Origin: Bacillota bacterium | Lineage (GTDB): Bacteria > Bacillota > Sulfobacillia > JAJYWN01 | DNA length: 46,873 nucleotides | Assembly: GCA_021791495.1 (NCBI GenBank) | Contig: JAJYWN010000030.1 | Span: 1 to 46,873 of the forward strand | Direction of reading: 5' to 3' | Part shown: positions 1 to 46,873 of the stretch, piece by piece | Numbering within the stretch: the stretch's first letter is position 1 | Layout: each line of letters begins with the position of its first letter | Made by a program: the position numbers and the translations under genes | Notes under the pieces: model-generated | The model's input: the letters and a program-made list of their open reading frames with translations, nothing else | Told to the model about the DNA's origin: nothing | Database searches by the model: none

Positions 1-165
1 ACTGGCGCAGTCCAGGGTGGGGAAAACCTTGCTGAGCAGGATCATCTTCCCGCCCACGCTGGCTTCCTTCTCCACCAGCAGGACCTTATAGCCCATGTCG
101 CCCAGCTTCAGGGCGGACTCCATGCCCCCGATGCCGCTGCCGACCACCAGCATGTCGTAGTCCAT
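1..165 (-). CDS. HdrA-like FAD-dependent oxidoreductase, N-terminal part (cut by window edge)
   Basis: Only the first 55 residues lie in the window; the gene continues leftward beyond base 1. The start shows a Rossmann dinucleotide-binding fold, with [12 protein letters not shown] near residues 7-18 followed by the [13 protein letters not shown] strand that contacts the FAD ribose. PTLDC at residues 49-53 is typical of the HdrA/QmoA flavoprotein family and is not expected in generic pyridine-nucleotide oxidoreductases. HdrA proteins pass or bifurcate electrons between ferredoxin, disulfides and MvhD-type partners. The gene follows the mvhD-like gene directly on the same strand, which supports an Hdr-type complex. 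Which HdrA subtype it is, and whether it carries extra ferredoxin domains, cannot be seen. Confidence 0.8.
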
Positions 166-168
166 CAG

Positions 169-648
169 TTATCCCTTCCTGGTGGCGGGTCCCAGTTCAG
201 CCAGAGAAGCGGAGAACTCCCGCATGTAGTTGGTGAAAGGCTCGGCGCAGACTGAACAGATGGCGGCCATCTTCAGACGGCGCGGGTCGTGGCCGTGGTT
301 CTTCAGCAGTTCCTGCGCCTCGGCCACGATGTGGGACGTGCGTTCGGAACAGTCGGACAGCAAGGCGCACTCGTCTCCGTCGGCGGCGATGAACACCCCG
401 TCGAACCCTCGTTCGATGGCGTGCAGGACCCAGCCGGGTTTGATGCCGCTGGAGCAGGGCAGGCTGATCACGACCACGCTGGGGGAATAGTGCATGTGCG
501 AGCTCCCGGCCAGATCGATGCCGGGGTCGGAGATGTTGTTGGTGGAGAAGGCTAGGATTCTGGGGGCGAAGCCACTGGCCCCGCCATGACCCCCGCCGAG
601 AGGTCCACCGACCGGCGCGGCCGCGGTTGCTACTGCACCCGCACCCAT
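169..648 (-). CDS. MvhD/FlpD-like hydrogenase iron-sulfur subunit
   Basis: A 159-residue protein matching the MvhD/FlpD family, which carries a [2Fe-2S] centre and delivers electrons to HdrA. Family-like features are the AG-hMhYSPSVVVISLPCSSG block (Cys65), the DGVFIAADGDEC...C stretch (Cys94, Cys100) and AAICSVCAEPF (Cys131, Cys134). The usual N-terminal CxxC of MvhD (FxCNWC type) is replaced by FSTNNIS, so cluster ligation probably differs from the canonical protein. The first 30 residues are a Gly/Ala-rich tail not typical of the family. The ATG lies one base after the TusA stop and the gene ends three bases before the hdrA start, so translational coupling is likely. It probably links the sulfur carrier TusA and HdrA functionally. 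Confidence 0.8.
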   Translation of the reverse strand: MGAGAVATAAAPVGGPLGGGHGGASGFAPRILAFSTNNISDPGIDLAGSSHMHYSPSVVVISLPCSSGIKPGWVLHAIERGFDGVFIAADGDECALLSDCSERTSHIVAEAQELLKNHGHDPRRLKMAAICSVCAEPFTNYMREFSASLAELGPATRKG

Positions 649-649
649 G

Positions 650-904
650 TTACTTCAGCCTCTTGATGAACAGCTTCCAGTAGCCGGCCTCTTCCACCAC
701 GCCCAAGAACTCGTGGCCCATCTTCTTGGCCCAGGCCGGCAAGTCTTTCTGTGTGCCGGTATCGGTGGCCAGGACTTCCATAATTTCGCCGGACTTGACG
801 TCAACGATTCCCTTTTTCGCGGCCAGGATTGGTCCCGGGCAGGACGTGCCGCGGGCATCCACTACCTTCTGGGCTTTGACGGCCCTGAGCTCTTCTGGTG
901 TCAT
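650..904 (-). CDS. tusA: TusA-family sulfur carrier protein
   Basis: An 84-residue TusA/SirA/YeeD-type protein. The signature is DARGTSCPGPILAAKKGI near residues 16-33, where the Cys of CPGP is the sulfur-accepting residue; the rest (GEIMEVLATDTGTQKDLPAWAKKMGHEFLG) fits the beta-alpha-beta TusA fold. The ATG at 904 has a GGAGGAGG ribosome site about 7-8 bases upstream; longer in-frame extensions only read the arsR gene out of frame. TusA proteins carry persulfide sulfur either for tRNA thiolation or, when next to Hdr-like genes, in dissimilatory or detoxifying sulfur metabolism. The position between an arsR-type regulator and mvhD/hdrA favours the second role; that is inference from context. 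Confidence 0.88.
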   Translation of the reverse strand: MTPEELRAVKAQKVVDARGTSCPGPILAAKKGIVDVKSGEIMEVLATDTGTQKDLPAWAKKMGHEFLGVVEEAGYWKLFIKRLK

Positions 905-932
905 TCCTCTTTCCTCCTCCGGTAGTTCTGTT

Positions 933-1238
933 TCAGACCCGCGTTTCGCGGGTTCTAGTGCCTTTAGCCACTGCCAGCAGCAGTTCCAGCGCCTCCAACA
1001 CCCGGTGGTCGGCGATGGAGTAGAAGACGTTGCCTTCCTCCCGGCGGGCGGCCAGGATCCCCTTTTGCCGCATGATGCCAAGCTGGATGGAGATGTTGGC
1101 CTGCTTGCCACCAGTCTCCATGACGATATCCGTGACGCGCTTCGCTCCGCCCCTCAGGGCGCAGAGAATCCTGAGACGGGTCGGGCTCGTGAGCCCCTTC
1201 ACAAAATCGGACAGGAGTCCGCATTCAGAAGGCTGCAA
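933..1238 (-). CDS. ArsR/SmtB-family winged-helix repressor
   Basis: A 101-residue ArsR-type regulator: SPTRLRILCALRGGAKRVTDI, then a recognition helix around KQANISIQLGIMRQKGIL, then the beta-wing EEGNVFYSIAD. The TTG start at 1238 is preceded by GAGGTG at good spacing. It heads the operon with tusA, mvhD and hdrA. The protein has two Cys near the N-terminus and start of the first helix (C6, C26) and no CVC metal motif in the recognition helix, so arsenic or zinc sensing is not supported. Thiol or persulfide sensing, as known for SqrR/BigR-type members, is possible but unproven. A candidate operator sits just downstream of its promoter. Confidence 0.85.
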   Translation of the reverse strand: MQPSECGLLSDFVKGLTSPTRLRILCALRGGAKRVTDIVMETGGKQANISIQLGIMRQKGILAARREEGNVFYSIADHRVLEALELLLAVAKGTRTRETRV

Positions 1239-1283
1239 GGCTGGTCACCTCTCAGTGATGGCGGGGTTTGAGGCCTTTGAGAT

Positions 1284-1339
1284 ATTGAAACATATCAATG
1301 TCTTATCTGTACTGTAATGCACAATATGACATTCGTCAA
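1284..1339 (-). promoter_or_regulatory. Promoter and candidate operator of the arsR-tusA-mvhD-hdrA operon
   Basis: Read on the minus strand there is a -35 TTGACG (1339-1334), a 17-base spacer and a -10 TACAGT (1316-1311), 73 bases before the arsR TTG. The -35 lies inside a TGAC-attc-GTCA palindrome (1327-1338). Just downstream of the -10 an ATTGA-N6-TCAAT inverted repeat (1284-1299) sits where an autorepressor would block initiation. Box positions are read directly; operator assignment to the ArsR protein is inferred. Confidence 0.5.
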
Positions 1340-1421
1340 TACCGCTAGATGACAAATATCACTAATTGGTAAGGACATTACTCAGGAGGCAATGATACCC
1401 AAAAGAGCTTAGTCGGTGGCC

Positions 1422-1481
1422 CAAAAAAAGAAGGGGGGCCAGAACCGCGCCGGTCGGGCAACCGGTTGGGCTCTGGCCCCC
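1422..1481 (-). terminator. Rho-independent terminator after the ferredoxin-thioredoxin gene
   Basis: A 10-bp outer stem (GGGGGCCAGA at 1434-1443 with TCTGGCCCCC at 1472-1481) encloses an inner CCGGT/ACCGG hairpin. On the minus strand it is followed by a T-rich tract (complement of the seven A at 1423-1429). It lies about 95 bases past the stop of the leftward gene and also separates it from the arsR operon. Confidence 0.8.
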
Positions 1482-1577
1482 ATTGTCATGGGGGAGCGGC
1501 GGTTGGGACGTCGCGGGTGACGTTCCCAACCCCATCACCATGGATGGCGGAGTTTGCTGTGGGAGACGGCGGGCTTT

Positions 1578-2216
1578 CTAAGCGGCGCCGACCTTGGTCA
1601 TAACGTTCTTGATCTTCGTGCGCAGGGCGTCCTTCGGCAGGGCGCCGACGGCCCGTTCCACGATGCGTCCCTTGTGGAAGAAAAGCATCGTGGGGATGCT
1701 CATGATACCGAACTCCGCCGGGACCTGCTGGCACTCTTCGGTGTCCAGCTTGGCGAAGCGGAGTTGGCCGTCGAACTCGGCCGCCAGGTCCTTGAAGGTG
1801 GGAGCCAGAATGCGGCATGGGGCGCACCAAGAGGCCCAGAAGTCCACCACCACAGGCAGATCCGACTTCAGGACTTCGTCGGCGAAATTGCCGCAGTCGA
1901 CGTGGACCATGTTCGTGCCCAGTTCGTTGGGGTCACCCGGGCGCACGCCGTAACGCTGCTCCAGGAGGTCGTCTGCCGTCAGGTTGCTGCCTTCGATTTC
2001 CGTCTTGGCAGCTTCCAGGGCGGCCTCGGTGGGATAGACCTTGACCGCACCCGCGGGGCAAACCCGTTGGCAGATGCCGCAGGAAGTGCATCTAGAGTTA
2101 TCGGCGATGATCTTGCCCGCTTTGCGGTCATAGATGATGGCGTCTTTCGGGCAAACCCGGATGGCCGAACAGCCGGGCGAGTTATCGCAAACACGTTGAT
2201 CGATCAAGACAGGCAT
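1578..2216 (-). CDS. Ferredoxin-thioredoxin fusion protein
   Basis: A 212-residue two-domain protein. Residues 1-60 form a dicluster ferredoxin-like domain with Cys10, 16, 22 and then CTSCGICQRVCP (43-54); only seven Cys are present because the first motif is C-x5-C-x5-CP instead of CxxCxxCxxxCP. A linker (about 60-105) leads to a complete thioredoxin domain: VVVDFWASWCAPCR (active Cys131 and Cys134) and the cis-proline SIPTMLFF segment. The fusion suggests that ferredoxin-level electrons reach a dithiol directly; this is inferred. The ATG at 2216 has AAGGAGG 7-8 bases upstream. Upstream lie two CsoR/CstR-like palindromes, downstream a strong terminator, so it is a single-gene unit. Confidence 0.88.
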   Translation of the reverse strand: MPVLIDQRVCDNSPGCSAIRVCPKDAIIYDRKAGKIIADNSRCTSCGICQRVCPAGAVKVYPTEAALEAAKTEIEGSNLTADDLLEQRYGVRPGDPNELGTNMVHVDCGNFADEVLKSDLPVVVDFWASWCAPCRILAPTFKDLAAEFDGQLRFAKLDTEECQQVPAEFGIMSIPTMLFFHKGRIVERAVGALPKDALRTKIKNVMTKVGAA

Positions 2217-2239
2217 GGAGCAAACCTCCTTCGCGAATG

Positions 2240-2289
2240 ATACCCCCTGGGGTATATTATCTTGGTTCAGTATATACCGCGGGGAGTAT
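2240..2289 (-). promoter_or_regulatory. Two CsoR/CstR-type operator palindromes upstream of the ferredoxin-thioredoxin gene
   Basis: ATACCCC-CT-GGGGTAT (2240-2255) is a perfect 7-bp inverted repeat, and ATACCGC-GG-GGAGTAT (2274-2289) is a degenerate copy 34 bp away. The ATACCCC-N-GGGGTAT form is the recognised shape of CsoR-family sites, including CstR operators of persulfide-responsive genes. The pair lies 24-73 bases before the ATG, where it would cover the leader and promoter. No csoR/cstR gene lies in the window, so the regulator would be encoded elsewhere. Confidence 0.6.
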
Positions 2290-2430
2290 TTTGTGCAAGG
2301 CAACTTTTGCCAAGAGGGCAACGACGATTTGACCACGCGCGGGAGGGCATCCAAGGACTGGAGGACCTGACGGAGAATCTGGACGGTTAGTGAGGACGGA
2401 CCACGCAATCTAAGTCGGAGGAGTGGAAAC

Positions 2431-3276
2431 ATGGCGGCGAACGATTGGCAAGAGCTGGCCCGGGGGGTATACGCCTTGGCGACCGGTGTCAGTACGGGAC
2501 TGATCGTTTCGGATGGGCAGGCCGTGGTCGTGGATAGCTTGTGGTCTCCCAGTGATGCCAGAGAGATCCTGGCGTACCTGGAGATGAGCCACCCCGAGGC
2601 TCAGGTCAAGTGGGTCGTGAACACTCACTCGCACTGGGACCACACTTTCGGTAACCAGGCTTTCGCCGCGCCGGTGGTCGCCCAGCGGCGTGTCTACGAG
2701 GCAATGGTGACCAACCTGAGCGGCCCGTGGAGTCCGGCGGGGCTTGACCGAATGCGCCAGGAGATGGCCAATGCCCACAACCTTGAGGGGGTTCAGGTCG
2801 TTCTGCCCAGTGTGCTTTTCTACGATCAGCTTGACCTCGTCGTCGGCCGGCGTACGGTTCACCTGGCTCACTTCGGAGGGCATACTCCTGGCTCCAGTAT
2901 CGTCTTCCTACAGGAAGAGGGTATTATCTTCGCGGGCGACGATTTGGTGGTCGGGCGCTATCCCTTCATGCACCAGGCTTCAGTGGAAGAGTGGCTGGGC
3001 GCCCTGCGGGAGCTGCAGGCGATGAAGCCGAAGATTGTCGTCCCAGGTCACGGTCCTATCGTCACCGGTAGCGACATTTCCCGAGAAATAGCCAAGTTTC
3101 GACAGTACTTTGAGCAGACGATGGAAGGCGTCGAGCGACTGATGGCTGAGGGTCGGACTAAGGAAGAAGCCATGGGAAGCCCCTCCTTCCCGAAGTACTG
3201 GGAGCAGGGATACGAGCGCCTCCACCAGGCCAATATCGGCCGGGTGTGGGACGAACTGGCGGCCAAGAAACGGTAG
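2431..3276 (+). CDS. MBL-fold metallohydrolase
   Basis: A 281-residue metallo-beta-lactamase-fold hydrolase. The dinuclear metal site is complete: NTHSHWDH (His66, His68, Asp70, His71), HFGGHTPGSS (third-motif His), FAGDDLV (bridging Asp) and VPGHGP (last His). No rhodanese or flavodiiron domain is attached, so the substrate cannot be read from sequence; candidates include thioesters, lactones or other hydrolysable metabolites. The ATG has GGAGGAG nine bases upstream. It is divergent from the ferredoxin-thioredoxin gene, and the M14 peptidase starts 26 bases after its stop, so the two are probably co-transcribed. Confidence 0.87.
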   Translation: MAANDWQELARGVYALATGVSTGLIVSDGQAVVVDSLWSPSDAREILAYLEMSHPEAQVKWVVNTHSHWDHTFGNQAFAAPVVAQRRVYEAMVTNLSGPWSPAGLDRMRQEMANAHNLEGVQVVLPSVLFYDQLDLVVGRRTVHLAHFGGHTPGSSIVFLQEEGIIFAGDDLVVGRYPFMHQASVEEWLGALRELQAMKPKIVVPGHGPIVTGSDISREIAKFRQYFEQTMEGVERLMAEGRTKEEAMGSPSFPKYWEQGYERLHQANIGRVWDELAAKKR

Positions 3277-3302
3277 GAACTTGGAAGGGGAGGGGCGGCG
3301 CT

Positions 3303-5132
3303 TTGGACATCGACTTCACCCGCTACTTCAAGTACGGAGAGATTGTGGACATCCTCCGTGGTCTGGAGTCCGAGTATCCGGAACTCATGAAGGTCCTGTC
3401 GGCAGGTAAGAGCCTGGAGGGGCGGGACATTTGGTACGCGGAGATTACCAACACGCGTACCGGGCCGGCGGCGGACAAACCGGCCTACCAGATCAACGGC
3501 AACCACCACGCGGGGGAGGTCACCGGGTCTAGTGTAGCTTTGTATACCATCTGGTATCTGGTTTCGCGCTTCGGGCGCGACCGCGAGGTCACCGACCTCC
3601 TGGACACGCGGGCTTTCTATATACTACCGCGCATCGCCGTGGACGGGTCGGAACTCTATCTCACCACGCCCTACATGATCCGCAGCAGCGTCCGCCTGTA
3701 CCCCGATCCCGAAGTGGAAAAGAAGGAAGGCCTTTACCCGGACGACGTGGACGGCGACGGGCGCATCCTGCAGATGCGCGTGCCGGATCCCAACGGGGAG
3801 TGGAAGGTATCGGCGCTCGACCGGCGACTCATGGTCCGCCGCGCGCCGGATGAGAATGGAGGGGGCGGCAAAGACGGCGGGAGTGGGGCCGGCGGTGTCA
3901 CCTATTACCGCCTTTATGGCGAGGGACGGATCCGCGATTACGTGGAGGGCGGCGGGGCGCTGCGACCGGTTCCCAGCCGTTTCGGCCTGGACTTTAACCG
4001 TAATTACCCGGCTAACTGGGCTCACGAGACTAGGCAGCGCGGAGCGGGGCCCTTCCCCTTCTCCGAACCGGAAATCCGGGCCGTCGGGGAGCTTTTCATG
4101 CGGCACCGCAACATCACGGGAGCCATGTCCTACCACACCACGGGCGGGGTCTTGCTACGGCCCTTCTGCACTCAGAGCGATGACAAGATGCCGGGGCGGG
4201 ACCTCGCTGTGTACAAGGTTCTCGGTGAGCGCGGCGAGGAAATCATCGGTTACCCTTGCTGGCAGGTGTATGAGAAGTTCACCTACGACCGCGTCAGGGC
4301 GGAGGTCGGCAGCTTCCCTGAGTGGGTCTATGAGCACCTCGGCATACCGGCTTTCGAGATCGAGCTTTGGGACATGAACGGCCGTGCCGGCCTACCCAAA
4401 CGGGACACGCGACAAGCGCGGGAAGTCCCGGAGAAGGTGCGGGAGCAGGAGGCGGCCAAGCTTCTGGCCTGGAACGACCGGGAGTTGGCTGGACAAGGGT
4501 TCATCGACTGGCACCCCTTCCACCACCCGCAACTGGGCGAGGTGGAGATCGGCGGATGGGAACCCAAGTTCGTCCGCCAGAACCCGCCGGGCCGGTTCCT
4601 GCCCGAGGAGTGCCACAAGTGCTGCGTGTTCACCCTGAAGCACGCGGCGGCGTCGCCGCTGCTGCGCCTAAAGGACGTGCGGGCTACGCTGGTGGGGGCG
4701 GGCGCCATCACGACCGCGGGCGCCGGTGTGGGCGCCGGTGTGGGCGCCGGAGCGGGCGCAAATGCGGGCACCGGCGCCACCCAACTTTACAAGATCACGG
4801 CTATCCTGGAGAACCGCGGCTACCTGCCCACCAACCTGACGGACATGGCCGTGAACATCAAGGCGGCGCGGCCGGTGGTGGCTGAATTGGCGCCGGCCTC
4901 CGGGGTCAAGCTGGTATTTGGGGAGGCCCGGACCGAGACGGGTCACCTGGAGGGACGTTCGACGGCGGCCGGGTTCGGAGGCTATGGCCTGGCCGGGAAG
5001 CTTTCCGAGAAGAGGTTGGAGTGGCTGGTCCAGGCGCCGCAAGGATACCGGGGCAGGTTGGCCGGCCTTACGGTTACATCCGAAAAGGCCGGACGCGTGC
5101 GGGCGGACGTGGCAGCCGCCACTGGGGAGTAG
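3303..5132 (+). CDS. M14-family zinc carboxypeptidase, paralogue 1
   Basis: A 609-residue M14 metallocarboxypeptidase with no signal peptide. Catalytic elements in order: HHAGE (zinc ligands His69 and Glu72), LDFNRNYPANW (substrate-binding Asn-Arg), SYHTTGG (third zinc ligand), and FEIELWDM (catalytic Glu). The C-terminal 200 residues form an extra beta-type domain interrupted by a Gly/Ala-rich run (about 4690-4770) encoded by near-repeats of GGGCGCCGGTGT; a second Gly-rich loop lies near 3858-3897. TTG 3303 is preferred because AAGGGGAGGGG precedes it and the paralogues begin at the same point; an upstream in-frame start would overlap the MBL gene. It forms a run with the MBL hydrolase, a small protein and RidA. 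Two paralogues lie in the same window. Confidence 0.88.
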   Translation: MDIDFTRYFKYGEIVDILRGLESEYPELMKVLSAGKSLEGRDIWYAEITNTRTGPAADKPAYQINGNHHAGEVTGSSVALYTIWYLVSRFGRDREVTDLLDTRAFYILPRIAVDGSELYLTTPYMIRSSVRLYPDPEVEKKEGLYPDDVDGDGRILQMRVPDPNGEWKVSALDRRLMVRRAPDENGGGGKDGGSGAGGVTYYRLYGEGRIRDYVEGGGALRPVPSRFGLDFNRNYPANWAHETRQRGAGPFPFSEPEIRAVGELFMRHRNITGAMSYHTTGGVLLRPFCTQSDDKMPGRDLAVYKVLGERGEEIIGYPCWQVYEKFTYDRVRAEVGSFPEWVYEHLGIPAFEIELWDMNGRAGLPKRDTRQAREVPEKVREQEAAKLLAWNDRELAGQGFIDWHPFHHPQLGEVEIGGWEPKFVRQNPPGRFLPEECHKCCVFTLKHAAASPLLRLKDVRATLVGAGAITTAGAGVGAGVGAGAGANAGTGATQLYKITAILENRGYLPTNLTDMAVNIKAARPVVAELAPASGVKLVFGEARTETGHLEGRSTAAGFGGYGLAGKLSEKRLEWLVQAPQGYRGRLAGLTVTSEKAGRVRADVAAATGE

Positions 5133-5149
5133 TCGACGGGAGGGTAAGG

Positions 5150-5446
5150 ATGCCTAAGGTCATGTTGGATGCCGAGGCCCTGCTCAAAGCGGGGCTGGAG
5201 GAGATTACGAAGATGGTGCGGCAGGGGGCGGCGGAAGTCCCGCCCCAGCACTTCGCGGTGAGCCGGGGGCGACCGGGCTACGATTTGACACCGGCGCGGA
5301 ACCCCGAAGCCTTGGCGAAAAAGCTTCTAGAACTAGCGGAGAAGGGGGCGGCCGGTGACCGCAAAGCCGGTGAGGCCGCGTCGGCGCTGGTCCTGGGGAA
5401 CCGTCAGGCCTTCAAGTACGTGCTTTTCCGTTTCCAAAAGAGGTAA
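5150..5446 (+). CDS. Hypothetical protein, 98 aa
   Basis: A small, probably helical, soluble protein that I do not recognise. Visible features are an N-terminal amphipathic stretch (LDAEALLKAGLEEITKMV), a central HFAVSRGRPGYDLTPARNPE segment and a basic, aromatic C-terminus (FKYVLFRFQKR). No Cys and no membrane segment. ATG 5150 has GGGAGGG upstream and sits 17 bases after the M14 stop; the RidA gene follows 38 bases later. The tight spacing on both sides suggests that it belongs to the peptidase operon. Confidence 0.7.
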   Translation: MPKVMLDAEALLKAGLEEITKMVRQGAAEVPPQHFAVSRGRPGYDLTPARNPEALAKKLLELAEKGAAGDRKAGEAASALVLGNRQAFKYVLFRFQKR

Positions 5447-5484
5447 GTGGGAATGCCGATATCAGGGGAGGGTCTGATAAGGAA

Positions 5485-5946
5485 ATGAACCCGGAACAGA
5501 AGCTGAAGGAACTGGGGCTGGAACTCCCCCCGATGAGCGAGTCGCTGGGGACCTATGAGAAAGCCGTCCGGTCGGGCAACCTGCTGTTCCTTTCGGGCCA
5601 GGGCCCGCGGCGGCACGGGGAGATCGTCTACCGCGGCAAGGTGGGGCGCGAGTACACCCTGGAGGAAGGGTATGAGGCGGCCAAGTTCACCATGTTGGCG
5701 CTCCTGGCAACCTTGAAGCAGTACGCGGGTGACCTCGCGAATGTCCAGAGAGTGGTGCGCGTGGCTGGTTATGTAAACTCTACCGAAGACTTTACCCAGC
5801 ACCCCAAGGTCATCAACGGCGCCTCCGACCTCTTGGTGGCGGTGTTCGGCGACCGCGGCCGCCACGCCCGGACGGCCTTGGGAGTGGCGCAGTTGCCCAA
5901 CGGGATTCCCGTCGAGATCGAAATGATCGTAGAGCTGAGAGCCTAA
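5485..5946 (+). CDS. RidA-family (YjgF/YER057c/UK114) protein
   Basis: A 153-residue RidA-superfamily protein. RidA enzymes deaminate reactive enamine or imine intermediates from amino-acid metabolism. Family features are the N-terminal GNLLFLSGQGP strand, the central LKQYAGDLANVQRVVRVAGYVNS helix-strand, and the C-terminal ARTALGVAQLPNGIPVEIEMIVEL block, with the carboxylate-binding Arg and the trailing Glu. It is longer than the usual 125-130 residues owing to an N-terminal extension, as in the YjgH/YabJ-like subgroup. It ends the MBL-M14 run, fitting amino-acid catabolism after peptide hydrolysis. Confidence 0.88.
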   Translation: MNPEQKLKELGLELPPMSESLGTYEKAVRSGNLLFLSGQGPRRHGEIVYRGKVGREYTLEEGYEAAKFTMLALLATLKQYAGDLANVQRVVRVAGYVNSTEDFTQHPKVINGASDLLVAVFGDRGRHARTALGVAQLPNGIPVEIEMIVELRA

Positions 5947-5948
5947 AT

Positions 5949-5993
5949 GGCCGGGGGTGGGGGGTATCGTGCCTCCGCCCCCCTCCCCCCGGC
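5949..5993 (+). terminator. G/C-run hairpin after ridA, possible terminator
   Basis: GCC-GGGGG-T-GGGGGG (5950-5964) can pair with CCCCCC-T-CCCCC-GGC (5978-5993) across a 13-base loop. It starts three bases after the ridA stop. There is no U-run, so it may act only as a transcription pause or mRNA 3' stabiliser. Confidence 0.4.
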
Positions 5994-6105
5994 TCCACGT
6001 CAGATGGCAGAGGGCCTTCCCATGCCATTCTACGCTAACCCGGAAACCACTATCCTTTCCACTTCGAGCTTGGGTCTTCTGGGCCTGGGCGCTCAGCCCC
6101 CAGTT

Positions 6106-6440
6106 CCGAGCCTCCAGCTGCAGCTGCAGCTGCGGCTGATAACTTCCAGCTACGGTCGAGACCAGTTCTCCCACCGGTCAAGAGGGTCCGGGTGTCTGAG
6201 GATCCTCGAACGAAAATCGCCAAAATCTGGCGGTCTCTCATTAGCAAATCGCTAAGTTTTGTCGGTTGGCACTCTAGGACGGCGGGTTGGGGCGGTTTTC
6301 CGCAAAATTCTAGTGGGTGTCTCGTGGCCACCGATAGAATTTGGCGGAAATCGGCCTCCAATAGTCTGACAATGACAAAACCTAGCGTTTTCCCCGGGTG
6401 GGGGTGCTACGTTTTGGCGGTCCCGAAAGGCCCGTGCGCG
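6106..6440. repeat. Hairpin-rich non-coding segment with repeated GGCGG motifs
   Basis: The convergent gap between ridA (ends 5946) and capA (ends 6579) has no credible gene. It holds a CAGCTG/CTGCAG run (about 6112-6135), two hairpins with the same AAATC loop (CGCCA-AAATC-TGGCG at 6218-6232; TTAGC-AAATC-GCTAA at 6241-6255, followed by GTTTTG), a GCGG-TTTT-CCGC hairpin (6292-6303), CCGAT/ATCGG arms (6331-6354), and recurring TTTGGCGG or TTTTGGCGG boxes at about 6340 and 6413. Pattern is seen directly; function is unknown. Confidence 0.45.
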
Positions 6441-6578
6441 AATTTCGAAAATGCTCACACCCTGGTTCCTGGGGGGGAGGGCGCGCTGGGCGGCGGGAGA
6501 CTGCCGGCTGAAAAGGCGCATACCAGTGCCGGTAGCGTTATCGCAGTGGAGTTGCCGCCCGTCCGTGTGGGAGGTCGG

Positions 6579-7898
6579 CTACCGGGGAGGCGGAGTCACC
6601 TGCGCTTTCGGCGGGGCGCGGCGCACGGCGCCGTCGGCGTCCACCGCCGTCCAGAACTCGGCCGAGAGGCCGTTCATGGTCTCCAGCGCGTCCCGCGCAC
6701 TCCTCCCTGAGAGCAGGCGCGGCTGCACGCCGTAGATACGGGCCGGGGTAACCAGGGCCCGTTCGACCACGCCCCTCGGACCCACTTCCAGTTCCAAGAC
6801 GGACGTTTCACTCGACATGGCGCCGCCCACATCGAAGATGAAATTGCCCAGGCTCCAGGCGACGAAACGGTCCAAGGCGAACTGGAATCCCTGCAGCACA
6901 TGGGGGTGGTGACCGATGATGACGGTGGCGCCGGCCTCCACCAGCTTCTGGGCCAGGCGTCTCTGGGCCGACTCCGGCTGGCGCGAACCCTCCACCCCCC
7001 AGTGCACCAGGACGATCACGGCGTCGGCACTGCCCTTCGCTTCCCGGACTGCGGCCAGCATGGCGGTTTCGTCCCTGGTGGTGGCCACCCCAGGGTAGTT
7101 CTCACCCGCCGTCCAGGGCCAGCCCACCGACGCCGGAACGACGTCCGTGAAACCCAGGAAGGCCAGGCGTAGGCCGTTTACCTGGAAGAACGCCGGAGCC
7201 GCCGCCTCGGCCGCGCTACGCCCCGCCCCCACCCACCTAATGCCGTTCTTCTTAAGCTCCTCCAGCGTATCCAGCAACGCCTCAGGGCCGTAGTCCAAGG
7301 TGTGGTTATTTGCCAGGTTGACCAGATCGATTCCGGCTCGGGCCGCTCCGGCGAGAGACCCCGCCTCCCCTTCGAAAGTGAACTCCTTGCCTGGCTGGGG
7401 TGTTCCGCGGTTGGATACCGGGCTTTCGAGGTTTACGACGGTCAGATCAGTGACCCGCAGCTTAGGGGCCACCTGTGCCCAGGGGTAGTCGGCTCCAGAC
7501 TGGTGGACGGCCCAACGTACCAGGCCGCCGAGGAGAACATCGCCGGTGAAGGAGAGAATGACTTTCCCAGGCTGTTCCGCAAGCCCCGCCGTCAGTCCAG
7601 CGGGCGGTGGTTCAGCGGGCGGTGGTCCAGCGGGCGGTGGTCCAGCGGTCGGCGAGCCGCTGACGGCCGGGCCGGTGACCGCCTTCCAGGAGAGTCGCGG
7701 GTGGTATTCCTGAAAGCCCGAAGCCACCAGCTCTTGACCAACCAGGTAGAAGGTGGCGGCCAGGAGGACGAGGATAGCCGTGAGAATTGGATAGACCGCC
7801 TCGGCGAGGTGATTGGCGCTGGCGGATCTCCCCGTGGCCTGGCTTTCCTTGGGCCGACTCCCCCCCGGTCGGTCCAGCCCGCCCCAGTTCATGCCCAT
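6579..7898 (-). CDS. CapA-family (poly-gamma-glutamate synthesis PgsA/CapA-like) phosphoesterase-fold protein, membrane-anchored
   Basis: A 439-residue CapA-type protein. Residues about 35-58 are a single hydrophobic anchor (AVYPILTAILVLLAATFYLVG), followed by a Pro-rich spacer of GPPPA repeats, then the CapA domain with metallophosphoesterase-like motifs: SFTGDVLLG, VVNLESP, NLANNHTLDYG, VHWGVE and IGHHPHVLQG. CapA/PgsA proteins take part in poly-gamma-glutamate or capsule export, but most homologues are uncharacterised and no pgsB/C genes are adjacent. ATG 7898 is chosen with AAAGGA upstream; ATG 7892 is an alternative. Further upstream the frame only mirrors the divergent M14 gene. It is transcribed away from M14 paralogue 2. 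Confidence 0.82.
   Translation of the reverse strand: MGMNWGGLDRPGGSRPKESQATGRSASANHLAEAVYPILTAILVLLAATFYLVGQELVASGFQEYHPRLSWKAVTGPAVSGSPTAGPPPAGPPPAEPPPAGLTAGLAEQPGKVILSFTGDVLLGGLVRWAVHQSGADYPWAQVAPKLRVTDLTVVNLESPVSNRGTPQPGKEFTFEGEAGSLAGAARAGIDLVNLANNHTLDYGPEALLDTLEELKKNGIRWVGAGRSAAEAAAPAFFQVNGLRLAFLGFTDVVPASVGWPWTAGENYPGVATTRDETAMLAAVREAKGSADAVIVLVHWGVEGSRQPESAQRRLAQKLVEAGATVIIGHHPHVLQGFQFALDRFVAWSLGNFIFDVGGAMSSETSVLELEVGPRGVVERALVTPARIYGVQPRLLSGRSARDALETMNGLSAEFWTAVDADGAVRRAPPKAQVTPPPR
7598..7642. repeat. Three 15-bp tandem repeats coding the Pro-rich linker of the CapA protein
   Basis: CAGCGGGCGGTGGTT/C is repeated at 7598, 7613 and 7628, with a decayed fourth copy after it. Read leftward it codes PPPAG/E-type repeats between membrane anchor and catalytic domain, so copy number would change the spacer length. 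Confidence 0.8.
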
Positions 7899-8036
7899 CC
7901 GTCCTTTCCGCCGCGGGGCCCCGCCGCCCAGGAATCGTCGCGTCAGGCCCGTGACTGCAGTACCACCCAGGCGTAGCCTATGCAACCCTGGGGCCGAAAG
8001 GGCATTTAGTCCGCGTGTCGAAGTGTTGCGCCGGAG

Positions 8037-9866
8037 ATGAGACAATTGGCCGATCTGACTCTGGATACGCAACGCTACTACCGCTACGACGAGATCGTCG
8101 CCTTCCTCCGGGAAGCAACGGCCGCCTACCCCGAGCTGGTCCGTGCCTACTCCATCGGACGCAGCTACGAAGGGCGCGACATTTGGATGACCGAGGTGAC
8201 CAACACCCGGACCGGACCCGCCGCGGACAAACCGGCGCTGTACATCGACGCCAACCACCATGCCGGTGAGGTGACGGGGAGCGCGGTAGCCTTGTACACC
8301 CTGTGGCTGCTGGTGACCCGTTATGGTAAACATGACGGGGCATCGGTCGTCAGCGGAGGAGGGGTAGGAGGGGGGACAGAAGGCGACGGAGGCAAGGGAG
8401 ACGCCGACAAGATTGACATAACGCGCCTCCTCGACACCACCGCCGTCTACATCCTGCCGCGCATCGCCGTGGACGGCTCCGAGCTCTACCTAACCACCCC
8501 CCAGACCTTGAGGAGCGGGCCGCGCCCCTGGCCGGACCCCGAGAACGCCGCGAAGCCGGGCCTCTATCCAGAGGACATCGATGGAGACGGGATGATCCTG
8601 CAGATGAGGGTGCCCGACCCCGCCGGGGAGTGGAAGGTCTCGGCGAAGGACCCGCGCCTGATGGTGCGCCGGGGCCCCGGCGAACAGGGAGGCACTTACT
8701 ACCGGCTCTATCCCGAAGGCCTCATCCGGAAATGGGATGGCGGCCCCTTCGAAATGGCCCCCACTCGCTTCGGCCTGGACTTCAACCGCAACTACCCCGC
8801 CTTCTGGGAACTCCCGACGCGTCAGCCGGGTTCGGGCGACTTCCCGCTTTCGGAGGCTGAATCCCGGGCGGTCGTCGGTTTCCTTTCGGCGCACCCGAAC
8901 GTCGGCGCCGTCATGTCCTACCACACCTCGGGCGGCATGATCCTCCGGCCCCTGTCCGGTGCCGCCGACGAACGCATGCCCCGGCGCGACTTTGCGGTCT
9001 ACCGGCACCTGGGCGAGAAAGGGCAGGCGGCCACCGGGTATCCCTGTTGGTCCTTGTACGAAAGCTTCATCACCGACAAGACACGTTCCACCTGCGGGGA
9101 CTTCATCCAATGGGTCTACGAATACCGCGGCATGGTCAGTTTCGCGACGGAATTGTGGGACATGGGCGGGCGCGCCGGCCTGAAGAAGCGCGACGCCCAC
9201 CAGCAGCTCAAGGTCACGGAGAAGGAGCGCGAGGAAGATGGCGCCAAGCTCCTGGCCTGGAACGACCAGACTCTGAGCGGCGAGGGGTTCGTTCCCTGGC
9301 GCCGGTTTGATCACCCGCAGTTGGGCCCGGTGGAGCTGGGCGGTTTCCTGCCGAAGACCGTCCGGCAGAACCCCCCGCCGGCGCTGCTGGAAGATGAGTG
9401 TCGCCGCAACGCCTTGTTCACCTTGATCCTGGCCGCGGCACTACCGCAGGCCGCCATCAAGGATTGGACGGTGGACCGGGTGTCGGGCTCCCTCTACCGG
9501 CTCCGGGTCACGGTGGCCAACGTGGGATACCTGGGGACGGCCGCCTCGGACATGGCCGTCTCCGCCAAGTCGGTGGGACCTTGCAAGGTATCACTGACGC
9601 TGGATAACGGCGTCTTCCTGGTCCATGGGCAGAAGACCATGGAAATAGGGCACTTGGATGGCCGGAGCGCCTCTCTCTTCGGGTCACCGGGGACGGCGGC
9701 GTCCAGCCGGCGGCTAGAGTGGCTGTTAGAGGTGAAGAGCGTGACGCCGCCCGGTGGGAAGGCCGCGGGCGGGCGCCAGAACAGTGGCGGCACCCCTGGG
9801 GTCGTGGTGACCTTCGATGGCGCGCGGGGCGGAAAAGCCTCGGCCCGGATCCCAATGTCGGAGTGA
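8037..9866 (+). CDS. M14-family zinc carboxypeptidase, paralogue 2
   Basis: A 609-residue M14 peptidase closely similar to paralogue 1 through most of its length. Zinc and catalytic motifs are complete: NHHAGEVTG, LDFNRNYPAFW, SYHTSGG, FATELWDMGG. A Gly/Asp-rich insertion (about 8350-8410) splits the segment after the HxxE helix at a place where paralogue 1 has no such insert, and a GGKAAGGRQNSGG loop lies near the C-terminus. No signal peptide, so it probably acts in the cytoplasm. ATG 8037 is given, but GGAG lies too close to it; TTG 8046, eight bases from that GGAG, matches the start of paralogue 1 and may be real. The D-aminopeptidase gene follows 67 bases later. Confidence 0.87.
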   Translation: MRQLADLTLDTQRYYRYDEIVAFLREATAAYPELVRAYSIGRSYEGRDIWMTEVTNTRTGPAADKPALYIDANHHAGEVTGSAVALYTLWLLVTRYGKHDGASVVSGGGVGGGTEGDGGKGDADKIDITRLLDTTAVYILPRIAVDGSELYLTTPQTLRSGPRPWPDPENAAKPGLYPEDIDGDGMILQMRVPDPAGEWKVSAKDPRLMVRRGPGEQGGTYYRLYPEGLIRKWDGGPFEMAPTRFGLDFNRNYPAFWELPTRQPGSGDFPLSEAESRAVVGFLSAHPNVGAVMSYHTSGGMILRPLSGAADERMPRRDFAVYRHLGEKGQAATGYPCWSLYESFITDKTRSTCGDFIQWVYEYRGMVSFATELWDMGGRAGLKKRDAHQQLKVTEKEREEDGAKLLAWNDQTLSGEGFVPWRRFDHPQLGPVELGGFLPKTVRQNPPPALLEDECRRNALFTLILAAALPQAAIKDWTVDRVSGSLYRLRVTVANVGYLGTAASDMAVSAKSVGPCKVSLTLDNGVFLVHGQKTMEIGHLDGRSASLFGSPGTAASSRRLEWLLEVKSVTPPGGKAAGGRQNSGGTPGVVVTFDGARGGKASARIPMSE

Positions 9867-9933
9867 TGTTGCGGGAGACCAAGCGAACGTTAGGACAGAC
9901 AGGAGAGAGATACGCGAAAGGAGACTGGTCCGC

Positions 9934-10764
9934 ATGAGAATCTACCTTTCCGCCGACATTGAAGGAGTGGCCGGCATCGCCAGCCGGGAGCAGATGTCGC
10001 CCGAGGGCAAGCACTGGGACGAGGGCCGCACGCTGATGACGGAGGAGACCAACGCCGCCATCAAGGGTGCCTTCGACGCCGGCGCCAATTACGTGATGGT
10101 GAACGACTCCCACGGCCACATGCACAACATCAAGCCCGACAAGCTGGACCCCCGGGCCGAGCTGTCGCAGGGGTATCCTAAGCCCCTTTACATGATGGAA
10201 GGCATCATGGACGGCTATGACTTGGCCTTCTTCGTCGGTTACCACGCTATGGTCGGCACCGCCGAAGGGGTGTTCAACCACTCCTACATCGGCCGCGGCG
10301 TCTACAACGTCCGCGTCAATGGCGTGCCCATGTCAGAGAGCGGCCTTAACGGCAAGTTGGCCGGGCATTTCGGTGTTCCCGTGGGGCTGGTGACCGGGGA
10401 CCAGAACATTATTGAACAGACCAAGCGGTTCGCCCCAGGCATCGAAGGTGTCGTGGTGAAGCACGGTCAGGGCCGCGCCAGCGCCCGTTCCCTGGCCCCC
10501 GCCAAAGCCCGCGAACTCATCTACGAGGGCGCCGTCCGGGCCGTCCACGCCCATAAAGAAGGAAAGCCGGACCGGCTCATGAAGGAAAAGACCCCGGTCA
10601 AGTGGGAAGTCGACACGGTGGCCACCTTGATGGCCGATCTGGCCTGCCTGGTGCCCGGTGTGACGCGCACGGCGGGCCGCACGGTGGCCTGGAAGAGTAA
10701 AGACTACTACGAGGGTTTCAAGACCTTCATGGCCGTGACCACCCTGTTCTACACGGTGTTATAG
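9934..10764 (+). CDS. dppA: DppA-like M55 D-aminopeptidase
   Basis: A 276-residue M55 protein, homologous to Bacillus DppA, a zinc D-aminopeptidase that forms a self-compartmentalising ring. The expected metal ligands are visible: SADIEG (Asp8 and Glu10), NDSHGHMHN (His near 60), GYHAMVG (His near 104) and PMSESGLN (Glu near 133). DppA releases D-Ala from D-Ala peptides, for example during cell-wall peptide reuse. ATG 9934 has AAAGGAG 11 bases upstream. It lies between an M14 carboxypeptidase and a nitroreductase on the same strand, suggesting a peptide-salvage unit. Substrate range is inferred from the family. Confidence 0.9.
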   Translation: MRIYLSADIEGVAGIASREQMSPEGKHWDEGRTLMTEETNAAIKGAFDAGANYVMVNDSHGHMHNIKPDKLDPRAELSQGYPKPLYMMEGIMDGYDLAFFVGYHAMVGTAEGVFNHSYIGRGVYNVRVNGVPMSESGLNGKLAGHFGVPVGLVTGDQNIIEQTKRFAPGIEGVVVKHGQGRASARSLAPAKARELIYEGAVRAVHAHKEGKPDRLMKEKTPVKWEVDTVATLMADLACLVPGVTRTAGRTVAWKSKDYYEGFKTFMAVTTLFYTVL

Positions 10765-10801
10765 AGGCGCATAACCTGTTTCCGGAGGAGGTGGCCGGGA
10801 T

Positions 10802-11296
10802 TTGGACGTTCTGACGGCCATCAGGACGAGGCGTAGTATCCGACAGTTCAAGGACGAGCCTGTGCCGGAGGAGAAGTTGCAGGCGGTCCTGGAGGCGGCC
10901 CGCTCGGCCCCATCGGCCGGCAACCGTCAGAACTGGAAGTTCGTCGTGGTCAAGGACAAGGCCATCCGTGAGAAGTTGGTGGACGCCGCCAACGGCCAGA
11001 CCTTCGTGGGTCGGGCGCCGGTGGTCATCGCCTGTTGCGCGCCGGACCCAAGCCAGAAGTGGCACATGGTGGATGTGGCCATCGCCATCGACCACATGAC
11101 CCTGGCGGCCCATTCCTTGGGACTGGGGACTTGCTGGGTCGGAGCGTTCAACGAGGCTAAGGTCAAGGACACGCTGGGAATTCCGGACGGGGTGAAGATC
11201 GTCCAGATACTCCCGTTGGGGGTGCCGGCGGCGTCCGGTACGCCCAAGCCGCGCAAGAGTCTGGAGCAGATCGTGGTCTACGACTCCTGGAGGTAG
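10802..11296 (+). CDS. Nitroreductase-family FMN-dependent oxidoreductase
   Basis: A 164-residue compact nitroreductase. The FMN-phosphate motif is TRRSIRQFKDEP near the start, followed by ARSAPSAGNRQNWKFVVV (cofactor-binding loop) and a C-terminal GVPAASGTPKPRKSLEQIV segment typical of the short clostridial group. Such proteins use NAD(P)H to reduce nitro compounds, quinones or flavins; no substrate is evident. The TTG start at 10802 has GGAGGAGG 11 bases upstream. It follows dppA by 37 bases and precedes the MATE pump by 30 bases, so the four genes from M14 to MATE may be one transcript. Confidence 0.87.
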   Translation: MDVLTAIRTRRSIRQFKDEPVPEEKLQAVLEAARSAPSAGNRQNWKFVVVKDKAIREKLVDAANGQTFVGRAPVVIACCAPDPSQKWHMVDVAIAIDHMTLAAHSLGLGTCWVGAFNEAKVKDTLGIPDGVKIVQILPLGVPAASGTPKPRKSLEQIVVYDSWR

Positions 11297-11326
11297 CGCC
11301 CGGAGGACCACGAATGATGAAGTCAG

Positions 11327-12754
11327 TTGCCGCATCAGTCGGACCAGGAGATGGAGTTATTGGCTACCGGACAAGCACGCCTGCGCGACGATCTGAAGGA
11401 AGCCCTGGCCGCCGAGACTTTGGCGCCCAGCCAGCTGCGGCGCACGGCGCTCGCACTGGCCTGGCCTTCGGTTCTAGATAACGTCCTGCAGAGCCTGGTC
11501 AATATGGTCGCGCTCATCATGGTCGGCCACTTGTCGCCCGCCGCCATCGCGGCCGTCGGCGCTTCTAATCAAGTCATGAACCTGGCCCTCACCGTCTTCA
11601 TGGCTCTGGCTATCGGTACCACGGCCCTAGTGGCCCGGCATGTCGGCGCCGAAGACCAGAAAGGCGCCGACTTGGTGACCCGCCAGAGCTTGTGGGTTTC
11701 CATCGCCCTCGGACTGGGCGTCGGCGCCGTGGGAGTGGCGCTGGCCCGGCCCATCCTAACCGCTCTTGGCGCCGACGCCGACGTGATGCGGTACGGGCTA
11801 CCCTTCCTGCGCATTTCCCTTGGCACCATCGTCCTGGCCTCTATCGGCATCATGGTCTCCGCCGCCCTGCGCGGGGCGGGGGACATGCGCACGCCGCTGG
11901 CCATCAACGTCATCGCCAATGTGGCGAACTTCGGCTTCCTCTGGGTCCTCATCAACGGGCACCTCGGATTCCCGGCCATGGGCGTGGCCGGCGCGGCCTT
12001 GGGCACGGCCCTGACCCGCCTGCTCAGCACGGTCATGTACTTGAGCAGGCTGATCCCCGGACGGTCGCGGGTACAGGTCTCCTTGTCGAAGGGGATCGGC
12101 CTGGACTTCGGGGTCATGGGGCGCCTGTTCCGTGTGGGAATGCCCTCCGCTATCGAGCAGGCCTTCATGCAGTTCGGGATGCTCGTCTTCATCAAACTGG
12201 TCATCGGACTGGGCACCAAGGTGTACGCTGCCCACATGATCGGCACGAACGTGACGGCGCTGGCGTTTCAGCCGGGGATAGGGCTGGGGACGGCCTGCGC
12301 CACCATGATCGGCCAGGGCCTCGGGGCCAAGCGTCCGGACCGGGCGGAGCTATTCGCCCGGGAGACGGTGAAGATGGCTTTCTTCCTGATGACCGGAGTG
12401 GCGGCCACCTACTTCGCCTTCAGCGGCCTCATCGTGCGGGTCTACACTCAGGACCTGGCGGTCATCGCCACGGGCGCCCTCATCCTGAAGATGTCGGCCC
12501 TGGTCCAGCCGGGAAACAGCGTGGGCAACGTGCTGTCGGGCGGGTTGCGCGGGGCGGGAGACACCAAGTGGCCGATGTACGTCACCATCCTGTGCCTGTA
12601 CGCGATCCGCCTGCCCGTCACGTACCTGGTCGTGCAGTACCTGCATTTCGGGATCGTGGGCATCTGGGCGGCCATCTTCCTGGATATGAACTTTCGGGCT
12701 TTCCTCATCGGGCGCCGTTTCCTGGGCGGGCGGTGGAAAGAGGTTGCGGTGTAG
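11327..12754 (+). CDS. MATE-family multidrug/metabolite efflux pump
   Basis: A 475-residue, 12-helix MATE (NorM/DinF type) transporter with the two-fold repeat: LALAWPSVLDNVLQSLVNMVALIMVGHLSP begins the first half and VGMPSAIEQAFMQFGMLVFIKLV the second; SAALRGAGDMRTP and GGLRGAGDTKWPM are the paired family loops. MATE pumps export cationic drugs or metabolites in exchange for H+ or Na+. The start is problematic: GGAGG (11302-11306) is ideally placed for ATG 11314, but that ATG is out of frame and in-frame stops at 11315 and 11318 exclude anything earlier. TTG 11327 is given; ATG 11351 is possible. A perfect hairpin terminator follows. Confidence 0.87.
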   Translation: MPHQSDQEMELLATGQARLRDDLKEALAAETLAPSQLRRTALALAWPSVLDNVLQSLVNMVALIMVGHLSPAAIAAVGASNQVMNLALTVFMALAIGTTALVARHVGAEDQKGADLVTRQSLWVSIALGLGVGAVGVALARPILTALGADADVMRYGLPFLRISLGTIVLASIGIMVSAALRGAGDMRTPLAINVIANVANFGFLWVLINGHLGFPAMGVAGAALGTALTRLLSTVMYLSRLIPGRSRVQVSLSKGIGLDFGVMGRLFRVGMPSAIEQAFMQFGMLVFIKLVIGLGTKVYAAHMIGTNVTALAFQPGIGLGTACATMIGQGLGAKRPDRAELFARETVKMAFFLMTGVAATYFAFSGLIVRVYTQDLAVIATGALILKMSALVQPGNSVGNVLSGGLRGAGDTKWPMYVTILCLYAIRLPVTYLVVQYLHFGIVGIWAAIFLDMNFRAFLIGRRFLGGRWKEVAV

Positions 12755-12765
12755 AGGAAGTGCCA

Positions 12766-12803
12766 CGGAAAGACCCGACCGGAGAACCGGTCGGGTCTTT
12801 CCG
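12766..12803. terminator. Perfect 17-bp hairpin, bidirectional terminator
   Basis: CGGAAAGACCCGACCGG (12766-12782), loop AGAA, and its exact complement (12787-12803). The 3' arm contains TCTTTCC on both strands because of the symmetry. It lies between the convergent MATE and Met/Gly-rich protein genes, so it can serve both. Confidence 0.8.
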
Positions 12804-12890
12804 TTGGGGGGCAAACCTGCGAGAGCAGGAGGTCTGTGCTTAATCAGTCTACGCGCCGCCGGAAGGGGCCTGAGCCTGCGGAGCGGGGTT

Positions 12891-14039
12891 CTACCAGCCG
12901 CGCATCATGCCGCCACGGCCACCCATCATGCCACGGCCGAAACCGCGTCCAGGTACGACCGGAACGTTATTGCCCGCGTTACCCTGGACATTGGCGTTGA
13001 TGCCCGGGCAGGTCCCCGAGAGGTTGGCCTGGGCCTGCGTCAGCTTTCCGGCTTTGACCAGTTCGCTGAGGAAGGCATTCCAGGTCGCCTGGGCCGCCGT
13101 CTGGGCCTTGGTCAGGTCCACGCCGTAACTCTGCGCGACGGCAGCCAAAGTCTTGCCGGAATTGAGCGCGGCCACGACATCCGCCGCCGTAGCTTTGCCG
13201 CCCGACAGGTCGGCGATGGCGTCCGCTATCACGATGAAGTGCGGTGGAGTCTTGGTGAGGAGATCCTTCACCACATCGGCGGTGAGGCCGGTGGCCGTCG
13301 CCAAAGCGTCCGGGTCATACATAGGGGAGTTGGTCGGAGTACCGGACACCAGGCCGCCGGGGCCGCCAAACCCGCCCATCATGCCACGTCCGAAACCGAA
13401 TCCTGGTATGAGCGGGACATTGCTGCCCGCGCTAGCCGCAAGGTCGGCCTGGGCCTGTGTCAGCCTGCCTGCTTTGACCAATTCGCTGAGGAAGGCATTC
13501 CAGGTCGCCTGGGCCGCCGTCTGGGCCGTGGTCAGGTCCACGCTGTAGCTCTGCGCCACAGCAGCCACGGTCTTGCCGGAATTGAGCGCGGCCACGACAT
13601 CCGCCGCCGTGGCCTTGCCGCCCGACAGGTCGGCGATGGCGTCCGCCATCACAATGAAGTGCGGTGGAGCCTTGGTGAGGAGATCCTTCACCACATCGGC
13701 GGTGAGGCCGGTGGCCGTCGCCAGCGCATCGGGGTCATGCATGGGGGAGGTGGCCGCGGCGCCGGCCCTCAGGCCGCCAAAGCCACCCATCATGCCACCG
13801 AAACCGCCAAAGCCGAAACCGCCCATCATGCCGAAGCCACGGCCCACACCGACCACGCCGGAGCCCACGTTTTGGCCGTTGGGCCCGGTCGCTAGGGTGT
13901 CACCTGTTGGTGTTGCCGAGCGGCCCCAGAAACCGTTGAAGCCCTGAGCGGCGAAAGCTGGAACAGCCATCACGGCCACGAGTAGAACCACCAAGATCAT
14001 AACCGTAACCTTCCAACGCTTCCTCTCTCTATCTGCCAT
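12891..14039 (-). CDS. Secreted Met/Gly-rich protein with two near-identical internal repeats
   Basis: A 382-residue exported protein of no family I can name with certainty. A basic start and hydrophobic stretch (VTVMILVVLLVAVMAVPAFAAQG) form a signal peptide cleaved near AFA-A. The mature part alternates Met/Gly/Phe-rich runs (GRGFGMMGGFGFGG; FGRGMMGGFGG; RGMMGGRGGMMRGW at the C-terminus) with two about 105-residue helical repeats (SPM-DPDALATATGL ... AFLSELVKAGLTQAQA). Repeated Met pairs with few Cys (one in the mature protein) would suit soft-metal ions such as Cu(I), but this is inference. It somewhat resembles DUF2680/YckD-like secreted proteins of clostridia. It is the last gene of a leftward run after a response regulator and a kinase, 123 bases from the kinase stop. 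Confidence 0.82.
   Translation of the reverse strand: MADRERKRWKVTVMILVVLLVAVMAVPAFAAQGFNGFWGRSATPTGDTLATGPNGQNVGSGVVGVGRGFGMMGGFGFGGFGGMMGGFGGLRAGAAATSPMHDPDALATATGLTADVVKDLLTKAPPHFIVMADAIADLSGGKATAADVVAALNSGKTVAAVAQSYSVDLTTAQTAAQATWNAFLSELVKAGRLTQAQADLAASAGSNVPLIPGFGFGRGMMGGFGGPGGLVSGTPTNSPMYDPDALATATGLTADVVKDLLTKTPPHFIVIADAIADLSGGKATAADVVAALNSGKTLAAVAQSYGVDLTKAQTAAQATWNAFLSELVKAGKLTQAQANLSGTCPGINANVQGNAGNNVPVVPGRGFGRGMMGGRGGMMRGW
13024..13745. repeat. Internal direct duplication with 420-bp offset
   Basis: About 300 bp at 13024-13325 recur almost unchanged at 13444-13745, with long identical runs such as around 13061-13110 versus 13481-13530. The duplication is in frame and gives the two repeat domains of the secreted protein. 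High nucleotide identity, including third positions, points to recent duplication or gene conversion. Confidence 0.88.
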
Positions 14040-14162
14040 TAAAGAATGTCGCCTCCTTCGTTTTTGGTCTCTATGTCTACACGAGAAGATCGCCTGTCGC
14101 AGCCTTCATGATATCCAGTGGATGTGGCCTTTCTGTGAACGGAGCAGGAACACTCTTTCCAA

Positions 14163-15737
14163 CTATCTGGTAGACGCTGGAATGGTGAAATGGAAGGTGG
14201 CGCCCTTGCCTTCTCCGTTGCTCTCCGCCCAGACGCGCCCGCCGTGGGCTTCTATGATGCGTTTGGAGATGGGCAGCCCCAGCCCTGTACCGGCTGTGGT
14301 ACGCTGATGCGAATGGTCAACCTTGTAGAAGCGGTCCCAGATAAGCGGTAATTCCGCGGGGGCGATCCCTTCGCCGTCATCAGTCACGCTCACCTGCACA
14401 TCCGAGGCCACGTGTGAAACCTTGACGGTCACGTGTCCGCCGGCCGGCGTATGACGAATCGCGTTGGTGAGGAGATTGGTCAGCACCTGCATGAGACGTT
14501 CTCCGTCGGCGAGAGCCGGTGGCACGCCGGGGGCCACCTCCACCCGCGCCTCCACGTTCTTATCGGTGAAGAGGGGTCCAAGCCGCTCCAAGGCGCCGCT
14601 CCCCAACTCGGCCAGGTCCACCGGCTCCAGGGCCAACTTCTCCTTGCCGGCTTCGAGCCGCGACAGGTCAAGGAGGTCGTCGATGAGACGCGACAGCCGC
14701 ACGGTTTCGTCGCGGATGATACCCAGATACCGGGAAGAGGTCTCGGGGTCGTCCACGGTGCCGTCGATGAGTGGCTCCACGAACCCCCGGACGGCGGTAA
14801 GGGGCGTCTTCAATTCATGCGAAACGTTGGCTACGAACTCGCGCCGCATCTCCTCCACCTTGCCGGCCTCGGCGGCCAGGTAGTTCAGGGAATGGGCCAG
14901 CTCACCCACCTCTTGCGGAGCGGCCCCCGACACGGCCACTCGCTCTTCGAACTGCCCGTGGGCCATGTCGCGGGCGACACGGCTCATCTGGCGCAACGGA
15001 CCGCTGATGGAACGAGACAAGGTGAACCCGGCCAAGAGAGCCAGGAGGAGGGCTCCCACGCCGGCGATGGCCAGGGCCACCTCAACGCGCTGCAGTACGG
15101 GTCCCACGGTGGCCACGGAGGCATTTAGGAAGACCCCGCCAAGTACCGGTGTGCCGGGCGCCTGGTTGCTCAATTGCGCCGGAAGACCGACGGTTACCAC
15201 ATGCTGTCCGAAAATACTCGAATAGCCGGTCAGGCTCACGGTCTGACCGGAAAGCACCTGAGCGACTTCGGTGTTCGACAGCTGCGAGCCAAGGATATTC
15301 ACGATCATGCCCATGCCGCCGCCCCAACCTGGCCCCATCATTCCGCTCGAACCACGCCCCATCATCCATCCGGGCCCGGGCAGGCCGCGCCCGAAGCTGA
15401 ATCCACCCATCATGGAACTGGTACCGGAGACGGCCACCACTTGGCGGTTCTTGTTCACCACGAAGATGCGGGCGCCCGTGGACAAATCGAAAAGGTTTAG
15501 CATGCTTTCGTACGTCTGGGAGTCCATGGTCCCCGCCAGGTACTGCGCGGTGGCCGCCGCCAGCTGGGTGCCCTGGCTGGCCAGTTCGTCGGCGCGGGCG
15601 TCCAGGAGGGAACTGCGTAAGAGACCCGCCATGATCAGACCAAGGCCGGCCAGGGCGACTACGATGATCAAAATGTACGAGATCATCAGGCGCCCGAAAA
15701 GGCTTCTCATCCGCACGGGGCGACTCTGGTGGGTCAT
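14163..15737 (-). CDS. Membrane sensor histidine kinase with a Met/Gly-rich extracytoplasmic loop
   Basis: A 524-residue HK of the PhoR/VicK-like type. TM1 is about residues 17-40, an extracytoplasmic domain spans 41-215, TM2 about 218-242, then HAMP, HisKA with phospho-accepting His307 (VSHELKTPL), and HATPase_c with N (LLTNAIRHTP), G1 (DDGEGIAP) and G2 (GTGLGLPISK). The sensor domain holds a stretch at about 109-144 with three MM pairs in Gly-rich context (MMGGFSFGRG, WMMGRGSSG, MMGPGW), closely resembling runs in the secreted protein encoded next to it. ATG 15737 has GGAGGGAG upstream. It follows the response regulator gene by 82 bases and is probably co-transcribed with it. Confidence 0.92.
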   Translation of the reverse strand: MTHQSRPVRMRSLFGRLMISYILIIVVALAGLGLIMAGLLRSSLLDARADELASQGTQLAAATAQYLAGTMDSQTYESMLNLFDLSTGARIFVVNKNRQVVAVSGTSSMMGGFSFGRGLPGPGWMMGRGSSGMMGPGWGGGMGMIVNILGSQLSNTEVAQVLSGQTVSLTGYSSIFGQHVVTVGLPAQLSNQAPGTPVLGGVFLNASVATVGPVLQRVEVALAIAGVGALLLALLAGFTLSRSISGPLRQMSRVARDMAHGQFEERVAVSGAAPQEVGELAHSLNYLAAEAGKVEEMRREFVANVSHELKTPLTAVRGFVEPLIDGTVDDPETSSRYLGIIRDETVRLSRLIDDLLDLSRLEAGKEKLALEPVDLAELGSGALERLGPLFTDKNVEARVEVAPGVPPALADGERLMQVLTNLLTNAIRHTPAGGHVTVKVSHVASDVQVSVTDDGEGIAPAELPLIWDRFYKVDHSHQRTTAGTGLGLPISKRIIEAHGGRVWAESNGEGKGATFHFTIPASTR

Positions 15738-15819
15738 CCGCTCTCCCTCCTTTCTGGCCTAACACCTGCCTGCCGGCCTGCTCCTACGCTCCCTCTCCAG
15801 AGCAGCTGCAAGGCTTGAC

Positions 15820-16551
15820 CTAGGGCCGCTGCGGCTCGGCGACCTTATACTCATACTCGAACTTATAGCCCACGCCCCAGACGGTGGCGATGCGCCAGGG
15901 ATGGCTGTCTTCGCCGCCGCCGGCGCCCAGCTTCTGGCGCAGACGCTTGACGTGGGTGTCCACCGTTCGCGCATCTCCGAAGAAATCATAGCCCCAGACC
16001 GTCTGCAAAAGCTGCTCCCGAGTGAATACCCGCCCGGGCGACTTTGCCAAGGTGAAGAGCACCTCGACTTCTTTCGGTGTCAGCGCCAAGGGTTCACCGT
16101 CCACGACCACGCTATAGCGAGCCATGTCCACGGTCAGCCCTGGATAGTTCAGGGCTTCGTTCCCCTGCCCCTGGAAGCCGGGCGCCGACCGCCGCAGCAC
16201 AGCCTTGACGCGGGCGGTCAGTTCGCGGGGGTTAAAGGGCTTGGTGACATAATCGTCCGCACCCATCTCTAGCCCCACGATTCGATCCACATCCTCGGAG
16301 CGGGCGGTCAACATAATGATAGGAACCGGAGAGCTTCCGCGCAACTCGCGGCACACTTCCAGACCGTCCTTTTTCGGCAGCATGAGGTCCAGGACGATCA
16401 GGTCTGGCCGTTGCTCGGCCACCGACTTGACGGCGGCCTCGCCATCGGCGGCGAACGCGACGGTAAAGCCTTCCTTCTTCAGGTAGAGGCCAGCTATCTC
16501 GCGGACGTGCGGGTCGTCGTCGACCACCAGGATGCGTTTTCCTTCCGGCAT
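15820..16551 (-). CDS. OmpR/PhoB-family response regulator
   Basis: A 243-residue two-domain regulator: receiver with acidic pocket VVDDDP, phospho-acceptor Asp in LDLMLP near residue 52, switch Thr in MLTAR and Lys in VTKPFNP; then an OmpR-type winged helix (LTPKEVEVLFTLAKSPGRVFTREQLLQTVWG ... RTVDTHVKRLRQKLG). ATG 16551 is preferred because AAGGTGG sits nine bases upstream; a TTG at 16560 lies too close to that site. It is the first gene of the regulator-kinase-secreted-protein run and is divergent from M14 paralogue 3, sharing a 221-bp intergenic region where it could bind. Confidence 0.92.
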   Translation of the reverse strand: MPEGKRILVVDDDPHVREIAGLYLKKEGFTVAFAADGEAAVKSVAEQRPDLIVLDLMLPKKDGLEVCRELRGSSPVPIIMLTARSEDVDRIVGLEMGADDYVTKPFNPRELTARVKAVLRRSAPGFQGQGNEALNYPGLTVDMARYSVVVDGEPLALTPKEVEVLFTLAKSPGRVFTREQLLQTVWGYDFFGDARTVDTHVKRLRQKLGAGGGEDSHPWRIATVWGVGYKFEYEYKVAEPQRP

Positions 16552-16772
16552 GGGCTGCAACCACCTTTTCTCGCATTGTAACGCCGCGATGGCCCGTGTT
16601 CGGGCAAAAACAGTCTACCAAGGATATGTGAACTAACTGTGGCGCGCCCGCGTCGGTGCAAATCGCGTCCGCGCCGCGGTGAAGGACAGGTTTCCGGCGG
16701 CGAAGAATACCGCTACATGCGACTATTTTGCCTTTTCCATGTCCGCATCCTTCGAGAAAGGGGCCTTTCGGC

Positions 16773-18719
16773 ATGGGCGCCGATTTCACCCGGTTTTACA
16801 GATATGACGACCTGACCGCCCTCTTGCGACGCTGGGAAGCCGCTCATCCCGGCCTGATACGCGTGGTTTCCGCCGGCCGCGGCTACGAGGGGCGCGATAT
16901 CTGGGCGGCGGAGGTCACCGACTACTCGACGGGGTCCGCGGTGGAGAAGCCCGCGGCCTATGTGGAGGGGAATATCCACGCCGGCGAGGTCACGGGGTCC
17001 CAGGTGTGTCTATACCTGCTAGATTACCTTTTGGGGCATTTCGGCCAGGATCCTCGCGTCACCGAACTGCTCCGGACCCACACCTACTACGTTCTGCCAA
17101 GGGTGAACCCGGACGGGGCTGAGCGGCACCTGACCACCCCGGGCTCGCTGCGTAGCAGCGTGCGACCTTATCCTGACGATGACGCCGGAGAAGCGCAAGG
17201 CGCCGCGGAGGCAAAGGCGGCGGGCGGCGGACCACAGGACGGGTTGGTCCCGGAGGATGTGGACGGTGACGGGCGCATCCTCCAGATGCGGGTCGAAGAC
17301 CCCGGTGGTGAGTGGCGCGTCTCGCGCCTTGACCGGCGCCTGATGCTGCGGCGGCGGCCCTCGGACCGTCTGGAGCGGGACGGCCCGTTTTACCGTGTTC
17401 TGACCGAAGGTATCGTTGGATCCGGCGCCGCCTCCGCGGCTGGCTCTGGAACCGCCGCCGGCGCCACCACCGGTGCCACCACTGCTAACGCCGACACTGG
17501 CTCCGCGGCATCTCCCAGTCAACGCCGGATCGACCACACCTATCTGAAGTTCCCGCCGCCGCGGGCCGGGCTCGACACGAATCGCAACTGGCCGGCCAAC
17601 TGGCGCCCGGAACACATGCAGCAGGGGGCTGGGCCGTTCCCCTTGTCTGAACCCGAAACCAGGGCGGTGGCCGAGTACATGATGGCGCGCCGGAACATCG
17701 CCACGGTCATGACCTTCCACACCTCGGGCGGGCAGGTTATCCGACCCATGTCGGGCCGCAAAGACGAGGACTTGCCCAAGGCCGACGTGGCCCTGTTCGA
17801 CGCCGTCGGCCGGCGCGGGGCGGAATTGACCGGATACGACTACATGGGCGTTATGGAGTTCTCCGGAGGGAACTTCCTCTTCGGGGATTATCAGGATTGG
17901 GCGTACGAACATCTGGGCATGCTGGCCTACTGCATTGAACTGTGGAACATGGGCGGGCGGGCCGGTGTCGCCAGGCGCGGTCGGGACGCGGCGGCGACCG
18001 TTACCGAGGAAGAGCGCGGACTGGCCCTTCTGAAGTGGAACGACCGTGAGCTGCAAGGCAAAGGCTTCACGGAGTGGCATCCCTTCGACCACCTCCAACT
18101 GGGGCACGTCGAGATCGGCGGTTGGGACCGCAAGTACGTCTTGCAGAACCCGCCTGCCCAGTTCCTCTTGGGCGAGTGCCACAGTAACGCCATGTTCATG
18201 CTGGACCTCGCTGAAGCCACGCCGCTCCTGCGTTTCCGTTCGGTCGGCGCCCGGCCTGTGACCGGCTCACCAGGCCTTTTCGTGGTCACGGCCGAGGTGG
18301 AGAACGCCGGGTTCCTGCCCACTAATGTTACGGAGATGGCGCTCCAGACAGGTGTCGCCCGCACAGTGACCGCCATCTTGACGCCCGGCCCCGGGGTGAC
18401 GCTGGTGCATCCAGGGGCCAAGCAGGACCTCGGGCATCTGGCCGGTCTGGGCGACCGGGTCAATTCGGTTAGCTTCTGGATGCAGACCAGCCCGGAAAAC
18501 CGGTCGGTGGTCAAGGTCGAGTGGCTGGTGGACGCCACGATGGCGCCGGCCGGCGCCAGTGCCGACACCAGTCCCACGGCAGAGAGCGGTGCCGGTGCCG
18601 ACACCGGTGCCGGTGGTAACACCGGGGGTGGCAGCGGCGCACCCAAGGTCGAAATCGAGGCCGCCAGCCCAAAAGGTGGCCGGTGCCGGACTACGGTGGT
18701 CTTGGGCAACGAAGGTTGA
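16773..18719 (+). CDS. M14-family zinc carboxypeptidase, paralogue 3
   Basis: A 648-residue M14 peptidase, more diverged than paralogues 1 and 2. Motifs: NIHAGEVTGS (zinc ligands), LDTNRNWPANW, TFHTSGG and YCIELWNMGG (catalytic Glu kept). It carries two Ala/Gly/Thr-rich inserts: one within the catalytic domain (about 17418-17520) and one near the C-terminus (about 18547-18640), both in places that differ from the other paralogues. No signal peptide. ATG 16773 has AAAGGGG upstream and gives an N-terminus (ADFTRFYRYDDL) aligned with the paralogues; the earlier in-frame ATG at 16728 has no ribosome site. The AlbA_2 gene begins about 30 bases downstream. Confidence 0.88.
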   Translation: MGADFTRFYRYDDLTALLRRWEAAHPGLIRVVSAGRGYEGRDIWAAEVTDYSTGSAVEKPAAYVEGNIHAGEVTGSQVCLYLLDYLLGHFGQDPRVTELLRTHTYYVLPRVNPDGAERHLTTPGSLRSSVRPYPDDDAGEAQGAAEAKAAGGGPQDGLVPEDVDGDGRILQMRVEDPGGEWRVSRLDRRLMLRRRPSDRLERDGPFYRVLTEGIVGSGAASAAGSGTAAGATTGATTANADTGSAASPSQRRIDHTYLKFPPPRAGLDTNRNWPANWRPEHMQQGAGPFPLSEPETRAVAEYMMARRNIATVMTFHTSGGQVIRPMSGRKDEDLPKADVALFDAVGRRGAELTGYDYMGVMEFSGGNFLFGDYQDWAYEHLGMLAYCIELWNMGGRAGVARRGRDAAATVTEEERGLALLKWNDRELQGKGFTEWHPFDHLQLGHVEIGGWDRKYVLQNPPAQFLLGECHSNAMFMLDLAEATPLLRFRSVGARPVTGSPGLFVVTAEVENAGFLPTNVTEMALQTGVARTVTAILTPGPGVTLVHPGAKQDLGHLAGLGDRVNSVSFWMQTSPENRSVVKVEWLVDATMAPAGASADTSPTAESGAGADTGAGGNTGGGSGAPKVEIEAASPKGGRCRTTVVLGNEG

Positions 18720-18750
18720 GAGAGAGTCAGGCCTTCTGGGGGTGGTCCAG

Positions 18751-20490
18751 GTGGTGGTCGAGGAACTCAGAGAGATTCTGAACAACCTAACTGACCTCAG
18801 GACAGAAGGAGCTTTCGTCGAATTGAAGCGGGCAGCTTCTGGCCTGCCACGGCGCTTGTGGGAAACGATATCGTCTTTCTCAAACTCGCCCGGGGGAGGC
18901 CTCATCATTCTGGGGGTGGACGAGGCTGACGGGTTCGACGTCGTGGGCGTGGACGATCCGAAAAAAGCGCAGGATGATCTGGCCAGCCTGTGCGACCAAA
19001 TGGAACCGCCAGTCAGACCGCTGATTCAGGCTCATCAGGTCGAAGGAAAGGTCGTCATCACAGCCGAGATCCCAGAGGTGTCTTTGGAGTATAAACCCTG
19101 CTATTACAAGGGGGCTGGGCTTCCGAATGGCGCTTTCGTTCGAGTGGCTGATGGGGACAGGCACCTCACTTCCTACGAAGTTCAGATGATGTTGGCATCA
19201 AGAGGGCAGCCAAGAGAAGACGAAGCGGCTGTGGCTGGCAGTGGTGAACAGGATTTGGACCCTGAACTGGTTCAGCTTTACCTCAAACGTTTGAGGGCGG
19301 ACGAAGGAGGACCGTTCCGCGCGATTTCCGACCTCGATGCGCTCAAAACTACCCGTGTATTGGTTGAGCACGACGGTAGATGGGTGCCTTCCCTGGCTGG
19401 ACTTCTAGCGCTGGGACGATATCCCCAGAGCCTATTTCCCTCCCTGGGTATGACCTTTGTCGTATACCCGACACCTAGGATTGGTGAGCGTGGTCCAGGC
19501 GGTGAACGATTCCTGGATAACAGGCGGTTTGAGGGTCCGATTTCCCACATGATCCTTAAGGCAACTGATGCGCTGAAGAGGAACATGAAGAGACGCTCGA
19601 TAGTCCGAGGTCTCTTTCGGGAGGACATTTGGGAGTATCCTGAGGAAACTCTTCGGGAAGCTCTTGTCAACGCATTTGCCCATCGGGACTATAGTCCTCA
19701 TTCGAGGGCTACCCCCGTCCAGGTTCAGATGTTCCCGGACCGGTTAGTGATTATGAATCCAGGAGGTCTTTACGGACCGGTCACGGTGGACCGTCTCGGC
19801 GAATCGGGTGTATCGGCCACTCGGAATCAGACTCTGATGCGCGTACTTGAGGATCTGCCCATCCCCGGCGAAAACCGGACCCTTTGTGAGAACCGGGGTT
19901 CCGGCATTGGCACGATGCTTTCAAGCCTCCGAGCCGTCGGAATGAAACCGCCGGAGTTTGACAATGAAGTAGCCGTTTTTCGAGTGACCTTCCCCAACCA
20001 CACCTTGCTTGACGAGGCCAGTCTCCGATGGCTGGAGTCCATCGGAGGTGCAAGCCTGTCCGATAACCAGCGGTGGGCGCTGGCCTATCTGCGGCAGAAG
20101 GGCGAAATAAGCAACCCTGAGTATAGGAGACTGACGGGGCAGGACAGCCGCGAGGTATCCCGAGACCTCCGGCATCTGGTTCACCAAGGCTTGCTGAAAC
20201 AAGTCGGGACTGGGAGGTGGACTGTATACCGTTTGCCAGCCCAGGAGCCCCTTCAGAGAGCTGTTGTCCCAAAATCCGATCTGATCAGAGAAAACCAGAT
20301 TCTGGCGCTGCTCTCTCGCCGAGAAGATTCTTTATCGAACCGTGAGATCGCGTCGGAGCTTGGCATCACGAAAGATGGAGCCATGGACTGGATCAACGCC
20401 CTGATTCGGAAAGGTCTAGTGGAAGCCATTGGGCCCACCCATTCACGTGACAGAAGGTACCGTCTCGCCAGGTCTGGTATCGAAAAATAG
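18751..20490 (+). CDS. AlbA_2 (Schlafen-type) DNA-binding and GHKL-ATPase-like putative regulator
   Basis: A protein of about 579 residues. The N-terminus has the AlbA_2 fold signature (EGAFVELKRAASGLPRRLWETISSFSNSPGGGLIILGVDE). The middle has the HATPase_c_4 pattern: LREALVNAFAHRDYS, then IMNPGGLYGPVT and RNQTLMRVLEDL plus GSGIGTML. The C-terminus holds two winged-helix-like segments (LSDNQRWALAYLRQKGEISNPEYRRLTG and LSNREIASELGITKDGAMDWINALIRKGLVEAIG). Such proteins are annotated as ATP-binding transcriptional regulators and sometimes sit in mobile or defence regions; function is unknown. The start is uncertain: several GTG codons (18742, 18751, 18754) follow a G-rich stretch. Codon use looks less GC-biased than neighbours, hinting at transfer. 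Confidence 0.8.
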   Translation: MVVEELREILNNLTDLRTEGAFVELKRAASGLPRRLWETISSFSNSPGGGLIILGVDEADGFDVVGVDDPKKAQDDLASLCDQMEPPVRPLIQAHQVEGKVVITAEIPEVSLEYKPCYYKGAGLPNGAFVRVADGDRHLTSYEVQMMLASRGQPREDEAAVAGSGEQDLDPELVQLYLKRLRADEGGPFRAISDLDALKTTRVLVEHDGRWVPSLAGLLALGRYPQSLFPSLGMTFVVYPTPRIGERGPGGERFLDNRRFEGPISHMILKATDALKRNMKRRSIVRGLFREDIWEYPEETLREALVNAFAHRDYSPHSRATPVQVQMFPDRLVIMNPGGLYGPVTVDRLGESGVSATRNQTLMRVLEDLPIPGENRTLCENRGSGIGTMLSSLRAVGMKPPEFDNEVAVFRVTFPNHTLLDEASLRWLESIGGASLSDNQRWALAYLRQKGEISNPEYRRLTGQDSREVSRDLRHLVHQGLLKQVGTGRWTVYRLPAQEPLQRAVVPKSDLIRENQILALLSRREDSLSNREIASELGITKDGAMDWINALIRKGLVEAIGPTHSRDRRYRLARSGIEK

Positions 20491-20500
20491 TAGTCTGTGG

Positions 20501-20570
20501 ACTCTACGGAACTCCGCGGAACTCCGCACAACTCCACGGAACTCCGCACAACTCCGCACAACTCCGCAGT
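20501..20570. repeat. Seven-copy 10-bp tandem repeat (ACTCCGCACA type)
   Basis: Seven consecutive 10-mers: ACTCTACGGA, ACTCCGCGGA, ACTCCGCACA, ACTCCACGGA, ACTCCGCACA (twice) and ACTCCGCAGT, just after the AlbA_2 stop. Flanks carry similar TAGTCTGTGG and AGTATGTGGT sequences. Non-coding; too short and spacerless to be a CRISPR. Confidence 0.9.
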
Positions 20571-20656
20571 AGTATGTGGTGACTACGGAGATTACTCACA
20601 GTGATTCGGAGAAATTCAGAATCCGCTTTACTGTATGTGAACTAAGGGACGAACCC

Positions 20657-21544
20657 GTGAAAACGCTCTTCCTAGTAAATCCCAAAGCCGGGGGCGGCTC
20701 CGCCGCCCGCCGATGGCCGCCCCTGACGCGCAAGTTCGTCGAAGCAGGCTGGCGGGTCAACGTCGCCATGGGGCGAGACGCCACCGAAGCCACGGCCATG
20801 ATAAAGGATGCCGTCGCCGACGGCATGGACGTCGTGGTTGTTTTCGGGGGCGACGGCACGGTCCGGTTGGCGGCCAAACTCTTGGCGGGTACCGAATGCG
20901 CTCTCGGCATTCTCCCCGGCGGGACCGGCAATGGCATTGCCTACTCCCTGGGCCTGCCGCTGGACCCTGGGGCGGCCGGCCGCCGTCTCTTGAAAGGGAA
21001 ACGTCAGCAAGTCGATGTGGGCGTGGTCCGGGGCCTTGCGTCCGGCGTGGTGGACCGCTTCATTAACGTCGGCGGCGCCGGGTTTGACGCCCGGCTCTCG
21101 GACGGCGTCGCCCACGCTCCTCCGCACCTGAAAGGTATTCCGGCCTACGTTTTCGCTGCTGTCCGGACCATCCCCACCATGAGCCTCCAGACCGTCCGGG
21201 TGGAAGCCGACGGACATCTGCTATCGGCAAAGGCGCTGGTAGTGGCGGCGGCCAACGGGAGCTGCTACGGAAAGGGCCTGTACATCGCGCCGGACGCCAG
21301 CGTCAGCGACGGCCTCCTTGACGTGTGCGTGGTGGATGAGGTTTCCTTGATCGAGCTGGCCTCTATCGTCCCGCTGGTCTTTTTCGGGCACCACGTGGGC
21401 CACCCGAAGGTGAAATACGGAAAGGCCAAGGTGGTACGGGTCACGGCGCCGGCGCCCGTGTTGGCGCAGGCCGACGGGGACCTGGTGGGGCAAACGCCGG
21501 TGGAGTTCTCCTTGGAGCCTTCGTCATTATGGATCATCCGCTAA
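20657..21544 (+). CDS. Diacylglycerol kinase-family lipid kinase (YegS/DgkB-like)
   Basis: A 295-residue DAGK_cat protein. LFLVNPKAGGGSAARRW is the N-terminal family motif, VVVFGGDGTVRLAA the nucleotide-binding GGDGT, and GILPGGTGNGIAYSLGLP the following conserved loop; the C-terminal beta domain ends with the PVEFSLEPSSLWII strand. These soluble enzymes phosphorylate diacylglycerol or related lipids with ATP. GTG 20657 begins the protein exactly at the conserved VKTLFLVNP strand; 27 residues of upstream open frame have no family match. It overlaps the following HAD gene by 16 bases, so the two are translationally coupled. Confidence 0.88.
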   Translation: MKTLFLVNPKAGGGSAARRWPPLTRKFVEAGWRVNVAMGRDATEATAMIKDAVADGMDVVVVFGGDGTVRLAAKLLAGTECALGILPGGTGNGIAYSLGLPLDPGAAGRRLLKGKRQQVDVGVVRGLASGVVDRFINVGGAGFDARLSDGVAHAPPHLKGIPAYVFAAVRTIPTMSLQTVRVEADGHLLSAKALVVAAANGSCYGKGLYIAPDASVSDGLLDVCVVDEVSLIELASIVPLVFFGHHVGHPKVKYGKAKVVRVTAPAPVLAQADGDLVGQTPVEFSLEPSSLWIIR

Positions 21545-22452
21545 GCCCGCGCGGCGCGTTCAGTCCACCCGGCGGACCTCCCTCGGCCGACTCGCCCGAC
21601 CGGCCCGTCCGGCGTGCCCCGAAACCGGGCTCATTCCGCTTGGTTGTTGTGGATGTCGACGGCACCCTCCTGGACCCCTCCCGTGAAGTCACGGCGGACG
21701 TGCGGGAAGTGGTGGCCACGGCAATACGTAAAGGGGTTATGTTTACTATCGCCACCGGACGACTGGTCCGCTCCGCCCTCCACGTCGCGGAGCAGGCCGG
21801 AATCACCGTGCCCGTCATCGCCAACGGCGGGGCCATCATCGCCGACCCCCTTTCGCGGCGCTATCTCCGGGCCTACAAGCTCCCTGGCGGCACGGCCGAG
21901 GTGTTAGAGGCCACACGCGGGGAAGATGTTTTGAGGTACTTATTTCTCGGGGATGAGATATTTATCGAACGGGAAGACCCCGCCTCGGCCGCTTACAGCA
22001 GGAGCCTGGGAGTTCCTATGGAAATTGTCCCAGACCTTGGGACGCATTTCCGCGCCCTGACCGCCGCAGAGGGCCGGTACGCTGGTGAAGAAGCCACCAT
22101 GGTAGTGCTCCGCGCGCCGGTGGAAAAGGTGCCCGCTCTACGTGAGAAATACCGTGGAATATTCAAAGGGCGCCTCATGGTGACCAGCACCATGCCGCAT
22201 TTCGTGGATTTCATGCCGCCCGAGGCGACGAAGGCCGAAGCCCTGCGAGAGCTGTGTGAAATACTGGGAGTCGGCCTGGACGAGACCATCGCCATCGGCG
22301 ACGGCATCAATGACCTTGATATGATGAAGGAAGCGGGCCTGGGAGTGCTGGTGGCGAACGCTAGCCCCACACTCTGGGCGGACGCGGATTATGTAACATC
22401 GGCTCCCTATCACCTGGGCGTGGCGGAGGTGCTCCACAAATTCATAAGCTAA
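21529..22452 (+). CDS. Cof-type HAD-superfamily phosphatase
   Basis: A 307-residue HAD phosphatase of class IIB. Motif I is VVDVDGTLLD (nucleophile and acid Asp), motif II TIATGR, motif III Lys near ATKAEALRELCEILG, motif IV IGDGINDLDMMKEAG; the cap between them has the Cof topology. Substrates are typically sugar phosphates or flavin/pyridoxal phosphates and cannot be set from sequence. The first 34 residues are a Pro/Ser-rich tail before the conserved core; a later start is possible. It lies between the lipid kinase (16-base overlap) and the MFS transporter, as part of one run. Confidence 0.9.
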   Translation: MDHPLSPRGAFSPPGGPPSADSPDRPVRRAPKPGSFRLVVVDVDGTLLDPSREVTADVREVVATAIRKGVMFTIATGRLVRSALHVAEQAGITVPVIANGGAIIADPLSRRYLRAYKLPGGTAEVLEATRGEDVLRYLFLGDEIFIEREDPASAAYSRSLGVPMEIVPDLGTHFRALTAAEGRYAGEEATMVVLRAPVEKVPALREKYRGIFKGRLMVTSTMPHFVDFMPPEATKAEALRELCEILGVGLDETIAIGDGINDLDMMKEAGLGVLVANASPTLWADADYVTSAPYHLGVAEVLHKFIS

Positions 22453-23687
22453 TCAGTCGCGGTAACCTCGGCCTCTTAGGGTTCGGAAAGAGAAGAGGCT
22501 GGAACCAGGCCTTCACCTACATCGCTCTGACCGCCCTTTTCTTCCAGCTATCCCAAGGGATGCAACGGGTCGTCTACAACAACTTTGTCGCCGACGAACT
22601 GCATTTCAACGCGCAACAGCTCGGCTTCGTCGAGTCCATCCGCGAAGTGCCGGGGCTGGCTACCATTGTCCTGGCGCTGGTAACGGCGTATTTCTTCCGT
22701 TCCACCCTTGCCGGCATCTGCATCGCCGTCACCGGCGTCGGCCTCCTCTTTTACGCCCATTCCCAAAGCCTGGCGGAGATGCTGGTGGGCACCATCGTCA
22801 TGTCGTCCGGCTTCCATCTTTTCTACCCCATTCAGTCGGCCCAAGTGCTGGAGAGCGTGGGGCAGGGGGAGAAGGCCCACCGCCTCGGGGAACTGAACAG
22901 TATCACCGCCGCGGCTTCGCTGGGGGCCATGGGTATCGTCTTCGTCATGGCCAACATCGTCAGTTACCGCGGCTTTTTTGTGATTTCGGCGGCGGTGGCG
23001 GGCATCGGCTCCTTGATCATGTTCGCCGTCCCCCGGGTAAAGGCGCCCATGCAGACCCGGCGGTTCGTCTTCCGTACCAGGTACATCAATTACTACGCTT
23101 TGCAGCTCCTATCCGGCGCCCGCCGCCACATGTACGTCACCTTCGCCGCTTTCGCCTTGGTGAAGCTGTACGGCCAGTCGGTGCGGGCCATGTCCGTCCT
23201 GATGATCATCGCCAACGTCCTGGCTATCTTCACCCGGCCGGCCATGGGGCACATCATCGACCGTATGGGTGAGCGGCGAGTGCTCATACTGAACTACGCG
23301 CTGGTCATCGTCCTGTCACTGGGTTACGCCTTCGTCCATTGGATCTGGCTGATCTACTTTGTCTACATCGCCGACGGCGTGCTCCAAGGGTTCGACGTGG
23401 CTTCCACCACCTACATGGACAAGATCGCTCCGAAGGAAGAGATCCCCGGCACGCTGGCCATGGGCAGTACCATCAATCACATCACCGGCGTGGCGGTGCC
23501 CACCGTGGGTGGGTTCCTGTGGGAGACCTTCGGCCCGTGGGCCACCTTCTTGGGCGCGGCGTTCCTGGGCACCTTGTCGACCTACTCGGCCTGGCGCATC
23601 AACGTGGAAAAGGAGTCGGCCTGGCTGCGGCAGGAGGGCCGGGCAGCCGGTGAGGAGGCCAAGGCACAGGCGGCAGCCTCGGGTTAG
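22440..23687 (+). CDS. MFS transporter, probably starting at a rare ATT codon
   Basis: A major-facilitator protein of about 415 residues with about 11-12 membrane segments. Characteristic inter-helix loops are RPAMGHIIDRMGERRVLIL and GFDVASTTYMDKIAPKEEIPGTLAMGSTINH. The first ATG (22560) would begin inside TM1: the frame upstream reads WNQAFTYIALTALFFQLSQG directly into it. No ATG, GTG or TTG precedes it for at least 40 codons in that frame, but an ATT at 22440 lies nine bases after GGAGGT (22425-22430) and overlaps the HAD stop by 13 bases. I therefore propose ATT initiation; if wrong, the protein is 375 residues from 22560. Substrate unknown. Confidence 0.78.
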   Translation: MHKLISRGNLGLLGFGKRRGWNQAFTYIALTALFFQLSQGMQRVVYNNFVADELHFNAQQLGFVESIREVPGLATIVLALVTAYFFRSTLAGICIAVTGVGLLFYAHSQSLAEMLVGTIVMSSGFHLFYPIQSAQVLESVGQGEKAHRLGELNSITAAASLGAMGIVFVMANIVSYRGFFVISAAVAGIGSLIMFAVPRVKAPMQTRRFVFRTRYINYYALQLLSGARRHMYVTFAAFALVKLYGQSVRAMSVLMIIANVLAIFTRPAMGHIIDRMGERRVLILNYALVIVLSLGYAFVHWIWLIYFVYIADGVLQGFDVASTTYMDKIAPKEEIPGTLAMGSTINHITGVAVPTVGGFLWETFGPWATFLGAAFLGTLSTYSAWRINVEKESAWLRQEGRAAGEEAKAQAAASG

Positions 23688-24176
23688 CCGCCGAACCAAG
23701 GTCTCAGGTACCGGATCATCGCATGTCTCAAGTTCGCTGTAAGAACGGGGTTCGAGCACTGCGTCGCGAAATGGAACTGAAGACCAAAGGGAGATTTCCC
23801 CCTGGCTCCAGTCCCCGCTTTGGAACGGACGATGGATGAGGGGTGCTTGTCGCGTTAGAAAGGGGACAGGTCGGCGCTGAACGAACTCCGAGTACAGAAG
23901 GTGGGGCGGTTGCACCGTGGCCCGATGAAGCTCCATCGAACCCGAACGCTGTTAGCCACCTACTCAACAATCTATCCGCTATCGGCAGGATTCCTCAAGC
24001 CCGTCGGGCCAGTTGGTCAGTCGGCGGCGGCCGCTTCCGGCGGCAGGTACACTGAGTCAACTTCTGACGGCTTTCGGACAAGAGAAGGGACCGGAAGACA
24101 CATCGCGGCCGGTTCCAAAGGGATGCTCCGTATCGGAATAGTCCTCCAATATAATACGGGCAAGGGGGCATACGAG
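23688..24176. other. Intergenic stretch without a recognisable gene
   Basis: About 490 bp between the MFS gene and a small membrane protein. Open frames here are short and without family features or ribosome sites. I see a G-rich stretch around 23860-23930 but no convincing riboswitch, T-box or tRNA. Confidence 0.5.
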
Positions 24177-24308
24177 ATGAAGATCGGGGTTCTCTGGGAT
24201 ACACTCTTGGCTTGGTGGCCATTGATTATTGTGTGGTGGCTTTACCGCTTGCACTTGAGGATCACCACTCTTGAAAGGAACGCGGAAAAGGCAAAGGAGC
24301 CCGATTAG
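24177..24308 (+). CDS. Small single-pass membrane protein, 43 aa
   Basis: A possible micro-protein: a short N-terminus (MKIGVLWDTL), a Trp-rich hydrophobic segment (LAWWPLIIVWWLYRL, about residues 11-25) and a charged tail (ITTLERNAEKAKEPD). ATG 24177 has AAGGGGG about nine bases upstream. The composition resembles other orphan small membrane proteins of Firmicutes; function unknown. The following gene is convergent. Confidence 0.55.
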   Translation: MKIGVLWDTLLAWWPLIIVWWLYRLHLRITTLERNAEKAKEPD

Positions 24309-24358
24309 TGCTCTCGGGGCTCCAAGCCTTGGCAACATGTCATGGAACGCGCCCTATC

Positions 24359-24913
24359 TCACCGTCTAACAGATTCCGCAATCTGGAGCAGAACAGCCTT
24401 GCTGGGTTCTGACCCATCGAGACTGGTAACTCCGACGATGTAATTCATACCATCTTTCTGCCAAGCGACGGTTTTCGTGTGGACGGTACCGTCCTTATTG
24501 CTTTGTTCCAGGTACTCGCCTTGAACTCCCTGGACCGCAACCGTCGTGAGAGGCCCGCCGCCGATACGCAGACTTGATTTGGCTTGGTCGAAACCGATTA
24601 GGAGCTTCTCTCCGATGGTCCAATCGACGTGCACCCTAGTGAGGTCGAATCTACTGCTGACTGGCGGCTTCACAACATAGATCCCCTGCATTACCGCTCC
24701 TTGGGGTAATACAGACGGAAGCTGGATCTCCCAGCCTGCCGCCGTTTCCGCTTGTCCCTTATCCAACCGTTCCAGCTGTTTGGACACGGCGCTGACGGTT
24801 CCGGGGCCTTGACCAGCGGTGCCCCGCGTGGGGGCCCCCACAACGAAAACGGCGACCAGAGCAACGAACACTATGGGGAGTACCCACTTGTAACCCTTTA
24901 TCGGGGACTTCAT
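24359..24913 (-). CDS. Membrane-anchored DUF4367-like protein
   Basis: A 184-residue extracytoplasmic protein. A basic start and hydrophobic segment (KWVLPIVFVALVAVFVVG, about residues 10-27) form a signal anchor. The mature part has LPSVLPQGAVMQGIYVVKPP, a central beta-rich region, and a C-terminus WQKDGMNYIVGVTSLDGSEPSKAVLLQIAESVRR that matches the end of DUF4367 domains (test of whether a protein binds outside the membrane, often encoded with sporulation or sigma-factor genes). Exact role unknown. The upstream neighbour on the same strand, another secreted protein, ends 30 bases before its start. Confidence 0.72.
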   Translation of the reverse strand: MKSPIKGYKWVLPIVFVALVAVFVVGAPTRGTAGQGPGTVSAVSKQLERLDKGQAETAAGWEIQLPSVLPQGAVMQGIYVVKPPVSSRFDLTRVHVDWTIGEKLLIGFDQAKSSLRIGGGPLTTVAVQGVQGEYLEQSNKDGTVHTKTVAWQKDGMNYIVGVTSLDGSEPSKAVLLQIAESVRR

Positions 24914-24943
24914 GGACTCATACCTCCTCAGTCTGAACGAGGC

Positions 24944-25414
24944 TCAGGGTACGAAGATCGCCGAGGTTGTATAGGGTGAGACCAGCCAGTTCGAATAGTG
25001 CCATGTCTCGGTGTACGGGTAGTAGTTCGTGTCCGATAAGACGTCCTGGTTGTTCTCGAATTGGACGTAGGCATAGTCTGTTAGATGAAGGCCGAAAAGA
25101 GTGTCATAGCGATAGGACACGCCATACACGTTGTCAACGATGTAATGGTAACCCCATCTTGGATCGCCTCTTGTCACGGTGGCACTCGACCTGGCCTGGA
25201 CGAAATGAAGTCTGTTGGCGTTGATTTTCTGCACGTCGCTGGAAATGGTCATTCCATAGTAAGCGTCATCGTCCTGAACAGTATCCGTGCAGCTATACCA
25301 GTTGGTCCCATCGAGGACATAATGGGTATACGTGCCAGCAGCCACGATTGTAGGGAAAACTATCATAATCGCCGCCAGCACGCACAGGAACAGGAGATAA
25401 CGGATCCTCTTCAT
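24944..25414 (-). CDS. Secreted Tyr-rich hypothetical protein
   Basis: A 156-residue exported protein that I do not recognise. MKRIRYLLFLCVLAAIMIVFPTIVAAG is a textbook signal peptide. The mature part is rich in Tyr, Asp, Asn and Thr, low in Lys, and looks beta-stranded, with one Cys. ATG 25414 with GGAGGGGG upstream is preferred over a further upstream start at 25504. Base composition is closer to 50% GC than the surrounding genes, suggesting recent acquisition. Confidence 0.68.
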   Translation of the reverse strand: MKRIRYLLFLCVLAAIMIVFPTIVAAGTYTHYVLDGTNWYSCTDTVQDDDAYYGMTISSDVQKINANRLHFVQARSSATVTRGDPRWGYHYIVDNVYGVSYRYDTLFGLHLTDYAYVQFENNQDVLSDTNYYPYTETWHYSNWLVSPYTTSAIFVP

Positions 25415-26340
25415 TACGACCCCCTCCAGTTCTGGTTCTACTCGGCTTCTGAGATCCCGCGTTTGCAAGGTATTACATCTATAACACCTCCTTCCATCAT
25501 GCACAATTTAACGCTAACATAAAATGTGCATTGGAGTCAAATATCCCCATCATGTATGGTCGAGCTTATTGCCAGCTATGTTGTGCAGAGAGACGAATGG
25601 TGGCGATAAATGTAGTACGAAGCTAAGGTTACTCTCTTTACGCAGAGCCGGGAGAGTAAAAAGGAATACGCCTTGAGCCATGATTAGATGTGTTTAGCCG
25701 AGAAAGACCATGTTGGGTACGGATGATCCATGATACAGATCAGACTACCAGCGCTCCCTTACAGAAGGAAGTGGCCCCCCCCTTAATCCCTGGGTTCTCT
25801 GTGGGCGGGTCCGTGCCGGGTGGCATTCCAACGCTGGAGGTTCTTCCGCCCCCAAGTGCTGTCGCGCCGGTGTACGGAATCCGACACGCATCATGAGAGC
25901 GGGGCATCAACCCATTGCAGGTCACTTCTTCGCCCGCCAAGTAGCCTCCGGGGCCGCTAGTAACGGACCCCGAAAAGCACGACTTGGGCGCCAAGGGTGC
26001 TTCCCGACGCCCCGTTCGGATTCTTTGATTCGCACGGCGCAGGTCATGGTAACGTCGCCTGCCTGGCCCCTCTTGGGATACCCGTTCCGTTCCCCTGCAG
26101 TTGTGTAGGCGGGGAACCTACATAACCACCGGGCCGCCTACAGCAGTCACGGAGGGGTTGGACACCGCAGGATTCCCCCTGCCCACAGTTGAGGGTGGAC
26201 CTTTCGGCCAGGTGACCGGGTAGATGTCGACGTATACCTTGGGGCAGTATCTGGAGACATTACCCTGGGCGCTCCCCGATGGAAAGTCATACCATTGCAG
26301 ATTTGGCGCCCGCCTCCTGACCTTTTTTGCCCTTTGGTCG
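25415..26340. other. About 0.9 kb with no supported gene; contains inverted repeats
   Basis: Lower-GC stretch before the groES promoter. It holds ATGCACA (25499-25505) paired with TGTGCAT (25525-25531) around the likely promoter of the leftward secreted protein, and a TTACTCTC/GAGAGTAA hairpin (25629-25669). Minus-strand fragments (25740-25994 and about 26150-26330) read partly protein-like but have no start signals and are broken by stops; they could be remnants of a decayed gene. Confidence 0.45.
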
Positions 26341-26408
26341 TTGACAAGGTTGGATGGCCTTGGTTACTATAGTGACTGGACTTAGCACTCGCACCAGTGG
26401 AGTGCTAA
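26341..26408 (+). promoter_or_regulatory. groESL promoter and CIRCE operator
   Basis: TTGACA (26341-26346), 18 bases, TACTAT (26365-26370) is a good vegetative promoter. It is followed by a perfect CIRCE element TTAGCACTC-N9-GAGTGCTAA (26382-26408), the binding site of the heat-shock repressor HrcA. HrcA itself is not encoded in the window. Confidence 0.95.
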
Positions 26409-26488
26409 GACTGGAAGAACGGAACTAGCAGGCCAGACCGGGAAAGCCCCCGGGCCGGCCCAATCATAGAGCAGAAGGAGGGATGGAG

Positions 26489-26779
26489 ATGATTCAGCCT
26501 CTCGGCGACCGCGTCGTCGTGAAGGTCCTGGCCCAGGAGGAGAAGACCAGGGGTGGCATCGTATTGCCGGATACAGCGAAGGAGAAGCCCCAGGAAGGTA
26601 AGGTCATCGCTGTCGGCCCCGGCCGCGTACTGGATAACGGTCAGCGGGTGACTCTGGAGGTCAAGGCCGACGACATCGTTATCTTTGCTAAGTATGGCGG
26701 GACCGAGGTCAAGATTGAGGGAGAGGAGTACCTCATCCTCCGCGAGAGCGATATCCTGGCCGTAAAAGGCGGTAAGTAG
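26489..26779 (+). CDS. groES: Co-chaperonin GroES
   Basis: A 96-residue GroES with the full fold: [13 protein letters not shown] at the start, the mobile loop [21 protein letters not shown] that contacts GroEL, and the C-terminal [25 protein letters not shown] 26489 is chosen because AAGGAGG lies about seven bases upstream; ATG 26483 abuts it. First gene of the CIRCE-controlled operon; groEL follows after 78 bases. Confidence 0.97.
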
Positions 26780-26854
26780 CCGGCGAGCGGCAAGGCCGCG
26801 GGCAAGCAACAGCAGCGAGGTTTGAGGTTTCCACCTTTCTTGGAGGGAGTGTGA

Positions 26855-28483
<1,629 letters not shown>

Positions 28484-28522
28484 GACCGGAAAGCCGCCGA
28501 CACACGCTGCGGCGGCAACCCA

Positions 28523-28558
28523 CAAGGCCCCCGGATAACCCCGGGGGTCTTGCTTTTC
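28523..28558 (+). terminator. Rho-independent terminator after groEL
   Basis: CAAGGCCCCCGG (28523-28534) pairs with CCGGGGGTCTTG (28541-28552) over a six-base loop and is followed by CTTTTCTG. It lies 40 bases after the groEL stop. Confidence 0.88.
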
Positions 28559-28586
28559 TGCTCCGGGGCCCCTGCGCAGGGTTAGC

Positions 28587-29117
28587 GTGAGACAGAGTCG
28601 AAAAGAGTCGACCGCCGTCTTGCGTCGACTGCGGTCGTGCGAACGCCGCCCCATGCGAAGGAGTGGAAATCGTGATCGAGACTGCCCCCGCCGAGGAAGT
28701 GCGTCCCCCTGGCCGTATTGGATGGCGGCCGGACTGGGGCCCATCCTCTTGAACGTGCTGTTCCAAGGCGTGATGGTAGGCTTCAGTGAGGAAATGGTTT
28801 TCCGCCCGGCCGTGCACCTGCCGTTGGGTCTCCAGATGATTCGGAAAGACGGCATGGCGCCGCCCAGCGGCGGGCGCCGGTCGGTCCTATCCCCAGCCAT
28901 GCTGGTGACGGCCCTACTATTTGGCTTGTACCACATGACGAACGTGGCCTTCGGAGCCCCGGTGATAGCGGCGGCAGCCCAGTCGGCCTTCGCCGCTTTC
29001 ATCGGGCTGCTGCTGGGCTTCTATTACGAGCGCAGCCGGGACTACATCGGTGCCGCTGTGTTGCATAACGCCCTGGACGTCAGCGGCTACCTGGCGGCTC
29101 TCCTGGTGGCCAGGTAA
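28587..29117 (+). CDS. CPBP-family intramembrane metalloprotease, probably short
   Basis: A CAAX-protease/bacteriocin-processing (Abi) family protein with the diagnostic motifs FSEEMVFRP (EExxxR), FGLYHMTNVAFG (His motif 2) and AAVLHNALD (His motif 3) in hydrophobic segments. Only about 140 residues belong to the membrane domain; the N-terminal part to about residue 44 (RKESTAVLRRLRSCERRP) is unlike family members, which have more helices. The start is uncertain: GTG 28587, ATG 28653 and ATG 28722 are possible, and an out-of-frame GTG at 28671 has the best ribosome site. A truncated or frameshifted 5' end is possible. Function unknown. Confidence 0.62.
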   Translation: MRQSRKESTAVLRRLRSCERRPMRRSGNRDRDCPRRGSASPWPYWMAAGLGPILLNVLFQGVMVGFSEEMVFRPAVHLPLGLQMIRKDGMAPPSGGRRSVLSPAMLVTALLFGLYHMTNVAFGAPVIAAAAQSAFAAFIGLLLGFYYERSRDYIGAAVLHNALDVSGYLAALLVAR

Positions 29118-29139
29118 CTCGGCGGCCCATCCCCCTGAA

Positions 29140-29559
29140 TCAGGCCATCCCCTGGGCGGGCTGCGTGGGCTGCAATAGGACGAAGCCGTTGCCGTAGAGA
29201 TCCTGAAAAACCGCTTCTAGACCGTGGGGTTGCTGTTTTGGAAGAGCGTTGAACACCACGCCCTTGGCCTTTAGTCTTTCGTATTCGGCCTGGCAGTCGT
29301 CGGTGTAGAAAACCCACGGCGTGCTTTGGCCCAGCCTGGCCAGGAGGCGTCGGCCTTCCTCCGGACCGAGCCAGACCACCGGATTATGCAGGACGATCTC
29401 CACTTCGGTCTGGTCCTGAGGCGCTACTGTCAACCAGCGGAAACCTGGGCCGAAACGTACATCGGCCGTCTTCTTGAACCCCAGGATATCCACATAGAAG
29501 TGAAGAGCTTCGTCTTCGTCCCGTACCAGGATGGTTACTCGGGCCAGTTTCTCGATCAA
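29140..29559 (-). CDS. VOC-family (glyoxalase/bleomycin-resistance fold) protein
   Basis: A 139-residue vicinal-oxygen-chelate protein: LARVTILVRDEDEALHFYVDILGFKKTADVRFG at the start and the second beta-alpha-beta-beta-beta half ending in GLEAVFQDLYGNGFVLLQP. These dimeric proteins act as lyases, dioxygenases or antibiotic binders; which cannot be said. TTG start at 29559 with GGAGGA about nine bases upstream. It follows the YHS gene by 27 bases on the same strand. Confidence 0.87.
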   Translation of the reverse strand: MIEKLARVTILVRDEDEALHFYVDILGFKKTADVRFGPGFRWLTVAPQDQTEVEIVLHNPVVWLGPEEGRRLLARLGQSTPWVFYTDDCQAEYERLKAKGVVFNALPKQQPHGLEAVFQDLYGNGFVLLQPTQPAQGMA

Positions 29560-29586
29560 CAGTCTCGTCCTCCGATCCCCGAACCT

Positions 29587-30162
29587 TCACAGGTTCTTTC
29601 CGAAATCCCGGCCGGCACGGTACCCGCCTTTGCCGCCGGCGCTGCCCCCGGACTGCCTGGAGTTGATCGGCCGGTGGGCTGCGGGTGCACCGGGGCTGCT
29701 GTAAGGGAAATGGCCGGAGGAACTGCCGTAGTCGCCGCCGCCGCCCGAGGCGGAAGAGTGCACGCCCTCAGCCTGGGCCCGCTCTGACCTGCCGGTGCCG
29801 GGCACGCCTGTAGGGCCGAACTCGGTCGCTATCTCGTTCAGGTCATCGCCGGACCGACGGCCGGCTTCCGATGGGACAGCCGCGGCTCCTCCGCCCTCGC
29901 CAAGGTTTCCTGCCTCGCCTGTTTCCCGCCCGTGCTGCCAGTCGTCGGCCCATTCGCCAACATAGCGGCGGGGTTCGCGCTCGAAAGATTGCTGGCAAGT
30001 GGATCCGCAGAAGTAGAAGTCCTTCCCGCCGTGTGAGGAATGGAATCCGGTGTGCTCAGTCACCGGCATGCCACATACCGGGTCACGTCTTTCGCCGGCG
30101 TCCCTGGTCCCGAAGTTACCCTTGCTGTGCTCCATGTCACCGTAGCCTCTGTCTTTCGCCAA
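29587..30162 (-). CDS. YHS-domain protein with a Gly/Ser-rich tail
   Basis: A 191-residue protein. Residues about 24-68 form a YHS domain: DPVCGMPV, then FHSSHGGKDFYFCGSTCQQSFEREPRRYVG with the three conserved Cys. YHS domains occur at the ends of metal-transport ATPases and monooxygenases and probably bind a metal. The remaining 120 residues are low-complexity, rich in Gly, Ser and Ala, with no recognisable fold. TTG start at 30162 with AGGAGG eight or so bases upstream. Likely a two-gene run with the VOC protein. Confidence 0.78.
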   Translation of the reverse strand: MAKDRGYGDMEHSKGNFGTRDAGERRDPVCGMPVTEHTGFHSSHGGKDFYFCGSTCQQSFEREPRRYVGEWADDWQHGRETGEAGNLGEGGGAAAVPSEAGRRSGDDLNEIATEFGPTGVPGTGRSERAQAEGVHSSASGGGGDYGSSSGHFPYSSPGAPAAHRPINSRQSGGSAGGKGGYRAGRDFGKNL

Positions 30163-30452
30163 TGGTCCCGCCTCCTAACGAAGTTTCGGGAGTAGTTTCC
30201 CTCGGCGACGGAAAAGGACCGCGCGGCGAGTGGCCGGGGTCGGTCATTTCAGTTATGCCTGTGCAAAAATTGCATCAGGCGCATGACGAAAGGACAAATA
30301 ATCCTCATTGGAGTTGTTATGTAACGTTACCTCTCCTCTCACCCCTCGGGAGTCTGTTCACAAGAAGCGGTGGGGTAAGACGGACGAAGCTTCTCATCCA
30401 GCTACACGCATTTCCTTCACCACTTCTCCGCGGTGTCGCTGACTTGGCGCTT

Positions 30453-31763
30453 TCACTTCTTCACGTAGGCGTCTTGCACGGCGGTGATCTTCAGCTCGAA
30501 CAGCTCGCCCGTCTTGTCATGCACCACGAAGCGGTAGACGGGCTGCAGGCGTGTCTGGCCGAGAGGCCTGTCGCGGGTGGGGAAGTTGTAGTAAGCCACT
30601 TCGACGCGGTCGACGGTGACGGCGGTCGGTGATTCTGAAGCGTAGAAGGGCATCTTCTGTAGCTCGGCGTAAGCCTCGGCCACGCTGCGCAGCGGATACA
30701 GGTCCGCCGGCAGGAAGTGAGCCCTGGTCGAATTCACGCTGGCCACACGCCCCGACCCCTGCTCTACCAGGACCCAGGTCTCGAAGCCGGCGACAGGCCA
30801 CCGGACGCCGCTGTCCTTGCCGTTAGAGGATAGGGCATCGGCGAAACGGATCTGCCAAAAGCCCGGGGCGTCGCGGGTCTCCTCGGCATAAACGAAGGCG
30901 TCGCTATATGGGATACCGCCTCTGTCCATGAACTGCTTGGCGAGAGTGATGGCCTGGTCCTTCGAAACGGTCTTGGGCGGTAGGACCTTGGGCGGCTTGG
31001 GTCCCAGCAGACCGTAGTAGTCCTGGTACATGACCCGGGCCTCCGTCTTACTGACCATCAGCAGCTTGCCGACGCCCCCCTCGTTTCCCTGGCCTTCGTA
31101 AAACCGCCAGTCCGAGGTGTCCGCCGTAAATCCGGACAGGCTCAGCCGCTGGGCGATGGCCTTGGCCTCCGCCTCGGTGTATTGAGTCAGCGTCGGACGG
31201 TAGACCATGCCGAGCTTGGGATTGGCCGGGAACTGAGCGGACATGACCCAGGAACTGACCGTGACCTTGCCGTACTTGCCGCCGGCGCCCACGGGGGCGG
31301 CGACGGTGGCGGGGATCTTCTCCAGGCTGGCTAGACGCTGCTGTTCGAGGCGCTGGGCGCGTTGCTGGGCCAGGTAGTCCTGGGTCTTCAGACCTCCGAG
31401 CACCAGAACGGCGGCCGCCGCCAAACCCCAGACCAACCTGGGCCACGGGGAGCGGCGCCGGCGGGCGGGACGGTGGTGTGCGCCATTGGTTTGGGTTATG
31501 GGACGGCCCGCTTCGCGTTCCTTCCGGGCCGCCCTTGAGGGCAGACTCTGTTTTCTAGTCATGGCTGGTTCCTCCTGTAATGAGCCGCCGGCCACGGGAG
31601 CACCGGGCATGGCGGGGGCGGCGGCGGGATGGATATTCATGAGTCGCCGGCGCAACCGGCCCGCGAAGGCGGGGTCTTCCTGGACCGGCAGCCGGCCCAG
31701 CTTCTTCTCGATTGCCGCCGTTTCGGCGTCCTTTTCCGCGTCCTTTTCCGGTGTGTCAGTCAT
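30453..31763 (-). CDS. Membrane-bound anti-sigma factor-like protein
   Basis: A 436-residue protein with a cytoplasmic N-terminus, a basic segment (RPARRRRSPWPR), one membrane span (LVWGLAAAAVLVLGGL, about residues 109-124) and a large extracytoplasmic domain that contains repeated PepSY-like or YycH-like elements (AEAKAIAQRLSLSGF; SKDQAITLAKQFMDRGGIP; LRSVAEAYAELQKMPFY). Its ATG overlaps the sigma-factor stop by eight bases, the usual arrangement of an ECF sigma and its membrane anti-sigma. It therefore probably holds the sigma at the membrane and releases it on an envelope signal. No zinc-binding HxxxCxxC motif is seen. Confidence 0.78.
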   Translation of the reverse strand: MTDTPEKDAEKDAETAAIEKKLGRLPVQEDPAFAGRLRRRLMNIHPAAAPAMPGAPVAGGSLQEEPAMTRKQSLPSRAARKEREAGRPITQTNGAHHRPARRRRSPWPRLVWGLAAAAVLVLGGLKTQDYLAQQRAQRLEQQRLASLEKIPATVAAPVGAGGKYGKVTVSSWVMSAQFPANPKLGMVYRPTLTQYTEAEAKAIAQRLSLSGFTADTSDWRFYEGQGNEGGVGKLLMVSKTEARVMYQDYYGLLGPKPPKVLPPKTVSKDQAITLAKQFMDRGGIPYSDAFVYAEETRDAPGFWQIRFADALSSNGKDSGVRWPVAGFETWVLVEQGSGRVASVNSTRAHFLPADLYPLRSVAEAYAELQKMPFYASESPTAVTVDRVEVAYYNFPTRDRPLGQTRLQPVYRFVVHDKTGELFELKITAVQDAYVKK

Positions 31764-32379
31764 TGGAGTCGGACTCCTTTCGGGTCAACATCTCGCGGAG
31801 CCGGGCAATGGCGCGGAAGGCTTGGACGCGAACGGCCCCCTCGGTTTTCCCCAGGACGTCGGCGGTCTCGGCGACCGACAGACCGACGAAATAGCGCAAG
31901 GCGATGACGTCCTGTTGCTCGTCGGGAAGGCGGGCCACCGCCGCGCGCAGAGCGATGGCCTCTTCCTTCGCCAGCATGTCCTCTTCGGGCCCGGCGGAGG
32001 AGCGGTCGACTATCTCGCCGGCCTGGTCCAGCTGCACCATGCCCCGTGGGCGGTGCCGGTGGTAGTCATTCACCACGTTCCGGGCGATGCCGAAGAGCCA
32101 GGCCGCGAAGGCCACCTTGGCGGGCAGTTCACCCACCATGAACCTTGGCAGGCCTTTCAGAGCCCGCAGGAAGACCTCGGACACCAAGTCCTCCGAAGCC
32201 AAGCGCTCGCCGACGTGACCGGAGACAAAACGCCAGACGGCCTGGAAATGATGGTCGTAAAGTCGTGCAAAAGCTTCGGGACGCCTTTGGGCTTCCGCCA
32301 GCAGGCGGGAGAAATCGGCGTCGCGAAGTATGTCGGTGCTTGGCACCTTGACCGCCTCCGAGACCAGTGTGGCGTCCAT
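31756..32379 (-). CDS. ECF RNA polymerase sigma factor
   Basis: A 207-residue ECF sigma. Region 2: FARLYDHHFQAVWRFVSGHVGERLASEDLVSEVFLRAL and the -10-recognition part AFAAWLFGIARNVVNDYHR; region 4: LPDEQQDVIALRYFVGLSVAETADVLGKTEGAVRVQAFRAIARLREML. ATG 32379 with AAGGA upstream. It overlaps the membrane anti-sigma gene by eight bases. A TGTAAC-N16-CGAT promoter-like sequence 41 bases upstream suggests autoregulation. The regulon is unknown; the nearby divergent M28 peptidase is one possible target. Confidence 0.92.
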   Translation of the reverse strand: MDATLVSEAVKVPSTDILRDADFSRLLAEAQRRPEAFARLYDHHFQAVWRFVSGHVGERLASEDLVSEVFLRALKGLPRFMVGELPAKVAFAAWLFGIARNVVNDYHRHRPRGMVQLDQAGEIVDRSSAGPEEDMLAKEEAIALRAAVARLPDEQQDVIALRYFVGLSVAETADVLGKTEGAVRVQAFRAIARLREMLTRKESDSND

Positions 32380-32419
32380 ACGGTCGGTCCTTCCGCGAGG
32401 ATTGCCTTTCGCCGACTAC

Positions 32420-32456
32420 ATCGCGGAAAAAGCCGGTCTGTTACAAGAGCGTTACA
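32420..32456 (-). promoter_or_regulatory. Candidate ECF autoregulatory promoter with doubled TGTAAC
   Basis: On the minus strand TGTAAC (32456-32451) is repeated 11 bases on as TGTAAC (32445-32440), followed after 16 bases by CGAT (32423-32420). TGTAAC-N16-CG is a common ECF promoter shape. It lies upstream of the sigma gene itself. Confidence 0.5.
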
Positions 32457-32574
32457 GGAGATATTAGCCAGTCGACCAATAGATTGCCTGGATTCGAGTT
32501 TTCCTCCTTCCTGGTGTGTTTGGCGCCGTTGGCCGAAATAAGGGTCTACGCAGGAGCGTACGGAGGTGTCGGTG

Positions 32575-33885
32575 ATGGTCGAAGAAAATGGGCCGAAGAG
32601 ACCGAAGGCGGGCAGTCTTCTGGGCGGGCGCGCCATGCGCCATGTCCGCGTGCTGTCGGTGGATATCGGGCCGCGGGGTTCCTGTACCGCGGCTGACCAC
32701 CGCGGATCGCGCTACATCGCCGGCCAAGCGGAGCGGTTTGGCGCCAAGGTCGAGATGGAAAGATTCCGCTCCTACACCTCTTTTTCGTGGCCCTACGCCC
32801 TGATCTATCTCCTCGGCTCGCTGGCCGGCTTCGCGGTGCTGTGGTCACCCGCCATCGGGCTGGTGGCCGGCCTGCTGATGCTGGTCATCTTCTCCCTGCA
32901 GAACACATCGCTGCTCGACATCGGGGCCATCTTCCCCCAGTGGCCGACGGAAAACGTGGTGGCGGTGTTGCCGCCCAAGGGTAACGCGGCCGACGCCGGC
33001 CCCCCGAGCGACGGCGCCGCGCCACCCGCCACAGCCGCTACCGCCCGCCCGATCCGTCGCGTCGTGCTGGTGGCCCACCACGACACCTCACGCTCGTCCA
33101 TCGCCTTCTCACCCAGCCAGGTAAAGAACTTCCGCCTGACCTTCCTCTTGATGGCGGCGGCCTTCGCGCTGACGCCCGTGGCAGCGCTGTTGGCGCTCAT
33201 CGCCGGCAGGGTGGTGGCCGGAAGCGCCGCGTCGGGGCCATGGGCCTGGCTGTCGGCCGTCCGCTGGCTCGGTCTGTTCCCAGAAATCTACCTTTTCGCC
33301 AGCGTCGGTCTGATCGCCCACCGCGAACTGACGGGAGTCTACACACATGGCGCCGCCGATAACGCTTCGGGTGTGGGAGTGGTCCTCGCCGTAGCCGAGG
33401 AACTGGCCACTTCCGGCGCGCTGGCGAACACCGAAGTCTGGTGCACCTTCACCGGCGGCGAAGAGGTGGGCCAGACCGGCATGGTGGATTTCGTGCGACG
33501 TCACGGCGCCGGACTCCGGGACGCCTTCTTTATCAACCTTGATAATGTGGGCGCCGGTGCCGTCCGCTTCGCCACGGGCGAGGGTATGCTGGGCGTCAAA
33601 CCTTGCGACCCCGCCCTGGTATCTGTGGCACGGAGTGTGGCGGGCGAGCATCCGGACTGGGACCTGCAAGGCGTTCCGGTCACCATCATGACCACCGACG
33701 CCAACGTGCTCCTCTTCCGAGGCTACAAAGTCATCAGCCTGCGCGCCGAGGACGAACAGCGTTTGCTGCCGAACTGGCACTGGCCGACCGACATCTATGA
33801 GAACGTGGACCCGGCCACCGTAGAACGCTGCGCCGAAGTGCTCCGCGAGATGGTCTTGGCCCTGGATCGGGCCGGCATCACGTAA
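32575..33885 (+). CDS. M28-family metallopeptidase with membrane segments inside the catalytic domain
   Basis: A 436-residue M28 (aminopeptidase Y/S-type) enzyme. Zinc-site motifs: LVAHHDT (His168 or 169), GAADNASG (bridging Asp262), TGGEEVGQTG (catalytic and zinc Glu, near 296-297), INLDNVG (zinc Asp) and the C-terminal NWHWPTDIYENV (His). Unusually, hydrophobic spans (about 73-107, 187-215 and 230-248) lie before and between the first and second motifs, so the active domain is threaded through the membrane or anchored by an insert. ATG 32575 is chosen with GGAGG eight bases upstream. Divergent from the ECF sigma; substrate unknown. Confidence 0.82.
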   Translation: MVEENGPKRPKAGSLLGGRAMRHVRVLSVDIGPRGSCTAADHRGSRYIAGQAERFGAKVEMERFRSYTSFSWPYALIYLLGSLAGFAVLWSPAIGLVAGLLMLVIFSLQNTSLLDIGAIFPQWPTENVVAVLPPKGNAADAGPPSDGAAPPATAATARPIRRVVLVAHHDTSRSSIAFSPSQVKNFRLTFLLMAAAFALTPVAALLALIAGRVVAGSAASGPWAWLSAVRWLGLFPEIYLFASVGLIAHRELTGVYTHGAADNASGVGVVLAVAEELATSGALANTEVWCTFTGGEEVGQTGMVDFVRRHGAGLRDAFFINLDNVGAGAVRFATGEGMLGVKPCDPALVSVARSVAGEHPDWDLQGVPVTIMTTDANVLLFRGYKVISLRAEDEQRLLPNWHWPTDIYENVDPATVERCAEVLREMVLALDRAGIT

Positions 33886-34004
33886 GGTCCGGCCGGCGCC
33901 TCGGCCAAGCAGGAGGAGGTTCACCGTCTCCCGAAAACCTGCCTGACGGCATACACTACACTCTGCTCTGCCGAAACCGCCGTCGAAAGGTGTGCGTAAG
34001 CTCC

Positions 34005-35108
34005 ATGTCGGTAGACTTACCGCCGGTCAGACTGACTTCCCTGACCGGCAAGGCGGGCTGAGGGTGCAAAATCGGTCCTGGTGACCTGGTGCAGGTCCTG
34101 CGCCACCTTCCTCCCACAATTCCAAACCCTGACCTTCTGGTCGGCCTGGATACCGGCGACGATGCCGGCGTCTACCGGCTTACGGAGGAGCTGGCCCTGG
34201 TACAGACGGTCGACTACTTCACACCCGTGGTGGACGACCCCTACGCCTTCGGCCAGATCGCCGCGGCCAACGCCCTCAGCGACCTGTACGCCATGGGGGC
34301 CCGGCCCCTCACGGCCTTAAACATCGTCGGCTTCCCCATCAAGAAGCTGCCCCATGCCGTGCTCGGTCAGATTCTGTGCGGCGGGGCGGATAAACTGGCC
34401 GAAGCCGGCTGCGCCCTCCTCGGCGGGCATTCCATCGACGACGCGGAACCCAAATACGGGTTGGCGGTGACGGGCGTCGTTCATCCCGCCAAGGCCGTCA
34501 CCAACGGGGGCGCCATGGCGGGCGACGCGCTGGTACTGACCAAACCCATCGGTATCGGCATCGTCACCACGGCACACAAGCGCGGGTTAGCCTCGCCGGC
34601 CACGGTGGAGCGGGTGACGGCGCTCATGGCGACCTTGAACAAGGCTGCCTCGGGGGCCATGGTGGACGCCGGCGCTTCGGCGTGCACCGACATCACTGGC
34701 TTCGGGCTCCTGGGGCACGCGTCGGAAATGGCGCGGGCCAGCGGGGTGGGGCTGGAGATCCGCGCCGCGGCGGTGCCCATTCTGGAGGAGACCTGGGAGT
34801 TCTTGCGGGCCGGCGCCATTCCCGGCGGGTCCAAGGCGAACCTGGAGTTCATCACCGCCGCCGATCCGGTGGGCGGGGGAGGCGCCGCCGCCGAGGGCGG
34901 CCCTTTGGTGGAATTCGCCGCCGGCGTTACCGGCGAGATGCGCGCCGTGCTGGCCGATGCCTGCACTTCGGGCGGGCTCCTGATCAGCATCACCGAATCT
35001 AGGCTAGAGAAGTTGTTGGGGCTCCTGGCCGCCAAGGGGGTAGAAACCCGCGCCGTCATCGGCCGCGCGGTGGCCGAGCACCCCGGCAGAATAATGGTTA
35101 CCGAATAG
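34005..35108 (+). CDS. selD: Selenide, water dikinase (selenophosphate synthetase) containing selenocysteine at an in-frame UGA
   Basis: SelD makes selenophosphate from selenide and ATP for selenocysteine and selenouridine. Standard gene finding would begin at 34089, but the frame is continuous from ATG 34005 if the TGA at 34059-34061 is read as Sec. The N-terminus then reads VRLTSLTGKAG-U-GCKIGPGDLVQVLRHLP, matching the family block in which Sec/Cys and Lys three residues later are catalytic. Further motifs: DDAGVY, QTVDYFTP, ANALSDLYAMGARP, GGHSIDD, DITGFGLLGH and GGLLIS. With the Sec included the protein is 367 residues, usual for the family. A stem-loop follows the UGA. AAAGGTG lies upstream of the ATG. 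Confidence 0.93.
34059..34098 (+). promoter_or_regulatory. Bacterial SECIS-like element of selD
   Basis: Starting at the UGA, a hairpin with the perfect stem GACCTG-GTG-CAGGTC (34083-34097) places its loop about 30 bases downstream. Bacterial SECIS elements sit within about 40 bases of the UGA and present a G/U in a short loop for SelB. The stem and loop are seen; SelB recognition is inferred. Confidence 0.6.
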
Positions 35109-35143
35109 CCATCATTTCGAACTGAACTTAGGAGACTTTGTCC

Positions 35144-36937
35144 ATGCCCACGGCCGAAAAGCCGCTAGAAATCGTCCCGACGTCGTACTCCAACCCGCTG
35201 GTCAACCATTTCCTCTACGACTTCTCGCGTGTCGGGCGGTTCTTCGGCTATGACCCGCACGGGCTCCCGTCCTTCGAGGGGCGGGCCGCTTTCCTCCGGG
35301 GGCGCTACGGCCCCGGGCACCTGGGGGCCGTGGCGGACGTCCTCGAAAGCTACAACCGTGCACTGGGCGCGGGGCGCGACACGCTGGCTAACATCGAGAA
35401 GCTGCGGCGCGGGGCCTTGGTGGTCATCGGCGGGCAGCAGGCCGGCGTGTTGACCGGCCCGCTCTACGCCGTCCACAAAGCCATCACGGCCGTCCAACTG
35501 GCCCGCTATCTCTCCTCGGAACTGGGCGTGGAGGTGGTCCCGGCCTTCTGGGTGGCCTCTGACGACCACGACTTCGCCGAAATCGACCACGTGGACGTTC
35601 TGAAGCTGGCCGGAGCCGGGGGCGCGGCAGCGGCCGGTGCCACCATCGAACGCCTGCACCTGACTCCGCCGGAAGGGGCCGGTGATTTCCCGTCCGGCGT
35701 GCTGCCTTGTATCCCCGAAGCGGTGAACGGGCTGTTGGACGCCTTGGCGGCGGCCACCCCACCCAGCGAGTTTAAGGGCTCTGTCCTCCAGAAAGCCCGC
35801 GACCTGGCCGCCCAGTCGACGAGCCTGGCCGAATGGTTCGGACGCCTGATGACCCTCATCTTCGAGGGTACCGGCCTGATCTTGGTCGATCCCATGGCGC
35901 CCGGTTTCAAGACCCTGCCGGCTCACACGGACCCTGACGGGGAGGCGTTCTTCCGTGCCGGTGAGGCGGATTCCGGAATGCGGTCCGGGGCCGAGAAACG
36001 CCGCCACCGCACCCCGCCGGCGCCGGCCATGGCCCATTTCGTCTCCAGGACTGCCGCGATAGCGCAGGCCTTGGAAACCCGGAGCCGGGAACTGTCGGAG
36101 GCGGGTTACCCCCTTCAAGTCGAGAAGGGCCCTACCCACTCGCACCTTTTCATGTACCTTTCCTGGCGCCGGCGCCCCGTGTACTGGGACCCCGCCGCCG
36201 GCCGGTTCGTCGTGCGCCGCGCCGGTCTGTCCATGAGCTCAGAAGAGTTCTTCACCGCAGTCTGCGGAAACCCCGAGGCGGTCAGCCCCGACGTGGTGCT
36301 GCGGCCGGTGCTGCAGGACATGGTCCTGCCGGTCATCGCCATGTTGGGCGGGCCGGGGGAAATCTCCTACATGGCGCAGCTGGGGAGGGTATACCGCCTC
36401 TTCGATATGGAACTGCCGGTGGTGTTCCCCCGATTGAACCTGACCTTGCTGGAACCGGCTGAGGAGCGGCTGTTGGAGAAGTACGGCCTTGGGGTCACCA
36501 CCATCGCCGCCGCCGGCGGCCTGGCGACCGCCCGTGACACCTACCTGGCCCAGGCCGACAAGGTAGGCCTCCCCGACCTCTTTGCCTCCGCCCGTGACCG
36601 GGTGGCCGGGGTCTATGCCGACCTCCGCGACGCCTTGGCCGCCGTGGACAAGGGGTTGGTGACGTTGGCCGGCGAGAACGAGAAGCGGGTGGTGGACCAG
36701 ATTGCCTGGCTGGAGGGTCGGGCCACGCAGGCCCACCGCAAGGCCAACGACTTGGCCCTGGGCCACTTCGACCGCCTGGAGAAGGCTTATCGGCCCGAAG
36801 GTAACTGGCAGGAACGGGTCTACAACATCTTCCCCTTCCTGTTCAAATACGGGCCGGAGCTGTGCCGCCGGCTGTGCGATCGGCCACTGCTCGGTGAAGC
36901 CCCCTTCGATTTCGGCCACCGCTTTATCACCCTCTAG
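35144..36937 (+). CDS. bshC: BshC, putative cysteine ligase of bacillithiol synthesis
   Basis: A 597-residue BshC, the enzyme assigned to add Cys to GlcN-malate in the last step of bacillithiol synthesis. Diagnostic blocks: VVIGGQQAGVLTGPLYAVHKAITA, VVPAFWVASDDHDFAEIDHV, VEKGPTHSHLFMYL, VRPVLQDMVLPVIAMLGGPGEISYMAQL and PVVFPRLNLTLLEP; the C-terminal coiled coil (about 480-560) is also typical. ATG 35144 has TAGGAG nine bases upstream. bshA and bshB are not in the window. It follows selD by 35 bases, so selenium and low-molecular-weight thiol functions are joined here. Confidence 0.93.
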   Translation: MPTAEKPLEIVPTSYSNPLVNHFLYDFSRVGRFFGYDPHGLPSFEGRAAFLRGRYGPGHLGAVADVLESYNRALGAGRDTLANIEKLRRGALVVIGGQQAGVLTGPLYAVHKAITAVQLARYLSSELGVEVVPAFWVASDDHDFAEIDHVDVLKLAGAGGAAAAGATIERLHLTPPEGAGDFPSGVLPCIPEAVNGLLDALAAATPPSEFKGSVLQKARDLAAQSTSLAEWFGRLMTLIFEGTGLILVDPMAPGFKTLPAHTDPDGEAFFRAGEADSGMRSGAEKRRHRTPPAPAMAHFVSRTAAIAQALETRSRELSEAGYPLQVEKGPTHSHLFMYLSWRRRPVYWDPAAGRFVVRRAGLSMSSEEFFTAVCGNPEAVSPDVVLRPVLQDMVLPVIAMLGGPGEISYMAQLGRVYRLFDMELPVVFPRLNLTLLEPAEERLLEKYGLGVTTIAAAGGLATARDTYLAQADKVGLPDLFASARDRVAGVYADLRDALAAVDKGLVTLAGENEKRVVDQIAWLEGRATQAHRKANDLALGHFDRLEKAYRPEGNWQERVYNIFPFLFKYGPELCRRLCDRPLLGEAPFDFGHRFITL

Positions 36938-36963
36938 AAACGGTCGCGGCACACCGGCGACTC

Positions 36964-37247
36964 ATGATCGTCGGCGACTTCGTGGAGGATTACGAGGTCA
37001 TATTCGCCTTCAAGACGCTGGAAATGGCCGGCCACACGGACCATGCGGTCTCGCCCGGCAAGCGGGCGAGGAGAAGGTCCGGACGGTCATCCACTACTCT
37101 GAGGGCGACCAGAGTTACAGCGAGATCCTGGCCGACCTGGGCAGCGCGATTCTGAGCGCCGAGACCTCCATTGGGAGGTCCCTGGCCGCAGTCAAGCGGG
37201 CCGCTCTCGGGGCCATGACTTTGGATGAGTTGGGGCACGAGGCCTAG
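36964..37247 (+). pseudogene. Frameshifted, truncated DJ-1/PfpI-family remnant
   Basis: The first frame (ATG 36964) reads MIVGDFVEDYEVIFAFKTLEM AGHTDHAVSPGKRA, matching the N-terminus of PfpI/YhbO-type DJ-1 proteins. Near 37065-37070 the match jumps frame: GEEKVRTVIHYSEGDQSYSE continues the family sequence in another frame, consistent with a small deletion. After about 37130 the open frame no longer matches, and the nucleophile-Cys part of the family is missing. The piece is about 280 bp against about 500 in an intact gene. It lies 26 bases after bshC and beside the R-M island, whose insertion may have removed the rest. Confidence 0.72.
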
Positions 37248-37304
37248 AGCCCAGAGTCCAGAGTCGCGGCTGCGCCACCTTACCGGGCAGAACTGGTTCC
37301 AGCG

Positions 37305-38477
37305 CTACAAAAGCGCCACTTGCTCTAACCTACTCTCGCGCGGCGCCGATATCCGGCTATCCAGGATCCCGTAGATGACGCGGGCAAATGCTTCGGCCAC
37401 GGGGACTGGGACGGCGTTTCCAAGCTGACGCATGGCCTCAGTCCTGCTGCACGTGAAACGAATGTCATCCGGGAAGCCTTGGAGCCTAGCGGACTCCCTC
37501 ACGGTAAGATAACGGATTTCCCCGTTATCCTTTATCAGGACATGCTCTCCACCTGGGCAGCCGTGATCGCCCGCCTTCACCGTCTTCGATGGTTCGTCCA
37601 ACGGGTTGCCTGTATGGCCCTGGTATACCCGCGCTCCGGGAATGCCAACGTGGTTCACAAAACCTACTGCCTCTGAGCCATTAATTGGCTCGGGGAGGTC
37701 TCGGATCGCATCCCGAATCGTTCTCCAGCGTTCCAATGTCGGTTGCCTTAGGTTGTTACCACCAGGCCTGGGCGGCGGAGAGGGCAGGGCGTGCTCATCC
37801 CAGTAAGACCCGCTGACCAGTTTGGCGTACAGAAGTGCTTCTCGAGAATGCGTGGGCGGTACGGCGGACCAAGGGAAGCTAACACCAAGGTCGCGTCTGA
37901 CACCGACGATTATCACTCTACGCCTGATCTGCGGAACACCATAGTCAGCCGCGTTTATGACCTTATACGTGATGTCATAGGATTGGGACAGCTCCCTCTC
38001 GGACTGCCCCGTGACTCTTAACAATCGTGCCTTATGTTCTTCCCAGGACTCGCCGCCTTCCGCCACTACAAAAGGAAACCTGAGCTGTAGGAGAATGTAC
38101 TCGAAATATGGTCTAAACGTCGTTCGAACGAGCCCATAGACATTCTCCAGCAACAGGAACTTAGGTTGCAGGCACCGTTGAGCCCTAAACACCTCGGGAA
38201 ACATGTTCCTTCCGTCGGCATGTCCTTGGTGTTTTCCACCCACCGAAAAAGGCTGGCAAGGAGGGCCACCGGCCAACAGGTCAATCCCCTTTGGCAAGGA
38301 GTCGAAGTCGAATTCTCTTACATCCGCTTCATGAAGCGGCCAATTCGGGTGGTTCAGCCTTACGGTCTCACAAGCCTGCCTATCCCACTCGACCAAAGCC
38401 AGGTGCCCAAATCCCGCACGCTCCAAACCCAATGCCAGTCCCCCAAGGCCTGTGAACAACTCAACCGCGGTCCTCAT
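37305..38477 (-). CDS. DNA (cytosine-5-)-methyltransferase of a type II R-M system
   Basis: A 390-residue C5 methyltransferase. Motif I VELFTGLGGLALGLERAG (AdoMet), motif IV GGPPCQPFSVGG with the catalytic Cys, motif VI LLLENV, motif VIII QIRRRVIIVG, motif IX/X TVRESARLQGFPDDIRF and RQLGNAVPVPVA. The target-recognition region lies around residues 215-300. ATG 38477 is preferred, with GGAAGGGC upstream; a GTG at 38495 would be too close. It follows vsr by 49 bases on the same strand; the Eco29kI-like nuclease is divergent. By association it should protect the nuclease site (CCGCGG if specificity is conserved). Confidence 0.93.
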   Translation of the reverse strand: MRTAVELFTGLGGLALGLERAGFGHLALVEWDRQACETVRLNHPNWPLHEADVREFDFDSLPKGIDLLAGGPPCQPFSVGGKHQGHADGRNMFPEVFRAQRCLQPKFLLLENVYGLVRTTFRPYFEYILLQLRFPFVVAEGGESWEEHKARLLRVTGQSERELSQSYDITYKVINAADYGVPQIRRRVIIVGVRRDLGVSFPWSAVPPTHSREALLYAKLVSGSYWDEHALPSPPPRPGGNNLRQPTLERWRTIRDAIRDLPEPINGSEAVGFVNHVGIPGARVYQGHTGNPLDEPSKTVKAGDHGCPGGEHVLIKDNGEIRYLTVRESARLQGFPDDIRFTCSRTEAMRQLGNAVPVPVAEAFARVIYGILDSRISAPRESRLEQVALL

Positions 38478-38526
38478 ACGAGCCCGCCCTTCCACCAGTT
38501 TCTATCATGCGAACATATGTTTGCCA

Positions 38527-38991
38527 TCAGGCTTGGTGACTCCTGCTTCCGGGAGCAGAAAGGCGTCGCCTTTCGGAGACATGAAAACCTACCTCTTCGG
38601 CCACAGCCCGAGGTTCGGATAACACCCTACTCTCCCAGTACCTTAGGACCAGCCAGCCTTCCTCGGTTAGGCGCTCAGTCACGCGACCATCCCTTGCGAT
38701 GTTTCGGCTAATCTTCTCGACCCACCATTCAGTCCGAGTTGGGAACAACTCCGCTAGGCTGGAGAGGCCGCGCAGTCGCCAGGCGTTCCCGTGCCAGAAG
38801 TCGCCATCCACGAACACCGCGATTTTGGCCGCCGGAAACGCGAGATCAGGGTGACCGAAAACCTTCCCCCAGTTCTTGCGGTAACGGTACCCCTGGGACC
38901 ACAGCTCCGCTCGCAATAGGAGCTCGGCTTTGCTGTCTTTGCTCTTGACCGCCGACATCATTCGGCTGGTTGTTTCAGGATCTCGTGGCAT
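38527..38991 (-). CDS. vsr: Vsr very-short-patch repair endonuclease
   Basis: A 154-residue Vsr endonuclease, which nicks T:G mismatches made by deamination of 5-methylcytosine. Family blocks: MPRDPETTSRMMSAVKSKDSKAELLLRAELW, YRYRKNWGKVFGHPDLAFPAAKIAVFVDGDFWHG (catalytic Asp and His), and NIARDGRVTERLTEEGWLVLRYWES. ATG 38991 is given; a TTG at 39009 is possible. It is encoded just upstream of the C5 methyltransferase, its usual partner. The 78-bp gap to the divergent nuclease probably holds both promoters. Confidence 0.93.
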   Translation of the reverse strand: MPRDPETTSRMMSAVKSKDSKAELLLRAELWSQGYRYRKNWGKVFGHPDLAFPAAKIAVFVDGDFWHGNAWRLRGLSSLAELFPTRTEWWVEKISRNIARDGRVTERLTEEGWLVLRYWESRVLSEPRAVAEEVGFHVSERRRLSAPGSRSHQA

Positions 38992-39069
38992 GTCTTCTCT
39001 CTCGGGCAAGGACTTTTCGGGATACTGCTTGAAAAACCTCCTAAGCTAGAGCCAGGCGGAGGAAACGAA

Positions 39070-39681
39070 ATGAAGTCATACAATCCTCTGGACATCGTCA
39101 ACATCGCCGAAAGCTTGGTGCATGAACTCCTAAGGCGTGAGTGCGGGCCCCTTCCCCCGATAGAGAAGTTCGAAGGAGCCGGCATCTATGCCCTGTACTA
39201 TTCGGGCGACTACCGCCTTTACGGTACGCTTGTGAAAGCAAACCGTGATGGCTGCGATTATCCAATCTACGTTGGAAAAGCGGCGCCAGAGGGTGCCCGA
39301 AAGGGCTTAGTGTCGCTCGATACCCCTCCAGGTCCCGTTCTCTGGTCCAGACTCAGGGAACATGCCGAGTCCATAGATCACGTTGGACTGCCCAGGGAGC
39401 ATTTTCGTTGTCGTTTCCTAATCACTGATGAGATTTGGCTGAGCCTCGGGGAGAAACTGCTCATTCAAAGATACAGGCCCCTGTGGAACACGGTGATAGA
39501 CGGTTTCGGGAACCATGATCCAGGGGGTGGGAGACGAGCTACAAGTGGGCGCCCCGAATGGGACACCTTGCACCCTGGCCGGACTTGGGCGGCGGACATG
39601 AAGCCGTCCCAACGCTCCCTTAATGAGATCAGGCAGTCAGTTCGGCAGCATCTCTCCCATCTCACCCTTCCGAAGCCGTAA
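39070..39681 (+). CDS. Eco29kI-like GIY-YIG type II restriction endonuclease
   Basis: A 203-residue Eco29kI-family nuclease. The GIY-YIG active-site residues known for Eco29kI are all present at the right spacing: Tyr40 (GIYALYY), Tyr67 (PIYVGK), Arg94 and His98 (SRLREHA), Glu128 (LGEKLLI) and Asn140 (PLWNTVIDGFGNHDPG). The tail SGRPEWDTLHPGRTWA is also conserved. Eco29kI cuts CCGCGG, but specificity here is inferred. The gene has GGAGGAAAC upstream of ATG 39070, is divergent from vsr, and its end overlaps the ABC exporter gene by 20 bases in convergent orientation. Confidence 0.9.
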   Translation: MKSYNPLDIVNIAESLVHELLRRECGPLPPIEKFEGAGIYALYYSGDYRLYGTLVKANRDGCDYPIYVGKAAPEGARKGLVSLDTPPGPVLWSRLREHAESIDHVGLPREHFRCRFLITDEIWLSLGEKLLIQRYRPLWNTVIDGFGNHDPGGGRRATSGRPEWDTLHPGRTWAADMKPSQRSLNEIRQSVRQHLSHLTLPKP

Positions 39682-41431
39682 GGGCGCCCTGCTCACCCTG
39701 AAGCTGCGCCCGGCACAGCCGCGCGTAAAGCCCGCCCGCTATCATCAATTCACGGTGGGTGCCTACCTCAGCGATGCGGCCCTCCTCCAAGACGATGATC
39801 TTGTCGGCGTTCTGCACCGTCGATAACCGGTGGGCGATGACCACCGTCGTCCGGTCCTTGATAAGGCGTTCCAGCGCCTCCTGGATCAGCACCTCAGTCT
39901 CGGTGTCCACCGACGACGTGGCCTCGTCCAAGATGAGAATGGGAGAGTTCTTTAGGACCGCCCGCGCGATGGAAAGACGCTGCTTCTGGCCGCCTGAAAG
40001 CTTCAGGCCGCGCTCGCCGATGGGCGTGTCGTACCCTTGTGGCAGCGCCTCGATGAACTCGTGGGCGTTGGCCGTCTTCGCCGCCGCCACGACCTCCGCG
40101 TCGGTGGCGTCGAGGCGGCCGTAAAGGATGTTCTCCTTGACCGTGCCGTTAAAGAGGAAGACGTCCTGCAGCACCATGCCGATCTGGGCACGGAGCGACG
40201 ACAGGGTCAAGGTGCACAGGTCGTGCCCGTCGATGAGGACGGCACCCTGCTGCGGGTCGTAGAAGCGCGGGATAAGCGAGGCGATGGTCGTCTTGCCCAC
40301 GCCCGTCGGCCCCACCAGGGCCACCATCTCTCCGGGCCGCACCTCGAAGGAGATGTCCTTCAACACCGCCTGCTCGTCCACGTACCGGAAGGACACGTCG
40401 CGTAACTCGATGTGCCCGCGACTCCGCCCCGCCAGCTCCACGGCCCCCGGCGCCTCCTGGACCTCGGATTCAGCGTCCAGCACTTCGAAGACGCGCTCGG
40501 CCCCCGCCACGGCCTGCTGCAGGCTCTCATTCAGGCGGTTCAGCGCGCTGACCGGCTGGTAGAACATGTTCAGGTAGAGGACGAAGGCCACCAGGTCGGC
40601 GATGGGGATGCGGTTATCAAGGATGAACCGACCGCCCATCCACACCACCATCACCGTGCCCAGGCCGGCCAGGAACTCGGCCATGGGGTTGTAGATAGAC
40701 GAAAGCTTGATAGCCTGGACCATGTTCCGGGTGAAGACCATGGCGTGGTCGAAGACCCGCCGCCGCTCCCGCGGTTCCTGCGTGAAGGCCTGGATCTCCT
40801 TCATCCCCGAAAGGTTATCCTGGACGATGCCGTTCAGCTCGGCCAGGCTCTGCTGGGTCTTCCGGAAGGCCGGGCGCACCCGCCGCGTGTACTGGGCTAC
40901 CACCCAGATGAGGAAAGGCATCGGCACCAAGGTCACGACCGCGAGCTGCCAGTTCATGGCGAACAGGATGATGGACACCCCGATGAGCAGCGAGAAGTTC
41001 ACCGTCATCTCGGGGAGCACGTGGGCGATGAGGGCTTCGAAGGTGGCCGTATCGTTGATGGTCCTCGACATCAGTTGGCCCGTCTGTTTGTCCTGGTAGT
41101 ACTTGAGGGACAGCTCCTGTAGGTGGTTGTAGACCCGCGTCCGGAACTCCGCCACCACGCCCCAGCCGGCGATGTGGGTCATCCAGTTGCTCAGGAACTG
41201 CAGAAAGCCTCGGAGGGCGTAGGTCACGACCACCGCCAGTGCCAGCAGATTGATGTCGTGGATGCGTTGCGTCCGGTCGGCGGTCCCCGTGGTGACCACG
41301 GCGATGAGTTCGCGGATGATCCACGGGCCCACCAGGTTCAGCCCGATGACCCCGGCCGTGCTCAGGGCGGCGATGATGATATAACGGCGGTAAGTTCTGG
41401 CGTACTTGACGAGACGGAATGCTTCGCGCAA
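39662..41431 (-). CDS. ABC-type exporter, fused membrane and ATPase domains
   Basis: A 589-residue half-transporter of the MsbA/multidrug type. Six membrane spans fill residues 1-310 (for example YIIIAALSTAGVIGLNLVGPWII); the ATPase has Walker A GPTGVGKTT, signature LSGGQKQR, Walker B ILILDEATSS and the H-loop IAHRLS. It would work as a homodimer; substrate is unknown. TTG start at 41431 with GGAG about eight bases upstream. Its 3' end overlaps the restriction enzyme gene, so the R-M island is inserted tightly beside it. Confidence 0.92.
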   Translation of the reverse strand: MREAFRLVKYARTYRRYIIIAALSTAGVIGLNLVGPWIIRELIAVVTTGTADRTQRIHDINLLALAVVVTYALRGFLQFLSNWMTHIAGWGVVAEFRTRVYNHLQELSLKYYQDKQTGQLMSRTINDTATFEALIAHVLPEMTVNFSLLIGVSIILFAMNWQLAVVTLVPMPFLIWVVAQYTRRVRPAFRKTQQSLAELNGIVQDNLSGMKEIQAFTQEPRERRRVFDHAMVFTRNMVQAIKLSSIYNPMAEFLAGLGTVMVVWMGGRFILDNRIPIADLVAFVLYLNMFYQPVSALNRLNESLQQAVAGAERVFEVLDAESEVQEAPGAVELAGRSRGHIELRDVSFRYVDEQAVLKDISFEVRPGEMVALVGPTGVGKTTIASLIPRFYDPQQGAVLIDGHDLCTLTLSSLRAQIGMVLQDVFLFNGTVKENILYGRLDATDAEVVAAAKTANAHEFIEALPQGYDTPIGERGLKLSGGQKQRLSIARAVLKNSPILILDEATSSVDTETEVLIQEALERLIKDRTTVVIAHRLSTVQNADKIIVLEEGRIAEVGTHRELMIAGGLYARLCRAQLQGEQGALTASEG

Positions 41432-41492
41432 GCCTTCTGCTCCTGTTCCTGTTGTGGTTTGCGAGCCGTAACCCGCGCCGGACTGCCACGCA

Positions 41493-42545
41493 TTGCACGG
41501 TGCCGGCGGTTACTTCGTATCCGGTAGCTTTCTGTCCGATTATATCACAGCGGCCTGGGGGCACCAATTCCTGGCAGGAAAAGCGGAGTTGGCTCCGAAG
41601 GCTGCTAGACGACGTGATGGACGTTGTCCCGGAGTCGGTCACGGTTGCGGGCACAACCTCATCGGAACGGCGTCCTGCGGCGCCGCCATCGCCTTGAAGC
41701 AGGCCTGGCCGGACATGCCGGGCACTGTGGCGGTCATGGGCACGCCGGCGGAGGAGGGGGGCGGCGGCAAGATAATCATGCTTGAAAAGGGCGCCTTCAA
41801 GGGTGTGGACGCCAGCATGATGTTCCACCCCAGCTTCCGCTATGATATAGGCAGCCCCAGCCTGGCCGCGGCCATGATGACCTTCCGCTTCCACGGGCGG
41901 GCCGCCCACGGCGCAGTCGACCCCCATCGGGGGATCAACGCCGCCGACGCCGCCATGCTCACCTTTGCCGGAATCAACGCCTTCCGGCAACACATCACCA
42001 GCGACGCCAGGATCCACGGGGTCATCAAACACACCGGCGATAAGGCCAACATTACCCCCGACTACTCGGAGATCGACATGGTGGTGCGCGCCGCCACCCG
42101 CGAGTACATGGAAGAGCTGGTGGAGCGGGTACTGGACTGCGCGCGCGGCGCCTCTCTCATGACCCGGGCCACCTTCGAGGTGGAGCGTGGCATGACTTAC
42201 TACGACTCCAGGCAGTGCGACTCTTACGACTACCTGGCCCGGGAGAACTTCGCGAAGCTGGGCATCAAGGCCGAACAGCCGGGTGGCGACGTCCCCAAGG
42301 CTTCCGGGGACGGTGGCAACGTGAGCCATGCTATCCCGCACCTTGGGATCACCGCGGCCATCAGCGACCACGTCATCAATGGCCACAGCGTCGAGTGGCG
42401 CGACGCCTCGATTTCCCCTCGCGGTCACCAGGCCATGATGGAAAGCGCCAAGGTCCTGGCGATGACCATGTGTGACCTGCTCTACCGCCCCGACGTGCTG
42501 GAGCGCATCAGGGCCGAGCACAAGGTGGTCACCGCACGCAAATAG
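41493..42545 (+). pseudogene. 5'-truncated M20D-family amidohydrolase/peptidase
   Basis: From about 41630 onward the frame matches M20D (AbgB/p-aminobenzoyl-glutamate hydrolase-like) proteins: PGVGHGCGHNLIGTASCGAA (metal ligands Cys and His), GTPAEEGGGG, MFHPSFR, FHGRAAHGAVDPHRGINAADAA and ASISPRGHQAMMESAKV. The first about 45 residues of the open frame (to GRC) do not match, and the usual 90-100 N-terminal residues (including EYDALPG) are absent in all frames upstream. All metal ligands survive, so a shortened protein could still be made, but no ribosome site precedes 41493. A deletion joining it to the ABC-exporter region is the simplest reading. Confidence 0.62.
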
Positions 42546-42550
42546 AAAGC

Positions 42551-42594
42551 GGGCCGGGCGGCGCGGCCGTTTGCCGACGCTCGCCGTCCGGCCC
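42551..42594. terminator. Hairpin between convergent M20 and M42 genes
   Basis: GGGCCGGGCGGC (42551-42562) pairs with GCCGTCCGGCCC (42583-42594), 11 of 12 positions, over a 20-base loop. No clear U-run on either side. Its position between two convergent 3' ends supports termination. Confidence 0.5.
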
Positions 42595-42614
42595 ACCTGA
42601 ACTGCGGGCAGACC

Positions 42615-43718
42615 CTAGATAAACTTCAGCTTCTCGCGGGCCTGGCCCATGTTCTCCACCATCTTCATCAGAACCAGCAGAGCGTAGAGCCCGTCGTTCT
42701 GGTCGGCCGTCTCGGCGGACGAGTGGGAGAACCGGCGCGGCAGGCCGATGTTCCCGACCGGGATGCCTTCACGGGCCAACTGCATGGCGGAGGCGTCGGT
42801 GTTCCCTTTCAGAAGCATCAGGGCCGGCTGATAGGGCACGCCGGCGGCCTCGGCCGCCTCGTAGAGCATGGCTTTGACGCCCGGATTCACCGTCGTCCCG
42901 GTGCCGGTGGCCAAGGTGAAAACGGGCCCCCGCCCGACGTAAACGGGGTGGTCGATGGCCGTCCGCACGTCCGGCGTGTCGCCGGCCGGCATGGTGTCCA
43001 CGGCGATAGCGTAATCCGGGTTGACCTTGAAAGCGGCGACCGTGGCGCCGCGTAGGCCCACTTCCTCCTGCACCGTGCAGGCCGCCACCAAAGTGCCGTC
43101 GAACTGCCGGCCCTGCACTTCCCGCATGAGCTGCAGCAGGATGGCCACTCCCCAGCGGTCGTCCAGCGCCTTCGTGAAGAAGCGATCCGTCCCGGAGTAC
43201 TCGGTGAGCTGGTAGTCGAAAGTGATGGGGTCACCGACCTTGATGTCCATGGCTGCCACGTCGGCGGCGTTCTTGGCACCGAGCTCGATGAACATGTCGT
43301 AGAGTTTGGTCGGCTTGGCGCCGCCCTCATCGAGGCGCTGCAGGTGGCCGGACTTGACGCCGATGACGCCTTTATGGCGTCCGTTGACCAGCACACGCTG
43401 GCCCAGAAGCATATTCTCGGGGGCGCCGCCCAGGCGGTCGAAGCGGATGAAGCCCTTTTCCTCGATGGCCCGGACGATGAAACCCACCTCATCGCTGTGA
43501 GCGGCCACCATGAAGGTGGGGCCGGGCCGCCCGCCGCTCTTGTACGCGTAGAGGTTCCCGAAAGAGTCGATCTCCACGCGGTCGGCCAGGGGAGCGAACG
43601 CGTCCTTCAGATAGGCCACCACCCGGTGCTCAAATCCCGAGACGCCGGGGATGGCGACCAGCTCCTTTAAGGTTCTCAGAATCTCGGCTTTCAGGCGGCT
43701 CTTGGTTGACTCATCCAT
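42615..43718 (-). CDS. M42-family aminopeptidase (glutamyl aminopeptidase/FrvX-like)
   Basis: A 367-residue M42 peptidase, a family that forms dodecameric tetrahedral (TET) aminopeptidases of the cytoplasm. Metal and catalytic motifs: VAAHSDEVGF (His), ALDDRWGVA (bridging Asp), TVQEEVGLRGA (catalytic Glu and zinc Glu), VDTMPAGDTPD (Asp) and RFSHSSAE (His). ATG 43718 with AAGGGGG 11 bases upstream. It complements the M14 and M55 enzymes in shortening peptides to amino acids. No signal peptide. Confidence 0.93.
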   Translation of the reverse strand: MDESTKSRLKAEILRTLKELVAIPGVSGFEHRVVAYLKDAFAPLADRVEIDSFGNLYAYKSGGRPGPTFMVAAHSDEVGFIVRAIEEKGFIRFDRLGGAPENMLLGQRVLVNGRHKGVIGVKSGHLQRLDEGGAKPTKLYDMFIELGAKNAADVAAMDIKVGDPITFDYQLTEYSGTDRFFTKALDDRWGVAILLQLMREVQGRQFDGTLVAACTVQEEVGLRGATVAAFKVNPDYAIAVDTMPAGDTPDVRTAIDHPVYVGRGPVFTLATGTGTTVNPGVKAMLYEAAEAAGVPYQPALMLLKGNTDASAMQLAREGIPVGNIGLPRRFSHSSAETADQNDGLYALLVLMKMVENMGQAREKLKFI

Positions 43719-43863
43719 GTAGCTGCAAACCCCCTTGGCTTCTAGTTCCGGGCACGTCTAGGCTTTTCGGCGTGAGTGGGGGCGCATCCTGCGGAGGGCT
43801 CGGAATTCTTCGTCTGGCGAAACAACTGGGAGCTGCGCCCGGAGACGGTCCATGGGTGGGGCG

Positions 43864-45453
43864 TCAGGATTCGAAGGAATCCGGCAAACAATCCGTCCGC
43901 CGCTCCGGGAGGCCGAAGCGGTAGTGGATCACGACGCGGGCGCACGGACCCCGCCCGTTGCCGTCGTTCTCGATAGGCTCCACGGCGATGTGATCGACCA
44001 GCATCAGGATGAGACGCCGCTTGCTCTCAAAGGGTGCGGAATCGAGCCCCTTGGACAGGACTTGGGTGAGGGAACCGTGCTCCGAGACTTGTAACCCTAT
44101 CCGGGACCGAAGCCCGGACTGGCTCCGCCCCCGGTCAAGGACGGCGCGCCGTGCCAATAAGGCTTGGCGCTGTCCATCCAGTTGGTTCAATTCCCGGTGG
44201 ATCTCTTGGTCGGACACTACGCCATCGACGTAGAGGCGGAGCAGCCGTTGCTTGGCTTGGTCCACCATCATCTGAGCGCCCTTGATGGCGTTCAGCTCCA
44301 CTTCGTCCTCACCCGCACCGGCGGCCGGGCCTTGCAAATGACGGAGCAGGAGGCTGATGACATCCTCCCTCACCAGAAAGGCATGGACATCATTCCAAAC
44401 CTGCGTCTCAATGTAATCCTTCTGCAACGCCGGCGCCGGGCAACGCCGGGGCAGAGACCGGTCCACGTTATGCCCTCCCAGGCATCGGTAGTAGGCCCGC
44501 GTACGCGAAACCCGGCCATCGCCCACGTAGACGTTTCCACAGAAGCCGCACCGCACCAGGGCCCGCAAAAGGTAAAGCCTCTTAGAATTTCGCCGGGCTT
44601 CGCCGGCCCGCAGTTTGCGCATCTCCTGAGCCGCCGCCCAGACCTCGTCCGACACCAGGGAAGGGGCGGTGATTTCGATGCTCTCCCGCGAGCCGTCGGC
44701 GGACTGTCTCCAACCCACATGTCTACCGACATAGACGGGATCGGACAGTATTCTCAAGACCCGTGAGGCCCGCCACCGTCCTCCGGCGGCGCCCTTCCTG
44801 TTTCGGACGACTGACGCCACCGGGACGCGTGTGCCGTTCAGGTAGTCGGCGACCGTCAGAGTGGACATCTCGCCGCCGGTGTAGAGATCGAAGATGCGGC
44901 GCACTATGGCGGCTTCCTTGGGGTCTATCGACAGGCAGCCATGCTCATTTAGACAGTATCCGAAAGGAGGGCTTCCGGAGATCCACTTGCCCTCGCGCAA
45001 CCGGCGGGCCCGGCCCAGCGCCGTTCGGTCCAGAAGAGTATCCCTTTCCAGGGCGGCAATGGAGGCGAACATGGTCATGACGAACCGACCCGACGGAGTA
45101 TCGGTGTCGAAGCTCTCGGTCATCGAGCGGAGAGCTATCCCCAAGCGGTCCAGGCGTTCATAGCAGTCCAGCAGGTGAATGGTCTTGCGAGCCAGACGGT
45201 CGATGCGGTACACCAAAACGCCACCGAAGCTCCCTCGGGCGGCGTCCTCCAATAAGCGTCGGCCGGCGGGGCGATCCCCCAAGGGCAATGTCCCACTGAC
45301 CCCATCGTCCAGATAGAAATCGGCTATTACGAGCCCGTGCAAGGAGCAATACCGTCTGGCGAAATCCACCTGATTGGAAATGGTTTCGGATAGCCGCTGC
45401 TCTTCACTGGACACGCGGCAGTAGACGGCCATGCGCGGCGGGGTATTGACCAT
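43864..45453 (-). CDS. Large serine recombinase
   Basis: A 529-residue serine integrase. The resolvase domain has AVYCRVSSEEQ with nucleophile Ser15, YRIDRLARKT and FASIAALERDTLLDRTALG; the Recombinase domain spans about 175-280; a zinc ribbon follows (RCGFCGNV ... YYRCLGGH ... RRCPAP); then a coiled-coil region (about 400-460). ATG 45453 is chosen with GGAGG ten bases upstream. Such enzymes integrate and excise phages or conjugative elements. No phage or conjugation genes are visible in the window, so its element would lie to the right, or the gene may be an orphan. A small gene sits directly upstream. Confidence 0.92.
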   Translation of the reverse strand: MVNTPPRMAVYCRVSSEEQRLSETISNQVDFARRYCSLHGLVIADFYLDDGVSGTLPLGDRPAGRRLLEDAARGSFGGVLVYRIDRLARKTIHLLDCYERLDRLGIALRSMTESFDTDTPSGRFVMTMFASIAALERDTLLDRTALGRARRLREGKWISGSPPFGYCLNEHGCLSIDPKEAAIVRRIFDLYTGGEMSTLTVADYLNGTRVPVASVVRNRKGAAGGRWRASRVLRILSDPVYVGRHVGWRQSADGSRESIEITAPSLVSDEVWAAAQEMRKLRAGEARRNSKRLYLLRALVRCGFCGNVYVGDGRVSRTRAYYRCLGGHNVDRSLPRRCPAPALQKDYIETQVWNDVHAFLVREDVISLLLRHLQGPAAGAGEDEVELNAIKGAQMMVDQAKQRLLRLYVDGVVSDQEIHRELNQLDGQRQALLARRAVLDRGRSQSGLRSRIGLQVSEHGSLTQVLSKGLDSAPFESKRRLILMLVDHIAVEPIENDGNGRGPCARVVIHYRFGLPERRTDCLPDSFES

Positions 45454-45512
45454 CTCGGTCGCCTCCGGGGAGCGGGAAGTGTGAAAGGGTACAGGATTCG
45501 AGAACCCCAACT

Positions 45513-45713
45513 TTAGGTGGGCGACTCCCCGCCGTACGGGTCGTAACCGTCTCCCCGCTTCTTTCCGCCGTCATCCCGGGGCCGCGCGGCCTCATCAGAT
45601 TCGTCCGGAAGAGCACCGTCCGAAAGGAGGTCCAAGACCACTTCTACCAGGGCACGTTCGTCAAAGCCATTCGACCCATAGAGCCGGCTGATGGATAGAC
45701 GGGTCTTCCCCAT
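45513..45713 (-). CDS. Small acidic protein upstream of the serine recombinase, 66 aa
   Basis: I do not recognise it. It begins MGKTRLSISRLYGSNGFDERALVEVVLDLLSDG and ends in a disordered Asp/Gly-rich tail. ATG 45713 has GGGGGAG upstream; the stop is 60 bases before the recombinase start on the same strand. The N-terminal part may fold as a short helix. The pairing with an integrase allows a guess of a recombination accessory or directionality factor, but nothing in the sequence shows it. Confidence 0.55.
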   Translation of the reverse strand: MGKTRLSISRLYGSNGFDERALVEVVLDLLSDGALPDESDEAARPRDDGGKKRGDGYDPYGGESPT

Positions 45714-45776
45714 TTGGCATCTCCCCCATTGGTCGAGACGCTGTCCGGAAAGAAAACGTGTCGGATTACGTCAACC

Positions 45777-45797
45777 CGCGCGGCCATATGCCGCGCG
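45777..45797. repeat. GC-rich hairpin CGCGCGGC-CATAT-GCCGCGCG
   Basis: An 8-bp perfect inverted repeat with a five-base loop, 64 bases upstream of the small gene next to the recombinase. It could be an attachment-site arm, a terminator for rightward genes or a regulatory site; the sequence does not decide. Confidence 0.55.
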
Positions 45798-45978
45798 CCC
45801 CACAAGGAAAACCCGTGCTACAGCGGGGGAAAAGGGAAAGGACTAAAATGCCTGCGACATGAGGGTCGTTCAATGCTCAGAAGAGTCTTATGTTCCAAGA
45901 AGCGATGGTATTACGAAATCGCATGTCCCACTGGTTCGTGAACGCAGGAAGAGTGTGTACTACCGTTTGCACTATTCA

Positions 45979-46374
45979 CTAACGGGCTCTTCTAACCGTG
46001 CCAACCAGGCTTCCCAAGGCGAAGCCCGGAATGCTGGGCGCGGGCGCGGGCGCGGGCATGGGTCTGGGTAAGGGCAAAGCAGGGCGGCGAGGCGGCAAGG
46101 CCACCACCGGAGGATCGGGTTTGTTCGAGTTCCCCCGAAATATCGCTGTGTATTCGGTGCCGGGACAGGAAGAGAAGCTCATCGTCCAGTTGGCGCACGC
46201 GCTGTTATTCAAGGTTAGGCAATCGGCCTCCGCCACGGTAACGACGACCGTCGGAGAGCACGGGGGATGGGGAGGGCACGGCGGACACGGAGGGCATGGC
46301 GGCTTAGGGACCTTGCCCTTCTGGGGTGGCGCCGGAGAGACGCAGCCGTGCAACGGAAGCTGGCCATAGATCAT
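45979..46374 (-). CDS. Cys/Pro-rich hypothetical protein, coding strand uncertain
   Basis: On the minus strand a 131-residue frame has a good ribosome site (GGGAGGGAAGG, about eight bases before ATG 46374) and reads KPPCPPCPPCPPHPPC, then a Cys-containing middle (VVVTVAEADCLTLNNSACANW) and a Pro-rich tail. The plus strand (GTG 45998 to 46369) gives an equally long frame with HGG repeats and a natural-looking centre (LFEFPRNIAVYSVPGQEEKLIVQLAHALL) but no ribosome site. Third-position GC is similar in both. I list the minus strand because of the ribosome site. Confidence 0.35.
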   Translation of the reverse strand: MIYGQLPLHGCVSPAPPQKGKVPKPPCPPCPPCPPHPPCSPTVVVTVAEADCLTLNNSACANWTMSFSSCPGTEYTAIFRGNSNKPDPPVVALPPRRPALPLPRPMPAPAPAPSIPGFALGSLVGTVRRAR

Positions 46375-46873
46375 AGGATCCGCCTTCCCTCCCGGACCAT
46401 TCTACGCCGGCCCCCGTCACGCCGTGACAGGGAGGTTAGTAGAGCGATTCCTTAGTAGACTGCCCATCATGGGCGGCAGACGCGAGCGTCATCACCGCCG
46501 CCGAGACCGCCACCACGCTAGAATCGTTCGATCGGCGTGTCGGGGCCGGTGTCAGCAACAGAACGGCGAGTTTCCCAACGAAGCAGGTCGCGAAGTAGGT
46601 CGTTCTCCGGCGTCATTCCTGGGCGATAGTGGGAATTGGAACTACAGTGTAGGCTCAGGACACATTTCCGGGGAATCGCGTGTGTCCTGAGTACACACTT
46701 CATCACCGGAGCCGTCGGCGGGCGACCGATGAGCCCTTGTTCGGGGTCGGGAGTTCGTCCGGCGGGGTAGGAGAAACAAGGCCGGCCCGTCGGTGCATCG
46801 CGCCAGGATATGCCGCCGACCGAGACTACCCTCATTTACCTGCGGTAATTCGTGTCCATGGGCAAGTCGGAGA
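46375..46873. other. Right end of the window without a recognisable gene
   Basis: About 500 bp in which open frames are short and without family features. The only structure seen is the 11-bp inverted repeat described separately. A gene entering from the right cannot be excluded. Confidence 0.4.
46654..46691. repeat. 11-bp perfect inverted repeat CTCAGGACACA / TGTGTCCTGAG
   Basis: Arms at 46654-46664 and 46681-46691 with a 16-base spacer. The sequence resembles an insertion-sequence terminal repeat more than a terminator, as no U-run follows. No transposase is visible in the window. Confidence 0.6.

Follow-up and report, generated by a model that had tools for sequence, protein, structure and literature searches.

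The question raised by this locus is whether the in-frame TGA near the start of a selD-like reading frame is a stop codon or a codon for selenocysteine (Sec). The window, by which we mean the whole stretch of 46,873 nucleotides that was analysed, belongs to a Bacillota genome (G000) of 4.2 Mb in 81 contigs, with 97% completeness and a contamination estimate of 4.2%. The features concerned are the following, with the reading frame translated using TGA as U.

33987-33993, + strand: probable Shine-Dalgarno sequence AAAGGTG, judged from the sequence, 11 nt upstream of the ATG at 34005
34005-35108, + strand: selD, selenide water dikinase, 367 aa, with predicted Sec at residue 19 (TIGR00476, E 1.2e-113; PDB 3u0o, E 6.7e-74)
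34059-34061, + strand: predicted Sec codon, an in-frame UGA (codon 19) at the catalytic Cys/Sec position (AG-U-GCK)

The 367-codon frame runs from the ATG at 34005 to a stop at 35106-35108, and the TGA at 34059-34061 is its sole internal stop, confirming the continuity described in the original prediction. Over residues 9-332 the read-through product scored 379 bits with TIGR00476 (selD; cut-off 125), and both PF00586 and PF02769 were recovered, as for a full-length SelD. Residue 19 aligned to the catalytic-loop Cys of the E. coli (3u0o, 'AGCGCKI') and Aquifex (2yye) enzymes, and the loop itself reads KAG-U-GCKIG with Lys22 at +3 from the UGA, which bears out the earlier placement of the codon in the SelD catalytic block, three residues before a Lys. 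It had also been expected that ordinary gene calling would drop the catalytic N-terminus, and the mechanical ORF list indeed starts selD at GTG 34089, inside the hairpin described below, with loss of the catalytic loop.

The same codon was examined in homologues. A search of 154 genomes of the class yielded 124 SelD genes, spread over 108 of the genomes, and 122 of these genes have exactly one in-frame TGA (totals tallied by hand from the search tables); the two genes without TGA (G022 and G091) both encode Cys at the Sec position. In the named homologues that were read, the corresponding codon is TGA or a Cys codon, with Sec-SelD in Desulfosporosinus, Acididesulfobacillus, Melghirimyces, Kroppenstedtia and others, and Cys-SelD in Paenibacillus, Bacillus and relatives. 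Sec-SelD is a well-known family, described in Firmicutes/Clostridia such as Moorella thermoacetica and Clostridium difficile (Zhang et al. 2006, PMC1794560), and the window gene is a further example of it. These proteins and the Desulfosporosinus SelDs (L039, L049 and L056) share with it the UGA codon, the AGUGCKIG block and the downstream hairpin; the Desulfosporosinus proteins are 55-56% identical to the window SelD, and sequence divergence is the only difference. The Cys-SelDs of Bacilli (Paenibacillus and relatives, L018-L035) and E. coli SelD (3u0o) have the family, the loop and a similar length in common with the window protein, whereas in the Bacilli genes the codon is TGC or TGT, not TGA, and the SECIS hairpin is absent. 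As a separate observation, the second loop Cys is missing in the Sec-SelDs at L120, L121, L123, L125, L127, L129 and L130, where UAAK, UASK or UAGK replaces UGCK.

Downstream of the UGA a candidate bacterial SECIS element (bSECIS) was located.

34088-34104, + strand: bSECIS hairpin, stem 34088-34094 with 34098-34104 plus the pair U34087-A34105, apical loop GUC (GGUCC if the top pair opens)

With a stem of 7-8 bp, a GUC loop, a UGA-to-loop distance of 33 nt and a fold of -11.7 kcal/mol, the hairpin lies within the published bSECIS constraints, namely a stem of 4-16 bp, a loop of 3-9 nt with G in its first two positions, a distance of 16-37 nt from the UGA and an energy of at most -7.5 kcal/mol (PMC13188914). 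The original prediction had a stem-loop about 24-38 bases beyond the UGA; its presence was upheld and its position revised to 27-43 nt, the end coordinate of 34098 given earlier cutting the hairpin in half. Bacterial SECIS prediction had been proposed as a check, and the hairpin is now backed by both covariation and a Cys-SelD control. Of 61 distinct Sec-SelD genes, 82% can form at least six of the seven stem pairs, versus 2% of 55 distinct Cys-SelD genes, the latter coming largely from one clade of Bacilli and encoding related proteins, and the mean fold at the site is -10.2 kcal/mol in the Sec-SelDs versus -3.8 in the Cys-SelDs. One stem pair covaries synonymously in 47 of 47 cases: Gln CAG is matched by Leu CTG in 26 of them and CAA by TTG in the other 21, with no mismatched combination (Fisher p 8e-14, a value that ignores the kinship of these sequences). 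At another position, an Ala third base of G, A or U mostly pairs with a codon CGN, UGY or AGC, respectively; with A or U there, the partner codon usually switches from Arg to Cys or Ser and the pair is kept (the exception being one sequence), so that the compensatory change alters the encoded amino acid. Together with the Cys-SelD control, this covariation is strong evidence for selection on the RNA, with the reservation that the sequences are related.

When the 60 nt after the UGA were folded as a whole they did no better than shuffles (z -1.0), the signal being confined to the local hairpin, and in 10% of trials synonymous recoding of this single sequence produced a hairpin just as good; the case for a SECIS element therefore comes from the comparison and not from this one sequence. 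The GCAGGUC apex is identical to that of the E. coli fdhF SECIS, from which the selD hairpin differs in having a stem with no bulged U and a loop further from the UGA. No Rfam family reached its gathering threshold anywhere in the window. Set against its Cys homologues as control, selD is a clean comparative case of a SECIS lying inside the gene.

The original prediction implied that selA, selB and selC would be found elsewhere in the genome, and held that absence of selB and tRNA-Sec would tell against it. All three are present on one contig.

C47:39803-41194: selA, 582 bits, adjoining selB
C47, 695-codon frame: selB, 331 bits against a cut-off of 242, adjoining selA
C47:69212-69304: tRNA-Sec (selC), 70.9 bits, 28 kb from selA/selB

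ARAGORN likewise called the last of these as tRNA-SeC with anticodon TCA. Taken together, the SelD frame and homology, the position of the UGA, the SECIS hairpin, the selA, selB and selC genes and the conservation lead us to read 34059-34061 as a selenocysteine codon, and the window selD almost certainly encodes a Sec-containing selenophosphate synthetase. On this evidence selenocysteine, the 21st amino acid, is part of the organism's repertoire, and the selD annotation is corrected to include a real catalytic N-terminus. For Sec insertion in practice and for enzymatic activity we infer from known biology. The codon-19 UGA would be decoded by tRNA-Sec(UCA), with SelB binding the hairpin just 3' of the UGA and then delivering the tRNA; SelA would make Sec-tRNA from selenophosphate, itself the product of SelD; and Sec19 and Lys22, in the flexible N-terminal loop, would handle selenide for phosphorylation.

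Three other explanations of the UGA were weighed. The one that survives best, and still very improbable, is that it is a true stop, leaving either a decaying pseudogene or a SelD that restarts at GTG 34089 with no catalytic loop. A mechanical ORF from 34089 does exist, but that GTG sits within the conserved hairpin, the codons upstream of the UGA are conserved (RLTSLTGKAG), the remainder of selD is intact, and one in-frame TGA recurs in 122 of the 124 class homologues while the genome holds the Sec machinery. Still more improbable is a Cys codon turned into TGA by sequencing or assembly error, for which a single base change (TGC to TGA) would suffice; it is refuted by conservation, since independent genomes carry the same TGA, as does the second selD here. 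Conservation thereby excludes both a pseudogene and a sequence error. A code in which UGA is an ordinary sense codon (Trp or Gly) would equally give a functional gene with one in-frame UGA, but this, the least credible of the three, is refuted by the use of TGA to terminate 7 of 23 checked window genes, alongside the presence of tRNA-Sec, SelA and SelB and the fact that no Pfam domain was noticed across another TGA in the read-through frames tested.

With UGA read as Sec, other genes with internal TGAs were expected to need review, which proved right for the genome; within the window, none was found among the frames tested by codon usage, a test that is insensitive to N-terminal UGAs and did not list selD, or by Pfam matches to read-through frames. 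One weak codon-usage candidate, at 27310 (- strand), was rejected; it lies opposite a Cpn60/TCP1-family gene (26858-28483). In the same-frame ORF pair at 29140-30162 (- strand) a glyoxalase gene follows a YHS-domain gene, and the TGA was accordingly taken as an ordinary stop; the pair at 24359-25504 (- strand) gave no family match. Two genes elsewhere in the genome carry in-frame UGAs.

C51:72754-73230 (locus L157), - strand: peroxiredoxin-like gene with two in-frame UGAs (UxxU active site; GYW-U-GP-U-RKQL)
C54:48812-49855 (locus L099:1480-2526), + strand: second selD, with an in-frame UGA (GSG-U-ACKVG)

About 17 nt beyond its second UGA the peroxiredoxin-like gene has a hairpin whose apex is AGUU, and a homologue with the same UxxU and 51% identity is encoded at G030:C86:295-732 (L158). 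Ocean metagenomes are already known to encode UxxU in a distant Prx-like family (PMC2398784). The formate dehydrogenase alpha subunit at C7:90307-92475 has no UGA although the genome uses Sec, a search of the genome for SelU/YbbB (selenouridine synthase) gave no match, and a GrdB search returned zero matches, as did its control. The selenoprotein genes found so far are only the two SelD copies and the Prx-like gene. The second selD, the UxxU gene and the selD-bshC pair described below are more unusual results than Sec-SelD itself.

The second selD is 51% identical to the window gene and carries the same SECIS hairpin. A maximum-likelihood tree places it in a seven-gene clade (support 100/99) whose members each come from a different genome, and every one of these genomes holds another SelD too; it is a member of an old paralogue clade. 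A wider search, in which the type was assigned by identity to the query while the tree covers the seven-gene clade, gave 14 genes in 13 genomes; 13 of the genes encode Sec and one encodes Cys, and one of the genomes, G083, has no SelD of another type. Of the 13 loci examined, each from a different genome, 12 have a LysR gene adjoining the second selD (G020 being the one where it was not found), and several have DsrE-family genes in the neighbourhood. The best family for this regulator is NF040786 (LysR_Se), a proposed selenium regulator (PMC5322559), at 223.5 and 225.8 bits, under the curated cut-off of 250; it is selenium-LysR-like and not a confirmed member. As of 2005, the only genome reported with two selDs was that of Photobacterium profundum (Romero et al. 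2005, PMC1273633), which has one Sec and one Cys copy, whereas both copies here are Sec. A literature search of incomplete coverage found no paper on two Sec selD copies in one genome.

The window selD is followed closely by a gene for bacillithiol synthesis.

35144-36937, + strand: bshC, bacillithiol cysteine-adding enzyme (TIGR03998, E 4.7e-127), starting 35 nt past the selD stop

This same-strand pair (34005-36937) occurs in 12 class genomes from seven families, the present one included, in 13 Desulfosporosinus records and in one Halothermothrix MAG (further loci L039, L049, L056, L079, L080, L102-L108, L111 and L113). Among the Cys-SelD and second-selD loci examined, most of them with flanks of 1.5 kb, none showed it, and it is not universal, the bshA-positive genomes G044 and G026 being among those without it. 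Since bshA was above cut-off in all 12 class genomes with the pair, these probably make bacillithiol. The pairing hints that bacillithiol may feed selenium to SelD; a literature search of incomplete coverage found no paper linking the two. The in vivo selenium delivery system for SelD is an open question according to a 2026 review (PMC13188914), and the occurrence of the pair across distant Bacillota makes bacillithiol a testable candidate. A bolder and rather unlikely proposal is that the two selDs encode Sec isoenzymes that differ in how they are fed and regulated, the window copy being co-transcribed with bshC, with bacillithiol delivering reduced selenium to SelD, and the C54 copy belonging to a LysR/DsrE-linked, selenium-responsive module.

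Elsewhere in the window, three M14 zinc carboxypeptidase genes (3246-5132, 8037-9866 and 16728-18719) and an M55 D-aminopeptidase gene (9817-10764) all lie within 16 kb.
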